From: Rhizobium ruizarguesonis
GTDB taxonomy: Bacteria > Pseudomonadota > Alphaproteobacteria > Rhizobiales > Rhizobiaceae
Length of the DNA: 64,000 bases
Direction of reading: 5' to 3'
Assembly: GCF_012349115.1 (NCBI RefSeq)
Contig: NZ_PQIG01000122.1
Span: forward strand, 62,001-126,000
Part shown: positions 1 to 64,000 of the stretch, piece by piece
Numbering within the stretch: the stretch's first letter is position 1
Layout of the letters: each line of letters begins with the position of its first letter
Program-made: the position numbers and the translations under genes
Notes under the pieces: generated by a model
Told to the model about the DNA's origin: nothing
Database searches by the model: none
What the model saw: the letters and a program-made list of their open reading frames with translations, nothing else

Positions 1-558
1 ACGCTCGACGGGCAAAACATTCACGCCGCCATGCGGGCAAAAGAACTCAATGCGCTGCGCAGCCGGATCGGCTTCGTATTCCAGAACTTCAACCTGTTTC
101 CGCACCTTTCGGTGGTCGAAAACGTGTCGATGTCGCCGATCCGGGTGAAAGGCGTGGCGCCGGATGTTGCCGAGGACAAGGCCCTCAAGCTTCTCGATCG
201 GGTTGGTCTCGCCGACAAGGCGCGGGCCTATCCCGGTCAACTCTCGGGCGGCCAGCAGCAGCGGGTGGCAATCGCCCGCGCCCTTGCCATGGAACCGCCG
301 GTGATGCTGTTCGACGAGCCGACCAGCGCGCTCGATCCTGAAATGGTCGGCGAAGTGCTGGCCGTCATGAAGAGCCTGGCGTCGGAAGGCATGACCATGC
401 TCTGCGTCACCCACGAAATGGGTTTCGCGCGCGACGTCGCGGATCGGGTCTGGTTCATCGATGCCGGCCAGATCCTCGAAATGGCGACCCCCGAGGAATT
501 CTTCAACAATCCGAGCCATCCCCGTGCGCAGCGTTTCCTCGCTGATCTCAGGCATTGA
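1..558 (+). CDS. Amino-acid ABC transporter ATP-binding protein (5' truncated by window edge)
   Basis: The reading frame is open from base 1, so the start and the Walker A motif lie before the window. The remaining 185 residues show the Q-loop (FQNFNLFPH), the ABC signature LSGGQQQR, Walker B (VMLFDEP) followed by TSALDPE, and the H-loop (VTHEM). This set is typical of the HisP/GlnQ family that energises polar amino-acid import at the inner membrane. The gene is followed 31 bases later by a family 3 binding protein, so the two are surely one transport operon with permeases further left. The amino acid transported cannot be read from this part. Confidence 0.93.
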
Positions 559-589
559 TACCAACCACCAAAAACAAAGGAGAACAGCA

Positions 590-1426
590 ATGAACTGGAA
601 ATGCCTAACCCTCACCGTCGCATTTGCCGGCATGGCGGCCGCCGTGCCCGCAAAAGCCGATCAGCTCGACAACATCATCTCAGCGAAAACCCTGCGTTGC
701 GCGACTTTCGCTGACGTTCCTCCCTTTGCCTCGCCCGATCCGAAGACCCGCGAAATGGCCGGTTTCGACGTCGATCTCTGCGGCGCCATCGCCAAGGAAC
801 TGGGCGTCAAGGCTGAAATCAAGCCGGTTTCGGTCGAGGCCCGCGTGCCCGAGGTCAAGCTCGGCCGCGTCGACATCACCGTTGCCAACCTTGCCTATAC
901 TCTGAGCCGCGCCGAGCAGATCCAGTTCAGCGATCCCTATTATCTCGCCAAGGAAATGCTGATCGTGCCGGCGGATGATGCCGGCAAGAAGAAGGCCGAT
1001 TATGCGGGCCAGCGCATCGCTTCGACCAAAGGTTCGACCTCCGAGATGTCGATCAAGCTCAACAAATCCGACCCACTGACCTTCCAGGATACCGCCTCGG
1101 CCTATCTCGCCGTCCAGCAGGGCAAGGCGCGCGGCATGGTGGCCAACACCATGACGACGACCAAGTTCGTCAATGAATCGAAGAGCAAGGGCAAGGAAAT
1201 GCGGATGATCGAGGAGCCGATGCTGTACCAGCCGATCGGCATCGGCATGGCCAAGGATCAGCCGGCGCTGACCGCCAAGATCAATGAGATCCTTCGCAAG
1301 CTCGACACATCGGGCGAGATCAACAACATCTGGGACAAGTGGCTCGGCCCGAATACCGAATACAAGATGACGCGCACCGACAAGGTCGTATCGCTCTCGG
1401 AACTGAAGTTCGACCCGATCCCTTAA
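590..1426 (+). CDS. Amino-acid ABC transporter substrate-binding protein (family 3)
   Basis: This encodes a periplasmic binding protein of 278 residues with an N-terminal signal peptide (cleavage expected after AKA, near residue 23). The mature part opens with LRCATFADVPPFA and continues with MAGFDVDLCGAIAKELG, the usual start of SBP_bac_3 domains that bind polar amino acids. I chose the ATG at 590 because AAAGGAGA precedes it and the signal peptide begins there; a longer frame upstream overlaps the ATPase gene and has no such features. It pairs with the preceding ATPase. Ligand identity is unknown. A stem-loop follows the gene. Confidence 0.92.
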   Translation: MNWKCLTLTVAFAGMAAAVPAKADQLDNIISAKTLRCATFADVPPFASPDPKTREMAGFDVDLCGAIAKELGVKAEIKPVSVEARVPEVKLGRVDITVANLAYTLSRAEQIQFSDPYYLAKEMLIVPADDAGKKKADYAGQRIASTKGSTSEMSIKLNKSDPLTFQDTASAYLAVQQGKARGMVANTMTTTKFVNESKSKGKEMRMIEEPMLYQPIGIGMAKDQPALTAKINEILRKLDTSGEINNIWDKWLGPNTEYKMTRTDKVVSLSELKFDPIP

Positions 1427-1466
1427 GACCTCGGCGTCTTCCAATGACGATATCCAAACGAAATCA

Positions 1467-1489
1467 GACGGCGGGACACGCCCGCCGTC
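1467..1489 (+). terminator. Intercistronic stem-loop after the binding-protein gene
   Basis: A perfect 9-bp stem (GACGGCGGG with CCCGCCGTC) and a 5-base loop lie between the binding-protein gene and the RraA-like gene. There is no T-run behind it on the plus strand, so it is more likely an mRNA-stabilising or attenuating hairpin than a full terminator. Confidence 0.55.
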
Positions 1490-1510
1490 GGCCAAAAATG
1501 GGAGGTATCC

Positions 1511-2185
1511 GTGATCCATATTAAAGATATTGCCGAACGGCCAAGCAAAGCCGATATCGACGCCGTTTCCAAATTTTCGCCCGCGACGATCCACGAAGCC
1601 CAAGGGCGCCGCGGAGCCCTTTCCTCCCGCCTCAAGCCCGTCGACTACCGCATGAAACTGTGCGGTCCGGCCTTCACGGTGAAATGCGCGCCGCGTGACA
1701 ACATCATGCTGCAACTCGCCATCAACTACGCAAAGCCGGGCGATATCATCGTCGTATCGGCGGGCGAATACGAAGAGGCCGGATCCTTCGGCGATGTGCT
1801 TGCCAATGCCTGCCTTGCAAAGGGCATCGGCGGTCTCGTGACCGACACCGGCGTGCGCGACACGCTTCAACTGAGAGAACTCGGTTTCCCGGTCTTCTCG
1901 CTCAGCGTCTGCATCAAGGGGACGGTGAAGGAAACCATTGCGGCGGTGAACGACACGATCATCGTCGGCGGCGAAATCATCCATCCCGGCGACATCATCG
2001 CCGGTGATGCCGACGGCCTGGTGGTCGTGCGTCGCCAGGAAGCGCAGGAAGTCGCCAGGCTGTCACAGACCCGCGAAGATGCCGAGGCCGGCTATATCGC
2101 GGCATATAAGCAGGGCAAATCGGTCATCGAGGTCAGCAATCTCGAACCGGTGCTGAAAGCCAAGGGCCTCGTCGTCGACATCTGA
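1511..2185 (+). CDS. RraA/HMG-aldolase family protein (4-carboxy-4-hydroxy-2-oxoadipate aldolase-like)
   Basis: This 224-residue protein belongs to the RraA-like/class II pyruvate aldolase family. The key stretch TDTGVRD (about residues 121-127) carries the Arg-Asp pair that in 4-hydroxy-4-methyl-2-oxoglutarate/CHA aldolases binds substrate and metal; GSFGD earlier fits the same fold. Such enzymes cleave 4-hydroxy-2-ketoacids to pyruvate and often decarboxylate oxaloacetate; RraA itself lacks catalysis and inhibits RNase E. With the Arg-Asp pair present I favour the enzyme. Translation starts at GTG 1511 behind GGAGGT. It follows the amino-acid transporter after 84 bases and a hairpin, so the transported compound may feed a 4-hydroxy-2-ketoacid; that link is inference. 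Confidence 0.82.
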   Translation: MIHIKDIAERPSKADIDAVSKFSPATIHEAQGRRGALSSRLKPVDYRMKLCGPAFTVKCAPRDNIMLQLAINYAKPGDIIVVSAGEYEEAGSFGDVLANACLAKGIGGLVTDTGVRDTLQLRELGFPVFSLSVCIKGTVKETIAAVNDTIIVGGEIIHPGDIIAGDADGLVVVRRQEAQEVARLSQTREDAEAGYIAAYKQGKSVIEVSNLEPVLKAKGLVVDI

Positions 2186-2220
2186 CGCGACACCGCAATA
2201 GCTGTCAGCCCTGCCACTTT

Positions 2221-2255
2221 ATAGGGCGGCTGGCCTTTCCGGCCAGCCGCCCTAT
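2221..2255. terminator. Bidirectional hairpin between convergent genes
   Basis: A perfect 15-bp stem beginning ATAGGGCGGC, with loop TTTCC, fills the gap between the RraA-like gene and the convergent LacI regulator. The position between two gene ends supports a shared terminator. A long T-run is absent on both sides. Confidence 0.7.
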
Positions 2256-2269
2256 GCAAACCGGACGGT

Positions 2270-3304
2270 TCAAACGCTTTCGGGCGTAATCGTTTCAAAG
2301 GGAACCACGCGCTGAAGGATTGTTGTGCTGTCGCGGTGTTCCAGCGCGGCGATCATCGTCGCGATCAATTCGTCCGATATCTGATCCAGCGGATGGCACA
2401 ATGCCGCCATGATCAGGCCTTCCGTCAAGCCCTTGCGCGTTTCCGGGCCGATGTCGCGGCAGACGACCCTGACCTTATCCCGCTTTTCGACGGGTGCCTC
2501 GCGAAGAGCACGCAGCACGCCGGAAATCCCCCCTCCGACAATGAAAATGCCTCTGAGGTCATCGAGTTCGGAAAGCAGCTGGCTGACGATCCGGTAGGCT
2601 TCCTGCGGCTCCTCATGTGTCGGTCTGCTGTCGTCAACCTGAAGATGGGGCGCGTGCTCGCGCATATAGGATCGAAAGCTCGCATCGGAGACATCCTGGC
2701 ACTGATAACGATGATTGCCGATGAATACGGCGATCCGGCCGGGCATCGGCGTGGTCTGAGCCAGAAACCATGCGGCGGTCCGCCCGAGTTTCCAATTGTC
2801 GGTGCCGACGAAGCCGGCGCGATCCCGGGCGGACTGATCGGTTATATAGGCAACAACCGGCTTCCCCCTCTCCCTGAGCGATTGGATGGTCTGCCCGATC
2901 AACGGGTGGTCACCCGCAATGACAGCAACTGCATCACAGCGTTTGCCAAGCGCTTCGAGACGATCTGCAATATTTTGTGGCTCGAGGACATCGACGAAAT
3001 CGACCACAGCCACGACTTTCTCGTGCTGGCGTCTCGCGGCCGCCTCGGTGATCTTGGAGCCGAACAGCCGGTAGAGCTCACGGCTCGACTGCTGGAGAAG
3101 GAAGCCGAAACGATAATTCGGCAGGAGCCGCTGCCTGCGGTCCTCGATCACGCCACGGCCATAAAATCCAATCTCTTCCGCGGCATTTTGCACCCTCTCG
3201 ATGGTTTCCGCACGCACTGCGCCGGTACCTCCGAGGATGCGGTTGACCGTGGCGATGCTGACGCCGGACGCCTGGGCAAGGTCGGCAATGGTTGGCCTCT
3301 TCAT
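2270..3304 (-). CDS. LacI-family transcriptional regulator
   Basis: This encodes 344 residues with an N-terminal LacI helix-turn-helix (TIADLAQASGVSIATVNRILGG) and a periplasmic-binding-protein-like effector domain. The ATG at 3304 places the HTH at the usual position directly after the start; longer starts would add an unusual tail. It is transcribed away from the sugar/cyclitol ABC operon beginning at 3471, which makes it the likely local repressor of that operon. The HTH has Ala-Thr-Val-Asn-Arg in the recognition helix. The effector is unknown, presumably the transported sugar or cyclitol or a derivative. Confidence 0.9.
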   Translation of the reverse strand: MKRPTIADLAQASGVSIATVNRILGGTGAVRAETIERVQNAAEEIGFYGRGVIEDRRQRLLPNYRFGFLLQQSSRELYRLFGSKITEAAARRQHEKVVAVVDFVDVLEPQNIADRLEALGKRCDAVAVIAGDHPLIGQTIQSLRERGKPVVAYITDQSARDRAGFVGTDNWKLGRTAAWFLAQTTPMPGRIAVFIGNHRYQCQDVSDASFRSYMREHAPHLQVDDSRPTHEEPQEAYRIVSQLLSELDDLRGIFIVGGGISGVLRALREAPVEKRDKVRVVCRDIGPETRKGLTEGLIMAALCHPLDQISDELIATMIAALEHRDSTTILQRVVPFETITPESV

Positions 3305-3310
3305 GATATA

Positions 3311-3356
3311 TTTCATTCCATTTTTGGATGAAATGAAATGATACATTAATTTCATC
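3311..3356. promoter_or_regulatory. Candidate LacI-type operators in divergent promoter region
   Basis: The AT-rich gap between the LacI gene and the importer operon holds overlapping inverted repeats. GATGAAAT at 3327-3334 pairs with ATTTCATC at 3349-3356; TGAAAT at 3334-3339 pairs with ATTTCA at 3349-3354; TTTCATTCCA (from 3311) nearly mirrors TGGATGAAA. They overlap the start region of the regulator gene, as autoregulatory sites would. Which repeat is bound is not decidable by eye. Confidence 0.45.
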
Positions 3357-3470
3357 AAAACGCAATAGGCATTCCATTTTCAGCGATCCGTTGATACAAA
3401 TATTCCAGCGAGTTGGGAGCCTTGCTTTGAGGAATTGTTACTCTCGACCGCCTTTTTGGGAGGAAATCAC

Positions 3471-4445
3471 ATGAGTTTTTCAATGCGCGCCGTACGCGGG
3501 CTGCTGGCTGGCGCTGTTTTGGTTCTTGGCGCTTCTTCTGTCATGGCCGCGAATATTGCTGTCGTCGGCGGCAAGACCGACGACGAATTCTGGAGCCGTA
3601 TCAAGAAGGGCGTCGATGACGCCCGGCTCGTCGTCGAGAAGAATGGCGGCTCCGTCAGCTATCTGCAGCTGCAGACCTACGACAATCTCGGGCCTGACGC
3701 CGCCCAGCTCGTCCGCACGGCCATCAGCCAGGGCGTGACCGGTATCGTGGTGCCCGACTGGGTGCCCGAGGCAGAAGACGAGGCCATCAAGGCTGCCGTC
3801 GCCGCGGGCATCAAAGTTATCCTGATGAATGCCGGCAACATCGACAAAGCGCGCGAGCTTGGCGCGATCAACTATGTCGGCTCTGATGAATACACGGCCG
3901 GCAAGGCAGGCGGCGAATATTTCGCATCCAAGGGTGCGAAAAATGTCATTTGCGTCAACACGCTCCCGGGTGCGGCAAACCAGGAGGCCCGTTGCAAGGG
4001 TGTCATCGACGGCATTACCGGAAAGGGCGGTGCCGGCAAGCAGCTGCCCTTGCCGGCGACCAGCTTCGGTGATCAGACGGCAATCGCCGAAGCCGTCAAG
4101 GCGACACTGCTCCAGGACGACACCATCGACGGCGTCCTCAATGTTGGGGCTTCCGACGCTGATGCGGCTGCAAGCGGGATCGCTCAGGCGAACAAAGTCG
4201 GCAAGGTTGCGCATGGCACCTTCGACCTGAACGCCTCGGGGCTTGCCCGCATCAAGGACGGTTCGCAGACCTTTGCAATCGACCAGCAGCCTTACCTGCA
4301 GTCGCTGCTGGGGGTTTCGCTTCTCGCCGCGCATATCGACTACGGCACCAACCTGCCGACCGCACCGGTGCTGACCGGCCCGGGCATTGTCGATGCGTCG
4401 AACATCGACGCCACCCTGGCCGGCGTCAAGGAAGGCGCTCGCTGA
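3471..4445 (+). CDS. Sugar/cyclitol ABC transporter substrate-binding protein (type I periplasmic fold)
   Basis: This is a 324-residue periplasmic protein with a signal peptide ending near VMA (residue 27). The mature protein reads IAVVGGKTDDEFWSRIKKGV, then the hinge and NYVGSDEYTAGKAGGEYF segments typical of the ribose/fructose-binding (Peripla_BP_4) family. ATG 3471 is preceded by GGGAGG. It is the first gene of a BCA-ordered operon (binding protein, permease, single-domain ATPase), the arrangement of the FrcBCA fructose transporter of rhizobia. Given the IolH, IolC and IolD genes downstream, an inositol isomer or derivative is a reasonable ligand, but this is inferred from context only. 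Confidence 0.9.
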   Translation: MSFSMRAVRGLLAGAVLVLGASSVMAANIAVVGGKTDDEFWSRIKKGVDDARLVVEKNGGSVSYLQLQTYDNLGPDAAQLVRTAISQGVTGIVVPDWVPEAEDEAIKAAVAAGIKVILMNAGNIDKARELGAINYVGSDEYTAGKAGGEYFASKGAKNVICVNTLPGAANQEARCKGVIDGITGKGGAGKQLPLPATSFGDQTAIAEAVKATLLQDDTIDGVLNVGASDADAAASGIAQANKVGKVAHGTFDLNASGLARIKDGSQTFAIDQQPYLQSLLGVSLLAAHIDYGTNLPTAPVLTGPGIVDASNIDATLAGVKEGAR

Positions 4446-4465
4446 TCGTTCGAAACGGGCTCCGG

Positions 4466-4520
4466 CCCGCGGGATATCCGCGGGTCGAAGTTTATCGAGC
4501 GTGCGGACAACCGCGTCCGC
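4466..4520 (+). terminator. Two intercistronic stem-loops after the binding-protein gene
   Basis: CCCGCGG (4466-4472) pairs with CCGCGGG (4478-4484), and GCGGAC (4503-4508) pairs with GTCCGC (4515-4520). There is no T-run. Such hairpins between binding-protein and permease genes commonly raise binding-protein mRNA relative to the membrane parts. Confidence 0.5.
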
Positions 4521-4556
4521 GCGCCTGGAGATTCACGCCCAAACTGGGGTAGGCAT

Positions 4557-5555
4557 ATGAACAATCTTTCATTCGGCAACCTGTTGCGCCGTCCCGAGGC
4601 GGGTGCATTCCTCGGACTTGTCGGCGTCCTCGTGTTCTTCGTCGTATTCGGCAGCACCAAGTTCCTGGAGCCCGCCGGCGCCGCAAGCTGGCTCAACGTC
4701 GCCGCTAATCTCGGCATTATCGCTCTTCCCATCGGACTTTTGATGATCGCAGGCGATCTCGACATTTCGATTGGCGCGATGATCCCCGCCGGCTCCATGA
4801 CGGTTGCGGTCCTGTCGGGCTACTACGATCTTCCCATGTGGGTCGGAATGCTCGGTGCGCTTGCCTTCGGCCTCATCGTCGGGCTGGTCAACGGCTACCT
4901 CGTCGTGCACACGGCCGTGCCTTCGCTGATCGTAACGCTCGGCACCCTCTTTGCTGTACAGGGCCTGATGCTTGGCACCTCGGTTCTCGTCACCGGCACC
5001 ACGAGCGTGGCGCTGACGGCCGACCCCTGGGCAAAGTTCCTTTTCGGGCAGTTCCTGGCCGGGTCGTTTCAGGTGATCATTCTGTGGTGGGTGGCCATCA
5101 CCGCGATCTTCATCTTCTTCATTCACTTCTCGCCTTACGGGAACTGGATTTTCGCGATGGGCGGAGACAAGGTCAGTGCCCGCAACGCCGGCATTCCGAC
5201 GACCCGTCTGACGATGGTCCTCTTCGTCCTCTCGGCGATGAGCGCGTCCTTCGTCGGCATGTGTCAGGCCATCCTGTTCAATTCCGCGCAGGTTTCGGGC
5301 GGAATGACGTTCATCTTCAACTCGATCATCTCGGTCGTCGTCGGAGGTGTGCTGCTGACCGGAGGGTTCGGGTCGGTGATCGGGATCTTCTTCGGCACGA
5401 TCACCTTCGCCGTCGTCAACCAAGGCATCTATTTCACGACCTTCGACCGCAATTGGTCGAGCCTGATCATCGGCGTGATGCTGCTCGTGGCCGTCCTCAT
5501 GAACAATACGTTCCGCCAGATGGCGCTGACCTATTCACCCAAGAAGAAGAAGTGA
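4557..5555 (+). CDS. Sugar ABC transporter permease (FrcC/RbsC type)
   Basis: This is a hydrophobic protein of 332 residues with about eight to ten membrane segments. The GDLDISIGAMIPAGSM stretch near residue 66 is the conserved region of ribose-type (CUT2, BPD_transp_2) permeases, and the later segment NAGIPTTRLTM matches the cytoplasmic loop that contacts the ATPase. It lies 111 bases after the binding protein and 10 bases before the ATPase gene. The C terminus is a basic tail of lysines. It forms the channel of the importer in the inner membrane. Confidence 0.92.
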   Translation: MNNLSFGNLLRRPEAGAFLGLVGVLVFFVVFGSTKFLEPAGAASWLNVAANLGIIALPIGLLMIAGDLDISIGAMIPAGSMTVAVLSGYYDLPMWVGMLGALAFGLIVGLVNGYLVVHTAVPSLIVTLGTLFAVQGLMLGTSVLVTGTTSVALTADPWAKFLFGQFLAGSFQVIILWWVAITAIFIFFIHFSPYGNWIFAMGGDKVSARNAGIPTTRLTMVLFVLSAMSASFVGMCQAILFNSAQVSGGMTFIFNSIISVVVGGVLLTGGFGSVIGIFFGTITFAVVNQGIYFTTFDRNWSSLIIGVMLLVAVLMNNTFRQMALTYSPKKKK

Positions 5556-5565
5556 GAGCTGAGAC

Positions 5566-6378
5566 ATGGCTGGCCCAATTCTTGAACTTGAAAACGTCAA
5601 CAAGTCCTTCGGCCCGATCGATGTGCTCTACGACATCACATTGAGCGTCCATCCCGGTGAAGTGCTTTGCCTGCTGGGTGACAACGGTGCGGGAAAGTCC
5701 ACCCTGATCAAGACCTTTGCCGGTGTCTACAAGCCGACGAGCGGCGCGGTGAAGTTCGAAGGCCGGCCGATCGTCTTCCAGAATCCGCGCGAAGCCGCAG
5801 ACCTCGGCATTGCAACGGTTCATCAGTTCGGCGGCACCTTTCCGCTGATGAGCATCGGCCGTTCGTTCTTCGTGGGGCGGGAGCTGACCAAGGGCTTCGG
5901 CCCGTTCAAAATCTACGACCGCAAAGCCGCAAATGAAATCGCGGTCAAGGCCGTGCGCGAGTTCGGCATTACCCGCATCGACGATGGCGATCGCCTGATC
6001 GGCGGCCTGTCGGGCGGGGAGCGGCAATCCCTGGCAATCGCCCGAGCCGTCCACTTCGGCGCCCGGGTGCTGATCCTCGACGAGCCGACCGCCGCTCTCG
6101 GCGTCAAGGAGGCGGCGCATGTGCTGCGTATCGTCCTGGAAGCGCGCCGTCGCGGCCTCGCCGTCATTTTCATCACTCACAACGTCATTCACGCCATGAC
6201 GGTGGGAGACCACTTCGCGGTGCTCATCAAGGGTGCGAAGGCGGCCGACTTCCGCAAGGGTGAAAAGACGCGCGAAGAGATTACCGACCTGATGGCAGGA
6301 GGCGAGGCCATGGCCGAACTCGAAGCCGAAATCGAAGCGTACTCGACAGCGCATAGCGGACATCCCCCACCGGTCTGA
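5566..6378 (+). CDS. Sugar ABC transporter ATP-binding protein, single nucleotide-binding domain (FrcA type)
   Basis: This is a 270-residue ATPase with Walker A GDNGAGKST (near residue 41), signature LSGGERQSLAIARA, Walker B VLILDEPTAALG and H-loop ITHNV. Most ribose-type importers use a duplicated ATPase of about 500 residues; this one has a single domain like rhizobial FrcA, so the working transporter should contain two copies. It completes the importer begun at 3471. The two other CUT2 systems in this window (20480 and 50717) use the long duplicated form, which separates their ancestry from this one. Confidence 0.92.
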   Translation: MAGPILELENVNKSFGPIDVLYDITLSVHPGEVLCLLGDNGAGKSTLIKTFAGVYKPTSGAVKFEGRPIVFQNPREAADLGIATVHQFGGTFPLMSIGRSFFVGRELTKGFGPFKIYDRKAANEIAVKAVREFGITRIDDGDRLIGGLSGGERQSLAIARAVHFGARVLILDEPTAALGVKEAAHVLRIVLEARRRGLAVIFITHNVIHAMTVGDHFAVLIKGAKAADFRKGEKTREEITDLMAGGEAMAELEAEIEAYSTAHSGHPPPV

Positions 6379-6470
6379 TCGACCGTCGCCGCGGATGAAC
6401 TCCAGAAACTCTAAAGAGCTCGCCTACCCCGGCGGGATGGCCCAGCACAATCATCGGACGGGTAACAGCC

Positions 6471-7376
6471 ATGAAGATTGCAATCGACCCCTTTATGCAT
6501 CGCCACCTCTCACTCGAAGAATTGCCCTCGAAAGTGGCTGAACTCGGATACGAGTGGATAGAGCTCAGCCCGCGGGCTGATTTTCTCGAGTGGTTCAAGG
6601 CGCCGCGCGTGTTTCCGGCCCGCGCCAAGGCATTCAAGAAAGCGCTTTCCGATGCAAATGTCGGCATTGCCTCGATCCTGCCGATGTACCGGTGGGCCTC
6701 GAACGATGAAAACGAGCGGCAAGCTGCCGTCAAGCACTGGAAGCGCGCCATCGAGATCAGTGTCGAACTCGGCGTCGACACGATGAACTCGGAATTCGGC
6801 CGCGGGCCCCATCCGGACAAGGGTTCGTGCTACTGCTGCCATACCGGTTCCATGATCGAGGCCTGCGAAGACGCCTGGTGGCGCTCGATGGAAGAATTGG
6901 TGCCGATCTTTGAAAAGGAAGGCATCAACCTGCACGTCGAACCGCATCCCGAGGATTGGTGCGAAACCTTGCAGCCGGCGCTCGATATCATCAGGACGGT
7001 CAACTCGAAGAACGTCAAGTTCCTCTATTGCGCGCCGCATACCTTCTACTTCGGCGATGATACCAAGGCGATGCTCCGGGAAGCAAAGGACGTGCTCGCC
7101 CATGTCCATGTCGGCGACACTTTCAATCACAAGGCCTCTTCGGGGCTCCGCTACATCCTCAACCCTCCGGGCACGCAGGCCAGGGTGCATCAGCACCTGA
7201 ACATCGGCCAGGGCGAGGTTCCCTGGGAAGACTTCTTCAGCACGCTGGCGGAGATCGGGTTCGACGGCATCATGACCGCATGCGTCTTCGCCTGGGAGGA
7301 CAAGGCCGACCACTCCGGCAAGTTCATGCGCGCCGAAATGCAGCGCTTTGTCGACAAATATTGGACCGCGAAATAA
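6471..7376 (+). CDS. IolH-like sugar phosphate isomerase/epimerase (TIM barrel)
   Basis: This 301-residue protein is of the xylose-isomerase-like TIM-barrel superfamily (AP_endonuc_2). The opening MKIAIDPFMHRHLSLEEL, the phrase AIEISVELGVDTMNSEFGRG and the end NPPGTQARVHQHLNIGQGEV strongly recall IolH of the inositol operons of Bacillus and other bacteria, from memory rather than from a search. Metal ligands are probably Glu and His residues in NLHVEPHPEDW and HVHVGDTF. IolH has no settled reaction. An insertion rich in cysteine (CYCCHTGSM) before the SMEELVPIF helix is a noticeable difference from the Bacillus form as I remember it. It sits 92 bases after the importer. Confidence 0.78.
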   Translation: MKIAIDPFMHRHLSLEELPSKVAELGYEWIELSPRADFLEWFKAPRVFPARAKAFKKALSDANVGIASILPMYRWASNDENERQAAVKHWKRAIEISVELGVDTMNSEFGRGPHPDKGSCYCCHTGSMIEACEDAWWRSMEELVPIFEKEGINLHVEPHPEDWCETLQPALDIIRTVNSKNVKFLYCAPHTFYFGDDTKAMLREAKDVLAHVHVGDTFNHKASSGLRYILNPPGTQARVHQHLNIGQGEVPWEDFFSTLAEIGFDGIMTACVFAWEDKADHSGKFMRAEMQRFVDKYWTAK

Positions 7377-7494
7377 CGCGCGATGCCCCTCTAGCGGTTC
7401 GCCATGCAGCCAGGCGATTGGCGCAAGCGACCGCGACCGGGGTTCTGCCCGGAACGCTCAAACATCACAGACATCATTCCTGGAAGGACAGAAG

Positions 7495-8667
7495 ATGATC
7501 AACGGAGAAAGATCCATCGAGCGCCCCCTGCGTTGGGGCATGGTCGGCGGCGGCCGCACCGGGCAGGTGGGCTACAAGCATAGAACCGGCGCCCAGCGGG
7601 ACGGCACCTACCGGCTCATCTGCGGAGCCTTCGATCTCGACGCCGAGCGTGGACGCGACTTCGGCACGCAGATCGGCGTTACTGCGGACAGGTGCTATGG
7701 CGACTATAAGGAACTGATCGCCAAGGAGGCCGGGCGTGAGGACGGCGTCGAGGTCGTCTCGATCGCCACGCCGAACTTCACCCATTACGAGATCACCAAG
7801 GCGTGCCTCGAAGCCGATCTTCACGTGATCTGCGAAAAGCCGCTGTTCTTCACCGTCGCCGAATGCGACGAGGTCGCCAGGCTGGCGAAAGAGAAGGGCC
7901 TGATCGTCGGTGTCACCTACGGCTTCACCGGCCATCCGCTGGTTCACCAGATGGCGGCGATGGTCAAGAAGGGCATGCTCGGCGATATCCGTATCGTCGA
8001 CATGCAATATACCCACGGCTTTAACGCGGGCGACGATGTCGGCGCCGGCGAAGCCTTGAAATGGCGCACCAATCCCAAGACGGCTGGCCCGACCTTCGTT
8101 CTGGGCGATATCGGCACGCACCTCTACTATCTCTCCGAAGTGGTGCTGCCGCAAATGAAGATCGAAAAGCTGCTCTGCGACCGCAAGGCCTTCATTCCGA
8201 CCCGTGCGCCGCTGGAAGACCACGCGACCGTTCTCATGCATTACGACAACGGCGCCCGCGGCCGTCTCTGGGTATCCTCGGTGAATGCCGGGAATATGGG
8301 TTCGCAGCGCTACCGTTTCGTCGGCTCCAAGGCCTCCGTCGAATGGTCCGATTCCCACCCCGACCAGCTGATTTACGAGGTACAGGGTGAACCGAACCGC
8401 ACCTTGCATCACGGCATGCCCTACCTCGAAGAGGAAAGCCTCGCCTACGATCGCATGGGCGCGCTGCACACCGAAGGCCTCGGCGACAGCTGGGCGAACA
8501 TCTACCTCTGGATCGCGAAGGCGATCGACGCAAAACGCCGCGGCGACGAGGCATTCCTCAAGGGCCATCATTATCCCGGCATCGAAGCCGGCACCGAAGG
8601 TGTGCGCTGGCTGGAAAACTGCGTCCGCTCGGCAGACGCAGGTTCGGCCTGGGTCGAGTTCGAGTGA
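7495..8667 (+). CDS. Gfo/Idh/MocA-family NAD(P)-dependent dehydrogenase
   Basis: This encodes 390 residues. The N-terminal Rossmann fold shows GMVGGGRTGQVG and the EKPLF motif characteristic of this family; the C-terminal alpha/beta domain contains GDIGTHLYYL, supplying the likely catalytic Asp and His. Family members oxidise inositols, sugars or sugar acids. In this operon it is the obvious candidate for the entry oxidation of the imported cyclitol or sugar, in place of a classical IolG. The start at ATG 7495 follows GGAAGGA; the open frame extends further left without a good ribosome site. Confidence 0.87.
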   Translation: MINGERSIERPLRWGMVGGGRTGQVGYKHRTGAQRDGTYRLICGAFDLDAERGRDFGTQIGVTADRCYGDYKELIAKEAGREDGVEVVSIATPNFTHYEITKACLEADLHVICEKPLFFTVAECDEVARLAKEKGLIVGVTYGFTGHPLVHQMAAMVKKGMLGDIRIVDMQYTHGFNAGDDVGAGEALKWRTNPKTAGPTFVLGDIGTHLYYLSEVVLPQMKIEKLLCDRKAFIPTRAPLEDHATVLMHYDNGARGRLWVSSVNAGNMGSQRYRFVGSKASVEWSDSHPDQLIYEVQGEPNRTLHHGMPYLEEESLAYDRMGALHTEGLGDSWANIYLWIAKAIDAKRRGDEAFLKGHHYPGIEAGTEGVRWLENCVRSADAGSAWVEFE

Positions 8668-8764
8668 TCGATCAGGGGGCGCGTCGGATCTCCTCCATCC
8701 TCCTCCCAGGCGCGTCCCCGACACCCTCTTTTAGCCCGGCACTCTCTTTTAGAAAGACAATGAT

Positions 8765-9706
8765 ATGAAACTATCGATCTGCACCGACGTGATGGGCGAC
8801 CTCTCCTTCACGGACATGCTCGACAAATGCGTCAAACTTGGTGTCGAGGGTATCGAGATGACCGGCGGCGGCTGGTCGCGCGGGCCGCACTTCCGTGCGG
8901 ACGAGCTGCTGGCCGACGGGGGCCTGCTCAAGACCAAGCTGAAGGAAATCGAAGCCCGCGGCCTGGAAATCGCCGCGCTGAATTGCTCGGCAAACCCGCT
9001 CGATCCGGGTGACATGGGCAAGCGCCACCGCAAGGAAATGGAAGACACCATCCGGCTCGCCGGCGAAATCGGCGTGAAGAAGATCGTCACCATGTCCGGC
9101 CTGCCCGAAGCCGCCCCCGGCGACACGGTGCCGAACTGGCTCGTCTACACCAAGAGCTGGCCGAACGAGATGCCTGAGCGCGACCGATATCAGTGGGAAG
9201 ATCGAGCCCTCCCGCTCTGGCACGGCCTGGTCAAGCTCGCCGATGAAGTCGGCGTCGAAAAATACGCGCTGGAAAACTTCTCGGCCATGCTCGTATGGAA
9301 CCCCGAGACCCTCTTCCGCCTGCGCAACGAAGTCGGTCCGAAAGTAGGTATGAACCTCGACCCGTCGCATCTGATGTGGATGGGCGCCGACCCGATCGCC
9401 TCCGCCCGTGCTTTGGGTGATGCCATCCATCATTGCCATGGCAAGGATACCCGCATCGAACGGGGCCTCGCCGACGTCAACGGCTTGCTCGAGCTCAAGG
9501 ACGTAACCGACGTCGCCAACCGCAGCTGGAACTATGTCGCCGTCGGCGCCGGCCATGACCTGCAATGGTGGAAGGAGTTCTTCTCCGTGGTGCGGATGGT
9601 CGGCTACAACGATTGGGTCAGCCTCGAGATGGAAGACTTCACCATGTCGACCGAGGGCGGCATCCAATCCTCCATCGATGCGCTGCAGGCAACGATCAGC
9701 CGCTGA
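8765..9706 (+). CDS. Sugar phosphate isomerase/epimerase (TIM barrel)
   Basis: This is a second AP_endonuc_2-type TIM-barrel protein, 313 residues. Visible elements include GVEGIEMTGGGW, a Glu in YALENFSAM, DPSHLMWMGADP and the metal-binding HHCHGKDT, followed by a late Glu in VSLEMEDF. Together these give the His/Glu/Asp cluster of divalent-metal isomerases. It is not recognisably IolE, whose N terminus differs, but it could replace IolE or epimerise the keto-product of the preceding dehydrogenase. It lies between the dehydrogenase and iolC on the same strand, so it is part of the same pathway. Confidence 0.84.
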   Translation: MKLSICTDVMGDLSFTDMLDKCVKLGVEGIEMTGGGWSRGPHFRADELLADGGLLKTKLKEIEARGLEIAALNCSANPLDPGDMGKRHRKEMEDTIRLAGEIGVKKIVTMSGLPEAAPGDTVPNWLVYTKSWPNEMPERDRYQWEDRALPLWHGLVKLADEVGVEKYALENFSAMLVWNPETLFRLRNEVGPKVGMNLDPSHLMWMGADPIASARALGDAIHHCHGKDTRIERGLADVNGLLELKDVTDVANRSWNYVAVGAGHDLQWWKEFFSVVRMVGYNDWVSLEMEDFTMSTEGGIQSSIDALQATISR

Positions 9707-9827
9707 TGGACAGGCGCGGGCGGTCGTTCGCCCGCGCTCCCTTGCATTGGTCGTTTCTTGTGAAGAGGCCGACGATGCCCAACCCGATCACCATGACCGA
9801 ATTCAATACTATTGCGAGGAAACCGAC

Positions 9828-11741
9828 ATGACCAAGACATTGGACGTGATCACGATCGGGCGCGCCGGCGTCGACCTCTATGGGGCGCAGGTCGGAGGAC
9901 GGCTGGAGGATATGGGATCCTTCGAAAAATATATCGGCGGCAGTCCGACCAACATTGCCTGCGGCACGGCGCGACTGGGCCTCAAGTCGGCACTGATCTC
10001 CCGGGTTGGCGATGAGCATATGGGCCGGTTCATTCGCGAGGAGCTTGCCCGGCATGGCGTTGACGGCAGAGGCGTCGTGACCGATCCCGAGCGGCTGACG
10101 GCACTCGTCATTCTCGGGATCCGGGACGAGGAACGTTTCCCGCTGATATTCTATCGGGAAAACTGTGCCGACATGGCGCTTTGCGAGCAGGATATCGATG
10201 AGGCTTTCGTTTCCAGCGCCCGTTCGGTGCTGGTGACGGGAACGCACCTCTCCCATCCGCGCACGGAAGCAGCCGTGCTCAAGGCGCTCGGCTTTGCCCG
10301 CAAGCATGGCGCCAGGACGGCTCTCGACATCGACTATCGTCCAAACCTTTGGGGAGTGGCCGGCCATGGCGAGGGAGAAAGCCGCTATGTGGCAAGCGGG
10401 CAGGTGACCGAAAAGCTCCTGGCGACGCTTCATCTGTTCGATTTGATTGTCGGGACGGAGGAAGAATTCCACATCGCCGGCGGGACGACCGATACCGTAG
10501 CGGCACTGCGGGCCGTGCGCGCCGTGACTGCGGCGACGCTCGTCTGCAAACGCGGCGCCAAAGGGGCGGTCGCATTCGAAGATGCAATACCGGACAATCT
10601 GGACGAGGGCATTTCGGGCGAGGGTTTCCCGGTCGAAGTCTTCAACGTTCTCGGCGCCGGAGACGGCTTTTTCGCTGGGCTGCTGAAAGGCTGGCTTGAT
10701 GGCGAGGATTGGCCGACCGCGCTTAGATACGCCAATGCCTGCGGCGCTTTTGCAGTCTCCCGTCACGGCTGCACGCCGGCCTATCCGTCACGTCAGGAGC
10801 TGAATTTCTTCCTCGAGCGCGGCATGACGCGCCCCGACCTGCGCAATGATCCAGCGCTGGAGCAGATACACTGGTCGACCAACCGGCATGGCGTCTGGTC
10901 CGAGATGCGAGTCTTCGCCTTCGATCACCGGATGCAGCTCGAAAGCATGGCGGGCTACACGCCGTCGAAGGGTGGCGCCTTCAAGGAGCTTTGCCTTGAA
11001 GCGGCCCTGAAAGTACAGAACGGGCGTTCCGGTTATGGAATCCTCTGCGACGACCGAATTGGCCGGCGCGCGCTCCACGCCGCCTCCGGGACCGGCCTTT
11101 GGATCGGCAGACCCTGCGAGTGGCCAGGGTCTCGGCCGCTTAGGCTGGAGCCGTCGCTTGGTCCCGATTGCGGCGGGCTTTCGGAATGGGCGCGCGCGAA
11201 CGTCGTCAAGGTGCTCTGCTTCTGCCACCCTGATGACGACGAGGCGACCTGGGCCCGGCAACTGGCGGAAGTACGGCGACTTTACGTGGCCTCGCGCCGC
11301 AACAAGTTGGAATTCCTGCTCGAGGTCATCCCTTCCAAGGTCGCAAGCATCACCACGGACACGACCGCGACGCTGATCCGCCGCTTCTATGCCGAAGGTA
11401 TTTATCCCGACTGGTGGAAGCTCGAACCGATGGACGAGCCCGAAGCTTGGACGCAGGTCTGTGCCGCCATCGAGGAAAACGATCGTCATACCAGAGGGAT
11501 CGTGGTCCTCGGCCTGGATGCGCCGGAGGACGTATTGAAGGCGAGCTTCGAAGTTGCCGCGCGCTTCCCGCTCGTCAAGGGATTTGCCGTCGGCCGGACA
11601 ATCTTCGGCTCCGTCGCCCGCGGCTGGTTCGAGGGCTCGATCAGTGATGAAGAGGCCGTCGAAGAGATGGCGAAACGATATTCCCGGCTTTGCACGGTCT
11701 GGGACGGCGCGCGGGCGCGCGTGCAGGAGGCAGCAGAATGA
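9828..11741 (+). CDS. iolC: 5-dehydro-2-deoxygluconokinase fused to DUF2090 (IolC-DUF2090)
   Basis: This is a two-domain protein of 637 residues. Residues 1 to about 330 form a PfkB sugar kinase with GGSPTNIACG (37-46) and the catalytic GAGD anion hole (276-279); this part phosphorylates 5-dehydro-2-deoxy-D-gluconate in inositol breakdown. The rest is a DUF2090 domain, opening with VFAFDHRMQLE and ending in FAVGRTIFG, believed to act as the following aldolase (IolJ role), giving dihydroxyacetone phosphate and malonate semialdehyde. ATG 9828 begins the kinase fold; the frame is open further left but overlaps the previous gene's end. It overlaps iolD by ATGA. Confidence 0.92.
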   Translation: MTKTLDVITIGRAGVDLYGAQVGGRLEDMGSFEKYIGGSPTNIACGTARLGLKSALISRVGDEHMGRFIREELARHGVDGRGVVTDPERLTALVILGIRDEERFPLIFYRENCADMALCEQDIDEAFVSSARSVLVTGTHLSHPRTEAAVLKALGFARKHGARTALDIDYRPNLWGVAGHGEGESRYVASGQVTEKLLATLHLFDLIVGTEEEFHIAGGTTDTVAALRAVRAVTAATLVCKRGAKGAVAFEDAIPDNLDEGISGEGFPVEVFNVLGAGDGFFAGLLKGWLDGEDWPTALRYANACGAFAVSRHGCTPAYPSRQELNFFLERGMTRPDLRNDPALEQIHWSTNRHGVWSEMRVFAFDHRMQLESMAGYTPSKGGAFKELCLEAALKVQNGRSGYGILCDDRIGRRALHAASGTGLWIGRPCEWPGSRPLRLEPSLGPDCGGLSEWARANVVKVLCFCHPDDDEATWARQLAEVRRLYVASRRNKLEFLLEVIPSKVASITTDTTATLIRRFYAEGIYPDWWKLEPMDEPEAWTQVCAAIEENDRHTRGIVVLGLDAPEDVLKASFEVAARFPLVKGFAVGRTIFGSVARGWFEGSISDEEAVEEMAKRYSRLCTVWDGARARVQEAAE

Positions 11742-13573
11742 CAACGGTACGAATGACAGCCGCGCAGGCCATGATGAAATGGCTCTCGGTCCAGATGACC
11801 GAGGATGGCGAACGCTTCATCGAAGGCGTCTGGGCGATCTTCGGTCACGGCAACGTCGCCGGCATCGGAGAGGCGCTGCATGGGATTGGCGACGCCCTTC
11901 CCACATGGCGCGGCCAGAACGAACAGACCATGGCGCATGCGGCAATCGCTTATGCGAAGACACTGAAGCGCCGGCGCGCCCAGGCCGTGACATCGTCGAT
12001 CGGCCCGGGCGCCACCAATATGATCACGGCTTGCGCACTTGCCCATGTCAACAGATTACCGGTGCTTTTCTTACCCGGCGACGTGTTCGCCAATCGCCGC
12101 CCCGAGCCGGTGTTGCAGCAGATCGAGGATATGAATGACGGAACCGTCAGCGCCAATGACTGCTTCCGGCCGGTCTCAGCCTATTTCGACCGGATCGCCC
12201 GTCCCGAGCATCTCCTGACTTGCTTGCCGCGCGCCCTGGCCGTCATGACCGATCCCGGCAGCTGCGGCCCCGTTACGCTCGCCTTCTGCCAGGATGTGCA
12301 AGCAGAGCTCTACGACTACCCTCAGGCATTTTTCGAACCGAAGGTGTGGCGCATCCGCCGACCCGAACCGGATCCGCGAGAGGTCGCAGATCTCGCCGAT
12401 GCCATCCGGGCTGCGCGCAAGCCAGTCATCATTTCCGGTGGCGGCGTTATCTATTCTGAGGCCGAGGCCGAGCTTGCCGCATTCGCGGAAAAGCACCATA
12501 TCCCGTTTGTCGAAACGCAAGCCGGGAAGGGCGCCAACAGCTGGGAGCACCCGCTGAATTTCGGATCACCTGGTGTGACCGGATCGGCGTCGGCCAATGC
12601 GCTTTGCGCCGAGGCGGACCTCGTGCTCGGCATCGGCACGCGCTTCCAGGATTTCACCACAGGCAGCTGGACGCTCTTCCGCAATCCCTCGCGCCGGCTC
12701 GCTTCGATCAACCTTGCCGGATATGACGCAACCAAGCATTCGGCATTGCCCTGTGTCGGCGATGCCAAGGTCACGCTGGCGCGCCTGTCCACCGCGCTTG
12801 AGGCGTATCGCGGGGCCGGCGTCGATGCCGGGAGCAGGACCGACTGGCACAAAACGGTCGAGCGTGTGACGGCGGCGCCGGAAACGGATGGGCCTGGAAA
12901 CCTGCCCACCGATGCGCAAGTCATCGGCGCCGTGCAGCGGGTGGCGAAGGAAAACTCCGTGGTCATGTGCGCGGCCGGCACCATGCCGGGCGCACTGCAG
13001 GTGCTGTGGCAATCTGCCAAGGGCGGATACCACATGGAATATGGTTTCTCCTGCATGGGTTACGAAGTGGCGGGCGCCATGGGCATCAAGCTCGCACGCC
13101 CCGACAAGGACGTCATCTGCTTCGTCGGCGACGGCTCCTACATGATGGCCAATTCGGAACTCGCCACCGCCGTCATGCGGCGGGTGCCGTTCACCGTGGT
13201 GTTGACCGACAACCGCGGTTACGGCTGCATCAACCGTCTTCAGATCGAGTGCGGCGGCGCCGAATTCAACAACATGTACAAGGACTGCAATGTCGACATA
13301 CAGCCCGAGATCGATTTTGTTGCGCATGCCGCCTCGATGGGCGCCCATGCCGAAAAGATTGGGTCCACCGCCGAGCTGGAGACACGCATCGTGGCGGCGC
13401 GGGAACGCAACATTCCGAGCGTTCTGGTGATCGACACCGATGCGGGTCCCGGGACCGACGCAGGTGGCCATTGGTGGGACGTTGCCGTCCCGCAGGTCGG
13501 CGGCCCGGAGCGGCTCGAGCAGGCCCGCGCGCGTTACAACGAGAATGCCGCCAATCAACGCGTGTTTGATTGA
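11738..13573 (+). CDS. iolD: 3D-(3,5/4)-trihydroxycyclohexane-1,2-dione hydrolase (IolD)
   Basis: This is a thiamine-diphosphate enzyme of 611 residues. The N-terminal domain has FGHGNVAGIGEAL and ATSSIGPGATNM-like segments of acetolactate-synthase relatives; the C-terminal ThDP motif is GDGSYMMANSELATAVMRR with a downstream Asn in DNRGYGCIN. IolD opens the cyclitol ring of the diketone to 5-deoxy-glucuronate. ATG 11738 overlaps the iolC stop in ATGA and follows AGGAGG, so translation is coupled. iolE and iolB, which flank iolD in classical rhizobial loci, are absent here; the next gene belongs to a different promoter. Confidence 0.93.
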   Translation: MTTVRMTAAQAMMKWLSVQMTEDGERFIEGVWAIFGHGNVAGIGEALHGIGDALPTWRGQNEQTMAHAAIAYAKTLKRRRAQAVTSSIGPGATNMITACALAHVNRLPVLFLPGDVFANRRPEPVLQQIEDMNDGTVSANDCFRPVSAYFDRIARPEHLLTCLPRALAVMTDPGSCGPVTLAFCQDVQAELYDYPQAFFEPKVWRIRRPEPDPREVADLADAIRAARKPVIISGGGVIYSEAEAELAAFAEKHHIPFVETQAGKGANSWEHPLNFGSPGVTGSASANALCAEADLVLGIGTRFQDFTTGSWTLFRNPSRRLASINLAGYDATKHSALPCVGDAKVTLARLSTALEAYRGAGVDAGSRTDWHKTVERVTAAPETDGPGNLPTDAQVIGAVQRVAKENSVVMCAAGTMPGALQVLWQSAKGGYHMEYGFSCMGYEVAGAMGIKLARPDKDVICFVGDGSYMMANSELATAVMRRVPFTVVLTDNRGYGCINRLQIECGGAEFNNMYKDCNVDIQPEIDFVAHAASMGAHAEKIGSTAELETRIVAARERNIPSVLVIDTDAGPGTDAGGHWWDVAVPQVGGPERLEQARARYNENAANQRVFD

Positions 13574-13643
13574 AAGACTGGAACTTGGCTCTCAGCCTGG
13601 ATGCTCCGGCGACACGGCGGACACCTGCGCGCAAAGATCAGTC

Positions 13644-13681
13644 TGGACACTATTATGGACACGTGTTCTATAAAATGGACA
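13644..13681. promoter_or_regulatory. Tandem IclR-type operators upstream of the 13701 gene
   Basis: Two 18-bp sites begin exactly 20 bases apart: TGGACACTATTATGGACA (13644-13661) and TGTTCTATAAAATGGACA (13664-13681). The second has the partial palindrome TGTnC(A/T) N6 TGnACA and contains a -10-like TATAAA. The same pair with the same spacing lies at 23149-23186 next to the IclR gene. Confidence 0.7.
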
Positions 13682-13700
13682 GATTTGACGGGAGCACGCC

Positions 13701-14885
13701 ATGCATCTTTCCATGTGGACCTACCCCTGGGACATTCAGGACCAGGGGCTCGACGCCTTTGCCGCCGAGCTTCGCGGCCGTGCGGGCCTGACGACGGTCA
13801 GCCTGGCGACTTCCTATCACGCCGGCCGGTTCCTGCAGCCGCGGAGCCCGCAGCAGAAGGCCTATTTCCCCGAGGACGGGACCGTCTACTTCCGGCCGGA
13901 TGAGAGCCTGTGGCGGGATAAGCTGATCCGGCCGCTGATGGCTGGGAATGTCACTGAGCGCGGCGACATGCTGGAAGCACTCGTCCGGGCGCGCGACACG
14001 ACGGGTCTCAAGGTCTCCTGCTGGACGGTCTGCCTGCACAATACCCGTCTCGGCATGCTGCATCCCGATCATGTGACGCGGAACGCCTTCGGCAATCCCA
14101 ACTATTACAATCTCTGCCCTTCCAGCCCGGCGGCGCGGGACTATGCCGTCACCCTTGTTCGCGACATCACGACCAACTACCGGCCCGATATGGTGGAACT
14201 CGAGAGCCCGAACTTCATGGGATTCGCGCATGAATACCATCACGAGAAAGACGGTGTCGGGCTCAACGCCGAAGACGATTTCCTGCTGTCGCTCTGCTTC
14301 TGCGACCATTGCACGGCGCGCGCCATAAAGTCCGGCGTGCCGGTCGAAGGCGCGCGCGGAACGGTCGCGCGCTTCATCGCGGAACTCTGCGAACGAGCTG
14401 TCCCGGAACGGCAATTCCCCGACTTCCCGGCCGCCGGCATCGATGCCTTTCGCGATCATCCTGATCTCTGTGCCTATCTCACTTGGCGCAGCGAACCGGT
14501 GACCAGCCTGATCGGCGAGATCAAGGCGGTCGCCGATCCGGCGACACGCATCGTGCTCATCGACCTGAAGGACGGTTGGCTCGGCGGCGTCGATCTGGCA
14601 GCCGCCGGCAAGCTCTGCGACGGGGCGATCCTCTGCTGCTACGACATGGAGCCGGATGCCGTCGGCGATGTCATCCGGACCGGCCGGGCGGCAATCGGAC
14701 CGGGCAAGTTCCTCGGGGTGGGCCTGCGCGTCTTCTATCCTGAGGTCAGCGGGCCGGCGGTGCTCGCCGCACGCGCCAAGGCCGCCGTCAATGCCGGCGC
14801 TGACGGCGTGAACTTCTACAATTACGGCCTGATACCGGCAAAGCGTCTCGACTGGGTCAAGGCAGCGATCGACGCAATCGCTTGA
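13701..14885 (+). CDS. Conserved protein of unknown function, probable TIM-barrel hydrolase-like
   Basis: This is a 394-residue soluble protein that I do not recognise by name. It starts HLSMWTYPWDIQDQG, contains SCWTVCLHNTRLG, the acidic strand VELESPNF, a small CFCDHC cysteine cluster (about residue 200) and ends GVNFYNYGLIP. Alternating strands and helices with conserved acidic ends, and the CxxC-type cluster after an LSLCFC segment, resemble putative glycoside-hydrolase-like barrels, but no catalytic pair can be proved. It is convergent with the eight-gene operon ending at 14901 and shares its operator pair, so it probably acts in that pathway. Its own ATG follows GGGAG. Confidence 0.72.
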   Translation: MHLSMWTYPWDIQDQGLDAFAAELRGRAGLTTVSLATSYHAGRFLQPRSPQQKAYFPEDGTVYFRPDESLWRDKLIRPLMAGNVTERGDMLEALVRARDTTGLKVSCWTVCLHNTRLGMLHPDHVTRNAFGNPNYYNLCPSSPAARDYAVTLVRDITTNYRPDMVELESPNFMGFAHEYHHEKDGVGLNAEDDFLLSLCFCDHCTARAIKSGVPVEGARGTVARFIAELCERAVPERQFPDFPAAGIDAFRDHPDLCAYLTWRSEPVTSLIGEIKAVADPATRIVLIDLKDGWLGGVDLAAAGKLCDGAILCCYDMEPDAVGDVIRTGRAAIGPGKFLGVGLRVFYPEVSGPAVLAARAKAAVNAGADGVNFYNYGLIPAKRLDWVKAAIDAIA

Positions 14886-14900
14886 GCAGATCAGCGCTCC

Positions 14901-15914
14901 TCAGGACGCGATGGGTTCGGCGACCTGGATCAGGCAGTCGCCGGCCTGGCTGTCGCAATGCAGCCTGTGGGAAATGACAATGCCGCTCTCGGCAAAGCGC
15001 AGCTCTTCCTCCGGCTGCTCCAGGCGTTCCAAATCATGATACCATCCGGCAAGCTCGCCGGCGGCAACGATGGCGCCGAGGGCTGTAGCCGGCTCGAACC
15101 AGCCTCTGCGGTTCGCATAGATGCCCTGGCTGTGCCTAGATAGTGAAAGCAGCTGCAACGGCCCGGGCTCGGTGAGCGGCGCGCGCGACAGGACCGGACG
15201 CTTCACGATGCCGAGTGTGACGAGCAGCCGATCGATCGCCGCCGCCGTGAAGGCCATGGTCGCAGGCGTCACGGTGCCGCCGCCGCCGAATTCGCCGGAA
15301 AGACCGACGGTTCCGGCCCTTGCCGCAGCCCCCATCGATGTCGGCGCCGTCGGCCCGTTATCGGCGATGAAGGCATGCGCCGCACCCATGGCGCGCATCA
15401 GTGAAACGGACCGTTCGAAGCGGGTGGCATCGGTCTGCCGCTCGATCAGCGTGCAGGGAAGATGCGCCATGGAGGTGCCGCCCGAATGCAGATCGAGCAC
15501 GACGTCATGGCGCGGAAAAAGTTCATGTTCGAGGAAATGCGCCATCCGCGCCGTCGGCGACCCGCTGGGATCGCCGGGAAACGCCCGATTGAGATTGCCG
15601 CCGTCGAAGGGCGAGCAGCGCTTGGCCGCCATCACCGCCGGCAGGTTCGCCATCGGCAGGATGGTGACGGCGCCGCGGATTTCGGCGATATCCAGCAGCC
15701 GCATCAGGCGGCCCAGCTGGAGTTCACCCTCATACTCGTCGCCATGATTGCCGGCCATCAGCAGCAAAGACGGCCCCTCGCCATTCCTCAGGCGAAGGAC
15801 CGGAATGCGGATCTGATAATAGGGCGACCGGTCGATCGAATAGGGAATGGCGAGGTGACCGGCCTGCCGGCCCTCGCGCGAAAAGTCGATCGGATTGACG
15901 AGACCGCTATGCAT
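14901..15914 (-). CDS. Succinylglutamate desuccinylase/aspartoacylase family deacylase (DoeB-like)
   Basis: This 337-residue protein is of the AstE/AspA zinc hydrolase family. GNHGDEYEGEL (about residues 56-66) supplies the His and Glu zinc ligands and DLHSGG the second His, with NLNRAFPG as the substrate-binding Asn-Arg segment. The closest named relatives I recall are N-alpha-acetyl-diaminobutyrate deacetylases (DoeB) of ectoine breakdown. No ectoine hydrolase or DoeC/DoeD partner is nearby, so another N-acyl amino acid is likely. It is the last gene of the operon that begins at 23102, 31 bases after the RidA gene. Confidence 0.85.
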   Translation of the reverse strand: MHSGLVNPIDFSREGRQAGHLAIPYSIDRSPYYQIRIPVLRLRNGEGPSLLLMAGNHGDEYEGELQLGRLMRLLDIAEIRGAVTILPMANLPAVMAAKRCSPFDGGNLNRAFPGDPSGSPTARMAHFLEHELFPRHDVVLDLHSGGTSMAHLPCTLIERQTDATRFERSVSLMRAMGAAHAFIADNGPTAPTSMGAAARAGTVGLSGEFGGGGTVTPATMAFTAAAIDRLLVTLGIVKRPVLSRAPLTEPGPLQLLSLSRHSQGIYANRRGWFEPATALGAIVAAGELAGWYHDLERLEQPEEELRFAESGIVISHRLHCDSQAGDCLIQVAEPIAS

Positions 15915-15945
15915 GATGCCTCCAGTGCGGACGGTTGCGATGCCG

Positions 15946-16290
15946 TCAAAGGGCGGCGATCGCGGTCATTTCGACGCGCAGATCGGGATCGGCCAGACGT
16001 GCTTCGGTGCAGGCGCGGGCCGGCGGGTTTTCGATATCGATCCAGTCATCATAGACGCTGTTCATCGCCTCGAAATCAACGATCGCCGGCAGGAAGACGT
16101 TGACGGCGATGAGGCGTGAGCGGTCGATACCGGCTTCCTTCAAGAGGGCGTCGATCTTGCCGAGCACGTCGCGGGTCTGATCCTCGATATCAGCCTTGCG
16201 ATTTTCCGCGACCTGGCCGGCAATATAGACGAGACCGCCGTAGCTGACGGCTTGGCTCATACGCGAACCTTTCTGATAACGCTGGATCAT
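15946..16290 (-). CDS. RidA/YjgF family protein
   Basis: This is a small protein of 114 residues with the RidA fold: YGGLVYIAGQVAENRKADIEDQTRDVL at the start and PPARACTEARLADPDLRVEM near the end, containing the conserved Arg that hydrolyses enamine/imine intermediates. RidA relatives clear 2-aminoacrylate-type intermediates released by PLP-dependent dehydratases and lyases. The gene directly follows the PLP enzyme at 16327-17637 (36 bases apart), which fits exactly this role. ATG 16290 is preceded by AGGAAAA. Confidence 0.88.
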   Translation of the reverse strand: MIQRYQKGSRMSQAVSYGGLVYIAGQVAENRKADIEDQTRDVLGKIDALLKEAGIDRSRLIAVNVFLPAIVDFEAMNSVYDDWIDIENPPARACTEARLADPDLRVEMTAIAAL

Positions 16291-16326
16291 GGCGGGTTTT
16301 CCTTTTCTTGCTTTTGGAGGGAGAGG

Positions 16327-17637
16327 TCAGCCGAAGCTGGTCAGATAGGCCGTTGTCACCGAATGGTCCGGATCGAGGCCGTAAAGGATGGTATGCCGGT
16401 CAAGGCAGGTGCAGGGATGCGAGATGCCGCACTCGATGACGTCGCCGACCGCGACGTCGCTGCCGTCGGTAAGGGCCACGAAGGCGTGCTGATCGTTGAG
16501 GCGAAACACTTCAGCGCTTTCGAGATCGGCAAAATAGGCCCCATTACGATAGAGCACCAACGGCCGCGGCAGGCCCTGGTCCATCGCCACGTCGCGCATG
16601 CCCATGCCGCAGATCGCAAGCCGCGCCTCCGGCCGCGACAGGACCTCGGCCCAGACCCGCAGCGCCGGACGGAAAGCTGCGGCCGCCGAAACCATCTCGC
16701 CGCCGATGCGGAAACCGCCGCGTGCATCGAGGCCGGCAAGGCCGCGCTCGTAGATGCCGTGATCGTGGAAGAAGATCGCGCCGCTGCGCAGCACCAGCCG
16801 GCAGGCGGGATCGGCCGCAACGGCGGCTGAAAGCCTGGCAATCACAAGGTCGAAAAAGACCGAACCGCCGGCCGTGACGAGGAGCGGCCGCTCCTTGCCT
16901 ACGCGGGCGCGCAGCTTCGGCAGGAAATCTGATGTCACAGCCATCAGCGCGTCGATGCGACGCATCGTCTCTTGCGCATCGGCGGTCGCCGCCGCCCCCT
17001 CATAGGCGGCAATGCCGGTCAGCCGGAAGGCCGGCGTCTCCGCGGCAAGGATCGCCTCGAGAATGGCCTCGGCGGCGTCGACGCCGCGGGCACCGGCGCG
17101 GCCGGCGCCGAACTCCACCAGCAGGCCGAGGGGCGGCAGATCGGCACGCTCCTGCCATGCGGTACGGAGAGCATCGACGAGCGCTGTCGAATCCACGAAG
17201 ATGTGGAGTTCGGCATCGGGATAGTGGCCAAGCAGGGCCGCGAGCCGGCAGGCAGCGGCGGCCCCGCCGATTTCGTTGGCGAGGATCAGCCGGCGTTGTC
17301 CCGCCTTGAGCAGGACGGCGGCCTGGCGGATATCGGCGACCGTCGTGCCCCAGGCGCCTGCCGCCAGAAGTGCCTCCGCCAGCGCCGTCGACATCGGTGT
17401 CTTGGCGTGCGGCGCGATCTCGGCGCCGTGGCTCTTCACATAGGCCATCATCAGTTCGACATTGCCGGAGAAAGCCTGCCGGTCGAGCGAGATCAGCGGC
17501 AGGGCCATCCTGCCATCATAGGGCTTCCATCCCTGCTTGCCGATGGCATCAAGCGGGAGCGGCGGATTGCCCGGCGGAAAGCCGAGCACCCGCTCGTCGA
17601 TCAGCACATTTTCCGTTGTGATATGAAGGTCAGACAT
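16327..17637 (-). CDS. PLP-dependent alanine-racemase-fold lyase (D-threonine aldolase / D-serine dehydratase-like)
   Basis: This is a 436-residue protein. The PLP lysine lies in APHAKTPMS, the start of the alanine-racemase barrel, and the C-terminal domain has QHAFVAL and ECGISHPCTCLDR, the His and Cys zinc ligands of eukaryotic-type D-serine dehydratase and D-threonine aldolase. These enzymes act on D-3-hydroxy amino acids. The ATG at 17637 overlaps the amidohydrolase gene by 8 bases and follows GGAGGGG; a longer open frame to the left has no homologous content. Together with RidA it suggests the operon ends in D-hydroxy-amino-acid degradation. The exact substrate is unknown. Confidence 0.83.
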   Translation of the reverse strand: MSDLHITTENVLIDERVLGFPPGNPPLPLDAIGKQGWKPYDGRMALPLISLDRQAFSGNVELMMAYVKSHGAEIAPHAKTPMSTALAEALLAAGAWGTTVADIRQAAVLLKAGQRRLILANEIGGAAAACRLAALLGHYPDAELHIFVDSTALVDALRTAWQERADLPPLGLLVEFGAGRAGARGVDAAEAILEAILAAETPAFRLTGIAAYEGAAATADAQETMRRIDALMAVTSDFLPKLRARVGKERPLLVTAGGSVFFDLVIARLSAAVAADPACRLVLRSGAIFFHDHGIYERGLAGLDARGGFRIGGEMVSAAAAFRPALRVWAEVLSRPEARLAICGMGMRDVAMDQGLPRPLVLYRNGAYFADLESAEVFRLNDQHAFVALTDGSDVAVGDVIECGISHPCTCLDRHTILYGLDPDHSVTTAYLTSFG

Positions 17638-18586
17638 CGCAGCCCCTCCGGGCGTCGGCCGGATCGGCGATGCCGAGCCGATAGGTGTCGTTGGCGGTGG
17701 CAAAGAACAGGGCGCGCTGCTCGTCGTAAGACAGCTGCGCGGCGACCGTGCGGAAAACCTGGTAGACCTCGTCGAAAGAAGCATGCAGGCCCGCGACCGG
17801 AAAGTCGCTCGCGAACATGGCGCGCGCCGGACCGAAACACTCGAGGCAATGCTCGATCACCGGCCGCAGGCTTTCGAGCGTCCACGCGTTGTCGTAGGCG
17901 ACAAGGTCGGAGATCTTCAGGCGCAGATTCGGCTCGTTGCCGAGCGCCCGCAGGCCGCGGCGCCAGAGCGCCATGCCGTCCTCCGTCCGGTCAGCCGGGC
18001 TACCGCCGTGGTTAAGCACGAAAAGCGTTTCCGGAAAAGCGCGCGCCAGTTCGAGCGCCTCATGCATCTGCCAGGGATAAAGCATCAGGTCGAAGACCAG
18101 CCCGAGCCGGGTGGCATGGACAAGCCCCGCCCGCCAGGTGGGATCGCCCATGCGGTTCGGGCGCGAAGCAAAACTCTTCGCCGCGTCCGGATGCCAGCTC
18201 AAAATATCACGGATGCCGACGACATTCGGGTTTGCCGCTTCCGCCTCGAGCAGGCGCATAGCGTCCGGCCCATCGAGAGGCACGCGCGCGATATAACGGT
18301 GCGCCACGCCAGAGCTGCGGTCGAGGCCATCCAGCCAGCGGCTCTCTTCCAATGGGTAGGCAACGGACCAGCCGGCTTCCACATGCACCGTTGCAACCAC
18401 GTTCTGGCGGGCAGCATCGGCGCGATAATCGTCGATGCCATAGTCGCGCAGGATCGGCGCGAGGCTTCCGAAAACCATCTCCTCGCCGGAAGTTCCGGCC
18501 TTCTGCAGCCAGGGATGGCGTTGCAGGCTGAGGTCCCAGAGGTGGTGATGCGGGTCGATCACCGGCCCCTCGTAGCGCTCCGTCAT
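17630..18586 (-). CDS. Amidohydrolase family 2 protein (COG3618 type, lactonase-like)
   Basis: This is a 318-residue metal-dependent hydrolase. The HxH motif is in DPHHHLWDL at residues 11-19, a second histidine in FVLNHGGSP and the catalytic Asp in MFASDFPVAG. This is the amidohydrolase-2 family whose characterised members include L-rhamnono- and L-fucono-lactonases and dicarboxylate lactone hydrolases. It overlaps the upstream permease gene by 4 bases and the downstream PLP enzyme gene by 8. A role in opening a lactone or cyclic amide derived from the imported compound is plausible but inferred. Confidence 0.86.
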   Translation of the reverse strand: MTERYEGPVIDPHHHLWDLSLQRHPWLQKAGTSGEEMVFGSLAPILRDYGIDDYRADAARQNVVATVHVEAGWSVAYPLEESRWLDGLDRSSGVAHRYIARVPLDGPDAMRLLEAEAANPNVVGIRDILSWHPDAAKSFASRPNRMGDPTWRAGLVHATRLGLVFDLMLYPWQMHEALELARAFPETLFVLNHGGSPADRTEDGMALWRRGLRALGNEPNLRLKISDLVAYDNAWTLESLRPVIEHCLECFGPARAMFASDFPVAGLHASFDEVYQVFRTVAAQLSYDEQRALFFATANDTYRLGIADPADARRGCDV

Positions 18587-19524
18587 CGGCGCGCCTCGCG
18601 GCCGGAAACGAGCAGAAGGGCAAGGATCAGCGTGCCGAACATGATCGAGCGCCAGCCGGGCGAGGCGTTGACGACCGTGATCAGCGCCGTCGTCGTGACG
18701 AGCAGGATTGCGCCCGGAATGGTCCCGGCATAGGTGCCGCGGCCGCCGAGGATCGAGGTGCCGCCGAGCACGACGGCGGCGATCGAGGTCAGAAGATAGG
18801 GGTCGCCGATGCCGACATAACCTTGCCGGTTCATGCCGAGTACGAGAATGCCGGCGAGCCCTGCGAAAAAGCCCGACAGCGTATGGACGATCAGCGTGTT
18901 GCGCGTGACGCTGACGCCGGAAAGCCGGGCCGCCAGCGGGTTCGCCCCAAGCGCCAGGAAACGCGCGCCGATCGGCATGCGGTGGACGAGCAGCAGGACG
19001 ACGATCGAGACGACGAGCCACAGAATGATGCCCGAGGGAATGCCGAACGGCCGCGCCTGCCCGAGCAGAATGACCGCCGGGTTGCTGACGGTGACCGCGC
19101 TGCCGCCGGCGACGATGACGAGCAGGCCCTGCAGGAAGGTCGCCATGGCAAGCGTCATGATGATCGGCGGCACGCGAAGATAGGCAGCACCGGCGCCGTT
19201 CATCAGGCCGATGCCGGTGGCGATGGCAAGGGCCGCCGCGATGCCGGCGAGGCCAGTCGGGTCCCAGGTGGGCGAAATCAGCGGCAGCAGGATCGCCGTG
19301 ACGGTGATGACCGCGCCGACGGAGAGATCGATGCCGCCCATCAAGATGACGAGCGTCTGGCCGGCAGCGGCAATGCCGATCACCGCGGCGAGTTCGAGCA
19401 GGTAGCGCAGGTGGCCATAGGCGCCGAAACCACGCAGCGAGACGCTGGCGGCGATCCAGACGAGCGCGACCAGAAGGAAGGTCAGCAGCGATGGATTGCG
19501 GAACACGGACCTGATGATGTTCAT
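18583..19524 (-). CDS. Sugar-type ABC transporter permease 2 (RbsC family)
   Basis: This is a 313-residue membrane protein with the CUT2 permease region GGIDLSVGAVITVTAI near residue 65 and many hydrophobic segments. ATG 19524 follows GGAGGGCAAGGCG. It overlaps the previous permease gene by ATGA and the amidohydrolase gene by 4 bases. Two different permease genes with one duplicated ATPase indicate a heterodimeric channel, as in AraH/Lsr-type and several rhizobial systems. Confidence 0.91.
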   Translation of the reverse strand: MNIIRSVFRNPSLLTFLLVALVWIAASVSLRGFGAYGHLRYLLELAAVIGIAAAGQTLVILMGGIDLSVGAVITVTAILLPLISPTWDPTGLAGIAAALAIATGIGLMNGAGAAYLRVPPIIMTLAMATFLQGLLVIVAGGSAVTVSNPAVILLGQARPFGIPSGIILWLVVSIVVLLLVHRMPIGARFLALGANPLAARLSGVSVTRNTLIVHTLSGFFAGLAGILVLGMNRQGYVGIGDPYLLTSIAAVVLGGTSILGGRGTYAGTIPGAILLVTTTALITVVNASPGWRSIMFGTLILALLLVSGREARR

Positions 19525-20483
19525 CGCCTTGCCCTCCAAGCCCCAAGAAGTTCCGGAACGGCGACTGCGCCGACGATGATCAACCCCTGAGCGACATATT
19601 GGGCGACCGGCGGAAAGCCCAGGAAGAACATGACGTTTATCATCACCGAGAGCAGCAGGCTGCCGCAGATCGCGCCACGCATCGTGCCCTTGCCACCAAG
19701 GAAACCCACGCCGCCGAGCACGGCAGCGGCGATCGAGTTCAGCGTGAAGGGCGTGCCGATAACAGGATCACCCGACCCGGTCTGGGCGGCGACGAAGAGA
19801 CCGGTCAGGGCTGCGAGAAGACCGGACAGGGCGAAGGCTGCGACCTTCACCCGTTCGACCGGGACGCCGGAGCGGAACGCGCCGACCGGATTGTCGCCAG
19901 CCGCATAGATGCCGAGGCCGAGCGGCGTTGCGAGAAAGGCCTTCCAGAGTACGAGGATCACAATGAGCAGCAGGAAGGCGACGGGCGTGTGGCCGGCCAA
20001 TACCGTCGACAGCCAATCGGGAATGAACCCACCCGGCCGCGGCAGCAGGATGAGTGCGACCCCGCCGATGATGAAGGAGCCGGCAAGCGTGACGATGATT
20101 GCAGGCAGCCTCAGATAGGTCACGATGGCGCCGATGACGGCACCGATCGAAAGACCGGCAAGCGAGACCGCAACAATGCCTCCCGGCACGCCGAGCGCTC
20201 CTTCCATCGTCGTCGCGGCGATCACCGCTCCAAGACTGACGAGCGGGCCGATCGCCAGCGTGATGCCGCCGTTCAGCATGAGCAGCGCCTGCGCCATGGT
20301 GACGAGCGCGAGCGGGAACCAGTTCTGCGTGAATTTGGAGAAGCCGCCGATCGAGAGGATGCCAGGAAAGAGCAGCGCGTAGAGAATGAGAAAGGCGGCG
20401 ACAACCAGATAGAGGCCGGCAAGGCCGCGGTTGCGGCGAAGCTGGATCGCGCCGTAGAGCCGGGATGACGAACTTGTGCTCAT
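19521..20483 (-). CDS. Sugar-type ABC transporter permease 1 (RbsC family)
   Basis: This is a 320-residue permease; NGGITLAIGPLVSLGAVIAAT is the divergent counterpart of the CUT2 motif in its partner. A cytoplasmic N terminus of about 20 residues is followed by roughly nine membrane spans. The gene overlaps the ATPase gene by 4 bases and the second permease by 4, so the three membrane components are translationally coupled. GGGAGAGG precedes its ATG. Confidence 0.91.
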   Translation of the reverse strand: MSTSSSSRLYGAIQLRRNRGLAGLYLVVAAFLILYALLFPGILSIGGFSKFTQNWFPLALVTMAQALLMLNGGITLAIGPLVSLGAVIAATTMEGALGVPGGIVAVSLAGLSIGAVIGAIVTYLRLPAIIVTLAGSFIIGGVALILLPRPGGFIPDWLSTVLAGHTPVAFLLLIVILVLWKAFLATPLGLGIYAAGDNPVGAFRSGVPVERVKVAAFALSGLLAALTGLFVAAQTGSGDPVIGTPFTLNSIAAAVLGGVGFLGGKGTMRGAICGSLLLSVMINVMFFLGFPPVAQYVAQGLIIVGAVAVPELLGAWRARR

Positions 20484-21994
20484 GCCGCCTCTCCCTGCGT
20501 CGTGGCCGTGATGCCCATGGCTGCGCCGACGATCGCTCCTTCGCTGATTTCATCTTGCGACAGCACGGCCGCGATGCGCCCCTCGCGCAGAACCACGACA
20601 CGGTCGCAGAGATGCACGAGCTCCGGCGTATCGGAGCTAGCCAGAATGACGAGCCGCCCCTCGGCGGCGAAGGCGCGGAGCATCAGGTAGATTTCCCGCT
20701 TGGTCTCGATGTCGACGCCGCGCGTCGGATCGTTGAGGAGCAGAACGGAGGGATCGAGCGGCAGCCATTTGGCGAGCGCCACCTTCTGCTGGTTGCCGCC
20801 GGAAAGCGCCTGCACCGGGCGGGCCGTATCGCCCTTGATCGTCAGCCGGCGCGCCAGATCGGCGACCAGGCCGGTTTCCGCCGGCCGGTCGCGCAGCCCT
20901 TTGCGGGCGAGCCGTCCGAGCGAGGGCAGGATGAGATTGGAGGCGATGGAATGGGGCAGCACCAGCCCCTCATGCTTTCGGTCGGCCGGGACATAGACGA
21001 TGCCGGCGGCATTCGCCTCGCCGACATGGGCGGGCAGGGCGGGTTTGCCGGATACCTCCGCCCGAGCGGCGGAGGCTGCAATCGCGCCGTAGAGGCCGAG
21101 CAGCAAGTCTTCCTGCCCTTGCCCCACGAGCCCGCCGATGCCGACGATCTCGCCGGCGCGGGCGGAGAAGCTGACGTCACGCACCATGCCGGCGGAAAAG
21201 CCTTCGATGCTGATGCGCATCGCCCCGGGTGCGGTGACGGAGCGCGGCGGGAACAGGTCTCCAGTCTCGCGGCCGACCATCAGGCGCACCAGCCCTTCGC
21301 CGTCGATGCCGGACAACGACTGGTCGGCGGTGACCAGGCCGTCCTTCAGCACCGTGACGTGCGAGCAGAGCGCCTGCACCTCGTTGAGGCGGTGTGAAAT
21401 ATAGAGAAGTGCCGTGCCGCGGTCCTTGAGCGTCTCGATCAGGCGGGCAAGGATGCCGGCTTCGTGCGCGGAAAGCGACGAAGTCGGTTCGTCCAGGATC
21501 AGCACACGCGGCTTGCGGAATAGCGCCTTGGCGATCTCCACCATCTGACGGCGGCCGAGCGCGAGGTCGGCGACCGGCATGTCGAGCGGCTCGGTAAGCC
21601 CCACCATGTCGCAAACGTGTCGAACGCCGCGATGGAGCGCTCTGTAATCGATGAGACCGAACCGGCGCGGAAATGCGCCGAGCCCGATGTTTTCGGCAAT
21701 CGAGAGACTGGCCGTGAGGCTCAGCTCCTGCTGAACGACGGCAATACCCGCCGAGCGCGCAGCCGCCGGGCTGAAGCGTTCGACCGGCTTGCCGTCGACG
21801 AGGATGGAACCGCCGTCCGGCTGGAGAGCACCGGACAGGAGGTTGATCAGCGTGGACTTGCCGGCGCCGTTTTCGCCGAGCAGGGCGTGAACCCTGCCCG
21901 GCAGAAGGGCGATGTCGACGCCCTTCAAAACGGGATTGCCGAAAAATCCCCTCAACACCTGCCGGGCTTCCAGCAGGGGTCTTTCTTCCGTCAT
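20480..21994 (-). CDS. Sugar-type ABC transporter ATP-binding protein, two domains (RbsA/MglA family)
   Basis: This is a 504-residue duplicated ATPase. The first half has Walker A GENGAGKST, signature LALGRRQMVEIAKA and Walker B VLILDEPTSSLS; the second half carries signature LSGGNQQKVALAKW and Walker B VLLLNDPTRGVD but a degenerate Walker A, which is usual for RbsA. ATG 21994 follows GAGGAAA; a TTG 15 bases upstream lacks a spaced ribosome site. It powers the two-permease importer and follows the binding-protein gene by 34 bases. Confidence 0.92.
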   Translation of the reverse strand: MTEERPLLEARQVLRGFFGNPVLKGVDIALLPGRVHALLGENGAGKSTLINLLSGALQPDGGSILVDGKPVERFSPAAARSAGIAVVQQELSLTASLSIAENIGLGAFPRRFGLIDYRALHRGVRHVCDMVGLTEPLDMPVADLALGRRQMVEIAKALFRKPRVLILDEPTSSLSAHEAGILARLIETLKDRGTALLYISHRLNEVQALCSHVTVLKDGLVTADQSLSGIDGEGLVRLMVGRETGDLFPPRSVTAPGAMRISIEGFSAGMVRDVSFSARAGEIVGIGGLVGQGQEDLLLGLYGAIAASAARAEVSGKPALPAHVGEANAAGIVYVPADRKHEGLVLPHSIASNLILPSLGRLARKGLRDRPAETGLVADLARRLTIKGDTARPVQALSGGNQQKVALAKWLPLDPSVLLLNDPTRGVDIETKREIYLMLRAFAAEGRLVILASSDTPELVHLCDRVVVLREGRIAAVLSQDEISEGAIVGAAMGITATTQGEAA

Positions 21995-22028
21995 GACGGC
22001 TTTCCTCAACCCGAGTTACTTGGGCGGA

Positions 22029-23102
22029 TTACTTGGCGGCAAGCAGCTTGTCGAAGAGCGCCTTGTCGTAGTCCGAGTAGATATAGCCGTCAGCCGGGAA
22101 CTTGTCGGCCCGTGCGAGGTAGCTGCCGATCGTGCTGTCGTCGATGACAGGCAGCGGCACCTTGACGAAGGCCGGAACGTCCTTGCCTTCCAGCGCCTGC
22201 ACAGCAGTGTAAACGGAAAGCGCGCCGAGCCAGTTGGGCTGCATGGTGGCCCAGCCCTTCAGTCCCTTCTCCTTCCAGAGCTCCAGGAACTGCCTTGCGT
22301 TTTCGCCTGTCGTCGGCACCTGGTCGCGGCCCTGGCGCTCGAAGGCCAGCACCGAGCCGGCCGATAGCGCGCCGCCGAGCGACAGCACGCCGTCGATTTC
22401 GGGATTGGCAAAGAGTAGGCTGGTCATCGCTTCCTGTGCCGGGGCGACGTTATATTCCGTGTTCGTCTCGGTGATCACCTGGAGGCCGGGATTGGCATCG
22501 AGGACCGGCTGGGCGCCCTTGCGGCGGTCGTCGCTCACCGAAATGCCGGCCGGGCCGTTCATGATGATGATCTTGCCCTTGCCGCCGAGCTGGCTGACCA
22601 TCCACTTGGCAGCGGTCGCGCCCCATTCGTTGGAATCGGTGTTGATCTTCGCCGTCACCTTGTCGGTGTTGACAAGGCTGTCGAAATTCACGACGGCGAT
22701 GCCCTTGTCGCAGGCATCTGATATGACGCGGTCAAGCGCGTTGGAGGAGCCGGCGATCACGACGATGGCGTCGACATTGGCGTCGATCATCGACTGGATA
22801 TGCTGGATCTGCGTCTGGGCGTTGCCCTGCGCGTCCGTGATCATCAGGTCCTTCACAAGGCCCGCCTTCTTCAGCTCCTTCACTTCAGCCGTGATGGTGC
22901 CTTCGGTCTGCTTCATCCAGGTCGGCACCGAATAGATGTTCGCCCAGCCGATCCTATAGGGCGCCTTCCTGTCACCCTTGATGCAATTGGCGCCGGCCGA
23001 GGCCGTGCCGGCCGAAAAGACGAGGAGTGCCGCAGCGGCGGCAGCGCCGGCGAGAAGGTGGCGGCGCAGTGAAGCGGAAATGCCGTTTTCAAAATTCTTC
23101 AT
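22029..23102 (-). CDS. Sugar-type ABC transporter substrate-binding protein
   Basis: This 357-residue periplasmic protein is the first gene of the operon. The signal peptide has an alanine-rich core and ends at TASA (about residue 36). The mature domain has AQTQIQHIQSMIDANVDAIVV and VVNFDSLVNTDKVTAKINTD, typical of type I binding proteins of ribose-type importers; a CIKGD near the mature N terminus supplies an unusual early cysteine. ATG 23102 follows a purine-rich AAAAAGGGGAACG. The ligand is unknown; the downstream enzymes point to an amino-acid-containing or N-acylated compound rather than a plain sugar. Confidence 0.9.
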   Translation of the reverse strand: MKNFENGISASLRRHLLAGAAAAAALLVFSAGTASAGANCIKGDRKAPYRIGWANIYSVPTWMKQTEGTITAEVKELKKAGLVKDLMITDAQGNAQTQIQHIQSMIDANVDAIVVIAGSSNALDRVISDACDKGIAVVNFDSLVNTDKVTAKINTDSNEWGATAAKWMVSQLGGKGKIIIMNGPAGISVSDDRRKGAQPVLDANPGLQVITETNTEYNVAPAQEAMTSLLFANPEIDGVLSLGGALSAGSVLAFERQGRDQVPTTGENARQFLELWKEKGLKGWATMQPNWLGALSVYTAVQALEGKDVPAFVKVPLPVIDDSTIGSYLARADKFPADGYIYSDYDKALFDKLLAAK

Positions 23103-23148
23103 GTCGTTCCCCTTTTTGTGTGCGGCAGCGTTGACCGCTTGCCATCTA

Positions 23149-23186
23149 TGTCCAATATAATGTACATGTGATCTATATACCGGACG
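23149..23186. promoter_or_regulatory. Tandem IclR-type operators in the divergent promoter region
   Basis: TGTCCAATATAATGTACA (23149-23166) and TGATCTATATACCGGACG (23169-23186) begin 20 bases apart, as do the two sites at 13644 and 13664. On the plus strand a TTGACC at 23131-23136 and TATAAT at 23156-23161 could serve the IclR gene, placing the first site over the -10. The pair therefore probably controls both the operon and its regulator. Confidence 0.7.
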
Positions 23187-23319
23187 AGGCGATCTTATGC
23201 CGATTTTTTCACCTCGCAAGAGGGGTGCAAAAATTTCATTCACTGGGAATGACGGGATCGATTGACAGATGCGGCAGACGGCTTGAAAAGCTTGGCCGGA
23301 CAAAAAAGGATCGACAGCA

Positions 23320-24099
23320 ATGGATGCAGTTCAGGACGAAGCAGCCGGCAAACGCGCCCGAGGGCTCGACCGCGCCTTCGAGATCCTCGATTTCCTGCGC
23401 CAGAAACGGCAGGCCCTGAAGCCGAATGAAATCGCCGCGCAGATCGGCGCGCCGCGCTCGTCGGTTTACGAGCTCGTCAACCTGCTGCTGCAGAATGGCA
23501 TCCTGGAATTCACCGGCGGCGAGGGGCGTGTCTATCTCGGCCGCAAGCTGTATTTCCTCGGCGCAGCCTATGAGAACCATTTCGACTTTACCCGCGAATG
23601 CGAGGCGACGCTGGAACAGCTTGCCGACGAGACGCGGGAGACGGCGCAGTTCTGCATGCTGGATGGAAACAGATACACCGTCGTTCGCATGCGCGAAGGC
23701 GCGCGCCCCTTCCGCATTTCGACGGATGTCGGGCAGTCGGTGCCGATCCCGTGGACGGCGTCGGGCCGCCTGCTCGTCGCGCATCTGTCGGATCAGGAGA
23801 TCCTGAACTTCATTCCGCCGCAGGATTTCCGCCTGCCGAACGGCGAATGGCTCGAGCCGCAAACCTTCATCGCCGAAGTGCGCCAGGCCGAACGTGAAGG
23901 TCTCTTCACCTTCAACAGCATCGTCGACAGCTTCACCCACTGTTTTGCCGTACCGGTGCGGGGCGAGGAAGGCCATGCCGCCGCAACGCTCTGCCTCGTC
24001 ACCCCGCGTGACGATGGCATTGCCAACCGCGACCGCTACCTCGACTGCCTGAAGAAGGCCGCCGCCGGCCTCGACCATGCCCCGACCCGGCCAAAATGA
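23320..24099 (+). CDS. IclR-family transcriptional regulator
   Basis: This encodes 259 residues. The N-terminal winged helix spans about residues 15-75 (GLDRAFEILDFLRQKRQALKPNEIAAQIG, then APRSSVYELVNLLLQNGIL), and the C-terminal IclR effector domain follows with VPIPWTASGRLLVAHLS and a late HCFAVPVRG. It is divergent from the eight-gene operon, separated by 217 bases that hold the tandem operators. The same operators precede the gene at 13701, so one regulator likely controls all nine genes. The effector should be the imported substrate or an early intermediate. Confidence 0.91.
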   Translation: MDAVQDEAAGKRARGLDRAFEILDFLRQKRQALKPNEIAAQIGAPRSSVYELVNLLLQNGILEFTGGEGRVYLGRKLYFLGAAYENHFDFTRECEATLEQLADETRETAQFCMLDGNRYTVVRMREGARPFRISTDVGQSVPIPWTASGRLLVAHLSDQEILNFIPPQDFRLPNGEWLEPQTFIAEVRQAEREGLFTFNSIVDSFTHCFAVPVRGEEGHAAATLCLVTPRDDGIANRDRYLDCLKKAAAGLDHAPTRPK

Positions 24100-24509
24100 G
24101 GCTGATGCCCTGAGCACATCAAGGCATTGATGTCCGATGGCACGGACGCTTGTCGTAAGCCGGCATTCCGTTGCATCCTCGTCAAATCGGGTCATGCTCG
24201 CTCCGGCGGTGCTGCAGCGAGCCTAGGACACTAAGAAAACCAATTCCTATTGTCGTCCCAGCCGGGCTCTTCGCCACGCCTGCAGATCCCGCCTGCCGGC
24301 CTGCGCTCGCATGCCCCGGAGTAGCCGCCCCGATCGTTGATTTCCGATTTCACGCCAATCCGGGAAATCTATTCACTCTTCCGCCGAAACTATGAAATTA
24401 AGTTTCTCTATAAAATTAATAGAGAACGTATTTTAGCAGTCCAACAGCCAATTTTATACTTGGCCTTGGGGAAGGCCGAGCTGTTGACGGCAAACGGAGA
24501 GGACACGAA
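24100..24509. other. Intergenic region with palindromic promoter element
   Basis: This 410-base gap follows the IclR gene. A small inverted repeat ACATCAA/TTGATGT (24116-24133) may end the IclR transcript. The right part is AT-rich and holds TTCTCTAT (24404-24411) facing ATAGAGAA (24419-24426) across seven bases, a likely regulator site for the monooxygenase operon. I see no gene in the middle. Confidence 0.6.
24404..24426. promoter_or_regulatory. Inverted repeat upstream of the first monooxygenase operon
   Basis: These are perfect 8-bp arms TTCTCTAT and ATAGAGAA separated by AAAATTA, in an AT-rich stretch 84 bases before the coding start. The size suits a LysR- or TetR-type dimer. No regulator gene adjoins this operon, so control may come from a distant sulfur regulator. 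Confidence 0.5.
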
Positions 24510-25862
24510 ATGACACGGAAAATCAGACTTGGGGCATTTCTTCCCGGCGGCGGACAGCATGTTGCCTCATGGCGGCATCCCGACCAGCCGGCCGACGGCG
24601 CGACCAGTTTCGAGTTTCACAAACGTCTCGCCTTGACGGCAGAGCGCGGGCTCTTCGATGCCTATTTCCTGGCCGACGGACTGGCTGTCGGTTTCGGTGG
24701 AGCACGCGAAGGCGGCAATGCCCGCGTCGCCGGCTTCGAACCTGTGACGCTGTTCTCCGCCCTTGCGCCCTTCACCACCCATCTCGGCTTTATCGCCACG
24801 TCCTCGACCACCTACGAGGAGCCTTACACAACCGCCCGCAAGTTCGCCTCGCTGGATCTGATCTCGGAGGGCCGCGCCGGCTGGAATGTCGTGACCACCA
24901 CGGGCGACCTGACGGCGCAGAACTTCAACCGCGATACGCAGCTTCCGCATGCAGACCGATATCGCCGCGCTGCCGAGCACGTCGACGTTGTCCGCAAACT
25001 CTGGGAAAGCTTCGAAGACGACGCATTCATCCGGGACAAGGACTCCGGCGTGTTCTTCGACCCGTCGAAGCTGCACGACACCGACCATCGCGGCGAACAT
25101 TTCAGCGTGCGCGGTCCGCTCAACGTTTCGCGATCACCCCAGGGGCATCCCGTCATCGTCCAGGCCGGGCAATCCGAAGATGGACGTGGGCTCGCCGCAG
25201 CAACGGCCGAAGTCATCTTCACCGCCCATCAGCATATCGAAACCGCCCAGGAGTTCTATCGGGATATCAAGGCACGTGCCCGCGGTCTCGGCCGAAACCC
25301 CGATCACATCCTCGTCATGCCCGGCGTATCCGCTTTCGTCGGCAGGACCGAGGCGGAGGCGCGGGAGAAATACGACCGTCTGACCTCGCTCATCGTCGAA
25401 GAGGACGGGATCGGCCTCCTCAATGGTCTGACCGGTGGCACGCTCGACCTGCACGGTTATGACCTCGACGGCCCGCTTCCGCCGGCGCCGCCGACGGAAG
25501 GCATGAAGAGCCGCCAGGCCCTCATCCGTCAGATCGCCGATGAAAACAACTTCACCATTCGCCAACTCTATCAGTGGATCGCGTCTGCCCGCGGTCACTA
25601 CACCATCGTCGGAACGCCCGAACAGATCGCCGATACGCTGCAGAAGTGGTTCGAGAACGAAGCTGCCGACGGCTTCAACATTCTGCCGCCCTGGCTGCCG
25701 ACGGCGCTCGACGATTTCGTCGATCTGGTCATCCCGGAACTGCAGCGTCGCGGCCTGTTCCGGACGGCCTATGAGGGCAAGACGCTTCGCGAAAACCTCG
25801 GCCTGCCTTTCCCGAGCAATCGATGGGCTGCAGGACACGCAGCTCTCCAGGCAGCAGAGTGA
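24510..25862 (+). CDS. FMN-dependent monooxygenase, NtaA/SnaA/DszA family
   Basis: This is a 450-residue bacterial luciferase-like (LLM) enzyme. RLGAFLPGGGQHVASWRHP is the family's typical N terminus; GRAGWNVVTT, DDAFIRDKDSGVFFDPSKLH and VIVQAGQSEDGRGLAAATAE are conserved internal blocks. These two-component oxygenases take reduced flavin from a separate reductase and cleave C-S, C-N or ring bonds in chelators, sulfones and sulfonates. It heads an operon with an SsuABC-type importer and is a clear paralogue of the enzyme at 43659. Substrate is unknown; an organosulfur compound is the usual expectation. Confidence 0.88.
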   Translation: MTRKIRLGAFLPGGGQHVASWRHPDQPADGATSFEFHKRLALTAERGLFDAYFLADGLAVGFGGAREGGNARVAGFEPVTLFSALAPFTTHLGFIATSSTTYEEPYTTARKFASLDLISEGRAGWNVVTTTGDLTAQNFNRDTQLPHADRYRRAAEHVDVVRKLWESFEDDAFIRDKDSGVFFDPSKLHDTDHRGEHFSVRGPLNVSRSPQGHPVIVQAGQSEDGRGLAAATAEVIFTAHQHIETAQEFYRDIKARARGLGRNPDHILVMPGVSAFVGRTEAEAREKYDRLTSLIVEEDGIGLLNGLTGGTLDLHGYDLDGPLPPAPPTEGMKSRQALIRQIADENNFTIRQLYQWIASARGHYTIVGTPEQIADTLQKWFENEAADGFNILPPWLPTALDDFVDLVIPELQRRGLFRTAYEGKTLRENLGLPFPSNRWAAGHAALQAAE

Positions 25863-25872
25863 GGAGCGGTCG

Positions 25873-26724
25873 ATGTCCTATGAAATCAACCAGGTACTTC
25901 CGAGAAGCTTCGGCCGCCTGAAAAGCAGCGAAAGCAATATTTCCATTTTCGCGTCGCAGCTGCGCGGGGTGCTCGCATCGCTTTTGCCGCGCTACGGCCT
26001 TCTCATCGGCTTCCTCGTGTTCTGGCAGGTGTCGAGCACCAGGGGCTGGGTCAATCCCGCCATCTTCCCGCCTTTGGACGTCATCCTGTCCGCTCTTTGG
26101 ACCAATCTGGCCAACGGCGCGCTGCTGGATGACATCGCCATCAGTCTGCAGCGATCCGGAACCGCCTTCGCCTTTGCCGTCGTGATCGGCATTCCGCTCG
26201 GCCTGTTCATGGGCCAGATTCGTGCGGTCGAACAGGCGCTCGACCCGATCCTGCAGCTCTTTCGCCAGACCTCGGCGCTGGCGCTCTATCCGGTCTTCAT
26301 CCTGCTGCTCGGCCTCGGCGAAACATCCAAGATCTTCGTGATCTTCTGGGCCACACTGTTTCCGGTGCTGCTCGCCACGATCGGCGGCGTCAAGGAAGTG
26401 GACAAGAAGCTCATCGAGATGGCGCGGACCTATGGCGCCGGACCGCTGACCATCTTCCGCCGCGTCATCCTGCCGGCGTCGGTGCCGGCAATCTTCGTCG
26501 GCCTGCGTCTCTCGGCAACGACGGCACTTCTCCTGTTGATTGCCGCCGAGATGATCGGCGCCAACAAGGGCATCGGCTTCCAGGTGATGAACGCCCAGTA
26601 CAATTTCCAGATCCCGCTGATGTTTGCGGCGATCCTTCTGCTCGCCTTCCTGGGGCTTGCCGCCAATGCCTTGCTCGTTTTGCTGCAGCGCCGTCTCTGC
26701 CGCTGGTCTCAGCCGAGCCGCTGA
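25873..26724 (+). CDS. ABC transporter permease (SsuC/TauC family)
   Basis: This is a 283-residue inner-membrane protein with about six spans and the permease loop EMARTYGAGPLTIFRRVILPASVPAIFVGLR, which docks on the ATPase (given here by its key EAA-type pattern). ATG 25873, 10 bases after the monooxygenase stop, follows AGGAGCGG. Family members import sulfonates, taurine, nitrate or thiamine precursors. Confidence 0.9.
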   Translation: MSYEINQVLPRSFGRLKSSESNISIFASQLRGVLASLLPRYGLLIGFLVFWQVSSTRGWVNPAIFPPLDVILSALWTNLANGALLDDIAISLQRSGTAFAFAVVIGIPLGLFMGQIRAVEQALDPILQLFRQTSALALYPVFILLLGLGETSKIFVIFWATLFPVLLATIGGVKEVDKKLIEMARTYGAGPLTIFRRVILPASVPAIFVGLRLSATTALLLLIAAEMIGANKGIGFQVMNAQYNFQIPLMFAAILLLAFLGLAANALLVLLQRRLCRWSQPSR

Positions 26725-26764
26725 TCTGCTTCACCGATTTTCCGCTTCCGAAAGGACCCACCAC

Positions 26765-27748
26765 ATGACGTTCCATCCCCGCAACCTCCTCCTACCGGCA
26801 ATAATCGCTCTCGGCCTTGCCACGCCGGCCGCAGCCACCGATACGGTTAAGCTGCGCTATCTCGCCAGCCAGGGTGGTCTTGCCGCCCATGAACTCGCCG
26901 CCGAACTCGGCTATTTCGACGGAACGGGCATCACGCTGGAAAATGTCGGCTACGCCCAGGGCGGCCCGGCCTCGCTGATCGCTCTGGCATCGGGTGATGT
27001 CGAGATCGGCAGCGCCGCAACTTCCGCCGTCCTGAATTCGATCATCGGCGGCAACGATTTTGTCGCCGCCTATCCCTCAAATGGCATCAATGACGAGGTC
27101 CAGTCGACCTTCTACGTGCTCGAAGACAGCCCGATCAAAAATATCAAGGACATTGCCGGCAAGAGCATCGCCGTCAATACGCTCGGCGCCCATCTCGACT
27201 ATACCATCCGCGAAGCCTTGCATTCCGTCGGCCTGCCGGCGGACGCAGCCAATCAGCTTGTCGTTCCCGGGCCGCAGCTCGAGCAGGTGCTGCGCTCCAA
27301 GCAGGTCGATATTGCCGCCTTCGGCTACTGGCAGACGACCTTCGAGGGGGCTGCGCTGAAGAATGGCGGCCTGCGTCCGATTTTCGACGATACCGATGTG
27401 CTTGGAGACATCGCCGGGGGCTTCGTAGTCCTGCGCCGTGATTTCGCTCGCGAGCATCCTGAAGCTGCGAAGATTTTCGTGGAGCAGTCGGCTCGCGCTC
27501 TCGACTACGCCCGCGAGCATCCGGAAGAAACCAAGAAGATCCTGGCCAAGGCGCTCGGTGAGCGGGGTGAGAATGCTGATATCGCACAGTACTTCCGCGG
27601 CTATGGCGTGCGCGCCGGCGGTTTGCCGGTCGAGCGCGATATCCAGTTCTGGATCGACGTGCTGGTTCGCGAAGGCAAGCTGAAGCAAGGCCAGCTGGCG
27701 GCCAAGGACATCCTCTTGACCGCCGACGCCAAGCCGGCAAGCAACTGA
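26765..27748 (+). CDS. ABC transporter substrate-binding protein (SsuA-like)
   Basis: This is a 327-residue periplasmic protein with a signal peptide cut near residue 24 (PAAA then TDT). VKLRYLASQGGLAAHELAAELGYF and GDVEIGSAATSAVLNSI are the standard blocks of the sulfonate/nitrate/taurine binding family, and VNTLGAHLDYTIREAL forms the hinge side. ATG 26765 has AAAGGA upstream; the open frame runs further left inside the permease gene. It is the specificity component of this importer. Confidence 0.9.
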   Translation: MTFHPRNLLLPAIIALGLATPAAATDTVKLRYLASQGGLAAHELAAELGYFDGTGITLENVGYAQGGPASLIALASGDVEIGSAATSAVLNSIIGGNDFVAAYPSNGINDEVQSTFYVLEDSPIKNIKDIAGKSIAVNTLGAHLDYTIREALHSVGLPADAANQLVVPGPQLEQVLRSKQVDIAAFGYWQTTFEGAALKNGGLRPIFDDTDVLGDIAGGFVVLRRDFAREHPEAAKIFVEQSARALDYAREHPEETKKILAKALGERGENADIAQYFRGYGVRAGGLPVERDIQFWIDVLVREGKLKQGQLAAKDILLTADAKPASN

Positions 27749-27757
27749 GGAATGGTG

Positions 27758-28528
27758 ATGAGCATCGCCGAGGACACGCGTCGCGGGGAGGTGACGATCC
27801 GTCACCTTTCCAAATCCTACAGGTTGAACGGGGCACCGCTGCAGGTTCTCAGGGATATCAACCTCCACGTCCGCTCCGGCGAAAGCCTCGCCATCGTCGG
27901 CGCCAGCGGCTCGGGCAAGACGACCTTGCTCAGAGTTCTGGCCGGCCTTGAGGATTCCGATACCGGCGAGGTCCTCGTCGATGGCCAGGCGATACGCGGT
28001 GTGGGCACAGAACGCGCCGTCATCTTCCAGGAACCGCGCCTTCTGCCCTGGCTGACCGTGCTCGACAATGTCGCCTTCGGGCTGGAAACAAGCGGTCTGT
28101 CGCGTGAGCAGGCGAGGGGGCGGGCGCGCCATTATGTCAAGCTCGTCGGCCTGCAGCAATTCGAGGCGGCCTATCCCCGCCAGCTCTCCGGCGGCATGGC
28201 CCAGCGCGTCGGCATCGCCCGGGCTCTGGCCGTCCAGCCCGAGATCCTGCTGCTCGACGAACCGCTCGGCGCGCTCGACGCGATGACCAAGATCGGCATG
28301 CAGCAGGAACTCGCACGGATCTGGCGCGATGAGGATGTGACGACCATCCTCGTCACCCACGATCTCGAGGAAGCGATCTACCTGGCCGACCGGATCCTCA
28401 TCCTGCCGCGGGAAAAGGGCGGCGAGCCGCGCCTGATCGAAATCGACCTGCCCCGTCCCCGCGACCGCAGCGCACCGGAATTCGTTCGACACCGCGAAGA
28501 GTTGCTGAACCTGTTCGGACTGCACTGA
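27758..28528 (+). CDS. ABC transporter ATP-binding protein (SsuB-like)
   Basis: This is a 256-residue ATPase: Walker A GASGSGKTT, signature LSGGMAQRVGIARA, Walker B ILLLDEPLGALD and H-loop LVTHDLEEA. Two ATG codons lie at 27752 and 27758; GAGG at 27747-27750 is correctly spaced only for the second, so I start there. It completes the four-gene operon of monooxygenase, permease, binding protein and ATPase. Confidence 0.9.
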   Translation: MSIAEDTRRGEVTIRHLSKSYRLNGAPLQVLRDINLHVRSGESLAIVGASGSGKTTLLRVLAGLEDSDTGEVLVDGQAIRGVGTERAVIFQEPRLLPWLTVLDNVAFGLETSGLSREQARGRARHYVKLVGLQQFEAAYPRQLSGGMAQRVGIARALAVQPEILLLDEPLGALDAMTKIGMQQELARIWRDEDVTTILVTHDLEEAIYLADRILILPREKGGEPRLIEIDLPRPRDRSAPEFVRHREELLNLFGLH

Positions 28529-28620
28529 AGTCTTCAAGCGTCAGCGCGCGCCGCATGAGACCTGATCCATGCGGGCCGCGCGGCAATAGGAGTCGCGATG
28601 CGGAGGACGCCCGCGGACCG

Positions 28621-30435
28621 CTATCGCGACTTGCTCTTCGCTCCGGCGGTGAGATACGGGCGCCGATCCAGCTCGGCCGACCTGTAGGAACTGCGCAGCC
28701 GCAGCAGATCCTTACGTGCGATCAGGCCGCACAATTTCCCTGAGGCCGGATCGACGATCGGAATGCGTCCGTCGCCCGTCGACAGCATCAGATCGGCGAT
28801 GAATGCGACCGTATCGTCAGGATGCCCCACCGGAACGGAATCATCCGTCACGTTTTCCGCGAGCGTCTGACTGGCGAGGTCCGGATTCCCCTGCCAGAGC
28901 AGAGCGTCGGCTCTCGATACGACGCCGGCCAGCCTGCCTGTCGCATCGACCACCGGATAGATCCGGTGCGTTTTCTGCTGAGAGGCGAAGAAATCGCACG
29001 CTTCTCCCACCGTCATGGCGACGGGAAGGGTGTCGACATCGCTGATCATGATCTCCCTTGCTCGGGATAGTTCGAACGGGTCGACGCCATATTCGCGGGT
29101 GATGTGCTGACCGCGGCGGGCGATCTTCTCCGTGAGGATCGAGCGGCGCAGCAGCAGGACGGTGACGGCATAGGCCACCACGGTTGCGGCAAGCAGCGGA
29201 ACGAGCGTGCTGACGTCGCCGGTGATCTCCATCGCAAAGAAAGTGCCCGTCAGCGGCGCGCGCATGGTTCCACCCATCATCGCCGCCATTCCGAGCAGCG
29301 CCCAGAAGCCGGGATCGTTGCCCGGCATGACAAGGCCGACCAGCCATCCGAGAGCACCGCCGAAGATGAGAAGCGGCGCAAGCACGCCGCCCGAAGTGCC
29401 CGACGACAGGGCAAACAACCAGATGACGGTCTTCACCAGCAGGATCGACATGACAGCCGGGGCGAGCAGCCGGTTGTTGAGCAAGCCATCGATGATGTCG
29501 TAACCGACGCCCATTGCCCGCGGTTCGATCAGGCCGCCGAGACCGATGACGAGACCGCCAAGCATCGGCCACCACATCCAGTGGATCGGCAGGGCCTCGA
29601 ACAGGTCCTCGATCCGATAGAGCAGCGTCGTCAGCAATCCCGATTGCAGACCTGAGATGATGCCCATCGCCGCGCAGGCGAAAATCCCCCACCAGGGCAA
29701 GATCACCTGGAAATGGGTCGGGAACAGTGGGCCAGTGCCGAACAGCAGCGGACGCCAGCAGATCGACACGCAGGCGGCAACGGCGACGGGAATGAAGCTG
29801 CGCGGCTTCCATTCGAACAACAGCAGTTCGACCGCCAGCATGACCGCAGCGATCGGCGAACCGAAGATGGCCGTCATGCCTGCAGCCGCGCCGGCGACAA
29901 GCAGCGTCTTCCGCTCGGCCGCACTCATGTGAAAGAATTGTGCGAAAAGCGATCCGATCGCACCGCCGGTCATGATGATCGGCCCCTCGGCGCCGAACGG
30001 GCCGCCGGTTCCGATGGAGATTGCCGATGACAGCGGCTTCAGGACCGCGACCTTCGGCGACATCCGGCTGCCGCCGATCAGGATGGCCTCGATGGCCTCG
30101 GGGATGCCGTGGCCGCGGATCTTTTCCGATCCGAAGCGGGCCATCAGTCCGATGACGAGACCGCCGAGCGGCGGAACCAGCACCACCCACAGCGAACGCG
30201 GAACGGCAGCCAGAGAGGCGGGCTGGATGCCGATCTCACCGAACCAGATGACATTCGTCACCAGCGCGATGAGGCTGACGAGACACCAGGCAGCAAATGC
30301 GCCGGCGGTGCCGACAATGATGGACATGCCGACCAGGAGGAGGACCCGCCGGTCGGTGGTGAAGTCGCCGGCCTCGCGCCGGGAAAGGCCGCCGGTGAAA
30401 TCGTGCGGCCGGTTGTTTGGTGGATGCTGCGCCAT
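28621..30435 (-). CDS. ClC-family chloride channel/antiporter with C-terminal CBS pair
   Basis: This is a 604-residue protein. The ClC membrane domain (about 30-430) has the selectivity motif GHGIPE (108-113) and GAEGP (148-152), where Glu150 matches the gating glutamate of transporters; a later GTSGGVLAPLLIFG is the third ion-binding segment. The C-terminal part from about 455 holds two CBS domains (ISDVDTLPVAMTVGEACDFF and later TLAENVTDDSVPVG), which usually sense adenine nucleotides. It exchanges or conducts chloride or related anions across the inner membrane. It is divergent from a MarR regulator gene with a palindrome between. Confidence 0.93.
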   Translation of the reverse strand: MAQHPPNNRPHDFTGGLSRREAGDFTTDRRVLLLVGMSIIVGTAGAFAAWCLVSLIALVTNVIWFGEIGIQPASLAAVPRSLWVVLVPPLGGLVIGLMARFGSEKIRGHGIPEAIEAILIGGSRMSPKVAVLKPLSSAISIGTGGPFGAEGPIIMTGGAIGSLFAQFFHMSAAERKTLLVAGAAAGMTAIFGSPIAAVMLAVELLLFEWKPRSFIPVAVAACVSICWRPLLFGTGPLFPTHFQVILPWWGIFACAAMGIISGLQSGLLTTLLYRIEDLFEALPIHWMWWPMLGGLVIGLGGLIEPRAMGVGYDIIDGLLNNRLLAPAVMSILLVKTVIWLFALSSGTSGGVLAPLLIFGGALGWLVGLVMPGNDPGFWALLGMAAMMGGTMRAPLTGTFFAMEITGDVSTLVPLLAATVVAYAVTVLLLRRSILTEKIARRGQHITREYGVDPFELSRAREIMISDVDTLPVAMTVGEACDFFASQQKTHRIYPVVDATGRLAGVVSRADALLWQGNPDLASQTLAENVTDDSVPVGHPDDTVAFIADLMLSTGDGRIPIVDPASGKLCGLIARKDLLRLRSSYRSAELDRRPYLTAGAKSKSR

Positions 30436-30482
30436 GGAAGCCTCTGCTACGCCGGAAATGGATACGCTTGAGGCGCGTCAAT

Positions 30483-30499
30483 ATATCGTGATACGATAT
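30483..30499. promoter_or_regulatory. Palindromic operator between the ClC and MarR genes
   Basis: ATATCGTGATACGATAT is an inverted repeat with 7-bp arms and a 3-base centre, placed 47 bases upstream of the ClC start. The length and symmetry suit a MarR-type dimer, so the regulator at 30635 may repress both genes. Confidence 0.6.
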
Positions 30500-30634
30500 A
30501 AATCAATGGGTGAAAGCATGAAGGCGAAAATGTCTCATGGGATGCCTCCCTTGACCGGCTGTCGGGTGCCCATCTATTCGAGATGGCGGAATGGCTCCTG
30601 ACCCTGGCAGCCGTTGCGGCAGAGGAGAAGAGCT

Positions 30635-31066
30635 TTGAAGAAGACCGCGCCGCTGAGACAGAAGGACTACGAGGCTCTCGCCGATCTCCGATTTGCGCTT
30701 CGCCAATTCATGGACTTCAGCGCTTCGGCCGCCCAGTCGGAGGGACTGCCCGCGCAGCAGCATCAGGCCCTTTTGGCGATCAGGGGACAACGGGGCGATG
30801 CCATGACCATCGGCATGCTGGCCGAGCGGCTGATTATCGCGCCGCATACGGCGACCGAACTTGTCGGGCGGCTCTCGGATGCGGGACTGGTCGAACGTCA
30901 TACCGATCCGGCCGACAGGCGCCGCCAGACCATTCTGCTCACTGATAAGGCGGATGAGCTTCTGACGCGACTGAGCGCCGTCCACCTTTCGGAAATAAGG
31001 GAGATGGCCCCGAAATTGATCGAGCTTCTCCTCGAACTCCAGAAGACGGCGTCGAACGCCAAATGA
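30635..31066 (+). CDS. MarR-family transcriptional regulator
   Basis: This is a 143-residue winged-helix protein: MTIGMLAERLIIAPHTATELVGRLSDAGLVERH forms the recognition region and DRRRQTILLT the wing, both standard for MarR. I chose TTG 30635 because AGAGGAGA lies at the right distance before it; another TTG at 30614 has no ribosome site and would add only seven residues. It is divergent from the ClC gene and separated from it by 199 bases that contain a 17-bp palindrome. The effector is not predictable from sequence. Confidence 0.88.
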   Translation: MKKTAPLRQKDYEALADLRFALRQFMDFSASAAQSEGLPAQQHQALLAIRGQRGDAMTIGMLAERLIIAPHTATELVGRLSDAGLVERHTDPADRRRQTILLTDKADELLTRLSAVHLSEIREMAPKLIELLLELQKTASNAK

Positions 31067-31101
31067 CCATTGCGAAATAGCCGAGTTCCCGACGTGCCGC
31101 T

Positions 31102-32010
31102 TTAACCCAAAAGCGTCTTCTTGAGTCGATGGATATGGGCGGCACCGATGCCGCAACAGCCGCCGATGATCGTCGCGCCGGCTTCGGCCCAGGAGCAGGC
31201 ATAGCGCGAATAGGCGTCGTCATTCAGATCGTCGCGGGTCTCGTGCAGGCCTTCATTGGCGGCTGCGTCGCCTTGCTCCCCTTCGAAGGCATTGGCGTAG
31301 ACGCCGATTTCGATGGAAGCATCCATCTTTCGGAAGACACGCGCTGCCGTCTCTACCGCCGCCTGCATGACTTCGGGCTTGCTGCAATTAAACAGGAGGG
31401 CTTCGGCGCCCGATGAAACCGCCCAGGATGCCGCATCCTCGACCTTTTCGCCGGAGCGGAGCTTTGGTTCGCCGCCCCTTATGGCTGCCTCGTCATCGGC
31501 CAATGTGAAGGACACCCAGAACGGCTTGCCTGACGTCGCCACCGCCTTGCGGACAGCCTCTGCCTCGGCGATCAGGCTCAACGTCTCGCCGAGCCATATA
31601 TCGACGAAGGGAGAAAGGTTTTCGACAAGCACCTCGAGATAATCCTGCACCCGCCAAGGCTGAAAGTTCTGCGGCTCGTATGAGCCGAAGATCGGCGGCA
31701 GCGAACCTGCAACCAGCACCTTCCGATCCGTGGTGGCGTCGGCCGCCTCGCGCGCCAAGCGACCGGCGAGACGGATCAGCGCCGCCCCCTCCTTCCAGAA
31801 CCGGTCCTCGCCGATGTGAAAGGGCACGAGCGCGTAGCTGTTTGTCGTAACGACCTCAGAGCCGGCGGCGATGAATTCCTGATGTACCCTACGGACGATA
31901 TCCGGCGCGTTGATCAGCGCCAATGCCGACCATTCCGGTTGTTTCAGCTCGGCACCCAGCCGCAGCAGTTCGCGGCTCATGCCGCCATCGAGAATTCGCG
32001 TCGTGCTCAT
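31102..32010 (-). CDS. Homocysteine S-methyltransferase family protein
   Basis: This is a 302-residue methyltransferase barrel. Zinc ligands are visible as Cys in ALLFNCSKPEVM and the GGCCG pair near the C terminus, the invariant pattern of MmuM/betaine-homocysteine methyltransferases. The N terminus RILDGGMSRELLRLGAELKQPEWSA and TTNSYALV also fit. Such enzymes move a methyl group from S-methylmethionine or S-adenosylmethionine to homocysteine. It follows the amino-acid importer genes by 120 bases on the same strand, so the importer may bring in S-methylmethionine or a similar donor. ATG 32010 follows GGAGACC. Confidence 0.88.
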   Translation of the reverse strand: MSTTRILDGGMSRELLRLGAELKQPEWSALALINAPDIVRRVHQEFIAAGSEVVTTNSYALVPFHIGEDRFWKEGAALIRLAGRLAREAADATTDRKVLVAGSLPPIFGSYEPQNFQPWRVQDYLEVLVENLSPFVDIWLGETLSLIAEAEAVRKAVATSGKPFWVSFTLADDEAAIRGGEPKLRSGEKVEDAASWAVSSGAEALLFNCSKPEVMQAAVETAARVFRKMDASIEIGVYANAFEGEQGDAAANEGLHETRDDLNDDAYSRYACSWAEAGATIIGGCCGIGAAHIHRLKKTLLG

Positions 32011-32130
32011 CAAGAGGTCTCCATTCAGGCTGTCGCGCCGTCAGCGGCGCCGGGCTTTTCATAACAAGGTAGGCGGGGTGCACGTGGTTCGTGCGCCAGG
32101 GAATTCATGGGCCAGTCCTTTCCCGTCGGC

Positions 32131-32820
32131 CTAGCGGCGAACCGGCACCTGCGCTTCGAGACCTCGAAAGACGTGGGCGATCACTGCGGTCAAGGCGAGA
32201 TAGAAGAGGGTGACGACCAGCAGCGGTTCATAGACGAGCAGCGTGTCCTGCCGAACCTTGTTTGCCACGGCGTAGAGATCCATCACCGTCACCGTAAAGG
32301 CGAGCGGCGTCGCCTTGAGCTGCATGACGATCTCTCCTGCAATCGTCGGCAGGGCGATGCGAATGGCGCGCGGCAGCCAGATCCGGCGGGTCAACATCCA
32401 GGGCGACAGGCCGAAGGCCCGGCCCGCTTCGAGCTCGCCCTTGGGAACGGCAAGCAGCGCGCCGCGCAACACCTCTGCCTCATAGGCTGCATAGTTCAGC
32501 GTAAAACTGACGGCGGCGAAGAAGAAGCCCTCGCGCAGGATCGGCCAGAACAGGCTCTGGCGGATGCCGGGGACCATGGGCAGCAGCGAGCCAACCCCAT
32601 AGTAGAGAAGCCACAGCTGTATCAGCAGCGGCGTGCCGCGAAAGAAGGTGCAGTAACTCCGCGCCAGGAGCCGCGTCAGCCTGCCGCCGCTGACCTGCGC
32701 AAACGCGAGGCCTATGGCGAGGGCGAAGCCGAACACCACGGAGATCACCAGCAGGCAAACGGTCTGCCAGGCGCCGGTCAGAAGCAGCGGCCAATAGGAA
32801 GAGATCCAGGTGAAACTCAT
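32131..32820 (-). CDS. Amino-acid ABC transporter permease 2 (HisM/GlnP family)
   Basis: This is a 229-residue permease with about five spans. FFRGTPLLIQLWLLYYG near residue 60 and EAGRAFGLSPWMLTRRIWLPRAIR are the family-typical pore and ATPase-docking loops of polar amino-acid transporters. It is the second permease of the importer, 12 bases after the first. Its ribosome site is weak, which suggests translation coupled to the upstream gene. Confidence 0.91.
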   Translation of the reverse strand: MSFTWISSYWPLLLTGAWQTVCLLVISVVFGFALAIGLAFAQVSGGRLTRLLARSYCTFFRGTPLLIQLWLLYYGVGSLLPMVPGIRQSLFWPILREGFFFAAVSFTLNYAAYEAEVLRGALLAVPKGELEAGRAFGLSPWMLTRRIWLPRAIRIALPTIAGEIVMQLKATPLAFTVTVMDLYAVANKVRQDTLLVYEPLLVVTLFYLALTAVIAHVFRGLEAQVPVRR

Positions 32821-32832
32821 GGGGCGCTTTCT

Positions 32833-33558
32833 TCAGGCAAGGCGCGGCTGTCCCCGCCGTACCCGTCCCTCGATCAGTTTGAAGACGACGTTGGAAACAA
32901 GCGTGATGGCGAGATAGAGAAGGGCCGAAGCAAGGAAAAAGACGAAGTAATGCTTGGTGCTTGCCCCGGCAAGACGGGTGGCGAGCGCCAGTTCCTGGTA
33001 GCCGACGACCGCCACCAGCGCGCTGTCCTTGGTGACCGACATCCACAGATTGGCAAGACCCGGCAGCGCGTTCGGAAGGAGCGCCGGCAGCAGGACGCGG
33101 CGGAACCTCAGCACCGGTCCCATGCCGAAGGCCTTGGCGGCCTCGATCTGGCCGACGGGAATGGCAAGGATCGCGCCGCGCAGCACCTCCGTCATGTAGG
33201 CACCCTGCACGAAGCCCAGCACGGCGACGGCCGCGACGAAGCCGTTCACATTGACCGGCGGCAGCTCCAACGCGGCGAGCAGCCGGTTGAGGCCGTCGGT
33301 GCCGGCATAATAGAGCCCGACGATCAGGATCAGCTCGGGAACGGCGCGGATCAGCGTGGTATAGAGATCGAGCAGCAGGCGCAGCATGCGGTTGCCCGAA
33401 AGCTTTCCAAGCGCGCCGCCGGTGCCGAGCAGCAGGCCGATCGCGAAGGCGCAAGCCGAGATGGCGACCGTTGAGACTGCACCTGCCAAAAGAACGCCGC
33501 CCCATCCCGGAGGATAGGGAGACAGCAGGTCCAGAATACCCTGTTGCGCGGTCGCCAT
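32833..33558 (-). CDS. Amino-acid ABC transporter permease 1 (HisQ family)
   Basis: This is a 241-residue permease. YTTLIRAVPELILIVGLYYAG and EAAKAFGMGPVLRFRRVLLPALLP are its pore and docking loops. It lies between the binding-protein gene (12 bases) and the other permease, so the channel is presumably a heterodimer. Confidence 0.91.
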   Translation of the reverse strand: MATAQQGILDLLSPYPPGWGGVLLAGAVSTVAISACAFAIGLLLGTGGALGKLSGNRMLRLLLDLYTTLIRAVPELILIVGLYYAGTDGLNRLLAALELPPVNVNGFVAAVAVLGFVQGAYMTEVLRGAILAIPVGQIEAAKAFGMGPVLRFRRVLLPALLPNALPGLANLWMSVTKDSALVAVVGYQELALATRLAGASTKHYFVFFLASALLYLAITLVSNVVFKLIEGRVRRGQPRLA

Positions 33559-33570
33559 CGTTCGGACTGC

Positions 33571-34344
33571 TTACTTCGCGCCGTAGATGTCGAAATCGAA
33601 GTATTTCTTGTTGATGGTGTCGTACTGGCCACTGGCACGGACGGCAGCGATCGCCGTGTTCAGCTTGGCTTTCAGCTCCGTGTCTTCCTTGCGCAGGCCG
33701 CCCGAAACGCCGGCGCCGAGAATCTCCTTGTCGTCGGCGACGTCGCCCATCTTGGCGCAGCAATCCTTGCCGCCATCGCTTTTCAGGAACGCGTCGAGCG
33801 CCAGTGAATCGCCGAAGACATAGTCGATACGGCCGGAGGCGAGATCCTGGAACGCCTCATCGAGCGTCTGGTAGGTCTTTTCCTCGGCAGCGGCGGCGAA
33901 ATACTTCTTGTAATATTCCGACTGGATCGTCGACACCTGGATGCCGATGGTCTTGCCCTTCACGTCCTCGGCGGTGGCGCCCGGCTTCTGGTCCTTGGGG
34001 CCGATCAAGGTGCTCGGCGTGTTGTAATATTTGTCGGTGAAGTCGATCACCTTCGAGCGTTCCGCGGTGTTCGACATCGATGACCAGATCACGTCGAACT
34101 TCTTGCTCTGGAGAGCCGGAATGAGACCATCCCAGGAAATCTCGACGATCGAGCATTTCTCCTTCATCTCTTCGCATACGGCATTCATCAGGTCGATTTC
34201 CCATCCCTGCCATTGGCCCGAGGCGTCCTTGGCGAAGAAGGGCGGATAGGATTCGTTCATGACGCCGAAGCGGACTTCGGCCTGTGCGGTGACGGCGGAA
34301 AGCACGAGTGCCGCACCGGCGAAAAGCGTGGGAAGCAGTTTCAT
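33571..34344 (-). CDS. Amino-acid ABC transporter substrate-binding protein (family 3)
   Basis: This is a 257-residue periplasmic protein with a short signal peptide (cleavage after AQA, residue 22). VRFGVMNESYPPFFAKDASGQWQGWEIDLMNAV is the canonical SBP_bac_3 beginning; the aromatic Tyr and Trp and the IGIQVSTIQSEYY region line the ligand site. AGGAGAATC precedes ATG 34344. The linked methyltransferase suggests a sulfur amino acid such as S-methylmethionine, but opines or ordinary amino acids are also bound by this family. Confidence 0.9.
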   Translation of the reverse strand: MKLLPTLFAGAALVLSAVTAQAEVRFGVMNESYPPFFAKDASGQWQGWEIDLMNAVCEEMKEKCSIVEISWDGLIPALQSKKFDVIWSSMSNTAERSKVIDFTDKYYNTPSTLIGPKDQKPGATAEDVKGKTIGIQVSTIQSEYYKKYFAAAAEEKTYQTLDEAFQDLASGRIDYVFGDSLALDAFLKSDGGKDCCAKMGDVADDKEILGAGVSGGLRKEDTELKAKLNTAIAAVRASGQYDTINKKYFDFDIYGAK

Positions 34345-34396
34345 TCGCAGGATTCTCCTGGTTTGTGTTGTGTTGTCGTTGAGAGCTCGAAATGCA

Positions 34397-35176
34397 TCAG
34401 TGGGCGCTGAGGCCGGTGAACTCCCGGCAGCGGGCGCTGACAGGCGCGCCGAATATCTGCTCCGGCGGGCCTTCTTCCTCGATCCGTCCCTGATGCAGGA
34501 AGAGAACACGGCTGGAGACATCCCGGGCGAAGCGCATTTCATGCGTGACGATCAGCATGGTCCGGCCTTCTTCCGCGAGATCGCGGATGACTTTCAGGAC
34601 CTCGCCGACCAGCTCCGGATCGAGCGCCGAAGTCGGTTCGTCGAACAGCATGACATCAGGATCGACGCACAGCGCTCTCGCAATCGCCGCGCGTTGCTGC
34701 TGACCGCCGGAGAGGAAAGCGGGATAGGCATCGCGCTTGTCGAACAGCCCGACCTTGTGGAGCAGGGCCTCGGCTTTTTCGATGGCCTCGCGTCGCGACA
34801 TGCCCATGACGTGCACCGGCGCCTCGATGACATTTTCCAGCACCGTACGATGGGCCCAGAGATTGAAACTCTGGAAGACCATCCCGAGCCCAGTGCGTAT
34901 CCGTTCGATCTGCCGCCAGCTGCGCGGCTGCAACCGGCCGTCCCGCCCCATCTTCAGCGCAATCTCCTCGCCGTTCACGGCAATGCGGCCACGATCCGGC
35001 GTTTCCAGGAAATTGATGCATCTGAGAAAGGTGCTCTTGCCGGAGCCCGACGAGCCGATGATCGAAATCACGTCCGACTTGTGGGCTTGCGCCGAAATAC
35101 CCTTGAGAACCTCTTGCGAGCCGAAGCTTTTATGAAGATCTTCGACACGAAGAGCAGGAAAGGGTTGATCTGGCAT
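34397..35176 (-). CDS. Amino-acid ABC transporter ATP-binding protein (HisP/GlnQ family)
   Basis: This is a 259-residue ATPase with Walker [10 protein letters not shown], signature [14 protein letters not shown], Walker [13 protein letters not shown] and H-loop IVTHEM. The insert [23 protein letters not shown] is the HisP/OccP-type loop between Walker A and the Q-loop, so octopine/histidine-type transporters are the nearest relatives. The gene is first in the operon and divergent from the Lrp-type regulator. ATG 35176 begins the conserved part; a longer frame to the left lacks support. Confidence 0.91.
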
Positions 35177-35254
35177 GCATGGTTCCGGCTGAATTGAGCT
35201 TGCGAAGGATAATGATAAAATAACGCGGTTTTTTCGCGCAGTTTTCATCTATTC

Positions 35255-35269
35255 TGCATATTTTATGCA
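35255..35269. promoter_or_regulatory. Lrp-type operator candidate
   Basis: TGCATATTTTATGCA is an inverted repeat (TGCATA, 3 bases, TATGCA) in the 163-base AT-rich gap between the importer operon and the divergent Lrp-type regulator gene. Lrp/AsnC proteins commonly bind 15-bp palindromes of this shape. Confidence 0.6.
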
Positions 35270-35339
35270 AAATAATCTTCCTCGTGCGGCAAGTACGGCA
35301 GAATGCGTGAATTGCTGCGGCGAGAACCAGGATTGGACA

Positions 35340-35804
35340 ATGGAACAACTCGATCGTTTTGACCGTGACATTCTCGATATCGTTCAGCGCGACTGCCAGC
35401 TGAAAGCCGAAACGATCGCCGAACGGATCGGACTGTCGGTCTCGGCCGTGCAGAGGCGGTTGAAGCGACTGCGCGAGGAAGGGATCATCAAGGCGGAGGT
35501 AGCCGTCGTCGACCGCAAGGCGACGGGCACAGCAATGGTGTTCATCGTCGGGATGGAGATCGAGCGGGACAATTACGACGCGCTGGCGAAGTTCCGCCTC
35601 TGGGCGGAGAAGCAGGATCACATCCAGCAGGTCTATTACGTCACAGGCGCGGTCGATCTGATCGCGATCGTCACCGCCCGCGACGTCGAGCATTATGACG
35701 ATATCGCTGCCTTGATCATGGCTGACAATCCGCAGATCCGCCGCATGCACACGAATGTCGTGTTGCGGGACGTCAAGCTCGGCCTGTTCGTGCCCCTGGA
35801 CTAG
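35340..35804 (+). CDS. Lrp/AsnC-family transcriptional regulator
   Basis: This is a 154-residue regulator: LDRFDRDILDIVQRDCQLKAETIAERIGLSVSAVQRRLKRL is the N-terminal HTH, and the C-terminal RAM domain follows with VYYVTGAVDLIAIVTARD, the segment that binds amino-acid effectors. ATG 35340 fits the standard start of the family; the frame is open 75 bases further left across the operator. Divergent placement suggests local control of the amino-acid importer and methyltransferase. Confidence 0.9.
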   Translation: MEQLDRFDRDILDIVQRDCQLKAETIAERIGLSVSAVQRRLKRLREEGIIKAEVAVVDRKATGTAMVFIVGMEIERDNYDALAKFRLWAEKQDHIQQVYYVTGAVDLIAIVTARDVEHYDDIAALIMADNPQIRRMHTNVVLRDVKLGLFVPLD

Positions 35805-35927
35805 CGCGCACGCGATGCCCCGCCGGCATTGGTTCCGGCTGCCACGGATCGGGACGCCGACAAGCCGCTGGACTCGCATTTGACAAAGGGCATAATTCCC
35901 GGCGCAAATTCTCGGGAGGAATGATCG

Positions 35928-37313
35928 TTGACGTTACGACACCAGATCATCGCATTGGCGATCGTTCCACTCGTCATTTCGATCCTTGCGATCACCACCT
36001 TCATCACCTGGCAATCGGCAAACCTCGCCAAGAACAGCATCGACACGTTCGAACAGAACATGCTGAAGACCAAGGAAGCCGAGATCCTCAACCTGACCAA
36101 CCTTGCCCTGTCCGCCATCCAGACGATCTATGACAATGCCGGTCCCGACGATGAAGCCGCCAAGCAGCAGGTGGCGGCGATCCTGACCTCGCTCGACTAC
36201 GGCAAGGACGGATATTTCTTCGTTTACGATTACGACGGCAACAACATCGTCCATCCGCGCCAGAGTTTCCGCCATGGGCACAATTGGCTCGACCTCACCG
36301 ATCCGGATGGCGACAAGGTCATTGCCGAATTGATCGCCACGGCAAGAGCGGGCGGGGGCCTGCATCAGTACAAATGGCAGAAACCATCGACCGGACAGAT
36401 CGCCGACAAGCTCTCCTTCGTCGTCAGTCTCGACAAATGGCACTGGGTCGTCGGCACCGGCGTTTACCTGGATGACGTCTTTGCCCAAAGTGCTGCCGCC
36501 AACGCCGGGATGCGCGCCAACATAAAACGGACCTTCATCATCGTCGCGCTGATCGCCGTGCCTTCGGTGCTTGTCGTTTTCACGACCTGCATGCTGCTGA
36601 CGTTCCACGAGCGCCGCATGGCCGACAGCCGGCTCAAGCAGCTGACACAGCGGGTCATCGATACGCAGGAAGAAGAGCGCGCGCGGCTAGCCCGCGAGTT
36701 GCACGACGGCATTTCCCAAAATCTCGTCGGCGTGCGCTATGCGATGGACCTTGCCGGCCGCAAGGTCAGGACCAATGTCGACGATGCGGCTGTCACCATC
36801 GACCGCGGTGTCGAGGCGCTGAACGGCGCCATCAAGGAAATCAGACGGCTGTCGCACGATCTGCGCCCGCGCGTGCTCGACGACCTCGGCCTGACGGCCG
36901 CGCTGGAGGCACTCTGCTATCATTTTGCCGAGCGGACGGGGATCGAGACGAAGATCGACGCCTCAGGCTTCATCGACACGCTGAAGGCCGAAGCCAATAC
37001 CGCGCTTTATCGTGTCGCACAGGAAGCGTTCAATAATGTCGAACGCCACGCGGGCGCCTCCAAGCTTGCGGTCAAGCTCTGGAGCGATAACGGCCGCGCC
37101 CGCATGACCGTCACCGACAACGGCAGTGGCTTCGACGGCATCAAGGACGGTGTGTCCGGCAGATCAGGTCTCGGCCTGCGCAACATGCAGGAGCGAATGG
37201 CCCACTTCCGCGGCCTGCTGCTGATCAACAGCAGCGAGGCCGGCACGACGCTGACGGCGATGCTGCCGAAATCGGCTAGTCGTCCCGCCGATCGGCAGGC
37301 AGAAGCTGCATGA
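35928..37313 (+). CDS. mctS: Sensor histidine kinase with Cache domain (MctS-like)
   Basis: This is a 461-residue membrane kinase. A first span (about 7-29), a single periplasmic Cache domain (about 30-190, with DYGKDGYFFVYDYDGNNIVHP), a second span (201-226), a HisKA_3 dimerisation helix with phospho-acceptor His259 in ARELHDGISQNLVG, and a C-terminal ATPase with DNGSGF and GLGLRNMQER follow in order. Translation starts at TTG 35928 with GGGAGGA seven bases before. It overlaps the response-regulator gene by ATGA. The order kinase, regulator, small protein, symporter matches the mctSRP system that controls monocarboxylate uptake in R. leguminosarum. Confidence 0.85.
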   Translation: MTLRHQIIALAIVPLVISILAITTFITWQSANLAKNSIDTFEQNMLKTKEAEILNLTNLALSAIQTIYDNAGPDDEAAKQQVAAILTSLDYGKDGYFFVYDYDGNNIVHPRQSFRHGHNWLDLTDPDGDKVIAELIATARAGGGLHQYKWQKPSTGQIADKLSFVVSLDKWHWVVGTGVYLDDVFAQSAAANAGMRANIKRTFIIVALIAVPSVLVVFTTCMLLTFHERRMADSRLKQLTQRVIDTQEEERARLARELHDGISQNLVGVRYAMDLAGRKVRTNVDDAAVTIDRGVEALNGAIKEIRRLSHDLRPRVLDDLGLTAALEALCYHFAERTGIETKIDASGFIDTLKAEANTALYRVAQEAFNNVERHAGASKLAVKLWSDNGRARMTVTDNGSGFDGIKDGVSGRSGLGLRNMQERMAHFRGLLLINSSEAGTTLTAMLPKSASRPADRQAEAA

Positions 37314-37954
37314 CGGAACGCCCGAAAATCAGGGTGCTCTTGATCGACAACCATCCGCTGGTGCTGGACGGGTTGAAGGCCGTGCTCGAAACATTCGACC
37401 ATATCGAAGTTGCCGGCACGGCGGGGCTCGCCCAAGCGGGGCTGGAGATCGGCCGGCAAGTCCTGCCGCAGGTCGTGCTGATGGACATCAACATGCCGAA
37501 GCTGAGCGGCATCGATGCGATCGAATTGTTCAGGAACGAACTTCCCCAGGCGCGGGTCGTGATGCTCTCCATGCATGACAGCCGCGAGTATATTTCCTCC
37601 TCGGTCATGCATGGCGCTGCCGGTTACATCCTGAAGGACGTTTCGACGGACGAGATCGTCTCGGCGATCGAGACCGTGGCGGGTGGGGGGACATATTTCT
37701 CGTCCGGTGTCTTCGACGCGCTGATGGGCGAACGCGCAGAGGAGGGAAGCGATCCCCTGACACCGCGCGAACGCGACATTCTCGGGCTGATCGTTGCCGG
37801 CAGAAGCAACAAGGAGATCGCCGAAACGCTCGGGATCACCTCCGCCACGGCGGAAACCCATCGCAAGAACCTCAAGAAGAAGCTCGGTATTGCCACCACA
37901 GCGGGCCTCATCCGCTATGCGCTCGATCACGGCATCGTCTCGAAAGTCGGATAA
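37310..37954 (+). CDS. mctR: NarL/FixJ-family response regulator (MctR-like)
   Basis: This is a 214-residue response regulator: receiver domain with acidic pocket Asp13, phospho-acceptor Asp59 (LMDINMP) and Lys109, then a LuxR-type HTH from about residue 150 (TPRERDILGLIVAGRSNKEIAETLGI). It overlaps the kinase gene by four bases and is surely its partner. In R. leguminosarum the equivalent pair is required for expression of mctP. The target site upstream of the symporter genes is not recognisable by eye. Confidence 0.87.
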   Translation: MTERPKIRVLLIDNHPLVLDGLKAVLETFDHIEVAGTAGLAQAGLEIGRQVLPQVVLMDINMPKLSGIDAIELFRNELPQARVVMLSMHDSREYISSSVMHGAAGYILKDVSTDEIVSAIETVAGGGTYFSSGVFDALMGERAEEGSDPLTPRERDILGLIVAGRSNKEIAETLGITSATAETHRKNLKKKLGIATTAGLIRYALDHGIVSKVG

Positions 37955-38226
37955 ATCGCGTCTACCCAGTTCTGGGTAGGCCTCGGCATTTCAGTGCCGC
38001 CTCGATCTTGCGAGCTTAAAACCGGCGCCATAGGACTCCATCCACGGCTGGCCAAGTGCCAGCCGTTGGGAGGAATTCACATGCGTTACATCAGCTTCCG
38101 ATCGGTCGGAAAACCTCGAGCGACCCGTGCCGGGCCTGCCGCGGCCGCCGGCTGACAGACCTGCCTTCCACGCCGACAACTGGAACATGGCGACCGCCGC
38201 CCGCGGCGCCTGAAAGGTATTCCGAC

Positions 38227-38424
38227 ATGGAAAAACCACGTAGCAAGGCAGCGCTCTGGCTGCTTGTCATTCCCTACATAGGTCTGCTCTGGCCGCCATT
38301 TTACAATGTCCGCGAGCCATCTCTTTTCGGCTTTCCCTTCTTCTATTGGTATCAGCTTCTCTGGGTGCCGATCACCGCAGCGCTGACCTGGATCGCCTAT
38401 CGGAGCACTCGCCATGACGACTGA
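38227..38424 (+). CDS. Small DUF3311 membrane protein
   Basis: This is a 65-residue protein with two hydrophobic segments (ALWLLVIPYIGLLW and FYWYQLLWVPITAALTWIAY) joined by a short loop with PPFYN. It matches the DUF3311 family, tiny membrane proteins typically encoded next to sodium:solute symporters. Its end overlaps the symporter start by 11 bases, which implies coupled translation and a probable accessory subunit. GAAAGGT precedes ATG 38227. Confidence 0.83.
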   Translation: MEKPRSKAALWLLVIPYIGLLWPPFYNVREPSLFGFPFFYWYQLLWVPITAALTWIAYRSTRHDD

Positions 38425-39889
38425 CATCAACGGCACGGCGCTTGCCGTCTTCATCTTCTTTTTCGTGCTCGTCACCGTCATGGGCTTCGTTGCCTCTCGT
38501 TGGCGTAAGCCGGAAACGCTGGCGAGTATAGACGAATGGGGCCTGGGCGGACGCAATTTCGGCACCTGGATCACCTGGTTCCTCGTCGGCGGCGATTTCT
38601 ATACCGCCTACACCGTGATCGCCGTCCCGGCGCTGGTCTATACCGTGGGAGCCTACGGCTTCTTTGCGCTGCCCTACACCATCGTCGTTTATCCCTTCGT
38701 CTTCATGGTGATGCCCGTTCTGTGGAAACGCGCCAAGGATTTCGGCTATGTGACGGCTGGCGACGTCGTCCACGGTCAATACGGATCGCGCGGTCTCGAA
38801 CTCGCCGTCGCGGCAACAGGCGTCATCGCCACCATGCCCTATATTGCCCTCCAGCTCGTCGGCATGACGGCGGTGCTGAAGGCGCTCGGGCTGCATGGTG
38901 AACTGCCGCTGGCGATCGCCTTCATCGTGCTGGCGCTCTACACCTACTCCGCGGGCCTGCGCGCGCCCGCCCTGATCGCCTTCGTCAAGGACATCATGAT
39001 CTATATCGTCGTGATCGCGGCCGTCGCACTGATCCCGTCGAAACTCGGAGGCTACGCCAATGTCTTTGCCTCGGCCGATGCGGCCTTCCAGGCCAAGGGT
39101 TCCGGCAACCTGCTGCTCGGGGGCAATCAGTATGTCGCCTATGCCACGCTCGCCTTGGGTTCGGCGCTCGCGGCCTTCATGTATCCGCATACGCTGACGG
39201 GCATCTTTGCCTCCAACAGCGGCAAGACGATCCGCAAGAATGCGATCATGTTGCCCGCCTATACGCTGCTGCTCGGCCTTCTGGCGCTGCTCGGCTATAT
39301 GGGGCATGCCGCCAACCTGAAGCTCGACAGTGCCAATGACGTCGTTCCCACGCTGTTCAAGACGCTGTTTTCGGGCTGGTTCTCCGGCTTCGCCTTTGCG
39401 GCGATCGCCATCGGTGCGCTGGTGCCGGCGGCAGTGATGAGCATCGGCGCCGCCAATCTCTTCACCCGCAATTTCTGGAAAGCCTATGTCGATCCTGACG
39501 TCAGCGATGCGGGCGAAGCGAAGGTCGCAAAGATCACCTCGCTCGTCGTGAAGATCGGTGCGCTTCTCGTCATCATCTTCCTGCCGACGCAATTCGCACT
39601 CGACCTGCAGCTGCTCGGCGGGATCTGGATCCTGCAGACGCTTCCGGCGCTGGTCTTCGGCCTCTATACCAACTGGTTCCGTGCACCCGGCCTGCTTGCC
39701 GGCTGGTTCGTCGGCTTCTGCGGCGGTACTTTCCTCGTCTGGGATGCCGGCTGGAAGCCTCTGCATCTGATCAGCCTCGGCGGTGAACCCTTCACCGTCT
39801 ACACGGGACTGCTGGCGCTTGCGGCCAACATCGCCGTTGCCGTCCTGGTCAACGCCCTGCTTCCGGCCAAGGCTCCGGTCCGGGCCTAG
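38414..39889 (+). CDS. mctP: Sodium:solute symporter family monocarboxylate permease (MctP)
   Basis: This is a 491-residue transporter with about 13 membrane spans. ASIDEWGLGGRNFGTWITWFLVGGDFYTAYT at the start and the central region AYATLALGSALAAFMYPH and GALVPAAVMSIGAANLF are hallmark SSF segments. Together with the upstream kinase/regulator pair it corresponds to MctP, the uptake system for lactate, pyruvate, alanine and other short monocarboxylates in R. leguminosarum. The start at 38414 overlaps the DUF3311 gene and has GGAG upstream. A Rhizobium-type repeat begins at its last base. Confidence 0.87.
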   Translation: MTTDINGTALAVFIFFFVLVTVMGFVASRWRKPETLASIDEWGLGGRNFGTWITWFLVGGDFYTAYTVIAVPALVYTVGAYGFFALPYTIVVYPFVFMVMPVLWKRAKDFGYVTAGDVVHGQYGSRGLELAVAATGVIATMPYIALQLVGMTAVLKALGLHGELPLAIAFIVLALYTYSAGLRAPALIAFVKDIMIYIVVIAAVALIPSKLGGYANVFASADAAFQAKGSGNLLLGGNQYVAYATLALGSALAAFMYPHTLTGIFASNSGKTIRKNAIMLPAYTLLLGLLALLGYMGHAANLKLDSANDVVPTLFKTLFSGWFSGFAFAAIAIGALVPAAVMSIGAANLFTRNFWKAYVDPDVSDAGEAKVAKITSLVVKIGALLVIIFLPTQFALDLQLLGGIWILQTLPALVFGLYTNWFRAPGLLAGWFVGFCGGTFLVWDAGWKPLHLISLGGEPFTVYTGLLALAANIAVAVLVNALLPAKAPVRA

Positions 39890-39936
39890 AGCATGATGTC
39901 GAAAAGTGTGAGCGGTTTTCGGACAATATCATGCTC
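39889..39936. repeat. Rhizobial intergenic hairpin repeat
   Basis: The element starts GAGCATGATGTCGAAAA and ends with an imperfect complement (TTTTCGGACAATATCATGCTC-like) across GTGTGAGCGG, giving a long hairpin. I recognise it as one of the short palindromic repeats dispersed between genes in Rhizobium. It starts on the last base of the mctP stop codon. Confidence 0.7.
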
Positions 39937-39950
39937 ACCTTCTTGATCCA

Positions 39951-39980
39951 AAAATGCCAAGGGCAGCAAACGCTGCCCTT
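39951..39980 (-). terminator. Terminator at the end of the chemoreceptor gene
   Basis: AAGGGCAGC (39959-39967) pairs with GCTGCCCTT (39972-39980) around AAAC. Read on the minus strand the stem is followed closely by GGCATTTTT, as expected of a Rho-independent terminator for the gene at 40037. It may also serve mctP from the other side. Confidence 0.7.
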
Positions 39981-40036
39981 CGCAAAATTATGCCGCTTTG
40001 GCGTTCCAGCATAAGCTGGAGAAAGATCAGGGCGAC

Positions 40037-41998
40037 TTAAAACTCTTCCCAGTCGCCGGCCAATGCTGCATTCCCATTCGTCTGGAACGACTTACCCACC
40101 TTGGCAATCATCTGGCGCGCAGGCGAGGGCGCCGGTTGAGCACGGGGCGCCGCGGCAGCGGGCTGCGCTACGCGCTTCGGTGCCACCGTTCCGCCAATGT
40201 TGAACTGGCCCAGCAGCTGGAACAGCGCGTCGGCTTCCTTGGCGAGCTTGTGGGCGGCCGCTGTGGCTTCTTCCACCATGGCGGCGTTCTGCTGCGTCCC
40301 CTGATCCATCTTGTTGACAGCCGTATTGATCTCTTTCAGCCCCGTCGCCTGCTCTTGCGAAGCGCCGACGATGGCCCCCACATTGCCGTCGACCTGCTGT
40401 ACCTGCTCGGCAATCTCTTTCAGCGCCCTTCCGGTCTCGCCAACCAGGGCCACGCCGCTTTTGACGTGGCCGTTCGAAGCGTTGATCAGTTCCTTGATTT
40501 CTTTTGCCGCCTTGGCGGAGCGTTGCGCCAGCTCGCGCACTTCCTGAGCGACAACGGCAAAGCCCTTGCCTGCCTCACCGGCACGGGCGGCTTCGACGCC
40601 GGCATTGAGCGCCAGCAGGTTGGTCTGGAAGGCGATTTCATCGATGACGCCGATGATGCTGCCGATTTCGGTGGCGGAGGATTCGATCTTGCCCATGGCA
40701 TCGACCGCATCCCGAACGACGCTGCCCGACCGCTCGGCACTATCCTTCGTCTTGCGGACGAGCTGGCCGGCTTCCTGAGCCTTGTTGCTCGAGTCGGCAA
40801 CGGTGGTCGTAATCTCTTCCAGGGCAGCGGCGGTTTCCTCCACCGAGGCTGCCTGCTGTTCGGTCCGCTTGGCGAGATCGTCCGAGGCCGAGCGGATTTC
40901 CTGTGCACCGGCGGCGATGGCGCTGGCGTTCTGGGCAACCTTCTGCATGGCGGCACGGAGCTTTTCGACCGCAGAATTGAAGTCGGCGCGGAGCTTTTCC
41001 AGAGACGGAATGAACGGAGTGCCGATCTGCTGTGTAAGGTCGCCGTCAGCCAGCGCCTGCAATGCATCGCCAAGCTGACCGACAGCCTGGTCCGTCTGCT
41101 CGGCAAGGGTGCGGCGTTCATCGGCATCCTGCTCGAGCCGATGCCGCTCCGACACGGCTCTCTTCGCCTCGGCGTCGGCTTCCCGTTCGGCCTTTGCCGA
41201 AATTGCGTCGCGCAGCCCGGCCACGGCCCGTGCGAGCTTGCCGATCTCATCGCCTCGCGCTTCGAGGCGGCGATCGCCATTGAGATTGCCGTCCGCCATC
41301 GCCTTCAGCGAAAGCTGAAGTTTTGCCAGCGGGCCGACGATCGTGCGTGCGGTCACACCGGCGGCAACGAGTGAAAGAACAGCCGCAATGCCAAGCGCGG
41401 TCAGGGCCAATGGCTTGAAGCCGCTTGCCGTGCTGCGAACCTCGCCGCCAATCGATTTGTTCAGCGCTTCCTGATAGTCGATGAATTTGTTGATGGCGCC
41501 AAGCCAGGCAACGAAAGCCGGTCGCGCCTGTTCGAGCAGGATCTTGCGAGCGGCTTCGCCATCGCCCTTCTCCTGCAGTGCAATAATCTGGGCGACCAGA
41601 GGATTGGTCTTCGCCTGGATGTCTGCAATCTCACCGAGAACGGTCTTTTCCTGTTCCGTCGCACCGGCCGGAGAGGCAACCATATCCGCCATGCGCTTTT
41701 CATTCTCGGCGTAGGAGGCGGCCAGCTTCTCGATCAATGCCTCGGCGGTCTTCCGTTCATCGGCAGACGTCACCAGAGTGACGTCGCGGATGGCGATTGC
41801 CCGATCATGCACGCTGCCGCGATAGTTGATGGCAAACCGCTGCTTCACGCTGTTGACGTCGTTGATGGTTCCAAGCTTATCGTTGATCTGCGCAACTTTT
41901 TCCGTCGAATAGATGGTCAGGCCGACCATCAGCAAAAGGAGAACGCTGAAGCCAAGCGCCAGGCGCGCCACAACCCCGAAACTCATGATATTCTTCAT
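40037..41998 (-). CDS. Methyl-accepting chemotaxis protein with 4-helix-bundle sensor and CheR-docking tail
   Basis: This is a 653-residue receptor. There is a membrane span at about 8-30, a periplasmic four-helix-bundle sensor (31-190, with [12 protein letters not shown]), a second span near 192-212, HAMP segments around 213-265 and 305-360, and the signalling hairpin whose tip includes [20 protein letters not shown]. An alanine/proline-rich linker leads to the C-terminal DWEEF, which fits the xWxxF peptide that tethers CheR and CheB. ATG 41998 follows GGGGAGAG. The ligand is unknown; it is convergent with mctP but separately transcribed. Confidence 0.91.
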
Positions 41999-42529
41999 AT
42001 GCACTCTCCCCTCGCGGTGAGGTTTGTTGGAAGGATGTCTCGGCAGCCAGGATTGCTTGTCATGTCTCATTCAAATGCAGAGCCTCGGTGTCTCCGAGTG
42101 CATCCGACAGGCACCCCTGTGCCCGGAATCGCGCTTGAGATACGGGACATCCGTCAAAGCAATAAAAGCCGATTTTGATGCGAAATTCGGGTGCCTGGCC
42201 CGCCATCATGGCGGAGGTGACGGCCCTCAAAGAACGTCGTCCCGATATCTAAAAAAAATTAGAGGAATATATTTTAGAGAGTGTAAACGGAGCCGGCAGA
42301 GCATGGCTATAGCGCTCTATTTGGATAGCATTTGCGCTTTTCGGATGGACAATTTGACGAGCGCTCTCCCGGTAGTTGCGAAATCCTCGGACTCCCCTGC
42401 GCAACAAGGCTTTGCGGCTTGCCTGCGACTACGCGACGCCGTCCTGGCACCGGGGTAGTGATTTGCCGAAAGGTCTCGGCAATCGGCATGAATTGCAGCT
42501 GCGGTGCCGGAGCGTTGGCGCTTCCGGCT
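41999..42529. other. Intergenic region with AT-rich element and hairpin
   Basis: This 531-base gap lies between the chemoreceptor start and the end of the second monooxygenase operon. It contains the chemoreceptor leader, a small GGCAC/GTGCC hairpin, an AT-rich element with TCTAAAA (42248-42254) facing TTTTAGA (42272-42278), and a GC hairpin GCCGGAGCG/CGCTTCCGGC (42506-42528) directly behind the monooxygenase stop that may terminate that operon. No gene is convincing; a 51-codon frame at 42303 was considered and left out. Confidence 0.5.
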
Positions 42530-43600
42530 TCAGCCGCGTAGCAGCGGAAGAAGCTGATCGCCCTGCCGCTTGATTTCGGAGAGATAGGGCGTGTCGGACA
42601 GCACGAAGTGGGTGATGCCGAGATCCTGATATTTGCGCAGCGAACGGGCGACGTCTTCAGCCGAACCGACCAGCCAGGTGGTGCCGGCTCCGCCGCCTCC
42701 GAACTTGCCCGGCGCGGTATAGAGGTTGTCGTCGAGGACGTCGCCGCGCTCATGCAGATCGAGCAACCGCTGCTGGCCGACGGCGAGCGCGCGCTGGTGA
42801 TCATGCCAGCCGGTGCCCTTGCTTCTGGCCATCTCGGCGACCTTCGCCTCGGCGTCAGTCCAGGCCTGTTCGGTGGTGTCGCGGACCAGCGTCGTTATCC
42901 GCAGGCCGAATTCCAGCGGCGGGAGGTCGCGGTCCAGTTCTCTGCTCAACGCCTTGAGCCGCGCGATCCGTTCGCCGACACCGTCGAGCGGCTCGCCCCA
43001 GAAAAGCTGGACATCGGCCTCGGTGGCGGCCACCCGCTCGGCCGCCTCCGAAGCGCCGCCAAAATAGAATTTGGGGTGCCGGCGGTCGCCGCGGACCTGG
43101 ATGCGTGGCACCACGGTGGAGTGGGCAACCCGGAAGTTCTCGCCCGCCGAGGTGACATTGTCTTCGGTCCATAATCTTCGGACCAGCCGCATGAACTCCT
43201 TGGTGCGACCGTAGCGGTGCGCCTGATCGCCCTCGCTGTCGCCGTAGGCAGGAAGGTTGTCCTTGCCCGACACGATGTTGATCCGCACGCGGCCGCCGGT
43301 CAGATGGTCCAGCGTCGCTGCCGCGGAAGCGAAATTCGCCGGTCGCCAATAGCCTGGACGGATCGCAATGAGCGGTTCGAAGGTGGTCGTCCGGGCGGCG
43401 AGCGAAGTTGCGACGGTAAACGTGTCGGGGCGGCCCCAACCGGTGCCGATGAGCGCGCCCTTCCAGCCATGTTCCTCCAGCGCCTTTGCGTGGCTGGTCA
43501 GCGTATCCAGGCTGTTGTGGTTCTCGACGGCGGAATCGCCGCGATGGCCGGCTTTGACGTCGTTGGGAATATACCAGAGAAATTCGGAATTATTGCTCAT
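42530..43600 (-). CDS. FMN-dependent alkanesulfonate monooxygenase-like protein (SsuD family)
   Basis: This is a 356-residue luciferase-like enzyme. EFLWYIPNDVKAGHRG begins the barrel; LAARTTTFEPLIAIRPGYWRPANFA and RVRINIVSGKDNLPAYGDSEGD are the flavin- and substrate-site blocks of SsuD. SsuD desulfonates alkanesulfonates to aldehyde and sulfite with reduced FMN. It is the last gene of a cluster with an SsuABC-type importer and an NtaA-type enzyme. The start ATG 43600 is chosen from homology; no strong ribosome site is seen and the frame is open to the left. No flavin reductase gene is in the cluster. Confidence 0.85.
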   Translation of the reverse strand: MSNNSEFLWYIPNDVKAGHRGDSAVENHNSLDTLTSHAKALEEHGWKGALIGTGWGRPDTFTVATSLAARTTTFEPLIAIRPGYWRPANFASAAATLDHLTGGRVRINIVSGKDNLPAYGDSEGDQAHRYGRTKEFMRLVRRLWTEDNVTSAGENFRVAHSTVVPRIQVRGDRRHPKFYFGGASEAAERVAATEADVQLFWGEPLDGVGERIARLKALSRELDRDLPPLEFGLRITTLVRDTTEQAWTDAEAKVAEMARSKGTGWHDHQRALAVGQQRLLDLHERGDVLDDNLYTAPGKFGGGGAGTTWLVGSAEDVARSLRKYQDLGITHFVLSDTPYLSEIKRQGDQLLPLLRG

Positions 43601-43658
43601 GCGATGCTGCGGTTCTGTGTGGTTGGAACAAGGAAACCAGGGGAAGCCCCCTGGGAAA

Positions 43659-45032
43659 TCATATGGCGGCCTGCACCTGCTGCTGCTCCGCGTGAACCAC
43701 AAAGCCATTCGGCGGGCGCTGAAGGCCCAGGTTCTCCCGCAGCGTCGTGCCTTCGTATTCGTGCCGGAACAGGCCGCGCTTGCGCAGGATCGGGACGACC
43801 TGATCGACGAAATCGGTCAAGGCGGTGGGCAGGATCGGCGGCATGATGTTGAACGCGTCGGCAGCACCGTTCTCGAACCAGCTCTGCATCGCATCAGCGA
43901 TCTGCTCGGGTGTTCCCACAACCGTCCGATGGCCGCGAGCAGTGGCGACCGCCAGATAGAACTGGCGCAGCGTCAGATTGTTGCGCGATACCAGGTCGGA
44001 AACCAGCTTGAGGCGGCTTTTGTTGAGTTCGGTATTATCAGGCAGGGGAGGGGCGGGATCATCCAGCGAGTAGCCGGAAAGATCGACACCCTTGTAGTGG
44101 CGGGCAAGGATATTCCAGGCGATGGAGGGATGAACCAGCGATTGGATATGGTCGTAGTTCGCCTGGGCTTCCGCTTCGGTCCCGCCGAGAACCGGGAATA
44201 TGCCGGGACTGATCAGCAGTTCGTCCGGCCGGCGTCCGTAGCGGGCGAGCCGCCCTTTGACGTCGGAATAGAATTCCTGCGCATCCTCGAAGGTCTGGTT
44301 GGCGGTAAAGATCATCTCGGCCGTGCGGGCGGCAAGTTCGCGCCCGGGTTCGGATGCGCCGGCCTGCACGATGACAGGATAGCCCTGAACCGGACGGCCG
44401 ACGTTGAGCGGACCGGCCACCGAGAAGAACTTGCCCTTGTGATCGACGAGATGCACCTTGTCGGGATCGAGATAGACCCCGCTTTCCTTGTCGCGAATGA
44501 AGGCATCGTCTTCGTAAGAATCCCATAGGCCCTTCACCAGGTCGACGAATTCCTCGGCCCGCTCATAACGATCAGCATGGGCGGGATGGCCTGCGATTGA
44601 GAAATTCTTCGAAACATCCGCACCTGTCGTGACGACGTTCCATGCGGCACGACCCTTGGAGATATAGTCGAGCGAGGCGAACCTGCGGGCCAGCAGGTAG
44701 GGGTCCTCATAGGTCGTCGATGCCGTGGCGACGAAGCCGATATGTTTGGTCACCTGGGAGAGGGCAGCCCAAAGGGTCAGGGGCTCGAAATGTGCGCCCT
44801 GGGCGGTGCGGCGAAGCGCCTCCGGGTCCTTGGCGCGGTCCCATCCCGCCGGACTGTCGGCGACGAAGACGAGATCGAATTTGCCGCGTTCGGCGGTCTG
44901 GGCGAGCTCGCGGTAGTGATCGATATTGAGGCCGGCATCGGCCTGCGCCTCCGGATGGCGCCAGGCGGCGATATGATGGCCCGTCGCCATGATGAACGCG
45001 CCAAGCCGCATTTGCCGTTTCGATGTGCTCAT
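43659..45032 (-). CDS. FMN-dependent monooxygenase, NtaA/SnaA/DszA family
   Basis: This is a 457-residue LLM enzyme that closely parallels the one at 24510: RLGAFIMATGHHIAAWRHPEA, GRAAWNVVTTG, DDAFIRDKESGVYLDPDKVH and VIVQAGASEPGRELAARTAE align block by block. It probably breaks a C-S or related bond in an imported sulfur compound. It lies 37 bases after the ATPase gene and 58 bases before the SsuD-like gene, so two different flavin oxygenases share one importer here. Confidence 0.88.
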   Translation of the reverse strand: MSTSKRQMRLGAFIMATGHHIAAWRHPEAQADAGLNIDHYRELAQTAERGKFDLVFVADSPAGWDRAKDPEALRRTAQGAHFEPLTLWAALSQVTKHIGFVATASTTYEDPYLLARRFASLDYISKGRAAWNVVTTGADVSKNFSIAGHPAHADRYERAEEFVDLVKGLWDSYEDDAFIRDKESGVYLDPDKVHLVDHKGKFFSVAGPLNVGRPVQGYPVIVQAGASEPGRELAARTAEMIFTANQTFEDAQEFYSDVKGRLARYGRRPDELLISPGIFPVLGGTEAEAQANYDHIQSLVHPSIAWNILARHYKGVDLSGYSLDDPAPPLPDNTELNKSRLKLVSDLVSRNNLTLRQFYLAVATARGHRTVVGTPEQIADAMQSWFENGAADAFNIMPPILPTALTDFVDQVVPILRKRGLFRHEYEGTTLRENLGLQRPPNGFVVHAEQQQVQAAI

Positions 45033-45069
45033 TGGCTTATCCCCAGATCAAATTGCACTGTTGCTGATG

Positions 45070-45819
45070 TCAGGCGGCCTTGCGGCCCGGAAGCTCGACC
45101 CCGAGCCGGCTGAGAAGATGGATTCGGAATTGCGCAAAACGCGGATCGCCGTGATCGCGCGGCGTCGGCAGATCGATCCTGAGATCCTCGATGAGGCGGC
45201 CTTCGTCGAGAACCAGTATGCGGTCGGCCAGCGAAATCGCCTCGTCGACGTCATGGGTGACGAGCAGCACGGCGGGACGGTGTCTTGCACACAACTCCCG
45301 CAGCAGATCGTGCATTTTCAGCCGGGTCAGCGCGTCGAGCGCGCCGAACGGCTCATCGGCGAGAAGCAGGGCTGGTTCGCGCACCAGCGAACGGGCAAGA
45401 GCGACCCTCTGCTGCTCGCCACCCGAAAGCTGGTTCGGCCAGGCCGTTTCCCGGCCTGCAAGTCCTACCTCCGCCAAAGCCTTCCGTCCGGCTTCCTGGC
45501 CGGAAGGTCCATGTAGGCCAAGCGTGACGTTCTGGATGACGGTGCGCCAGGGCAGCAGGCGGGCGTCCTGGAAAACCACCGAAAGGCTCTCCGGCGTCTC
45601 GAGGGTGCCGGTTCCCTCGACACCATGATCGAGACCGGCAAGAGCCCTGAGGAACGTGCTTTTGCCGGAGCCGCTGCGGCCAAGCAGGGCGACGAACTCG
45701 CCTTCCTCGATATCGAGATCGACGCCGTCGAGGATCGTCTTCGTCGCAAACCGGCGTGCGAGGTTTCGCACGTGGACGGCCTTGGTTGTGGGCTTCAGTT
45801 TGCCAGGGTGCGGCGCCAT
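45070..45819 (-). CDS. Sulfonate-type ABC transporter ATP-binding protein (SsuB family)
   Basis: This is a 249-residue ATPase with Walker A GRSGSGKST, signature LSGGEQQRVALARS, Walker B LLADEPFGALD and H-loop LVTHDVDEA. The SsuB-type core ALTRLKMHDLLREL follows Walker B. It overlaps the permease gene by 25 bases, more than the usual four, which implies tight translational coupling. Confidence 0.91.
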   Translation of the reverse strand: MAPHPGKLKPTTKAVHVRNLARRFATKTILDGVDLDIEEGEFVALLGRSGSGKSTFLRALAGLDHGVEGTGTLETPESLSVVFQDARLLPWRTVIQNVTLGLHGPSGQEAGRKALAEVGLAGRETAWPNQLSGGEQQRVALARSLVREPALLLADEPFGALDALTRLKMHDLLRELCARHRPAVLLVTHDVDEAISLADRILVLDEGRLIEDLRIDLPTPRDHGDPRFAQFRIHLLSRLGVELPGRKAA

Positions 45820-46709
45820 GAGAGAACCCTCCGTTCAAGCAGGCGGACGAGACCGTCCGAGACGAGTCCGAGCAGCACATAGACCACCAGGCCGACGAGA
45901 ATGACGTCGGTCTGCCCGTAATTTCGGGCAAGATCGATCATGTATCCGAGCCCGCTGGTGGCGTTGATCTGCTCGACCACGACGAGAGAAACCCAGCAGA
46001 GGGTGACGGCAAACCGCAGGCCCAGAAGGAAACCCGGCAGGGCGCCCGGCAGCACGACTTGAAGGATGAAGTCCTTCTGGCTCATCCGCAGCGTCTCGGC
46101 CAGTTCGACATAACGGCTGTCGATGCTGCGGAGCGCGTTGTGGGTGTGGATATAAATCGGCACGATGACGGCCAGCGCGATGGTCGTAACCTTCATGCTC
46201 TCGCCGATGCCGAACCACAGGATCAGCAAGGGGATCAGGGCCAGCGTCGGTATCGCGCGCTTGATCTGGACCGGCCCGTCGATCAGAGCTTCGCCGATCC
46301 GGGAAAGACCGGCGATCACCGCCAGGATCGTGCCGATCAGCAATCCGATGCCAAGCCCGAGCAGGGCGCGTGTCGCTGACGTCACGAAATTGTCCTGCAG
46401 GCGACCCTGCTCTATGAGCCTTACGAAAGCCTCGATGACAGTCCACGGCGCCGACAGGATGCGCGGGTCGATCCATCCCAATGCCGAACCGACGACCCAG
46501 GTCAGGACAAGCAATACCGGCCCGATCTGCAACCCGAAAGGGATCGCGGGTCCGGGACCCAGCCTGCGCCGGGCCCGTGGGCCGGCGGAGCCAGTCAGGC
46601 CAGCAGAGCTAGCCGGGCCGGCCAGCTTTGTCGCGCGTGAGCCTCCATGAACTCTCCCGCTTGTTGTCAGGGATAGTTTCGCCTCATCTGCATCCCAAGT
46701 GGTTGCCAT
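45795..46709 (-). CDS. Sulfonate-type ABC transporter permease (SsuC family)
   Basis: This is a 304-residue permease whose membrane part (from about residue 58) has GQTDVILVGLVVYVLLGLVSDGLVR at the end and ELAETLRMSQKDFILQVVLPGALPGFLLGLRF as the docking loop. The first 55 residues are an unusual low-complexity stretch rich in Gly, Ala, Ser, Pro and Arg (for example AGPASSAGLTGSAGPRARRR), encoded by GC-repetitive DNA around 46555-46625. That extension is not needed for the fold and is probably cytoplasmic and disordered. It follows the binding-protein gene by 34 bases. Confidence 0.88.
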   Translation of the reverse strand: MATTWDADEAKLSLTTSGRVHGGSRATKLAGPASSAGLTGSAGPRARRRLGPGPAIPFGLQIGPVLLVLTWVVGSALGWIDPRILSAPWTVIEAFVRLIEQGRLQDNFVTSATRALLGLGIGLLIGTILAVIAGLSRIGEALIDGPVQIKRAIPTLALIPLLILWFGIGESMKVTTIALAVIVPIYIHTHNALRSIDSRYVELAETLRMSQKDFILQVVLPGALPGFLLGLRFAVTLCWVSLVVVEQINATSGLGYMIDLARNYGQTDVILVGLVVYVLLGLVSDGLVRLLERRVLSWRRTLAN

Positions 46710-46743
46710 GCTTCAGATCTCCTCTCCGAAGGGGTGTCGAACG

Positions 46744-47784
46744 TTACTGGCTCTTGGCCAAAGCCGCGGCGCCGAGCTTTTCGAAGCGATTGTCGAAAAT
46801 CTGCTCCACATTGAGGGGTTTGTAGCCGAGCTCGTCTGCCAGCAGGTCGATGGTTTCCTGGTGGCGCTTCTTCACTTCGCTCCAATCGGCGGGAACGATC
46901 TGTTCGCCAGTCAGCTTGACGAGATATTCCCCGTCCTCCTGGCTCAGCCCCTGCTGACCAACGTAATATTCCTTGATCCAGAGGTCCGGGTTGCGGTTCA
47001 CCCATTCGGTAGCGCGCGCCCACAGCCCGACATATTCGGCGAGAGCTGCCGCCTTGGCGGGATCATCCAGAACCCATTGCGGCGCATAAAGATGGCTCGG
47101 ATCATCCCGCAGGCCATGCTCCACGAGGGTCGCGCCATCAGGTCCGTATTGGGTGATGTAGCGCCTGATGTAGACGCCGCCGAGCGGCGCGATGTCGACC
47201 TGCCTGCTCGCCAATGCCTTCGGATAGACATCGCTGGTGCTTGGCAGTTCCACCAGAGTGACGTCGCTGCTCTTCAAGCCTGCGGCATGGAGGGCACGCA
47301 GAACGAGTGTGCCCTGGGCCTGTCCCGGGCTGAAGGCGATGCGTTTGCCGCGGAAATCCGCCAGCGTCTTGACGGTCGCGCCCGGTGCGATGCCGAAGCG
47401 GTAGATGGGATTGGCAATCGGGTCACGGCGTTCGCGATAGGCGATGTTGCGAACGGGCAGATTGTTCCAGTTGGCGAAGATCGAGGGGATCTCGGCCACC
47501 GACCCGACATCGAGCGCATGAGCGCGGAAAGCTTCCGACGTCTGCGGCCCGCCGCTGATATTGGCCCATTTGACTTCAAAACTGAGCTCCTTGCCGAGGC
47601 CGGACACTTCGAGAGCTTTCTGCGTGACCGGATCGCCGATCGTCAGCACCGTGCCTGGCGGCACTTTGGAAAGCAGGGGGGCGTCTGTCTGGGCTACCGC
47701 CGGACCATGAATGGCACCGAGACCAAGCAGACTGAACAACGCAATTTTGAATGTCTTTGCCAATGTCATCTTAGCCAACGTCAT
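46744..47784 (-). CDS. Sulfonate-type ABC transporter substrate-binding protein
   Basis: This is a 346-residue periplasmic protein with a signal peptide ending near AVA (about residue 31). TVLTIGDPVTQKALEVSGL, GGPQTSEAFRAHALDVGSVAEIPSIFA and FRGKRIAFSPGQAQGTLVLRAL are standard NMT1/SsuA-like blocks. The coding start is duplicated: two near-identical MTLAK pentapeptides follow each other, so both ATG 47784 and ATG 47769 could initiate. It heads the five-gene operon. Confidence 0.87.
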   Translation of the reverse strand: MTLAKMTLAKTFKIALFSLLGLGAIHGPAVAQTDAPLLSKVPPGTVLTIGDPVTQKALEVSGLGKELSFEVKWANISGGPQTSEAFRAHALDVGSVAEIPSIFANWNNLPVRNIAYRERRDPIANPIYRFGIAPGATVKTLADFRGKRIAFSPGQAQGTLVLRALHAAGLKSSDVTLVELPSTSDVYPKALASRQVDIAPLGGVYIRRYITQYGPDGATLVEHGLRDDPSHLYAPQWVLDDPAKAAALAEYVGLWARATEWVNRNPDLWIKEYYVGQQGLSQEDGEYLVKLTGEQIVPADWSEVKKRHQETIDLLADELGYKPLNVEQIFDNRFEKLGAAALAKSQ

Positions 47785-47849
47785 CGTCGATCTTCCCGTT
47801 TCGGATTGCTGATTGCAGGAGCGATGCACGGTAAGATGGAATATAATCC

Positions 47850-47872
47850 ACTAAATCGATAGACTATTTAGT
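47850..47872. promoter_or_regulatory. Inverted repeat upstream of the second monooxygenase operon
   Basis: ACTAAAT (47850-47856) and ATTTAGT (47866-47872) face each other over nine bases, 66 bases upstream of the binding-protein start in an AT-rich stretch. The total length of 23 bp equals that of the repeat before the paralogous operon (24404-24426), although the sequence differs. Confidence 0.45.
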
Positions 47873-47970
47873 TTAATGAAAGTGGCGCTGAGGAAAAATT
47901 GTCCTCAAAAGTCGGGCAACCGGAACGGTCGCATCCGGCGCCTTCGCAGGATGGTCGCGTTTGGCAGGCA

Positions 47971-48007
47971 TGAAAAAAGCGCCTGGGACGTTCGTCCGCG
48001 GGCGCTT
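47971..48007 (-). terminator. Rho-independent terminator of the sugar-acid importer operon
   Basis: On the minus strand AAGCGCC, an inner GGACGAACGTCC hairpin and GGCGCTT form a branched stem that runs straight into TTTTTT. It lies 67 bases behind the stop of the gene at 48075 and is the clearest intrinsic terminator in the window. Confidence 0.85.
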
Positions 48008-48074
48008 AAGCGTCTTAGCTCAACTGACGCCCTTTCAGGCGCCCGAACCGTGTGAACGTCCGGCTCGCCTGATG

Positions 48075-48413
48075 TCAGGCAACATGCGGCGCGTATTCGT
48101 TGGCCGAGAATACGTGGTGATGCACCTTGCCCGTAAAGAGCTGCAGGAGTTCGCCGGTGACCTCTCGGCTCTCTGACCGCACGTCGGAGAGAAGTGCTGC
48201 CTTCACCGCATCCATATCGGGATAGCGAATGGCGAGCGCCATGGCATAGATCGGGGCGCCTTCGTCGCGCTCCATCCCGTCGAGCACCCGGATTTCCTCG
48301 GCGCCCGGAAATTTCGTCCAGAGAGGGACGAGCCGCTGCCGCACGAATTCGCGAAATTCCGCTTCTCTGCCGGGATGGATTTCGCCTTCAAACAAAGCAT
48401 AACGAATGATCAT
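48075..48413 (-). CDS. Small dimeric alpha/beta-barrel (EthD/Dabb-like) protein
   Basis: This is a 112-residue protein with a beta-alpha-beta layout: IIRYALFEGEIHPGREAEFREFV, a central IYAMALAIRYPDMDAVKAALLS and a C-terminal KVHHHVFSANEY with three histidines. This resembles the ferredoxin-like Dabb/EthD group, small proteins found beside catabolic enzymes and sometimes acting as isomerases, mutarotases or oxygenases. It follows the binding-protein gene by 95 bases, including a hairpin, and precedes the operon terminator, so it belongs to the sugar-acid operon. A mutarotase-like role would suit that context but is a guess. Confidence 0.72.
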   Translation of the reverse strand: MIIRYALFEGEIHPGREAEFREFVRQRLVPLWTKFPGAEEIRVLDGMERDEGAPIYAMALAIRYPDMDAVKAALLSDVRSESREVTGELLQLFTGKVHHHVFSANEYAPHVA

Positions 48414-48471
48414 AGGTTCTCTTTTCCAAAACTCGCCGGAGCTGGATCGATGGTGGTGTGTTGTCGGAATA

Positions 48472-48499
48472 TCAGGGCGTATCGGTCGATACGCCCTGA
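48472..48499 (-). terminator. Strong hairpin behind the binding-protein gene
   Basis: A 13-bp perfect inverted repeat (TCAGGGCGTATCG with CGATACGCCCTGA) and a 2-base centre lie directly after the binding-protein stop. There is no T-run on the minus strand, so partial termination or mRNA protection is more likely than a full stop, leaving some readthrough to the gene at 48075. Confidence 0.65.
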
Positions 48500-48508
48500 C
48501 TGGAAGGG

Positions 48509-49606
48509 TTATTTGCCCCAGATTTTCTTGTATTGATCGCGATAGCCGTTGTCGGGATCAAAGCTGTTCTTCGGTCCACCGTCAAACTCGACGTTCTGGC
48601 TGGTCACCACATGCAGCGGCGACACGTAGCCGGACCATGGAGCTTTCGCAAAGGCGCGGTTCAATTCGTCGACGAGCTGCCAGCCCTGGAGGTTGAGCGG
48701 CTCGGCCACCGTGACGGCCTGGAACTGCTTGGCGCGGATACGCTGATAGGCGCTCTCCGAACCGTCGCCGGCTGCGACGTTCACCGGTTTTCCATCACCT
48801 GCAATGCCGGCCGAGGCGAGCGAAGGTCCCATGAAGTCGTAATAAAGGTCGTTGATCGCCAGCGAATGCGTCCACTTCGCGCCATACTTCTGCAGAAGCG
48901 ATGTGGTGAGCTGCGGCATGCGCTGAGAGGTTTCGGCGATCGGCGTGTCGACATATTCGAGCACCGTGCCGCCGAGATCCTCGATCTCCTTCTTCATGCG
49001 ATCGGCCTTGGCAATCGCGATCGCATAGGTGGAGTCGGTAAAGATGATGACACCCGGCTTGCCGCCTGCATCGGCAAAGGCCCAATCCGCCGCGGACTTC
49101 GACACTTCCATCGCATCGGTGGTCACGTTTGCGAAGACACCGACTTCTGGAACCGGACCAACGGCCGAGGCGGCGTGCCAGGAAACCATCGGAATTCCGG
49201 CAGCCTTGGCCGCTTCCATCGCCGGCTTCTGTTCGACCGCGTCAAAGCCGTTGATGATGATGCCATCCGGCTTCAGCGCCATAGCCTGGCCGAAAGCCGC
49301 GGTGCGCCCGCCGATCGAACCGGCGCCGTCAAGCGCCTTCACCGTCCAGCCGAGCGCGCCTGCCGCTTCCTGAACGCCATTGACCACGCCGAGGATGCCG
49401 CCATTTTTCATGTCGGCGGCGAGAATGACGATGTTCTTTCCAGTGGCGCCCTTGGGGCCGCTCGTCGGGCCATCCCAGGCGCTCACCTTGGAAGCATACT
49501 TTTCGACCACGGCCTTGGCATCGGCCATTGAATCGGCCAATGCCGGCATGCTCAGCATAACGGCGACGGTTGCGACCGTTGCCTGCAATAATGTTCTGCG
49601 CTTCAT
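48509..49606 (-). CDS. Sugar-type ABC transporter substrate-binding protein
   Basis: This is a 365-residue periplasmic protein with a KRRTLLQA start and signal peptide ending near ALA (residue 24); the double Arg leaves Tat export possible. NIVILAADMKNGGILGVVNGVQEAA and GIIINGFDAVEQKPAMEAAKAAGIPMVSWH are ribose-family blocks. ATG 49606 follows GGAGGA; a GTG six bases earlier is too close to the ribosome site. It belongs with the permease and ATPase upstream. The surrounding enzymes suggest a sugar acid such as gluconate, ketogluconate or idonate, or a related sugar, as ligand. Confidence 0.9.
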   Translation of the reverse strand: MKRRTLLQATVATVAVMLSMPALADSMADAKAVVEKYASKVSAWDGPTSGPKGATGKNIVILAADMKNGGILGVVNGVQEAAGALGWTVKALDGAGSIGGRTAAFGQAMALKPDGIIINGFDAVEQKPAMEAAKAAGIPMVSWHAASAVGPVPEVGVFANVTTDAMEVSKSAADWAFADAGGKPGVIIFTDSTYAIAIAKADRMKKEIEDLGGTVLEYVDTPIAETSQRMPQLTTSLLQKYGAKWTHSLAINDLYYDFMGPSLASAGIAGDGKPVNVAAGDGSESAYQRIRAKQFQAVTVAEPLNLQGWQLVDELNRAFAKAPWSGYVSPLHVVTSQNVEFDGGPKNSFDPDNGYRDQYKKIWGK

Positions 49607-49657
49607 GTTCACTCCTCCATTTTGTTTGTTGTGAAATGCCGGGATGAGCCGGCATCC

Positions 49658-50698
49658 TCATTTGGATGCGGGTGTGATCCTCCTCACAGCTCCGCGCTTG
49701 CGCTGGGCGTAGCCTGCTATGCCGATGGCAATCAGCAGGGTCACGCCGTTGAACAGCGGTTCGACGAAGAACGACCCGCCGAATTGCTGAATTCCTGATA
49801 TTCCGACCGCCAGGATGATGACGCCGATCAAGGTGCCCCAGACGTTCACCCGTCCCGGCTTGATCGTCGTCGATCCGAGGAACGCGCCGACAAGCGCCGG
49901 CAGGAGATATTCGAGGCCGACGCTTGCCTGGCCGATACGCAGCTTCGAGGCGAGAAGGACCCCGGTCAGAGCCGCAAGCAGCCCCGAGGTGACGAATGCG
50001 CCGATCACGAATTTGCGGACCGGAATGCCATTGAGTGCGGCCGCCTTCGGATTGGCGCCGATGGCGTAGAGATAGCGGCCGATCGGCAGGTATTCGAGCA
50101 CGATCCACATGCAGATTGCGATCAGGAGCACGTAGAAGCCCGTGATCGGCAGGCCGAACAGCATGGTGCCGTTCAGCGCATAGAATCCCTCCGGCAGGAC
50201 GCCGACCACCTGCCGCCCGCCGGTGTGCCAAAGCGCAAGCGCGTATAGAACCGTTCCGGTGCCGAGCGTCGCGATGAAGCTGTCGATCTTCGCAACCTCG
50301 ACCAGCAGGCCGTTAATGAAGCCGGTGAGAACGCCAAGCGCCAGAACGATGACGACCGCGACAGGCCAGGGCAGGCCGTAGGCCGTCTGCAGGCTGATGG
50401 CAAGAATGTGCCAGAGCACGATGCCATAGCCGACGGTCAGATCGATGCGGCCCGATGCCATCGGGATCATCGCAGCCAACGACAGAAGCGCAATGATTGC
50501 CTTGTCGGACACGATCGAGCGGACGTTCAACAGGGTCGGGAAGGTATCGGGCAGAAGGATCGAGAAGATGACGATCAGGCCGACGGTCAGGATCACCAGC
50601 CCGTAGACCGGGATCAGGCGTCCGATCTTCTGTCCTGTGGACAGACCTGCCATTTCGCTCTTGGTCGGCTCCAGCGCCGTGGATTCAATGGATTGCAT
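49658..50698 (-). CDS. Sugar-type ABC transporter permease (RbsC family)
   Basis: This is a 346-residue permease with ASGRIDLTVGYGIVLWHILA near residue 80, a variant of the CUT2 GxIDLSVG motif, and NGIPVRKFVIGAFVTSGLLAALTGVLLA as the later conserved loop. A 30-residue cytoplasmic N terminus precedes the first span. It lies between the ATPase gene (18 bases) and the binding-protein gene (51 bases). Only one permease gene is present, so the channel should be a homodimer, unlike the two-permease system at 18583-20483. Confidence 0.91.
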   Translation of the reverse strand: MQSIESTALEPTKSEMAGLSTGQKIGRLIPVYGLVILTVGLIVIFSILLPDTFPTLLNVRSIVSDKAIIALLSLAAMIPMASGRIDLTVGYGIVLWHILAISLQTAYGLPWPVAVVIVLALGVLTGFINGLLVEVAKIDSFIATLGTGTVLYALALWHTGGRQVVGVLPEGFYALNGTMLFGLPITGFYVLLIAICMWIVLEYLPIGRYLYAIGANPKAAALNGIPVRKFVIGAFVTSGLLAALTGVLLASKLRIGQASVGLEYLLPALVGAFLGSTTIKPGRVNVWGTLIGVIILAVGISGIQQFGGSFFVEPLFNGVTLLIAIGIAGYAQRKRGAVRRITPASK

Positions 50699-50716
50699 GG
50701 CTGTTCTCCCGGTGGC

Positions 50717-52213
50717 TCAAGCGGCTTCCGATGCGGATGCGGCCGTGATGACCGCCTCCGTTGTCAGAGCGCTTCCAGTCAGTTCGCTGACGATTTTGCC
50801 GCGCGAGAAAACCAGCGCGCGGTGGCAGATATGGGCGATTTCCTCGAAGTCCGTCGACACCACGACAACCGCGAGGCCGGCCTCGAGCGCCTGGGTGATC
50901 AGACGGTAGATCTCCGCACGCGCTCCGATATCGACGCCGGCGGTCGGATCTTCTGCGACCAGCAGCTTGCGGCCGGTCGCCAGCCAGCGGCCGACGACCA
51001 CTTTCTGCTGATTGCCACCCGACAAGGCCTCTACCGGCAGATCCGGGTCGTTTGGCCGCAGGCCGACGGAATGACCGATCTTATGAGCAAGATCGGCTTC
51101 GCCGCGCGGCGACAGGAAGGACAAAAGCCCACGTCCGACGGCGCCCGGATTGAGGTAGGTATTTTCCCGAATGGAAAGTGAGAGCGCCACGGACTCCTCC
51201 GTCCGGTCACGGGCGATCAAGCCGATGCCCGACGCCATGGCGCGCCGCGGGCTGGAGAGGTCGGGGGCCTCGTCATGCAGCAGAACCGAGCCGTGGAAGG
51301 GCTCGCAACCGAACAGCGCGCGGCCGATCCGTTCCTGACCGGCGCCACGCAATCCAGCCAGGCCCAGAAGCTCGCCCTCGCGGATATCGAACGATATCGC
51401 GCCTGTGCCGGCGCAAACGAGATCGCGAACCTTGACGATCGCCTTGCCGGGCGTGATCGCCGTCTTGGAAAAGAGGCTGTCGCCGCTGCGGCCGATGATC
51501 ATCGTCACCAGCTCGTCGGGGGTGGTCTCGCTGACGGGTTTCTGTCCTACCATGCATCCGTCGCGCAGAACGGCGACCCGATCGGCAATCCGGAAAATTT
51601 CGTCCAGCCTGTGGGAGACGTAGATCATCCCGACGCCGCGATCCTTTAAGGGGCGGATTGCATTGAACAGCCGATCGACTTCATCGGCGGGAAGGCTCGC
51701 CGTCGGCTCGTCGAGCACCAGAACGTCGGCTTCGACGGCCAGCGCACGGGCAATGGCGACAAGCGACTTTTCGGTGCGCGACAGCGCCGAGACCCGCGTG
51801 GTGGGGTCAAAATCGCAGCCGACCAGTTTCAAGGCTTCCTTGGCGCGCGCCTGGGTCCTGTTCCAATCGATCAGGCCGCGACGCATCGAGAAGCCCTGTG
51901 ACAGGCCCATGTTCTCGCCGACCGTCATCCACTCGATCAAACCGAGATCCTGGTGGATGAAGGCAACCTGTTGCCGTTCGTTCGGCTTCGGGGGACGATG
52001 ATGGTAGCTCTGGCCGCGAAAAAGGATGTCGCCGCTATCGGGCTTGTAGATACCCGCAAGCGTCTTGATGAGCGTCGATTTGCCGGCGCCGTTTTCCCCC
52101 AGCAGCGCGAGGATTTCGCCCTCGCGAAGGTCGATCGAGACGTCCCGCAGCGCTTGCGTGCCGCCGAAGCTCTTGGTGATCGACTGGAACTCCAGCAGTC
52201 TCTTGGCTTCCAC
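50717..52213 (-). CDS. Sugar-type ABC transporter ATP-binding protein, two domains (RbsA family)
   Basis: This is a 498-residue duplicated ATPase: Walker A GENGAGKST, signature LSRTEKSLVAIARA, Walker B VLVLDEPTASLP in the first half; signature LSGGNQQKVVVGRW and LLVAEDPTAGVD in the second. I start at GTG 52213 because GGAGG lies seven bases before it. The ATG at 52243 adds ten residues, has no ribosome site and sits eight bases from the operator palindrome. The gene is first in the operon and is directly controlled by that operator. Confidence 0.9.
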   Translation of the reverse strand: MEAKRLLEFQSITKSFGGTQALRDVSIDLREGEILALLGENGAGKSTLIKTLAGIYKPDSGDILFRGQSYHHRPPKPNERQQVAFIHQDLGLIEWMTVGENMGLSQGFSMRRGLIDWNRTQARAKEALKLVGCDFDPTTRVSALSRTEKSLVAIARALAVEADVLVLDEPTASLPADEVDRLFNAIRPLKDRGVGMIYVSHRLDEIFRIADRVAVLRDGCMVGQKPVSETTPDELVTMIIGRSGDSLFSKTAITPGKAIVKVRDLVCAGTGAISFDIREGELLGLAGLRGAGQERIGRALFGCEPFHGSVLLHDEAPDLSSPRRAMASGIGLIARDRTEESVALSLSIRENTYLNPGAVGRGLLSFLSPRGEADLAHKIGHSVGLRPNDPDLPVEALSGGNQQKVVVGRWLATGRKLLVAEDPTAGVDIGARAEIYRLITQALEAGLAVVVVSTDFEEIAHICHRALVFSRGKIVSELTGSALTTEAVITAASASEAA

Positions 52214-52250
52214 TGTGGCTCCTCCCAAAGCTGCGGTTGTCATTGATCAT

Positions 52251-52280
52251 ATGTTATCGATAACATTTATGGATGGTCAA
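52251..52280 (-). promoter_or_regulatory. Operator and promoter of the sugar-acid importer operon
   Basis: ATGTTATCGATAACAT (52251-52266) is a perfect 16-bp palindrome of LacI/GntR type. On the minus strand TTGACC (52280-52275) stands about 18 bases from TAACAT inside the palindrome, so repressor binding would cover the -10. The same arrangement recurs at 54627-54656. Confidence 0.8.
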
Positions 52281-52321
52281 GCGGAAAGATGACGATCTCG
52301 AATTTCTCGGAGAGATTGATG

Positions 52322-53215
52322 TCAGCCGGCCTGAAATCCGTCGAGAAGACGCATCATCTCGGCGGAGTCCTTCGGCCCGAGGCCGGCAGCGCAGAGCAGG
52401 CGATGAATTTCGACCACGGAGCCGGTCATCGGCAATGGCGTCTTGGTCTTCAGCGCGAAGGCCTGAAGTGAATCCAGGTCCTTCAACATGTTGTCGATTC
52501 TGCCTGTCGGAGAGAAATCCCGGGCAGCGAATTTTGCCATGAATTCCTGCATTATCCGGTTATCAGCCCTGCCGCCGGCAAGGGCTGCCGGAATGGCGGC
52601 CGGATCGACGCCGCCGGCTTCAGCGAGCTTGACCGCTTCGGCGACGGCCTGAAACAGCACGGCGCAAAACAGCTGATTGATCAGCTTCGTGGTCTGCCCG
52701 GCGCCGGATGCACCCATCAGCGTGTAATTGGCGGCGAGATGCCGCATCACCACGCGCGCCCGTTCGAAATCCTCAGCGCTGCCGCCAGCCATGATCGTCA
52801 GGCGTCCGCTCAGCGCACCCGGCACGCCGCCGGAGAGCGGGCAATCCACCCATGCCATGCCGGTTTCCCGACGCAGCCGCATCGCCATGTCAGCCGTGTC
52901 GGCCGGGTCGATCGACGACATGTCGATCAACACCTTGTCGGCATTTGCCGCCGGCGCAACACCCTTTTCGCCGAAGACGACGGCGCGGACGATGCTGGCG
53001 TGATTGAGGCTCAGCACACAAAACGCCGACCGTGAGACCGCTTCCTCCACGGAGCCGGCCGCGCTTGCGCCCTTGGCCACCAAAGCCGCGACTTTTTCGG
53101 TATCCAGGTCGAAGACCGATACCTTATGCCCGGTTTCGATCAATCGGGTGACGATCGCCGTTCCCATGATGCCGGCACCGATGACGGCGACATCTGCTCT
53201 GTAGTCATCCTGCAT
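52322..53215 (-). CDS. Beta-hydroxyacid dehydrogenase (3-hydroxyisobutyrate dehydrogenase/GarR superfamily)
   Basis: This is a 297-residue oxidoreductase with a Rossmann GAGIMGTAIVTRL at residues 13-25, the substrate-binding DCPLSGGVPGALSG and the catalytic lysine in GAGQTTKLINQLF. Superfamily members act on tartronate semialdehyde, L-threonate, 6-phosphogluconate and similar hydroxyacids with NAD(P). In this operon it probably handles a sugar acid or a semialdehyde derived from it. It overlaps the gluconokinase gene by 11 bases and ends the gluconokinase/SDR transcript. Confidence 0.88.
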   Translation of the reverse strand: MQDDYRADVAVIGAGIMGTAIVTRLIETGHKVSVFDLDTEKVAALVAKGASAAGSVEEAVSRSAFCVLSLNHASIVRAVVFGEKGVAPAANADKVLIDMSSIDPADTADMAMRLRRETGMAWVDCPLSGGVPGALSGRLTIMAGGSAEDFERARVVMRHLAANYTLMGASGAGQTTKLINQLFCAVLFQAVAEAVKLAEAGGVDPAAIPAALAGGRADNRIMQEFMAKFAARDFSPTGRIDNMLKDLDSLQAFALKTKTPLPMTGSVVEIHRLLCAAGLGPKDSAEMMRLLDGFQAG

Positions 53216-53762
53216 GATAATCTCCTCCCTTGACGGCCATGCCGCTCAGTCCCTGACAAGCCAGCGCCACAATATCATCCAACGCATTATCGATCGCCAC
53301 CGTCACCACACCAGCTTCACCGGTCGGCGGCTCCAGCGTCTGCAGCTGGCTGTCGAGCAGCGACGCCGGCATGAAATGGCCCTGGCGAGCCTGCATCCGC
53401 GACAGCAGCAGGTCGCGGGATCCTTCGAGGAAAACAAAGGCCAGGCGCCCGCCCGCTGCCTGTCTTAGCCTGTCGCGATAGCTTCTCTTCAGCGCCGAAC
53501 AGGAAACCACCAATCCTTGCGACGTTTCTTGCGCGGTCCTTATTTCTTCGCCGATCCGGTCGAGCCAAGGCAGGCGGTCGTCGTCAGCAAGCGGTATGCC
53601 CTGCGCCATCTTCTCGACATTTTGAGCGGGGTGGAGTTGGTCGCCCTCCAGAAACAGCATGCCGTTTCGAGCGGCGAGATGCTCTCCAACCGAGGATTTG
53701 CCGCAGCCGCTGACGCCCATGACGACAATGGCCAGAGGCGATGCCTTTTGCTCGAAGCCCAT
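53205..53762 (-). CDS. gntK: Gluconokinase (GntK family)
   Basis: This is a 185-residue P-loop kinase: IVVMGVSGCGKSSVGEHLA is the GntK Walker A, FLEGDQLHPAQNVEKMAQGIPLADDDRLPWL the gluconate-site block, and VVSCSALKRSYRDRLR and GHFMPASLLDSQLQTLEPP complete the family pattern. It makes 6-phosphogluconate, the entry point to the Entner-Doudoroff and pentose phosphate routes. I start at ATG 53762; the frame stays open left into the SDR gene without meaning. It follows the SDR gene by 13 bases. Confidence 0.93.
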   Translation of the reverse strand: MGFEQKASPLAIVVMGVSGCGKSSVGEHLAARNGMLFLEGDQLHPAQNVEKMAQGIPLADDDRLPWLDRIGEEIRTAQETSQGLVVSCSALKRSYRDRLRQAAGGRLAFVFLEGSRDLLLSRMQARQGHFMPASLLDSQLQTLEPPTGEAGVVTVAIDNALDDIVALACQGLSGMAVKGGDYHAG

Positions 53763-53775
53763 GGTCTCGTCTCTA

Positions 53776-54540
53776 TCAGAGGCAGGTCGTGATGCCGCCG
53801 TCGACATAAAGCGTGTGCCCGTTGATAAACGACGAGCCGCGGCCCGACAGGAAAACGGCGGCACCCACCAGCTCCTCGACATTGCCCCAGCGTCCGGCCG
53901 GCGTCCTCTTCTCGAGCCAGGACGAGAACTCGGGGTTGTCGACGAGCGCCTGGTTGAGCGGCGTCTTGAAATAGCCCGGCGCAATAGCGTTGATCTGCAG
54001 ACCGTACTTGGCCCAGTCGGCGCACATGCCGCGGGTCAGATTGCGCACCGCGCCCTTGGTCGCCGTGTAGGGAGCAATGCCGGGGCGCGCCAGTTCGCTT
54101 TGAACGGAGGCGATGTTGATGATCTTGCCCTGTCCGCGGGCGATCATGGGTTTGGCCGCTGCCTGGCCGACGTAGAACACGCTCGAAATATTGGTGGTCA
54201 GCAGCAGCTCCCATTTGTCCGCCGGAAAATCTTCCAGCGGCGTGCGAAACTGCATGCCGGCATTGTTGATCAGGATGCCGAGCGGCCCGATATCGGTTTC
54301 GATCGCGTCTATGCCTTCTTTGGCAGCGTCCTTGCTGGTCACGTCGAAGATCGCCGCATGGGCAGAGAGGCCTTGATCCTTGAGGCTCTCGACCGCACGT
54401 TTGACGCTTTCGGGCGTGCGGCCATTGATGATCACCTCGGCGCCATGCTGCGCCAGGCCTTCGGCCAGGGCATAGCCGATCCCCTGGCTCGAACCGGTGA
54501 TCAGGGCGCGCCGTCCGGTAAGATCAAACAAATTCTTCAT
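53776..54540 (-). CDS. Short-chain dehydrogenase, gluconate 5-dehydrogenase-like (IdnO)
   Basis: This is a 254-residue SDR with cofactor motif TGSSQGIGYALA (near residues 13-24), NNAGMQ and the catalytic Tyr and Lys in YTATKGAV. LFDLTGRRALITGSSQGIG is typical for gluconate 5-dehydrogenase, which reduces 5-ketogluconate to gluconate. Immediately downstream lies gluconokinase, and the L-idonate 5-dehydrogenase-like gene is divergent nearby, reproducing the Idn pathway. ATG 54540 follows GGAGGAG. The promoter overlaps the operator at 54627. Confidence 0.9.
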   Translation of the reverse strand: MKNLFDLTGRRALITGSSQGIGYALAEGLAQHGAEVIINGRTPESVKRAVESLKDQGLSAHAAIFDVTSKDAAKEGIDAIETDIGPLGILINNAGMQFRTPLEDFPADKWELLLTTNISSVFYVGQAAAKPMIARGQGKIINIASVQSELARPGIAPYTATKGAVRNLTRGMCADWAKYGLQINAIAPGYFKTPLNQALVDNPEFSSWLEKRTPAGRWGNVEELVGAAVFLSGRGSSFINGHTLYVDGGITTCL

Positions 54541-54604
54541 GCAAATCACTCCTCCAGTCTCGCCGCCGGCGACGGCTTCAACTGCCGCCGGCGGTGAAAC
54601 TCAC

Positions 54605-54656
54605 TTGACATCCCTCTTCCGAATTATATGTTATCGATAACATAATCAACTGTCAA
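54605..54656. promoter_or_regulatory. Divergent promoters around a LacI-type operator
   Basis: TATGTTATCGATAACATA (54627-54644) is a perfect 18-bp palindrome. A plus-strand TTGACA (54605-54610) is 16 bases from TATGTT, and a minus-strand TTGACA (54656-54651) is 17 bases from TAACAT, both -10 candidates inside the palindrome. One repressor dimer could therefore close both promoters. Confidence 0.82.
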
Positions 54657-54675
54657 AATGCGGGATGGAAACGGA

Positions 54676-55617
54676 ATGCCTGAGGTAGAAATCTTGATGG
54701 CCGGAGCCTATCCGGAATGGGACATGGTGGATCTGGAGGCGAACTACCGCATTCATCGCCTCTGGGAAGCGACAGACCGGCAGGAGCTGATCTCCAGGGT
54801 CGGCAAGGATATCCGCGCCATAGCGACCCGCGGCGAACTGGGAGCGTCCGCAGAACTGATGGCGCAATTGCCGAAACTGGAAATCGTCTCCTGTTACGGC
54901 GTCGGCACCGACGCAATCGACTTGTCCTATGCCCGCGCCAACGGCATTCGCGTCACGAATACCCCCGATGTGCTGACCGAAGATGTCGCCGATATCGCCA
55001 TCGGACTGCTGCTTGCCACGGCAAGGCAGGTCCCTCAGGCCGATGTCCTCGTTCGCTCCGGCCAGTGGGGCAGTGTCGCCATGCCGCTGGTGACGCGCGT
55101 CTCGGGCAAGAAGGTGGGGATCGCCGGCATGGGCCGGATCGGCAAGGCAATCGCCAGAAGGGCTGCTGCATTCGGCTGCGACATCTCCTATTTCGCTCGC
55201 CATGACCACACGGATGTTGCCTATACCTACGAGCCCGACCTGATCGCGCTTGCCGATTGGGCCGACTTTCTGATCGTCATCGTCCCCGGCGGGGAGGCGA
55301 CCATGAAGATCATCAATGCTGAGGTGCTTAAAGCGCTCGGCCCTAACGGCATCCTGGTCAACGTCTCCCGCGGGACGACCGTCGACGAAGAAGCGCTGAT
55401 CGCAGCCCTTCGAGACCGCACCATCCAGGCGGCCGGCCTTGATGTCTTCCTGAACGAACCCAAGATCAATGCCCGTTTCCTGACGTTGCAAAACGTCGTG
55501 TTGCAGCCCCATCACGGCTCTGGCACTGTCGAGACCCGCAAGGCCATGGGCCAATTGGTCAGAGACAATCTCGCTGCGCATTTTGCAGGTAGCCCGCTTC
55601 CAACTCCCGTCGTGTGA
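54676..55617 (+). CDS. D-isomer 2-hydroxyacid dehydrogenase (2-ketogluconate/glyoxylate reductase-like)
   Basis: This is a 313-residue dehydrogenase with cofactor motif GMGRIGKAIARRA, then the catalytic Arg in NVSRGTTVDEEAL, Glu in DVFLNEPKI and His in LQPHHGSGT. Close relatives reduce 2-ketogluconate, hydroxypyruvate or glyoxylate. Next to gluconokinase and the SDR it most likely returns 2-ketogluconate to gluconate. I prefer ATG 54676 with GGAAACGGA before it; ATG 54658 lacks a ribosome site. Confidence 0.89.
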   Translation: MPEVEILMAGAYPEWDMVDLEANYRIHRLWEATDRQELISRVGKDIRAIATRGELGASAELMAQLPKLEIVSCYGVGTDAIDLSYARANGIRVTNTPDVLTEDVADIAIGLLLATARQVPQADVLVRSGQWGSVAMPLVTRVSGKKVGIAGMGRIGKAIARRAAAFGCDISYFARHDHTDVAYTYEPDLIALADWADFLIVIVPGGEATMKIINAEVLKALGPNGILVNVSRGTTVDEEALIAALRDRTIQAAGLDVFLNEPKINARFLTLQNVVLQPHHGSGTVETRKAMGQLVRDNLAAHFAGSPLPTPVV

Positions 55618-55627
55618 GGGTCCCGAT

Positions 55628-56659
55628 ATGAAAGCCATCGTCATTCATGCCGCCAAGGATCTGAGGATCGAAGAGCGCGAGCCGGAGGTTGCTGGCGCCG
55701 GGCAGGTGGAGATTGCCATCGAAGCCGGCGGCATCTGCGGTTCCGACCTGCACTATTACAACCACGGTGGGTTTGGCACCGTTCGCCTGCGCGAACCGAT
55801 GATCCTCGGCCATGAGATCGCCGGAACGGTCAAGGCGCTGGGCTCCGGCGTCACCGACCTTGCCGTCGGAGACCGTGTTGCGGTTTCCCCGAGCCGGCCG
55901 TGCAACCATTGCCAATATTGCCTGAAAGGACAGCAAAACCACTGCCTCAACATGCGGTTTTACGGCAGCGCCATGCCGATGCCGCATATTCAGGGTGGCT
56001 TTCGCCAGCGGCTGGTGGCGGAGCGCTGGCAATGCCACAAGGTCGCAGACGGCATTTCCATTCACGAGGCTGCCTTTGCCGAACCCTTTGCCGTGACGCT
56101 GCATGCGGCAAACCGCGCCGGCTCGCTGCTCGGCAAACGGGTGCTGGTCACCGGTTGCGGCCCCATTGGGATGTTGGCGATCGTCGCGGCGCGCGTTCTC
56201 GGCGCCCGCGAAATCGTCGCGACCGACGTGACCGACAGCGTTCTGGCGATTGCCCGCACCAGCGGCGCCGATCGAACGATCAACGTTGCCACCCATGCTG
56301 CCGACCTCGCGGCTTACAGCGCTGACAAGGGATACTTCGATGTCATGTTCGAAGCGTCGGGCAATGAGAAAGCCGTGCGCGCCGGCCTGGAGACGCTTAA
56401 GCCCCGCGCCATTCTCGTGCAGCTGGGCCTTGGCGGCGATGTCTCTATCCCGCAGAACATGATCGTTTCGAAGGAAATCGAGATGCGCGGGACATTCCGT
56501 TTCCACGAGGAATTTGCGCTCGCCGTCGAACTGATCAACGCGCGTCGCGTCGATCTGAAGCCGCTGCTGACAGGTGTTTTCGGGATCGAAGAGGCCGTTG
56601 CCGCCTTCGAGCTGGCGGGCGACCGCAGCAAGTCCATGAAAGTGCAGATCGCCTTCTGA
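55628..56659 (+). CDS. L-idonate 5-dehydrogenase-like zinc alcohol dehydrogenase (IdnD)
   Basis: This is a 343-residue medium-chain dehydrogenase. Catalytic-zinc ligands are in GGICGSDLHYYNHGG and GHEIAG; the structural-zinc cysteines lie in PCNHCQYCLKGQQNHC; the cofactor motif is GCGPIGMLAIVAA. The GGFGTVRLREPMILGHE block is characteristic of L-idonate 5-dehydrogenase, which forms 5-ketogluconate. It lies 10 bases after the 2-hydroxyacid dehydrogenase gene in the same transcript. Confidence 0.9.
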   Translation: MKAIVIHAAKDLRIEEREPEVAGAGQVEIAIEAGGICGSDLHYYNHGGFGTVRLREPMILGHEIAGTVKALGSGVTDLAVGDRVAVSPSRPCNHCQYCLKGQQNHCLNMRFYGSAMPMPHIQGGFRQRLVAERWQCHKVADGISIHEAAFAEPFAVTLHAANRAGSLLGKRVLVTGCGPIGMLAIVAARVLGAREIVATDVTDSVLAIARTSGADRTINVATHAADLAAYSADKGYFDVMFEASGNEKAVRAGLETLKPRAILVQLGLGGDVSIPQNMIVSKEIEMRGTFRFHEEFALAVELINARRVDLKPLLTGVFGIEEAVAAFELAGDRSKSMKVQIAF

Positions 56660-56734
56660 CCGACTGTATGATCCCTGCAGCCATTCAAAGTGTTGCATCG
56701 CCGCGCATCTGAAAAGACGTGCGGCGCTTTGGTC

Positions 56735-57811
56735 TCAAGCGGTCGGCGCGCCGTTCCGGTCCGTGCTTTCGCGCAAGACAACCTTATAGCCTGTCAATGT
56801 GATCTCATCGCCGGTCGCCTCGCCGGTATGGAGGGTATCCAGCAGGCGGGCGGCGGCCTGGCGACCGATGCCATAACAATCCACATTGATGGTGGTAATG
56901 CGCGGATGACAGATGGACGAGATCTCATAATCGCCGAAACCGGCAACGGCGATGTCCCGCGGAACCTTCATTCCCCTGCGCGTGCATTCCATGATGGCGC
57001 CGAAGGCGGAAAGGTCGGAGACGCAGAGAACCACTTCCGTGTCCGGCCAGCGCTCCAGCAGGCTGACGATCGCCTGGCCTCCCTGTTCCATGGTGATAGG
57101 CGGGACGCCGAAGGAAATCATCCGTCCCGGTCCGAGGCCCAATTCTTCGACAGTTTTCTGGAAACCGCTTCGCCGCTGGCTGCCGCGCGTATCGCGCGCC
57201 GTCGTTCCGCCGATATAACCGAACTTCCGATATCCTTGACCGGCAAGTGTCCGCACCAGCAGGGACATCGCCTCACTGTTGGAAAAGCCGACGACCTGAT
57301 TGATCGGATCTTCCGGAAGTTCCCAGGTCTCGACAACGGGAATGCCGGCTTTTACGAGCATCCGCCGCGCGCGCGCCGTGTGCGAACCACCGGTCAGGAT
57401 GATGCCTTCGGGGCGGCGGCGCAGCATCGCCTCGATCAGCTCTTCCTCTTTCTCCGCCGAATAGTCGGTATAGCCGAGAAGGAGTTGAAGGCCGGTATTC
57501 TGCAGCGCATCGGTCATGCCGCGTGCGGTGTCGGAAAAATTCGAATTGTTGATCGAGGGCACCAGGGCGGCGATGAAGCCGCTCCGCCTTGACGAAAGAC
57601 TGCCGGCCGACAGATCGAGCACATAACCGAGCGCGTCGACGGCTTCCATGATGCGCTTCCGGGTTTCCTCGGAAACGCTCGCATCCTGGCGAAAGGCACG
57701 TGAAACGGTCATGGCAGATACGCCGACATATTTGGCGACCTCCGCCATCGTCAGCTTTTGCGCGTCTCCCGGCTTGAGACGCTTGTCTTTCGGCTCATCC
57801 TCGTTTTTCAC
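56735..57811 (-). CDS. LacI-family regulator of the sugar-acid genes (GntR/IdnR-like)
   Basis: This is a 358-residue repressor. After a charged 20-residue leader the HTH is TMAEVAKYVGVSAMTVSRAFRQDASV, with the LacI hinge helix region following; the effector domain has RRPEGIILTGGSHTARARRML and ends VVLRESTD. It starts at GTG 57811 with GGAG upstream. Operator-like sites flank it (57863-57878) and occur at three other promoters of this region, so it is the probable master of the regulon and of itself. The effector may be gluconate, 6-phosphogluconate or a ketogluconate. Confidence 0.91.
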   Translation of the reverse strand: MKNEDEPKDKRLKPGDAQKLTMAEVAKYVGVSAMTVSRAFRQDASVSEETRKRIMEAVDALGYVLDLSAGSLSSRRSGFIAALVPSINNSNFSDTARGMTDALQNTGLQLLLGYTDYSAEKEEELIEAMLRRRPEGIILTGGSHTARARRMLVKAGIPVVETWELPEDPINQVVGFSNSEAMSLLVRTLAGQGYRKFGYIGGTTARDTRGSQRRSGFQKTVEELGLGPGRMISFGVPPITMEQGGQAIVSLLERWPDTEVVLCVSDLSAFGAIMECTRRGMKVPRDIAVAGFGDYEISSICHPRITTINVDCYGIGRQAAARLLDTLHTGEATGDEITLTGYKVVLRESTDRNGAPTA

Positions 57812-57862
57812 TGGTCTCCGCTTTCAAACAAGCTTCCGAGTTGGGTAGTCTAAGACACGATA

Positions 57863-57878
57863 AAGTTATCGCTATCAT
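57863..57878. promoter_or_regulatory. Operator copy upstream of the LacI-type regulator gene
   Basis: AAGTTATCGCTATCAT matches the palindrome ATGTTATCGATAACAT at 13 of 16 positions. Its place 52 bases before the regulator start suggests autoregulation by a weaker site. Confidence 0.6.
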
Positions 57879-57998
57879 CGTACAATCGATATTATTGCAG
57901 GAATGCACCATTCCAAAGCCCAAGAACCAGGATTCCTGGGGCATTTTCGCAAAGGCCGGCAGATCGGTATCTGTACGAAGCCCTCAAAACGCGACAAG

Positions 57999-58014
57999 AT
58001 GATATCGATAACAA
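57999..58014. promoter_or_regulatory. Operator copy upstream of the gluconolactonase gene
   Basis: ATGATATCGATAACAA matches ATGTTATCGATAACAT at 14 of 16 positions and lies 24 bases before the coding start, so it should cover the promoter or early leader of the lactonase gene. Confidence 0.7.
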
Positions 58015-58037
58015 TTTGAAGGAAACGGAGGAGCATC

Positions 58038-58964
58038 ATGTTCGGGCAAATTGACGGTACGGGGTTCGAGGTTCTCGACCCGCGTTTTGAAAGCTGCTTC
58101 GTCGGTCACGCCCGCGTCGAGCGACTTTGGACGGGTGGCCGCTGGCTGGAGGGGCCTGCCTGGTTTGCCGCCGGGCGCTATCTGGTTTTTTCGGATATCC
58201 CCAACAACCGCATGATGCGCTACGACGATACCAGCGGGCATACAACGGTATTCCGCTCGCCCAGCAACAATTCGAATGGCAACACGGTCGACGATCAGGG
58301 CCGGTTGATCACATGCGAACATCTGACGCGCCGTGTCACGCGCACGGACTTCAACGGCAGGATCACCGTTCTGGCCGATCAGATTGCAGGCAAACGGCTC
58401 AATTCTCCAAACGACGTCACCGTCAAGTCCGATGGGACCATCTGGTTCACCGACCCGAGCTACGGCATCCTCCACGACTACGAGGGCGACTATGGCGAGG
58501 CGGAAATCGGCGGATGCCACGTCTACCGGCATGATCCGGCAACAGGCTCGACCGATCAGGTGACCTCCGATTTAGTCAAGCCGAATGGACTTGCTTTCTC
58601 CCCGGATGAGACGCTGCTCTACGTCGCCGACACCGGGGCAACGCATCTGCCCGGCGGTCCGCGTCACATCAGAAAGCTCGCAGTCTCGACTGACGGGAGC
58701 CTGACCGATCTCGGCGTTTTCGCAGAATGTACCTCAGGCCTTTTCGATGGTTTTCGCGTCGACCGGAAAGGCCGGATATGGACGAGCGCCGGCGACGGTG
58801 TGCACGCCTATGATCCGGATGGCACTTTGATCGGCAAGATCCATATTCCCGAGGGCGTCTCCAACGTCGCTTTCGGCGGCGAGAAATTGAATCGCCTCTT
58901 CATCACCGCGAGCACGTCTCTCTACGCTGTTTATCTCACCGCCAACGGGTCGAGACTGGGATAA
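58038..58964 (+). CDS. SMP-30/gluconolactonase family protein
   Basis: This is a 308-residue six-bladed propeller of the SGL family: WTGGRWLEGPAWFAAGRYLVFSDIPNNRMMRYD opens it, the metal-site residues appear in NSPNDVTVKSDGTIWFTDPSYG, and VKPNGLAFSPDETLLYVADTG follows. Such enzymes hydrolyse aldonolactones to sugar acids, here feeding gluconate-type intermediates to the neighbouring kinase and dehydrogenases. ATG 58038 follows GGAGGAG. It is divergent from the LacI regulator and carries its own operator copy. Confidence 0.91.
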   Translation: MFGQIDGTGFEVLDPRFESCFVGHARVERLWTGGRWLEGPAWFAAGRYLVFSDIPNNRMMRYDDTSGHTTVFRSPSNNSNGNTVDDQGRLITCEHLTRRVTRTDFNGRITVLADQIAGKRLNSPNDVTVKSDGTIWFTDPSYGILHDYEGDYGEAEIGGCHVYRHDPATGSTDQVTSDLVKPNGLAFSPDETLLYVADTGATHLPGGPRHIRKLAVSTDGSLTDLGVFAECTSGLFDGFRVDRKGRIWTSAGDGVHAYDPDGTLIGKIHIPEGVSNVAFGGEKLNRLFITASTSLYAVYLTANGSRLG

Positions 58965-58977
58965 TCACTCAACAGAC

Positions 58978-59006
58978 GCCGCCCTTTTGGGACGGCCTCT
59001 TGTTTG
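58978..59006 (+). terminator. Probable terminator of the gluconolactonase gene
   Basis: GCCGCCC, a TTTT loop and GGGACGGC form a stem with one bulged A, followed by a T-rich CTCTTGTTT. It lies 14 bases behind the stop codon. Confidence 0.65.
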
Positions 59007-59028
59007 GTGCGGTTTTGTGCCTCTTGCC

Positions 59029-61149
59029 TCATCGTTGACTGAGGCCGTCCGCCAGCCGGACGAGGCCGAGGAAATCCGACCTGTAACCGAAGGTGTCCGT
59101 GCCTCGCGATGCCGCGGCGAGATCGGCGATCGCCTGATAGGAGTAGGTGTCGACGGCCGCGACGTGGCTCAGTTTCTGGCCGAAGGCGGCGACGGCCACC
59201 GAGAAACGGACATCCTGCGGCGCGACGTCGAGGGTGGCGACCGCGTTGTTGTCGTCGACAGGCGTGGTGATGAGCGCGCTCTTGTCCTCTCCCGGCTTTT
59301 TGTAGCGCATCTTGACGAAGGCAAGTTCGCCGTGATGGGCGCTGTCAGCGGCCGCGGCCGGCGCCTTATCGGCAGCGCCATAGCGCAGGTCGTCATTCAT
59401 CACTGCCGGGCTTCCCTTGGGCGTAATCTCGTAAATCGCCGTGACGCTGTGGCCGGAGCCGATATCGCCGGCGTCGACACGGTCATTGTTGAAATCCTCG
59501 CGCTTCAACGCCCGCGTCTCGTAGCCGATCAGCCGGTATTCGGCGATCCGTTCCGGGTTGAACTCGACCTGGAACTTGACGTCGCTGGCGATCGGAAACA
59601 GCGTCGATCCGGCCTCTTCGACCAGCGTCTTTTGCGCTTCCGCCAAGGTGTCGATATAGGCAGCACTGCCATTGCCGTTCTGGGCCAGCGTCTGCATCAG
59701 CGAATCGTTGAGATTGCCCCGCCCGAAGCCGAGAACGGTGAGGAAGATGCCATCCTTGCGTCTTTCCTCGATGATGCGCTTCAAGTCCTCGTCGCTCGAC
59801 GGGCCGACATTGAAGTCGCCGTCCGTCGCTAGCATCACCCGGTTGACGCCGTCCTTGACGAAGCCCTGCTTGGCAAGATCGTAGGCCGCCTCGATGCCTT
59901 CGGCGCCGCCGGTCGAACCGCCGGGCTCCAGCCTGTCGATCGCCGAAAGGATCTTCGATTTCTCCGCCACCCGTGTCGGCGTCAACACCGTGCCGGCATT
60001 GCCGGCATAGGTGACGATCGAGACGGTATCGTCGGGTTTCAGCCTGTTGACCAGAAGCCGGAAGGCGCTCTTCAGCAGCGGCAGCTTGTCCGGCTCGTCC
60101 ATCGAGCCCGACACGTCGATCAGGAAGACAAGATTGGCATGCGGCGTGGTCGCCGGCGCAATGTCATAGCCCTTGATCGCCACATGCATCAATTCCGTGT
60201 CGTGGTTCCACGGGGTCGGCATGACAGTCACCGTCGCCTTGAAAGGTTGATCGGCATTATCGGGACCCGGCCAGTCATAGGGGAAATAATTGATCATCTC
60301 CTCGACGCGGACCGATAGTGGATCGGGCATCGCCCCGCCTGTCAACGACCGGCGGACGAAGGCATAGGACGCGCTGTCGACATCAGCGGAGAAGGTCGAA
60401 ACCGGATCCGTCGCGACGCTCTTGATCGGATTAGCCGCTGCATTGGCAAACCGCTCGCGATTGGGATCGAGCTGCATCTGGACACGCCCCTCCGCAGGCG
60501 GAGCAGGCGAGGGGGCGATGGCGGCCATCGGTTCGGCCAATTGCTGTTGGGGGGCGACGCCGGGAGCGGCCGGTACAGAGCGTTTGGCCGCCCCTAGTGC
60601 CGCGGCAGAACCCTCCGGCTTGTTCGTGAGGGCGGCGTTGGCATCGAATTCGGATGTCTGCGACGCATCGGATTTCGCGAGGTCCGGTGCCTCCTTGTCC
60701 TGCAGCGCTTGCGCGACACCAACAGATTGCTCAGCCAGGCTGTCGTTCCCGGTCGGTATTTGCGGCGCGACCGCAACCGGCTGACCGGCGGTTGCGGCCG
60801 GTTGTTTCGACGCCTCACTTTTCGAAAGGTTTCCGGCGATCTCAGTCTGGTCGACGATCGGCAATCCGTTGCGGGTCAACTCGATCGCGAGATAACCGGC
60901 GGCCGGAATGACCAGCAGCGTCGCAAGCGCTGAACCGGCGAGGAATTTCTTGTTCATGGCAGGACTCCATATCCAGTTGATGATGGAGCTTTGACGCCAG
61001 CCTTTCGCATTTCCTTGGGCTGCCGGCGCACTATTTTCTGCGGTGTCGAAGGCCTGCATCGCGGCAGCAAGCGCACGCGCACGCGCCTCCGGCGTCGCTG
61101 CCGGCGGTATCAGGCGGGAGAGCTTTTCGAGTTCCTTGTCCACGGTCAT
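59029..61149 (-). CDS. Membrane-anchored von Willebrand factor A protein (YfbK-like) with possible anti-sigma N terminus
   Basis: This is a 706-residue protein. Residues 1-66 are cytoplasmic, a span follows at about 68-90, then a long Ala/Pro/Gln-rich linker to about 225. VWA_N (SYAFVRRSLTGGAMPDPLSVRVEEMINYFPYDWP-type block near 261) precedes the vWA domain with a complete MIDAS (Asp345, Ser347, Ser349 in DVSGSM; later TDGDFN), and DUF3520 forms the C terminus. It overlaps the ECF sigma gene by ATGA. By position and topology the N terminus could hold the sigma factor at the membrane, but no zinc-finger anti-sigma motif is visible. Ligands are unknown. Confidence 0.87.
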   Translation of the reverse strand: MTVDKELEKLSRLIPPAATPEARARALAAAMQAFDTAENSAPAAQGNAKGWRQSSIINWIWSPAMNKKFLAGSALATLLVIPAAGYLAIELTRNGLPIVDQTEIAGNLSKSEASKQPAATAGQPVAVAPQIPTGNDSLAEQSVGVAQALQDKEAPDLAKSDASQTSEFDANAALTNKPEGSAAALGAAKRSVPAAPGVAPQQQLAEPMAAIAPSPAPPAEGRVQMQLDPNRERFANAAANPIKSVATDPVSTFSADVDSASYAFVRRSLTGGAMPDPLSVRVEEMINYFPYDWPGPDNADQPFKATVTVMPTPWNHDTELMHVAIKGYDIAPATTPHANLVFLIDVSGSMDEPDKLPLLKSAFRLLVNRLKPDDTVSIVTYAGNAGTVLTPTRVAEKSKILSAIDRLEPGGSTGGAEGIEAAYDLAKQGFVKDGVNRVMLATDGDFNVGPSSDEDLKRIIEERRKDGIFLTVLGFGRGNLNDSLMQTLAQNGNGSAAYIDTLAEAQKTLVEEAGSTLFPIASDVKFQVEFNPERIAEYRLIGYETRALKREDFNNDRVDAGDIGSGHSVTAIYEITPKGSPAVMNDDLRYGAADKAPAAAADSAHHGELAFVKMRYKKPGEDKSALITTPVDDNNAVATLDVAPQDVRFSVAVAAFGQKLSHVAAVDTYSYQAIADLAAASRGTDTFGYRSDFLGLVRLADGLSQR

Positions 61150-61670
61150 ACCTCTTCCTTGCCGAGCACGGTCTTCAGCCTTTTGCGCGCCTCATGGACC
61201 TGCCAGGACACGGTCGCCTCCGAGCAGCCCATGACATCGGCAGCAGCCGAATGGCTGAGGCCTTCGCCGTAAACGAGCAGCACGGCGTCGCATTGCCTTT
61301 CCGGCAAGGCGCGCACGGCGGCCCATAATTCGCTCGATAGCTCGTCGTCATGTCCGGCCGGCGCATCGGGCTGCGGTTCGGCGGCGTAGGCGCGGAATGT
61401 CTGCTCCTCTCGTGCAAGCTTGCGTCTATGGTCGCGGGCGGCGTTGAGCGTCAGCGTATAGAGCCATGTCCTGAATCGGCTGGCGCCGCGAAAGCTGCGG
61501 ATCGCCGCGCCGAGCTTGACGCAGACCTCCTGGGCGATGTCGTCGGCATCCGTGGAACTGCCAGACCATCGCCACGCCGTCGCATGGACGAAATCATAAT
61601 GGCGCGACACCAGTTGCCCGAAAGCCTCCCGGTCGCCGCCCTGCGCTCGTTCTATGAGCTCCGCGTCCAA
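61146..61670 (-). CDS. ECF-type RNA polymerase sigma factor
   Basis: This is a 174-residue sigma-70 family protein: region 2 (AFGQLVSRHYDFVHATAWRWSGSSTDADDIAQEV) and region 4 (ALPERQCDAVLLVYGEGLSHSAAADVMGCSEATVSWQVHEARKRLK) are complete, with FRGASRFRTWLYTLTLNAARDHRR between. It is translationally coupled to the vWA protein gene by a 4-base overlap. In related genomes such pairs form sigma/membrane-sensor units; target promoters cannot be named from this window. Confidence 0.92.
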   Translation of the reverse strand: MDAELIERAQGGDREAFGQLVSRHYDFVHATAWRWSGSSTDADDIAQEVCVKLGAAIRSFRGASRFRTWLYTLTLNAARDHRRKLAREEQTFRAYAAEPQPDAPAGHDDELSSELWAAVRALPERQCDAVLLVYGEGLSHSAAADVMGCSEATVSWQVHEARKRLKTVLGKEEV

Positions 61671-61895
61671 TTCCGCACCTACCCCATGCTACCAAGCAAG
61701 ATGCTATTTCGAGATTGAGACGTTTCTCGGATGACTTTCCTTGGGCCAGCGATGAAAAAAATTATCGCGAATTTTGAAAGCCGCGACATCCATGGGTCGC
61801 GGCCAGACAGATCGTCCGTGTCACAGAGGCGCATGATGAGGACAGAGTCGGCCAGGGACATGATCTGTCATCTCCCAAATCGCGAAAGGACCTCC

Positions 61896-62807
61896 ATGTC
61901 CGCTCAACCACCTGTCCCCACCGAAAGGGGCATCCTGCAGTTTCTCGCGATTTGCGATGCCTTCTATCCGCCAGACGCTGTTGAAGCGTCGATCGAGCAG
62001 CAGCGAGATTGGTACGACGCTCTTTGTGCGCGCTTTGACCGCCCGCTGCCCCCGGAGATGATCTTTGCTGACGGCATGCTCCAGCGCATCCCGATCCGGC
62101 GTTACCGTCCGCGCAAAATCAGCACACGCACCATTCTGCTCTATCTTCATGGCGGCGGCTTCGTCGTCGGTTCGCTCGAGAGCCATCATGCCATCTGCGC
62201 CGAGATCGCCGATTTTGCCGGCGCGGAACTTGTTTCGGTCGATTACCGACTGGCCCCTGAATATCGCTGGCCGGCGCAGACGGATGACGGCTTTACCGTG
62301 TTGAAGCATCTGCTTTCCGCCAACAGCAAGGTCGTGCTGATCGGCGACAGCGCCGGGGCCAATCTGGCGGCGGGCCTTGCGTTGCGCGCGCGCGACGAGG
62401 GCCCGTCCGGCGTCGTCGGCCAGGTCCTGATCTATCCCGCGCTCGGCGGTGACCTCGATACGGGCTCCTATGTCGAAATGGCCGCGGCTCCGGGATTGAC
62501 GACGGCGGATGTCGCCTATTACCGCCAGATCCTGCTGGCACCGGCAGGCAATGAGATCGCCGAGCCGCTGCATGCAGCTTCGCTTGCCGGGCTGCCGCCG
62601 GCCTTCATCACGGTCGCGCATTTCGATCCGCTCCGGGACGACGGCCGGCACTATGCCGCCCGGCTCACCGCGGAGGGCGTCGAAGTCTGGTTCCGGGAGG
62701 AGCCGCAGATGGTGCATGCGTGGCTGCGCGCTCGCCACATGAGCGATGGCGCACGCGACGGCTTCCGCGCCGTCTGCGAGGCCACAAGGCGTTTTGCGGC
62801 GGCCTGA
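61896..62807 (+). CDS. Alpha/beta hydrolase, hormone-sensitive lipase family
   Basis: This is a 303-residue esterase: oxyanion-hole motif HGGG at residues 85-88, nucleophile Ser152 in GDSAG, acid Asp in HFDPLRDDG and catalytic His in QMVHAW. VSVDYRLAPEYRWPA is the conserved HSL block. It hydrolyses short-chain acyl esters or amides in the cytoplasm. I start at ATG 61896 with AAAGGA before it; an open frame continues 165 bases to the left without homologous content. It is convergent with the next hydrolase gene, only three bases apart. Confidence 0.89.
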   Translation: MSAQPPVPTERGILQFLAICDAFYPPDAVEASIEQQRDWYDALCARFDRPLPPEMIFADGMLQRIPIRRYRPRKISTRTILLYLHGGGFVVGSLESHHAICAEIADFAGAELVSVDYRLAPEYRWPAQTDDGFTVLKHLLSANSKVVLIGDSAGANLAAGLALRARDEGPSGVVGQVLIYPALGGDLDTGSYVEMAAAPGLTTADVAYYRQILLAPAGNEIAEPLHAASLAGLPPAFITVAHFDPLRDDGRHYAARLTAEGVEVWFREEPQMVHAWLRARHMSDGARDGFRAVCEATRRFAAA

Positions 62808-62810
62808 TGG

Positions 62811-64000
62811 TCACATCAGGTCGCGCGCGATCCGCTTTTCCGCAAAGACCTTTTCGAAGACCTGAACATCGTCCTCGAAGGCGGTGACGACAGCGCTGAT
62901 GATCCAGTCGGTCCGGGTGCAGGCAATCCGCGCGGTCGCGACCGTTCGCACGAACCAGCCGGGGCGGCGCATGTCGCAGGTCCAGGTCGACGTCCCGGTC
63001 ATCGACAGTGGATTGTCGGGTGAAATCGACCAGACTTCCTCCCGCAATTGCCGGGTCGAGAGACCTGTCTCGGGGTGTTCGGTGAGCCCGGTATCCTCGT
63101 GGATGTGATAGTCTGTTCGGTTGACCGAGAGGTCGCGGACGACCTGCCGCTTGGTCGCGGCGCCCGCATGCTCGATGTATTTCGGCAGGGGATCGGGATT
63201 GGCCGGTTCCTTGATGTCTATCCGCTGGTGCTCGCCGAGCATCGGCAGCCCCAGGCCGAGTGCGGCGATATCGACCTCGATGCCCTCGTCATCAGGCGGC
63301 GGCAGGATCATCGGCCAATAGGCGGTAGAAAGCGAAAGGCGAATGCGATGCCCCTTACGGAAGCGATAACCGCAGGCATCGAGCACGAGGCGGATCGACA
63401 CCCTCTCGCCTGGCATCAGCGGCTTGGGATCTGCATTGCCGTCCCGGTGGGTAAGATTGAGGACGCCGAAGGCGACACGCGTTGCCGTGCCGTCCGGATG
63501 GACATCGACGAGCCGGGCACAGAGGTTCCCACCGGTTGCCCGGGAGCGTAGCGCAAGCGTCAGCACGGGCCGGCCGAGATAGTCGTAATCGCCAGCAAGC
63601 GGCATCGTATCGAAGACCAGCGAGCCGGCATCGTCCAAGCGCTGATCGACCGCCATTTCGGCGTCGGGCTTCAGCGTGAAATATTCACCGGATGCCGTCC
63701 CGGTGTCGAGCGGAGAGCGGAGATAGACGGAATGTTCGGGCGCATGCGGGATCGGCATGCCTTCCGTCAGCTTGCCGAACTGCTCGACATAGAAGCACTG
63801 CATCTGCGGCATCGACCAGACGTCCTTGGCGACCCAGAAGCCCGGATCGCTGTCGCGTCGCGGGGCAGGCCGGACGGCGTCGAGAATATAGGCGCGGGCC
63901 TGCGGCAACCGGTCGATGCCGTTGTTCTCGCCTCGCAGCCATCTGTTCCACCAGGCGATCGCTTCGCCATGGAAATCGGTGCGCGGCTTCGGCCAGGCAA
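62811..64000 (-). CDS. CocE/NonD family hydrolase (5' part beyond window edge)
   Basis: The frame is open to the right edge, so the start and the catalytic alpha/beta core with its Ser lie outside. The visible 396 codons begin with the end of the core (FHGEAIAWWNRWLRGENNGID, the typical W-rich helix) and the complete C-terminal jelly-roll of the X-Pro dipeptidyl-peptidase/CocE group, with GDYDYLGRPVLTLALRS, RLVDVHPDGTATRVAFGVLNLTHR and HRIRLSLSTAYWPM. Members are peptidases, cocaine esterase or glutaryl-7-ACA acylase. A further extension after the jelly-roll (about the last 130 residues) is longer than in CocE itself. Confidence 0.86.
   Translation of the reverse strand, partial: AWPKPRTDFHGEAIAWWNRWLRGENNGIDRLPQARAYILDAVRPAPRRDSDPGFWVAKDVWSMPQMQCFYVEQFGKLTEGMPIPHAPEHSVYLRSPLDTGTASGEYFTLKPDAEMAVDQRLDDAGSLVFDTMPLAGDYDYLGRPVLTLALRSRATGGNLCARLVDVHPDGTATRVAFGVLNLTHRDGNADPKPLMPGERVSIRLVLDACGYRFRKGHRIRLSLSTAYWPMILPPPDDEGIEVDIAALGLGLPMLGEHQRIDIKEPANPDPLPKYIEHAGAATKRQVVRDLSVNRTDYHIHEDTGLTEHPETGLSTRQLREEVWSISPDNPLSMTGTSTWTCDMRRPGWFVRTVATARIACTRTDWIISAVVTAFEDDVQVFEKVFAEKRIARDLM

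Follow-up and report, generated by a model that had tools for sequence, protein, structure and literature searches.

Class I transmembrane anti-sigma factors of ECF sigma factors, such as RseA, RsiW, RskA, and EcfR, are encoded by a gene adjacent to that of the sigma factor, in an autoregulated operon, and consist of a cytosolic start, one membrane span, and an outside domain. The account in PMC7406223 gives the zinc motif of the class I anti-sigma domain as Hx3Cx2C and describes how the class II factor CnrY holds its sigma factor, with helix 1 bound to sigma4 and helix 2 to sigma2. In the rpoE6-ecfR6 pair of S. meliloti, a sigma-dependent promoter located within an ORF has been suggested as an additional source of anti-sigma transcripts; the ORF is that of the sigma factor, and the whole anti-sigma factor would be made (PMC6180224).

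The sigma/vWA gene pair

The window, meaning the whole stretch of 64,000 nucleotides from Rhizobium ruizarguesonis that was analyzed, carries on its minus strand an ECF sigma factor gene (61146..61670, TTG start) followed by a gene for a vWA protein (59029..61149). In the 174-residue sigma gene product, Pfam finds sigma70 regions 2 and 4 only (Sigma70_r2, 1.4e-17; Sigma70_r4_2, 5e-12), the mark of an ECF sigma factor, and its closest solved relatives are ECF-type sigma factors. The stop of the sigma gene and the start of the vWA gene share the bases ATGA (61146..61149), just as a preliminary description of this DNA had read them. The flanking genes on either side of the pair are on the opposite strand.

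The full-length vWA protein, or long form, has 706 amino acids. About 64 residues lie ahead of a single hydrophobic span, the predicted membrane span or signal anchor at about residues 69-92 (60874..60945), which is placed by the hydropathy of homologues and appears as a helix at residues 74-93 in a low-confidence model. It is followed by a low-complexity linker (residues 93-228; 60466..60873), the vWF_A domain (PF12450; residues 229-322; 60184..60465), the vWA domain (PF00092; residues 339-510; 59620..60135), and the YfbK_C domain (PF12034, also DUF3520; residues 515-701; 59047..59607). All three domains score above the Pfam cut-off, which makes the protein a member of the YfbK family. The protein has an intact metal site (D345-x-S347-x-S349, T413, D443), every residue of which is more than 97% conserved in 176 sequences. 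The one span, the linker, the module (first named VWA_N/vWA/DUF3520), and the intact metal site had all been claimed earlier, and Pfam, the sequence, and the alignment bear them out. Judged by hydropathy only, the protein has the topology of a transmembrane anti-sigma factor, with a cytosolic N-terminus, one span, and an outside C-terminus. The AlphaFold model of the full protein is of low confidence (mean pLDDT 58.9, pTM 0.48; pLDDT below 50 across residues 35-238), and the best 50 matches of a PDB search with it are vWA-containing proteins, including ArnA/B, inter-alpha-inhibitor heavy chain, Sec23/24, and others.

The arrangement is regular among homologues. The sigma gene is directly upstream of the vWA gene in all 80 of the closest homologues (the best 80 of at least 577 confirmed), and in each of them the vWA start falls from 4 bases before to 7 bases after the sigma stop, so the overlap is not due to chance. 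A sample of 240 loci was made up of these 80 nearest relatives and 160 further stretches around listed YfbK_C matches, and it is therefore not a random one; fragments, weak partial matches, most second copies, a contig-edge case (G045), and same-genus or same-family repeats, including eight same-genus matches, were dropped before the count. The sigma gene is upstream in 175 of these loci (type A), downstream in 16 (type B), and not within the stretch in 49 (type C, one of which is a fragment). Adding the window gives a type A set of 176 genes with 169 distinct sequences. Among the 175 type A loci, 156 vWA starts overlap the sigma gene and 19 are at most 11 bases after it, and the span begins between residues 65 and 115 (median 71). 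Two changes are needed to separate type A from the rest on a tree built from the vWA part, where the largest pure type A group holds 170 of the 175 (support 0.68). Two adjacent YfbK_C matches were seen on one contig (L131, genome G108). In some relatives, such as L038 and L058, a long ORF ending in ...DSMPDAFT is found upstream of the pair; it may be trimethylamine methyltransferase-like.

The window's own genome has one YfbK_C gene, and such a gene is found in 14 of the 61 genomes searched (its own and 60 relatives), which makes it accessory. Among the matches listed, the nearest locus is L002 (99%), and the one on plasmid pRL10 of R. johnstonii 3841 is at 95%. For pRL10, the paper on the 3841 genome gives a single sigma gene and mentions pRL100385 by name (PMC1557990). 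The vWA protein of locus L003 has a computed mass of 74.90 kDa and a pI of 4.84; these equal the values printed for the VWA protein pRL100386 (PMC7105596, Table 5), which identifies pRL100386 as the vWA orthologue in 3841. The same paper reports pRL100386 in bacteroids, with a ratio of 1.24 in a gmcA mutant (PMC7105596), and elsewhere it is listed with the cell-surface factors that are important for growing in the rhizosphere and colonizing roots (PMC11103875). In M. huakuii 7653R, a neighboring yfbK/sigma pair is up 13.9- and 15.6-fold in a bacteroid comparison (PMC3973600); its assignment to type A comes from the names, the adjacent numbering, and the fact that many Mesorhizobium loci are of type A, not from its sequence.

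Candidate promoters P1 and P2 and the predicted short vWA form

Upstream of the sigma gene lies a candidate promoter, P1, of the form CCAAGGA-N15-CGTC (61719..61744, minus strand), so that the vWA gene, like anti-sigma genes, overlaps its sigma gene behind what the sequence signals mark as a shared promoter. Among 173 type A upstream regions, 157 carry P1 in its exact form (three of the 176 genes have too little upstream DNA), and at least 10 of its 11 bases are present in 168. It is not exact in the other 16, and L140 and L141 are without a recognizable P1. When the spacing was varied from 12 to 18, exact forms appeared twice at 12 and never at 13, 14, 16, 17, or 18, and shuffled regions gave 1 exact match in 865.

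A second copy, P2, is located within the vWA ORF at codons 44-53 (60993..61018, minus strand). The residues Q45, G46, and R52 encoded here were initially read as a protein motif, a reading that was dropped upon codon counts. Codon 45 is CAA in 167 of the 167 genes with Gln (the other nine have AAA, Lys), codon 46 is GGA in 166 of the 168 with Gly (eight genes have another residue), and codon 52 is CGT, for Arg, in all 176; beyond codon 230, these codons have usages of 17.9%, 7.2%, and 11.3%, respectively. With one sequence kept per 70% identity (62 left), the counts are 59/59, 54/56, and 62/62. The frozen codons spell out the P1 element as C-CAA-GGA, five codons, and CGT-C. By this comparison, the codons of Q45, G46, and R52 are promoter DNA of the sigma type; the motif and spacing shared by P1 and P2, together with selection at the DNA level, mark both as predicted sigma-dependent promoters. 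This is a caution for other alignments as well, since “invariant residues” can be promoter DNA.

Across all 368,613 bases of the 176 type A genes, the strict form of P2 occurs solely in the N-terminal part, where 154 of the genes carry it; neither the 65 non-A genes nor the same strand of the complete stretches surrounding them contain it. The relaxed form (AAGGA-N15-CGTC) is present in 166 of the 176, always in one codon phase, and occurs once elsewhere; the other 10 do not have even this form. In 142 of 173 cases, neither P1 nor P2 departs from the motif, and their spacers agree at 38%, which speaks against a recent duplication. In L241 and L249, whose sigma factors are 50% identical to each other, both P1 and P2 have CCAAGCTT as the -35 element, and L096 has CAAAGGA in both. 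In L221 and L243, P2 is changed and P1 unchanged, which counts against co-variation. The gene after the vWA gene in the window is on the opposite strand, so P2 can serve only the vWA gene there.

A strict pattern of 30 bases was also run against 26 Rhizobiaceae genomes, which were picked for carrying a YfbK_C gene. It gave 52 matches, 49 of them at the locus by coordinates and three elsewhere (G110, G215, G273); the reversed pattern, as a control, gave 2. Exactly two locus copies are found in 20 genomes, one copy in three (G011, G449, G503), and both copies plus one elsewhere in the remaining three. The only recurrent targets found with this pattern, which is strict enough to miss weaker promoter sites elsewhere, appear to be the locus's own two promoters. 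A looser pattern has 16 matches in the window's own genome, two of which are at the locus. The other 14 were considered as targets and rejected: 13 are in a stop-free frame in which AAGGA reads Lys-Glu/Asp, probably a coincidence of coding, and the fourteenth (L261) is also in a stop-free stretch.

Placed within the vWA gene, a sigma-type promoter implies a further vWA product that is shorter and lacks the cytosolic segment. A Shine-Dalgarno sequence, GGAG (60965..60968), seen in the sequence and in homologues, is placed 7 bases 5' of an internal ATG (Met65, 60957), from which a predicted short form of 642 amino acids and 67.8 kDa (59029..60957) would be made. A Shine-Dalgarno core with an in-frame ATG 29-53 nt after the -10 element, and before the span, is present in 156 of the 166 P2-bearing genes, against a background of 46 in 7040 random positions in the same genes; if only the first ATG after the -10 element is allowed, the core is present in 139 of 166. 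Among the 156, the most hydrophobic stretch starts 4-18 residues after the internal Met, and it is preceded by 1-2 Lys/Arg in 152. Codon 65 itself is ATG in 153 of the 176 genes and GTG in 6. W61 (TGG, then AG) and M65 would then be explained as ribosome site and start. Two products are expected from the vWA gene: the long form, which includes the putative anti-sigma segment, and a short form that lacks it and is induced by the sigma factor. A short form also means that the vWA module is probably an effector as well as a sensor. The preliminary description, which proposed a possible anti-sigma factor with a vWA sensor, had missed the internal promoter and the shorter product it implies.

One could also suppose that only the short protein from Met65 is real, that codons 1-64 are an untranslated or non-functional open leader, and that the sigma factor is controlled in some other way. 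The presence of a promoter, Shine-Dalgarno sequence, and ATG within the ORF agrees with this, as does the mostly exported look of vWA homologues without an upstream sigma gene, since a hydrophobic stretch begins by residue 60 in 52 of the 65 and a lipobox-like motif is present in 37. It is nevertheless unlikely, because residues 7-35 show conservation of the protein while their synonymous codons vary normally, and because none of the 175 type A loci has a stop codon in this frame, which runs from a start overlapping the sigma gene, or at most 11 bases from its stop, through the promoter and Shine-Dalgarno sequence (codons 36-64).

The cytosolic segment

The stretch ahead of the span was at first described as a cytoplasmic start of 66 residues. 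Its length stands, at about 64 residues, but it is not one unit. On the codon evidence, residues 1-66 are two things: a segment of about residues 1-40 (61030..61149), which is conserved at the protein level, and a stretch of about residues 44-65, whose conserved positions are best explained by action at the DNA or RNA level as promoter, ribosome site, and start codon. In the segment, L7, L10, P16, A22, A26, A30, F34, and D35 are conserved among the 176 type A genes with nearly the synonymous codon freedom expected from the rest of the gene, and this free variation means that residues 7-35 are held as protein. Two positions nearby behave differently at the codon level and are not explained by P2: E6 is GAA in 101 of 102 type A genes (codon 6, 61134-61132) and E38 is GAA in 109 of 114 (codon 38, 61038-61036).

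A profile of residues 1-40 matches 175 of 175 type A proteins, the set from which it was built, and 0 of the 65 non-A vWA homologues, with the whole open frame searched and hits up to E<=1 allowed. Two helices (residues 3-11 and 20-39) are predicted in the segment by the low-confidence AlphaFold model. Residues 1-65 contain no Cys and no His, and thus no zinc motif, as had been noted before; they have no match in Pfam at E<=1, so that neither a recognizable ASD nor the Hx3Cx2C motif, either of which would indicate class I (ASDI), is found in them. Against PDB chains, the segment has chance-like sequence matches only (best E 0.59). The region of residues 7-35 is likely to be the anti-sigma segment, on the strength of these comparisons, and the locus is best read as a sigma factor paired with an anti-sigma factor whose periplasmic part is a vWA module. 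The earlier proposal of the vWA protein as anti-sigma partner is partly supported by a segment that tracks the upstream sigma gene (175/175 vs 0/65), is conserved as protein, is encoded in overlap with or next to that gene, and has two helices in the low-confidence model; no known anti-sigma domain matches it.

That missing match also agrees with mere co-transcription, in which the sigma factor drives an envelope protein and has its own regulator elsewhere, as does coevolution. Over 176 sigma/vWA pairs, with an effective number of 74 at 80% identity and 101 at 90% identity, coevolution with the sigma factor does not single out the N-terminal segment, apart from one pair of residues. By mutual information, the segment takes part in 25 of the top 100 sigma pairs vs 11.5 expected from its columns, but the membrane span is likewise raised (15 vs 5.1). 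In mean-field DCA the segment is at 29 vs 26.6 expected. The presence of the segment with an upstream overlapping sigma gene, its absence otherwise, and its conservation at the protein level all count against co-transcription and leave it quite improbable. The pair formed by sigma R14 and vWA D35 ranks second by both measures. In L239 the charges of this pair are swapped (E with R), a possible contact; the score and one swap are too little to lean on.

The segment may have begun as a small anti-sigma gene that was joined in frame to the vWA gene downstream of it, by way of the promoter and leader of the latter. Such a fusion is the likely origin, and the frame kept open through codons 36-64 indicates that it has been kept. 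In the type B loci (L127, L130, L132-L135, L143, L145-L148, L150-L154), the order is vWA, sigma, and an overlapping separate protein: in 16 of 16, a separate protein fills the slot after the sigma gene, with its start 4-31 bases ahead of the sigma stop, and the vWA gene is separate and upstream. These separate proteins mostly have a cytosolic start and one span, as judged by eye. Three of them had no Pfam match above the cut-off, the segment profile matched 0 of the 16, and an hhalign comparison with the segment gave a probability of 2, so homology is not established. By position only, type B is probably the unfused arrangement of the system, with the separate protein as the anti-sigma candidate.

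The proposed circuit and known systems

Taken together, the locus is probably a self-contained ECF sigma circuit, with an autoregulated sigma factor, the long vWA form as its anti-sigma factor, and a short form made from P2. The sigma factor would transcribe its own operon from P1, giving sigma factor and, from the overlapping start, the full-length single-span vWA protein. The first 40 or so cytosolic residues of the long form would hold the sigma factor as an anti-sigma peptide, and the periplasmic vWA/YfbK part would sense a ligand or the state of the envelope. Binding or loss of binding at this part, or proteolysis, may release the sigma factor. Once freed, it would also fire P2, whose transcript begins past the anti-sigma segment and, with its own ribosome site and ATG, would give a short membrane-anchored or exported vWA protein, presumably the effector. 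One gene would in this way encode the restrainer as well as a copy of its sensor that serves as effector. What sequence comparison establishes of this circuit is the pairing, the autoregulatory P1, the intragenic P2, the start signals of the short form, and the constraint on residues 7-35.

The sequence comparison made here agrees with either sign of the effect, and the cytosolic segment could bind the sigma factor and yet activate or tether it as a co-activator, with no inhibition. We consider this a minor possibility, as topology, gene order, and autoregulation are, from general knowledge, those of ordinary anti-sigma pairs; in its favor, RskA has been called a dual activator-inhibitor (PMC7509140). 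If the long form is indeed an anti-sigma factor, the short form made by sigma could feed back in trans by competing for the ligand or partner of the long form and thereby resetting it, since the two share the span and the periplasmic module. This extension is rather doubtful; if true, the cell would gauge the supply of its own effector.

In the literature covered, as listings and text passages, no report was recognized of the pair as sigma/anti-sigma or of the internal promoter. The P1 motif, and its second copy P2 within the vWA gene, appear to be new. They provide a testable wiring diagram for a sigma/vWA pair that occurs in many Alphaproteobacteria, among them rhizobia, and in which a sigma-type promoter is preserved inside the coding sequence of the sigma factor's probable antagonist and the two products have different expected roles. 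The locus also offers a single-gene handle on the function of YfbK-type proteins.

The vWA protein has the same vWF_A/VWA/YfbK_C module as the rest of the YfbK family, such as E. coli YfbK and the lipoprotein forms. The 65 sampled YfbK-type forms without an upstream sigma gene have neither the segment nor the promoter. The class II factor CnrY has a short cytosolic part with two helices, and so does the segment here, where the helices are predicted only; there is no sequence match between them. To our knowledge, CnrY has no vWA part, and we know of no embedded promoter in it. The two-helix prediction fits class II anti-sigma factors as a resemblance, not as membership. Class I anti-sigma factors have the same gene order and topology as the vWA protein, as described for EcfR (PMC6180224). 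Unlike them, the vWA protein has no ASD match in Pfam and no zinc motif, its outside part is a YfbK-type vWA module, and within its gene a predicted short form has a promoter and start of its own. Compared with the internal promoter of rpoE6-ecfR6, P2 lies inside the putative anti-sigma factor itself, and its transcript would skip the cytosolic segment.
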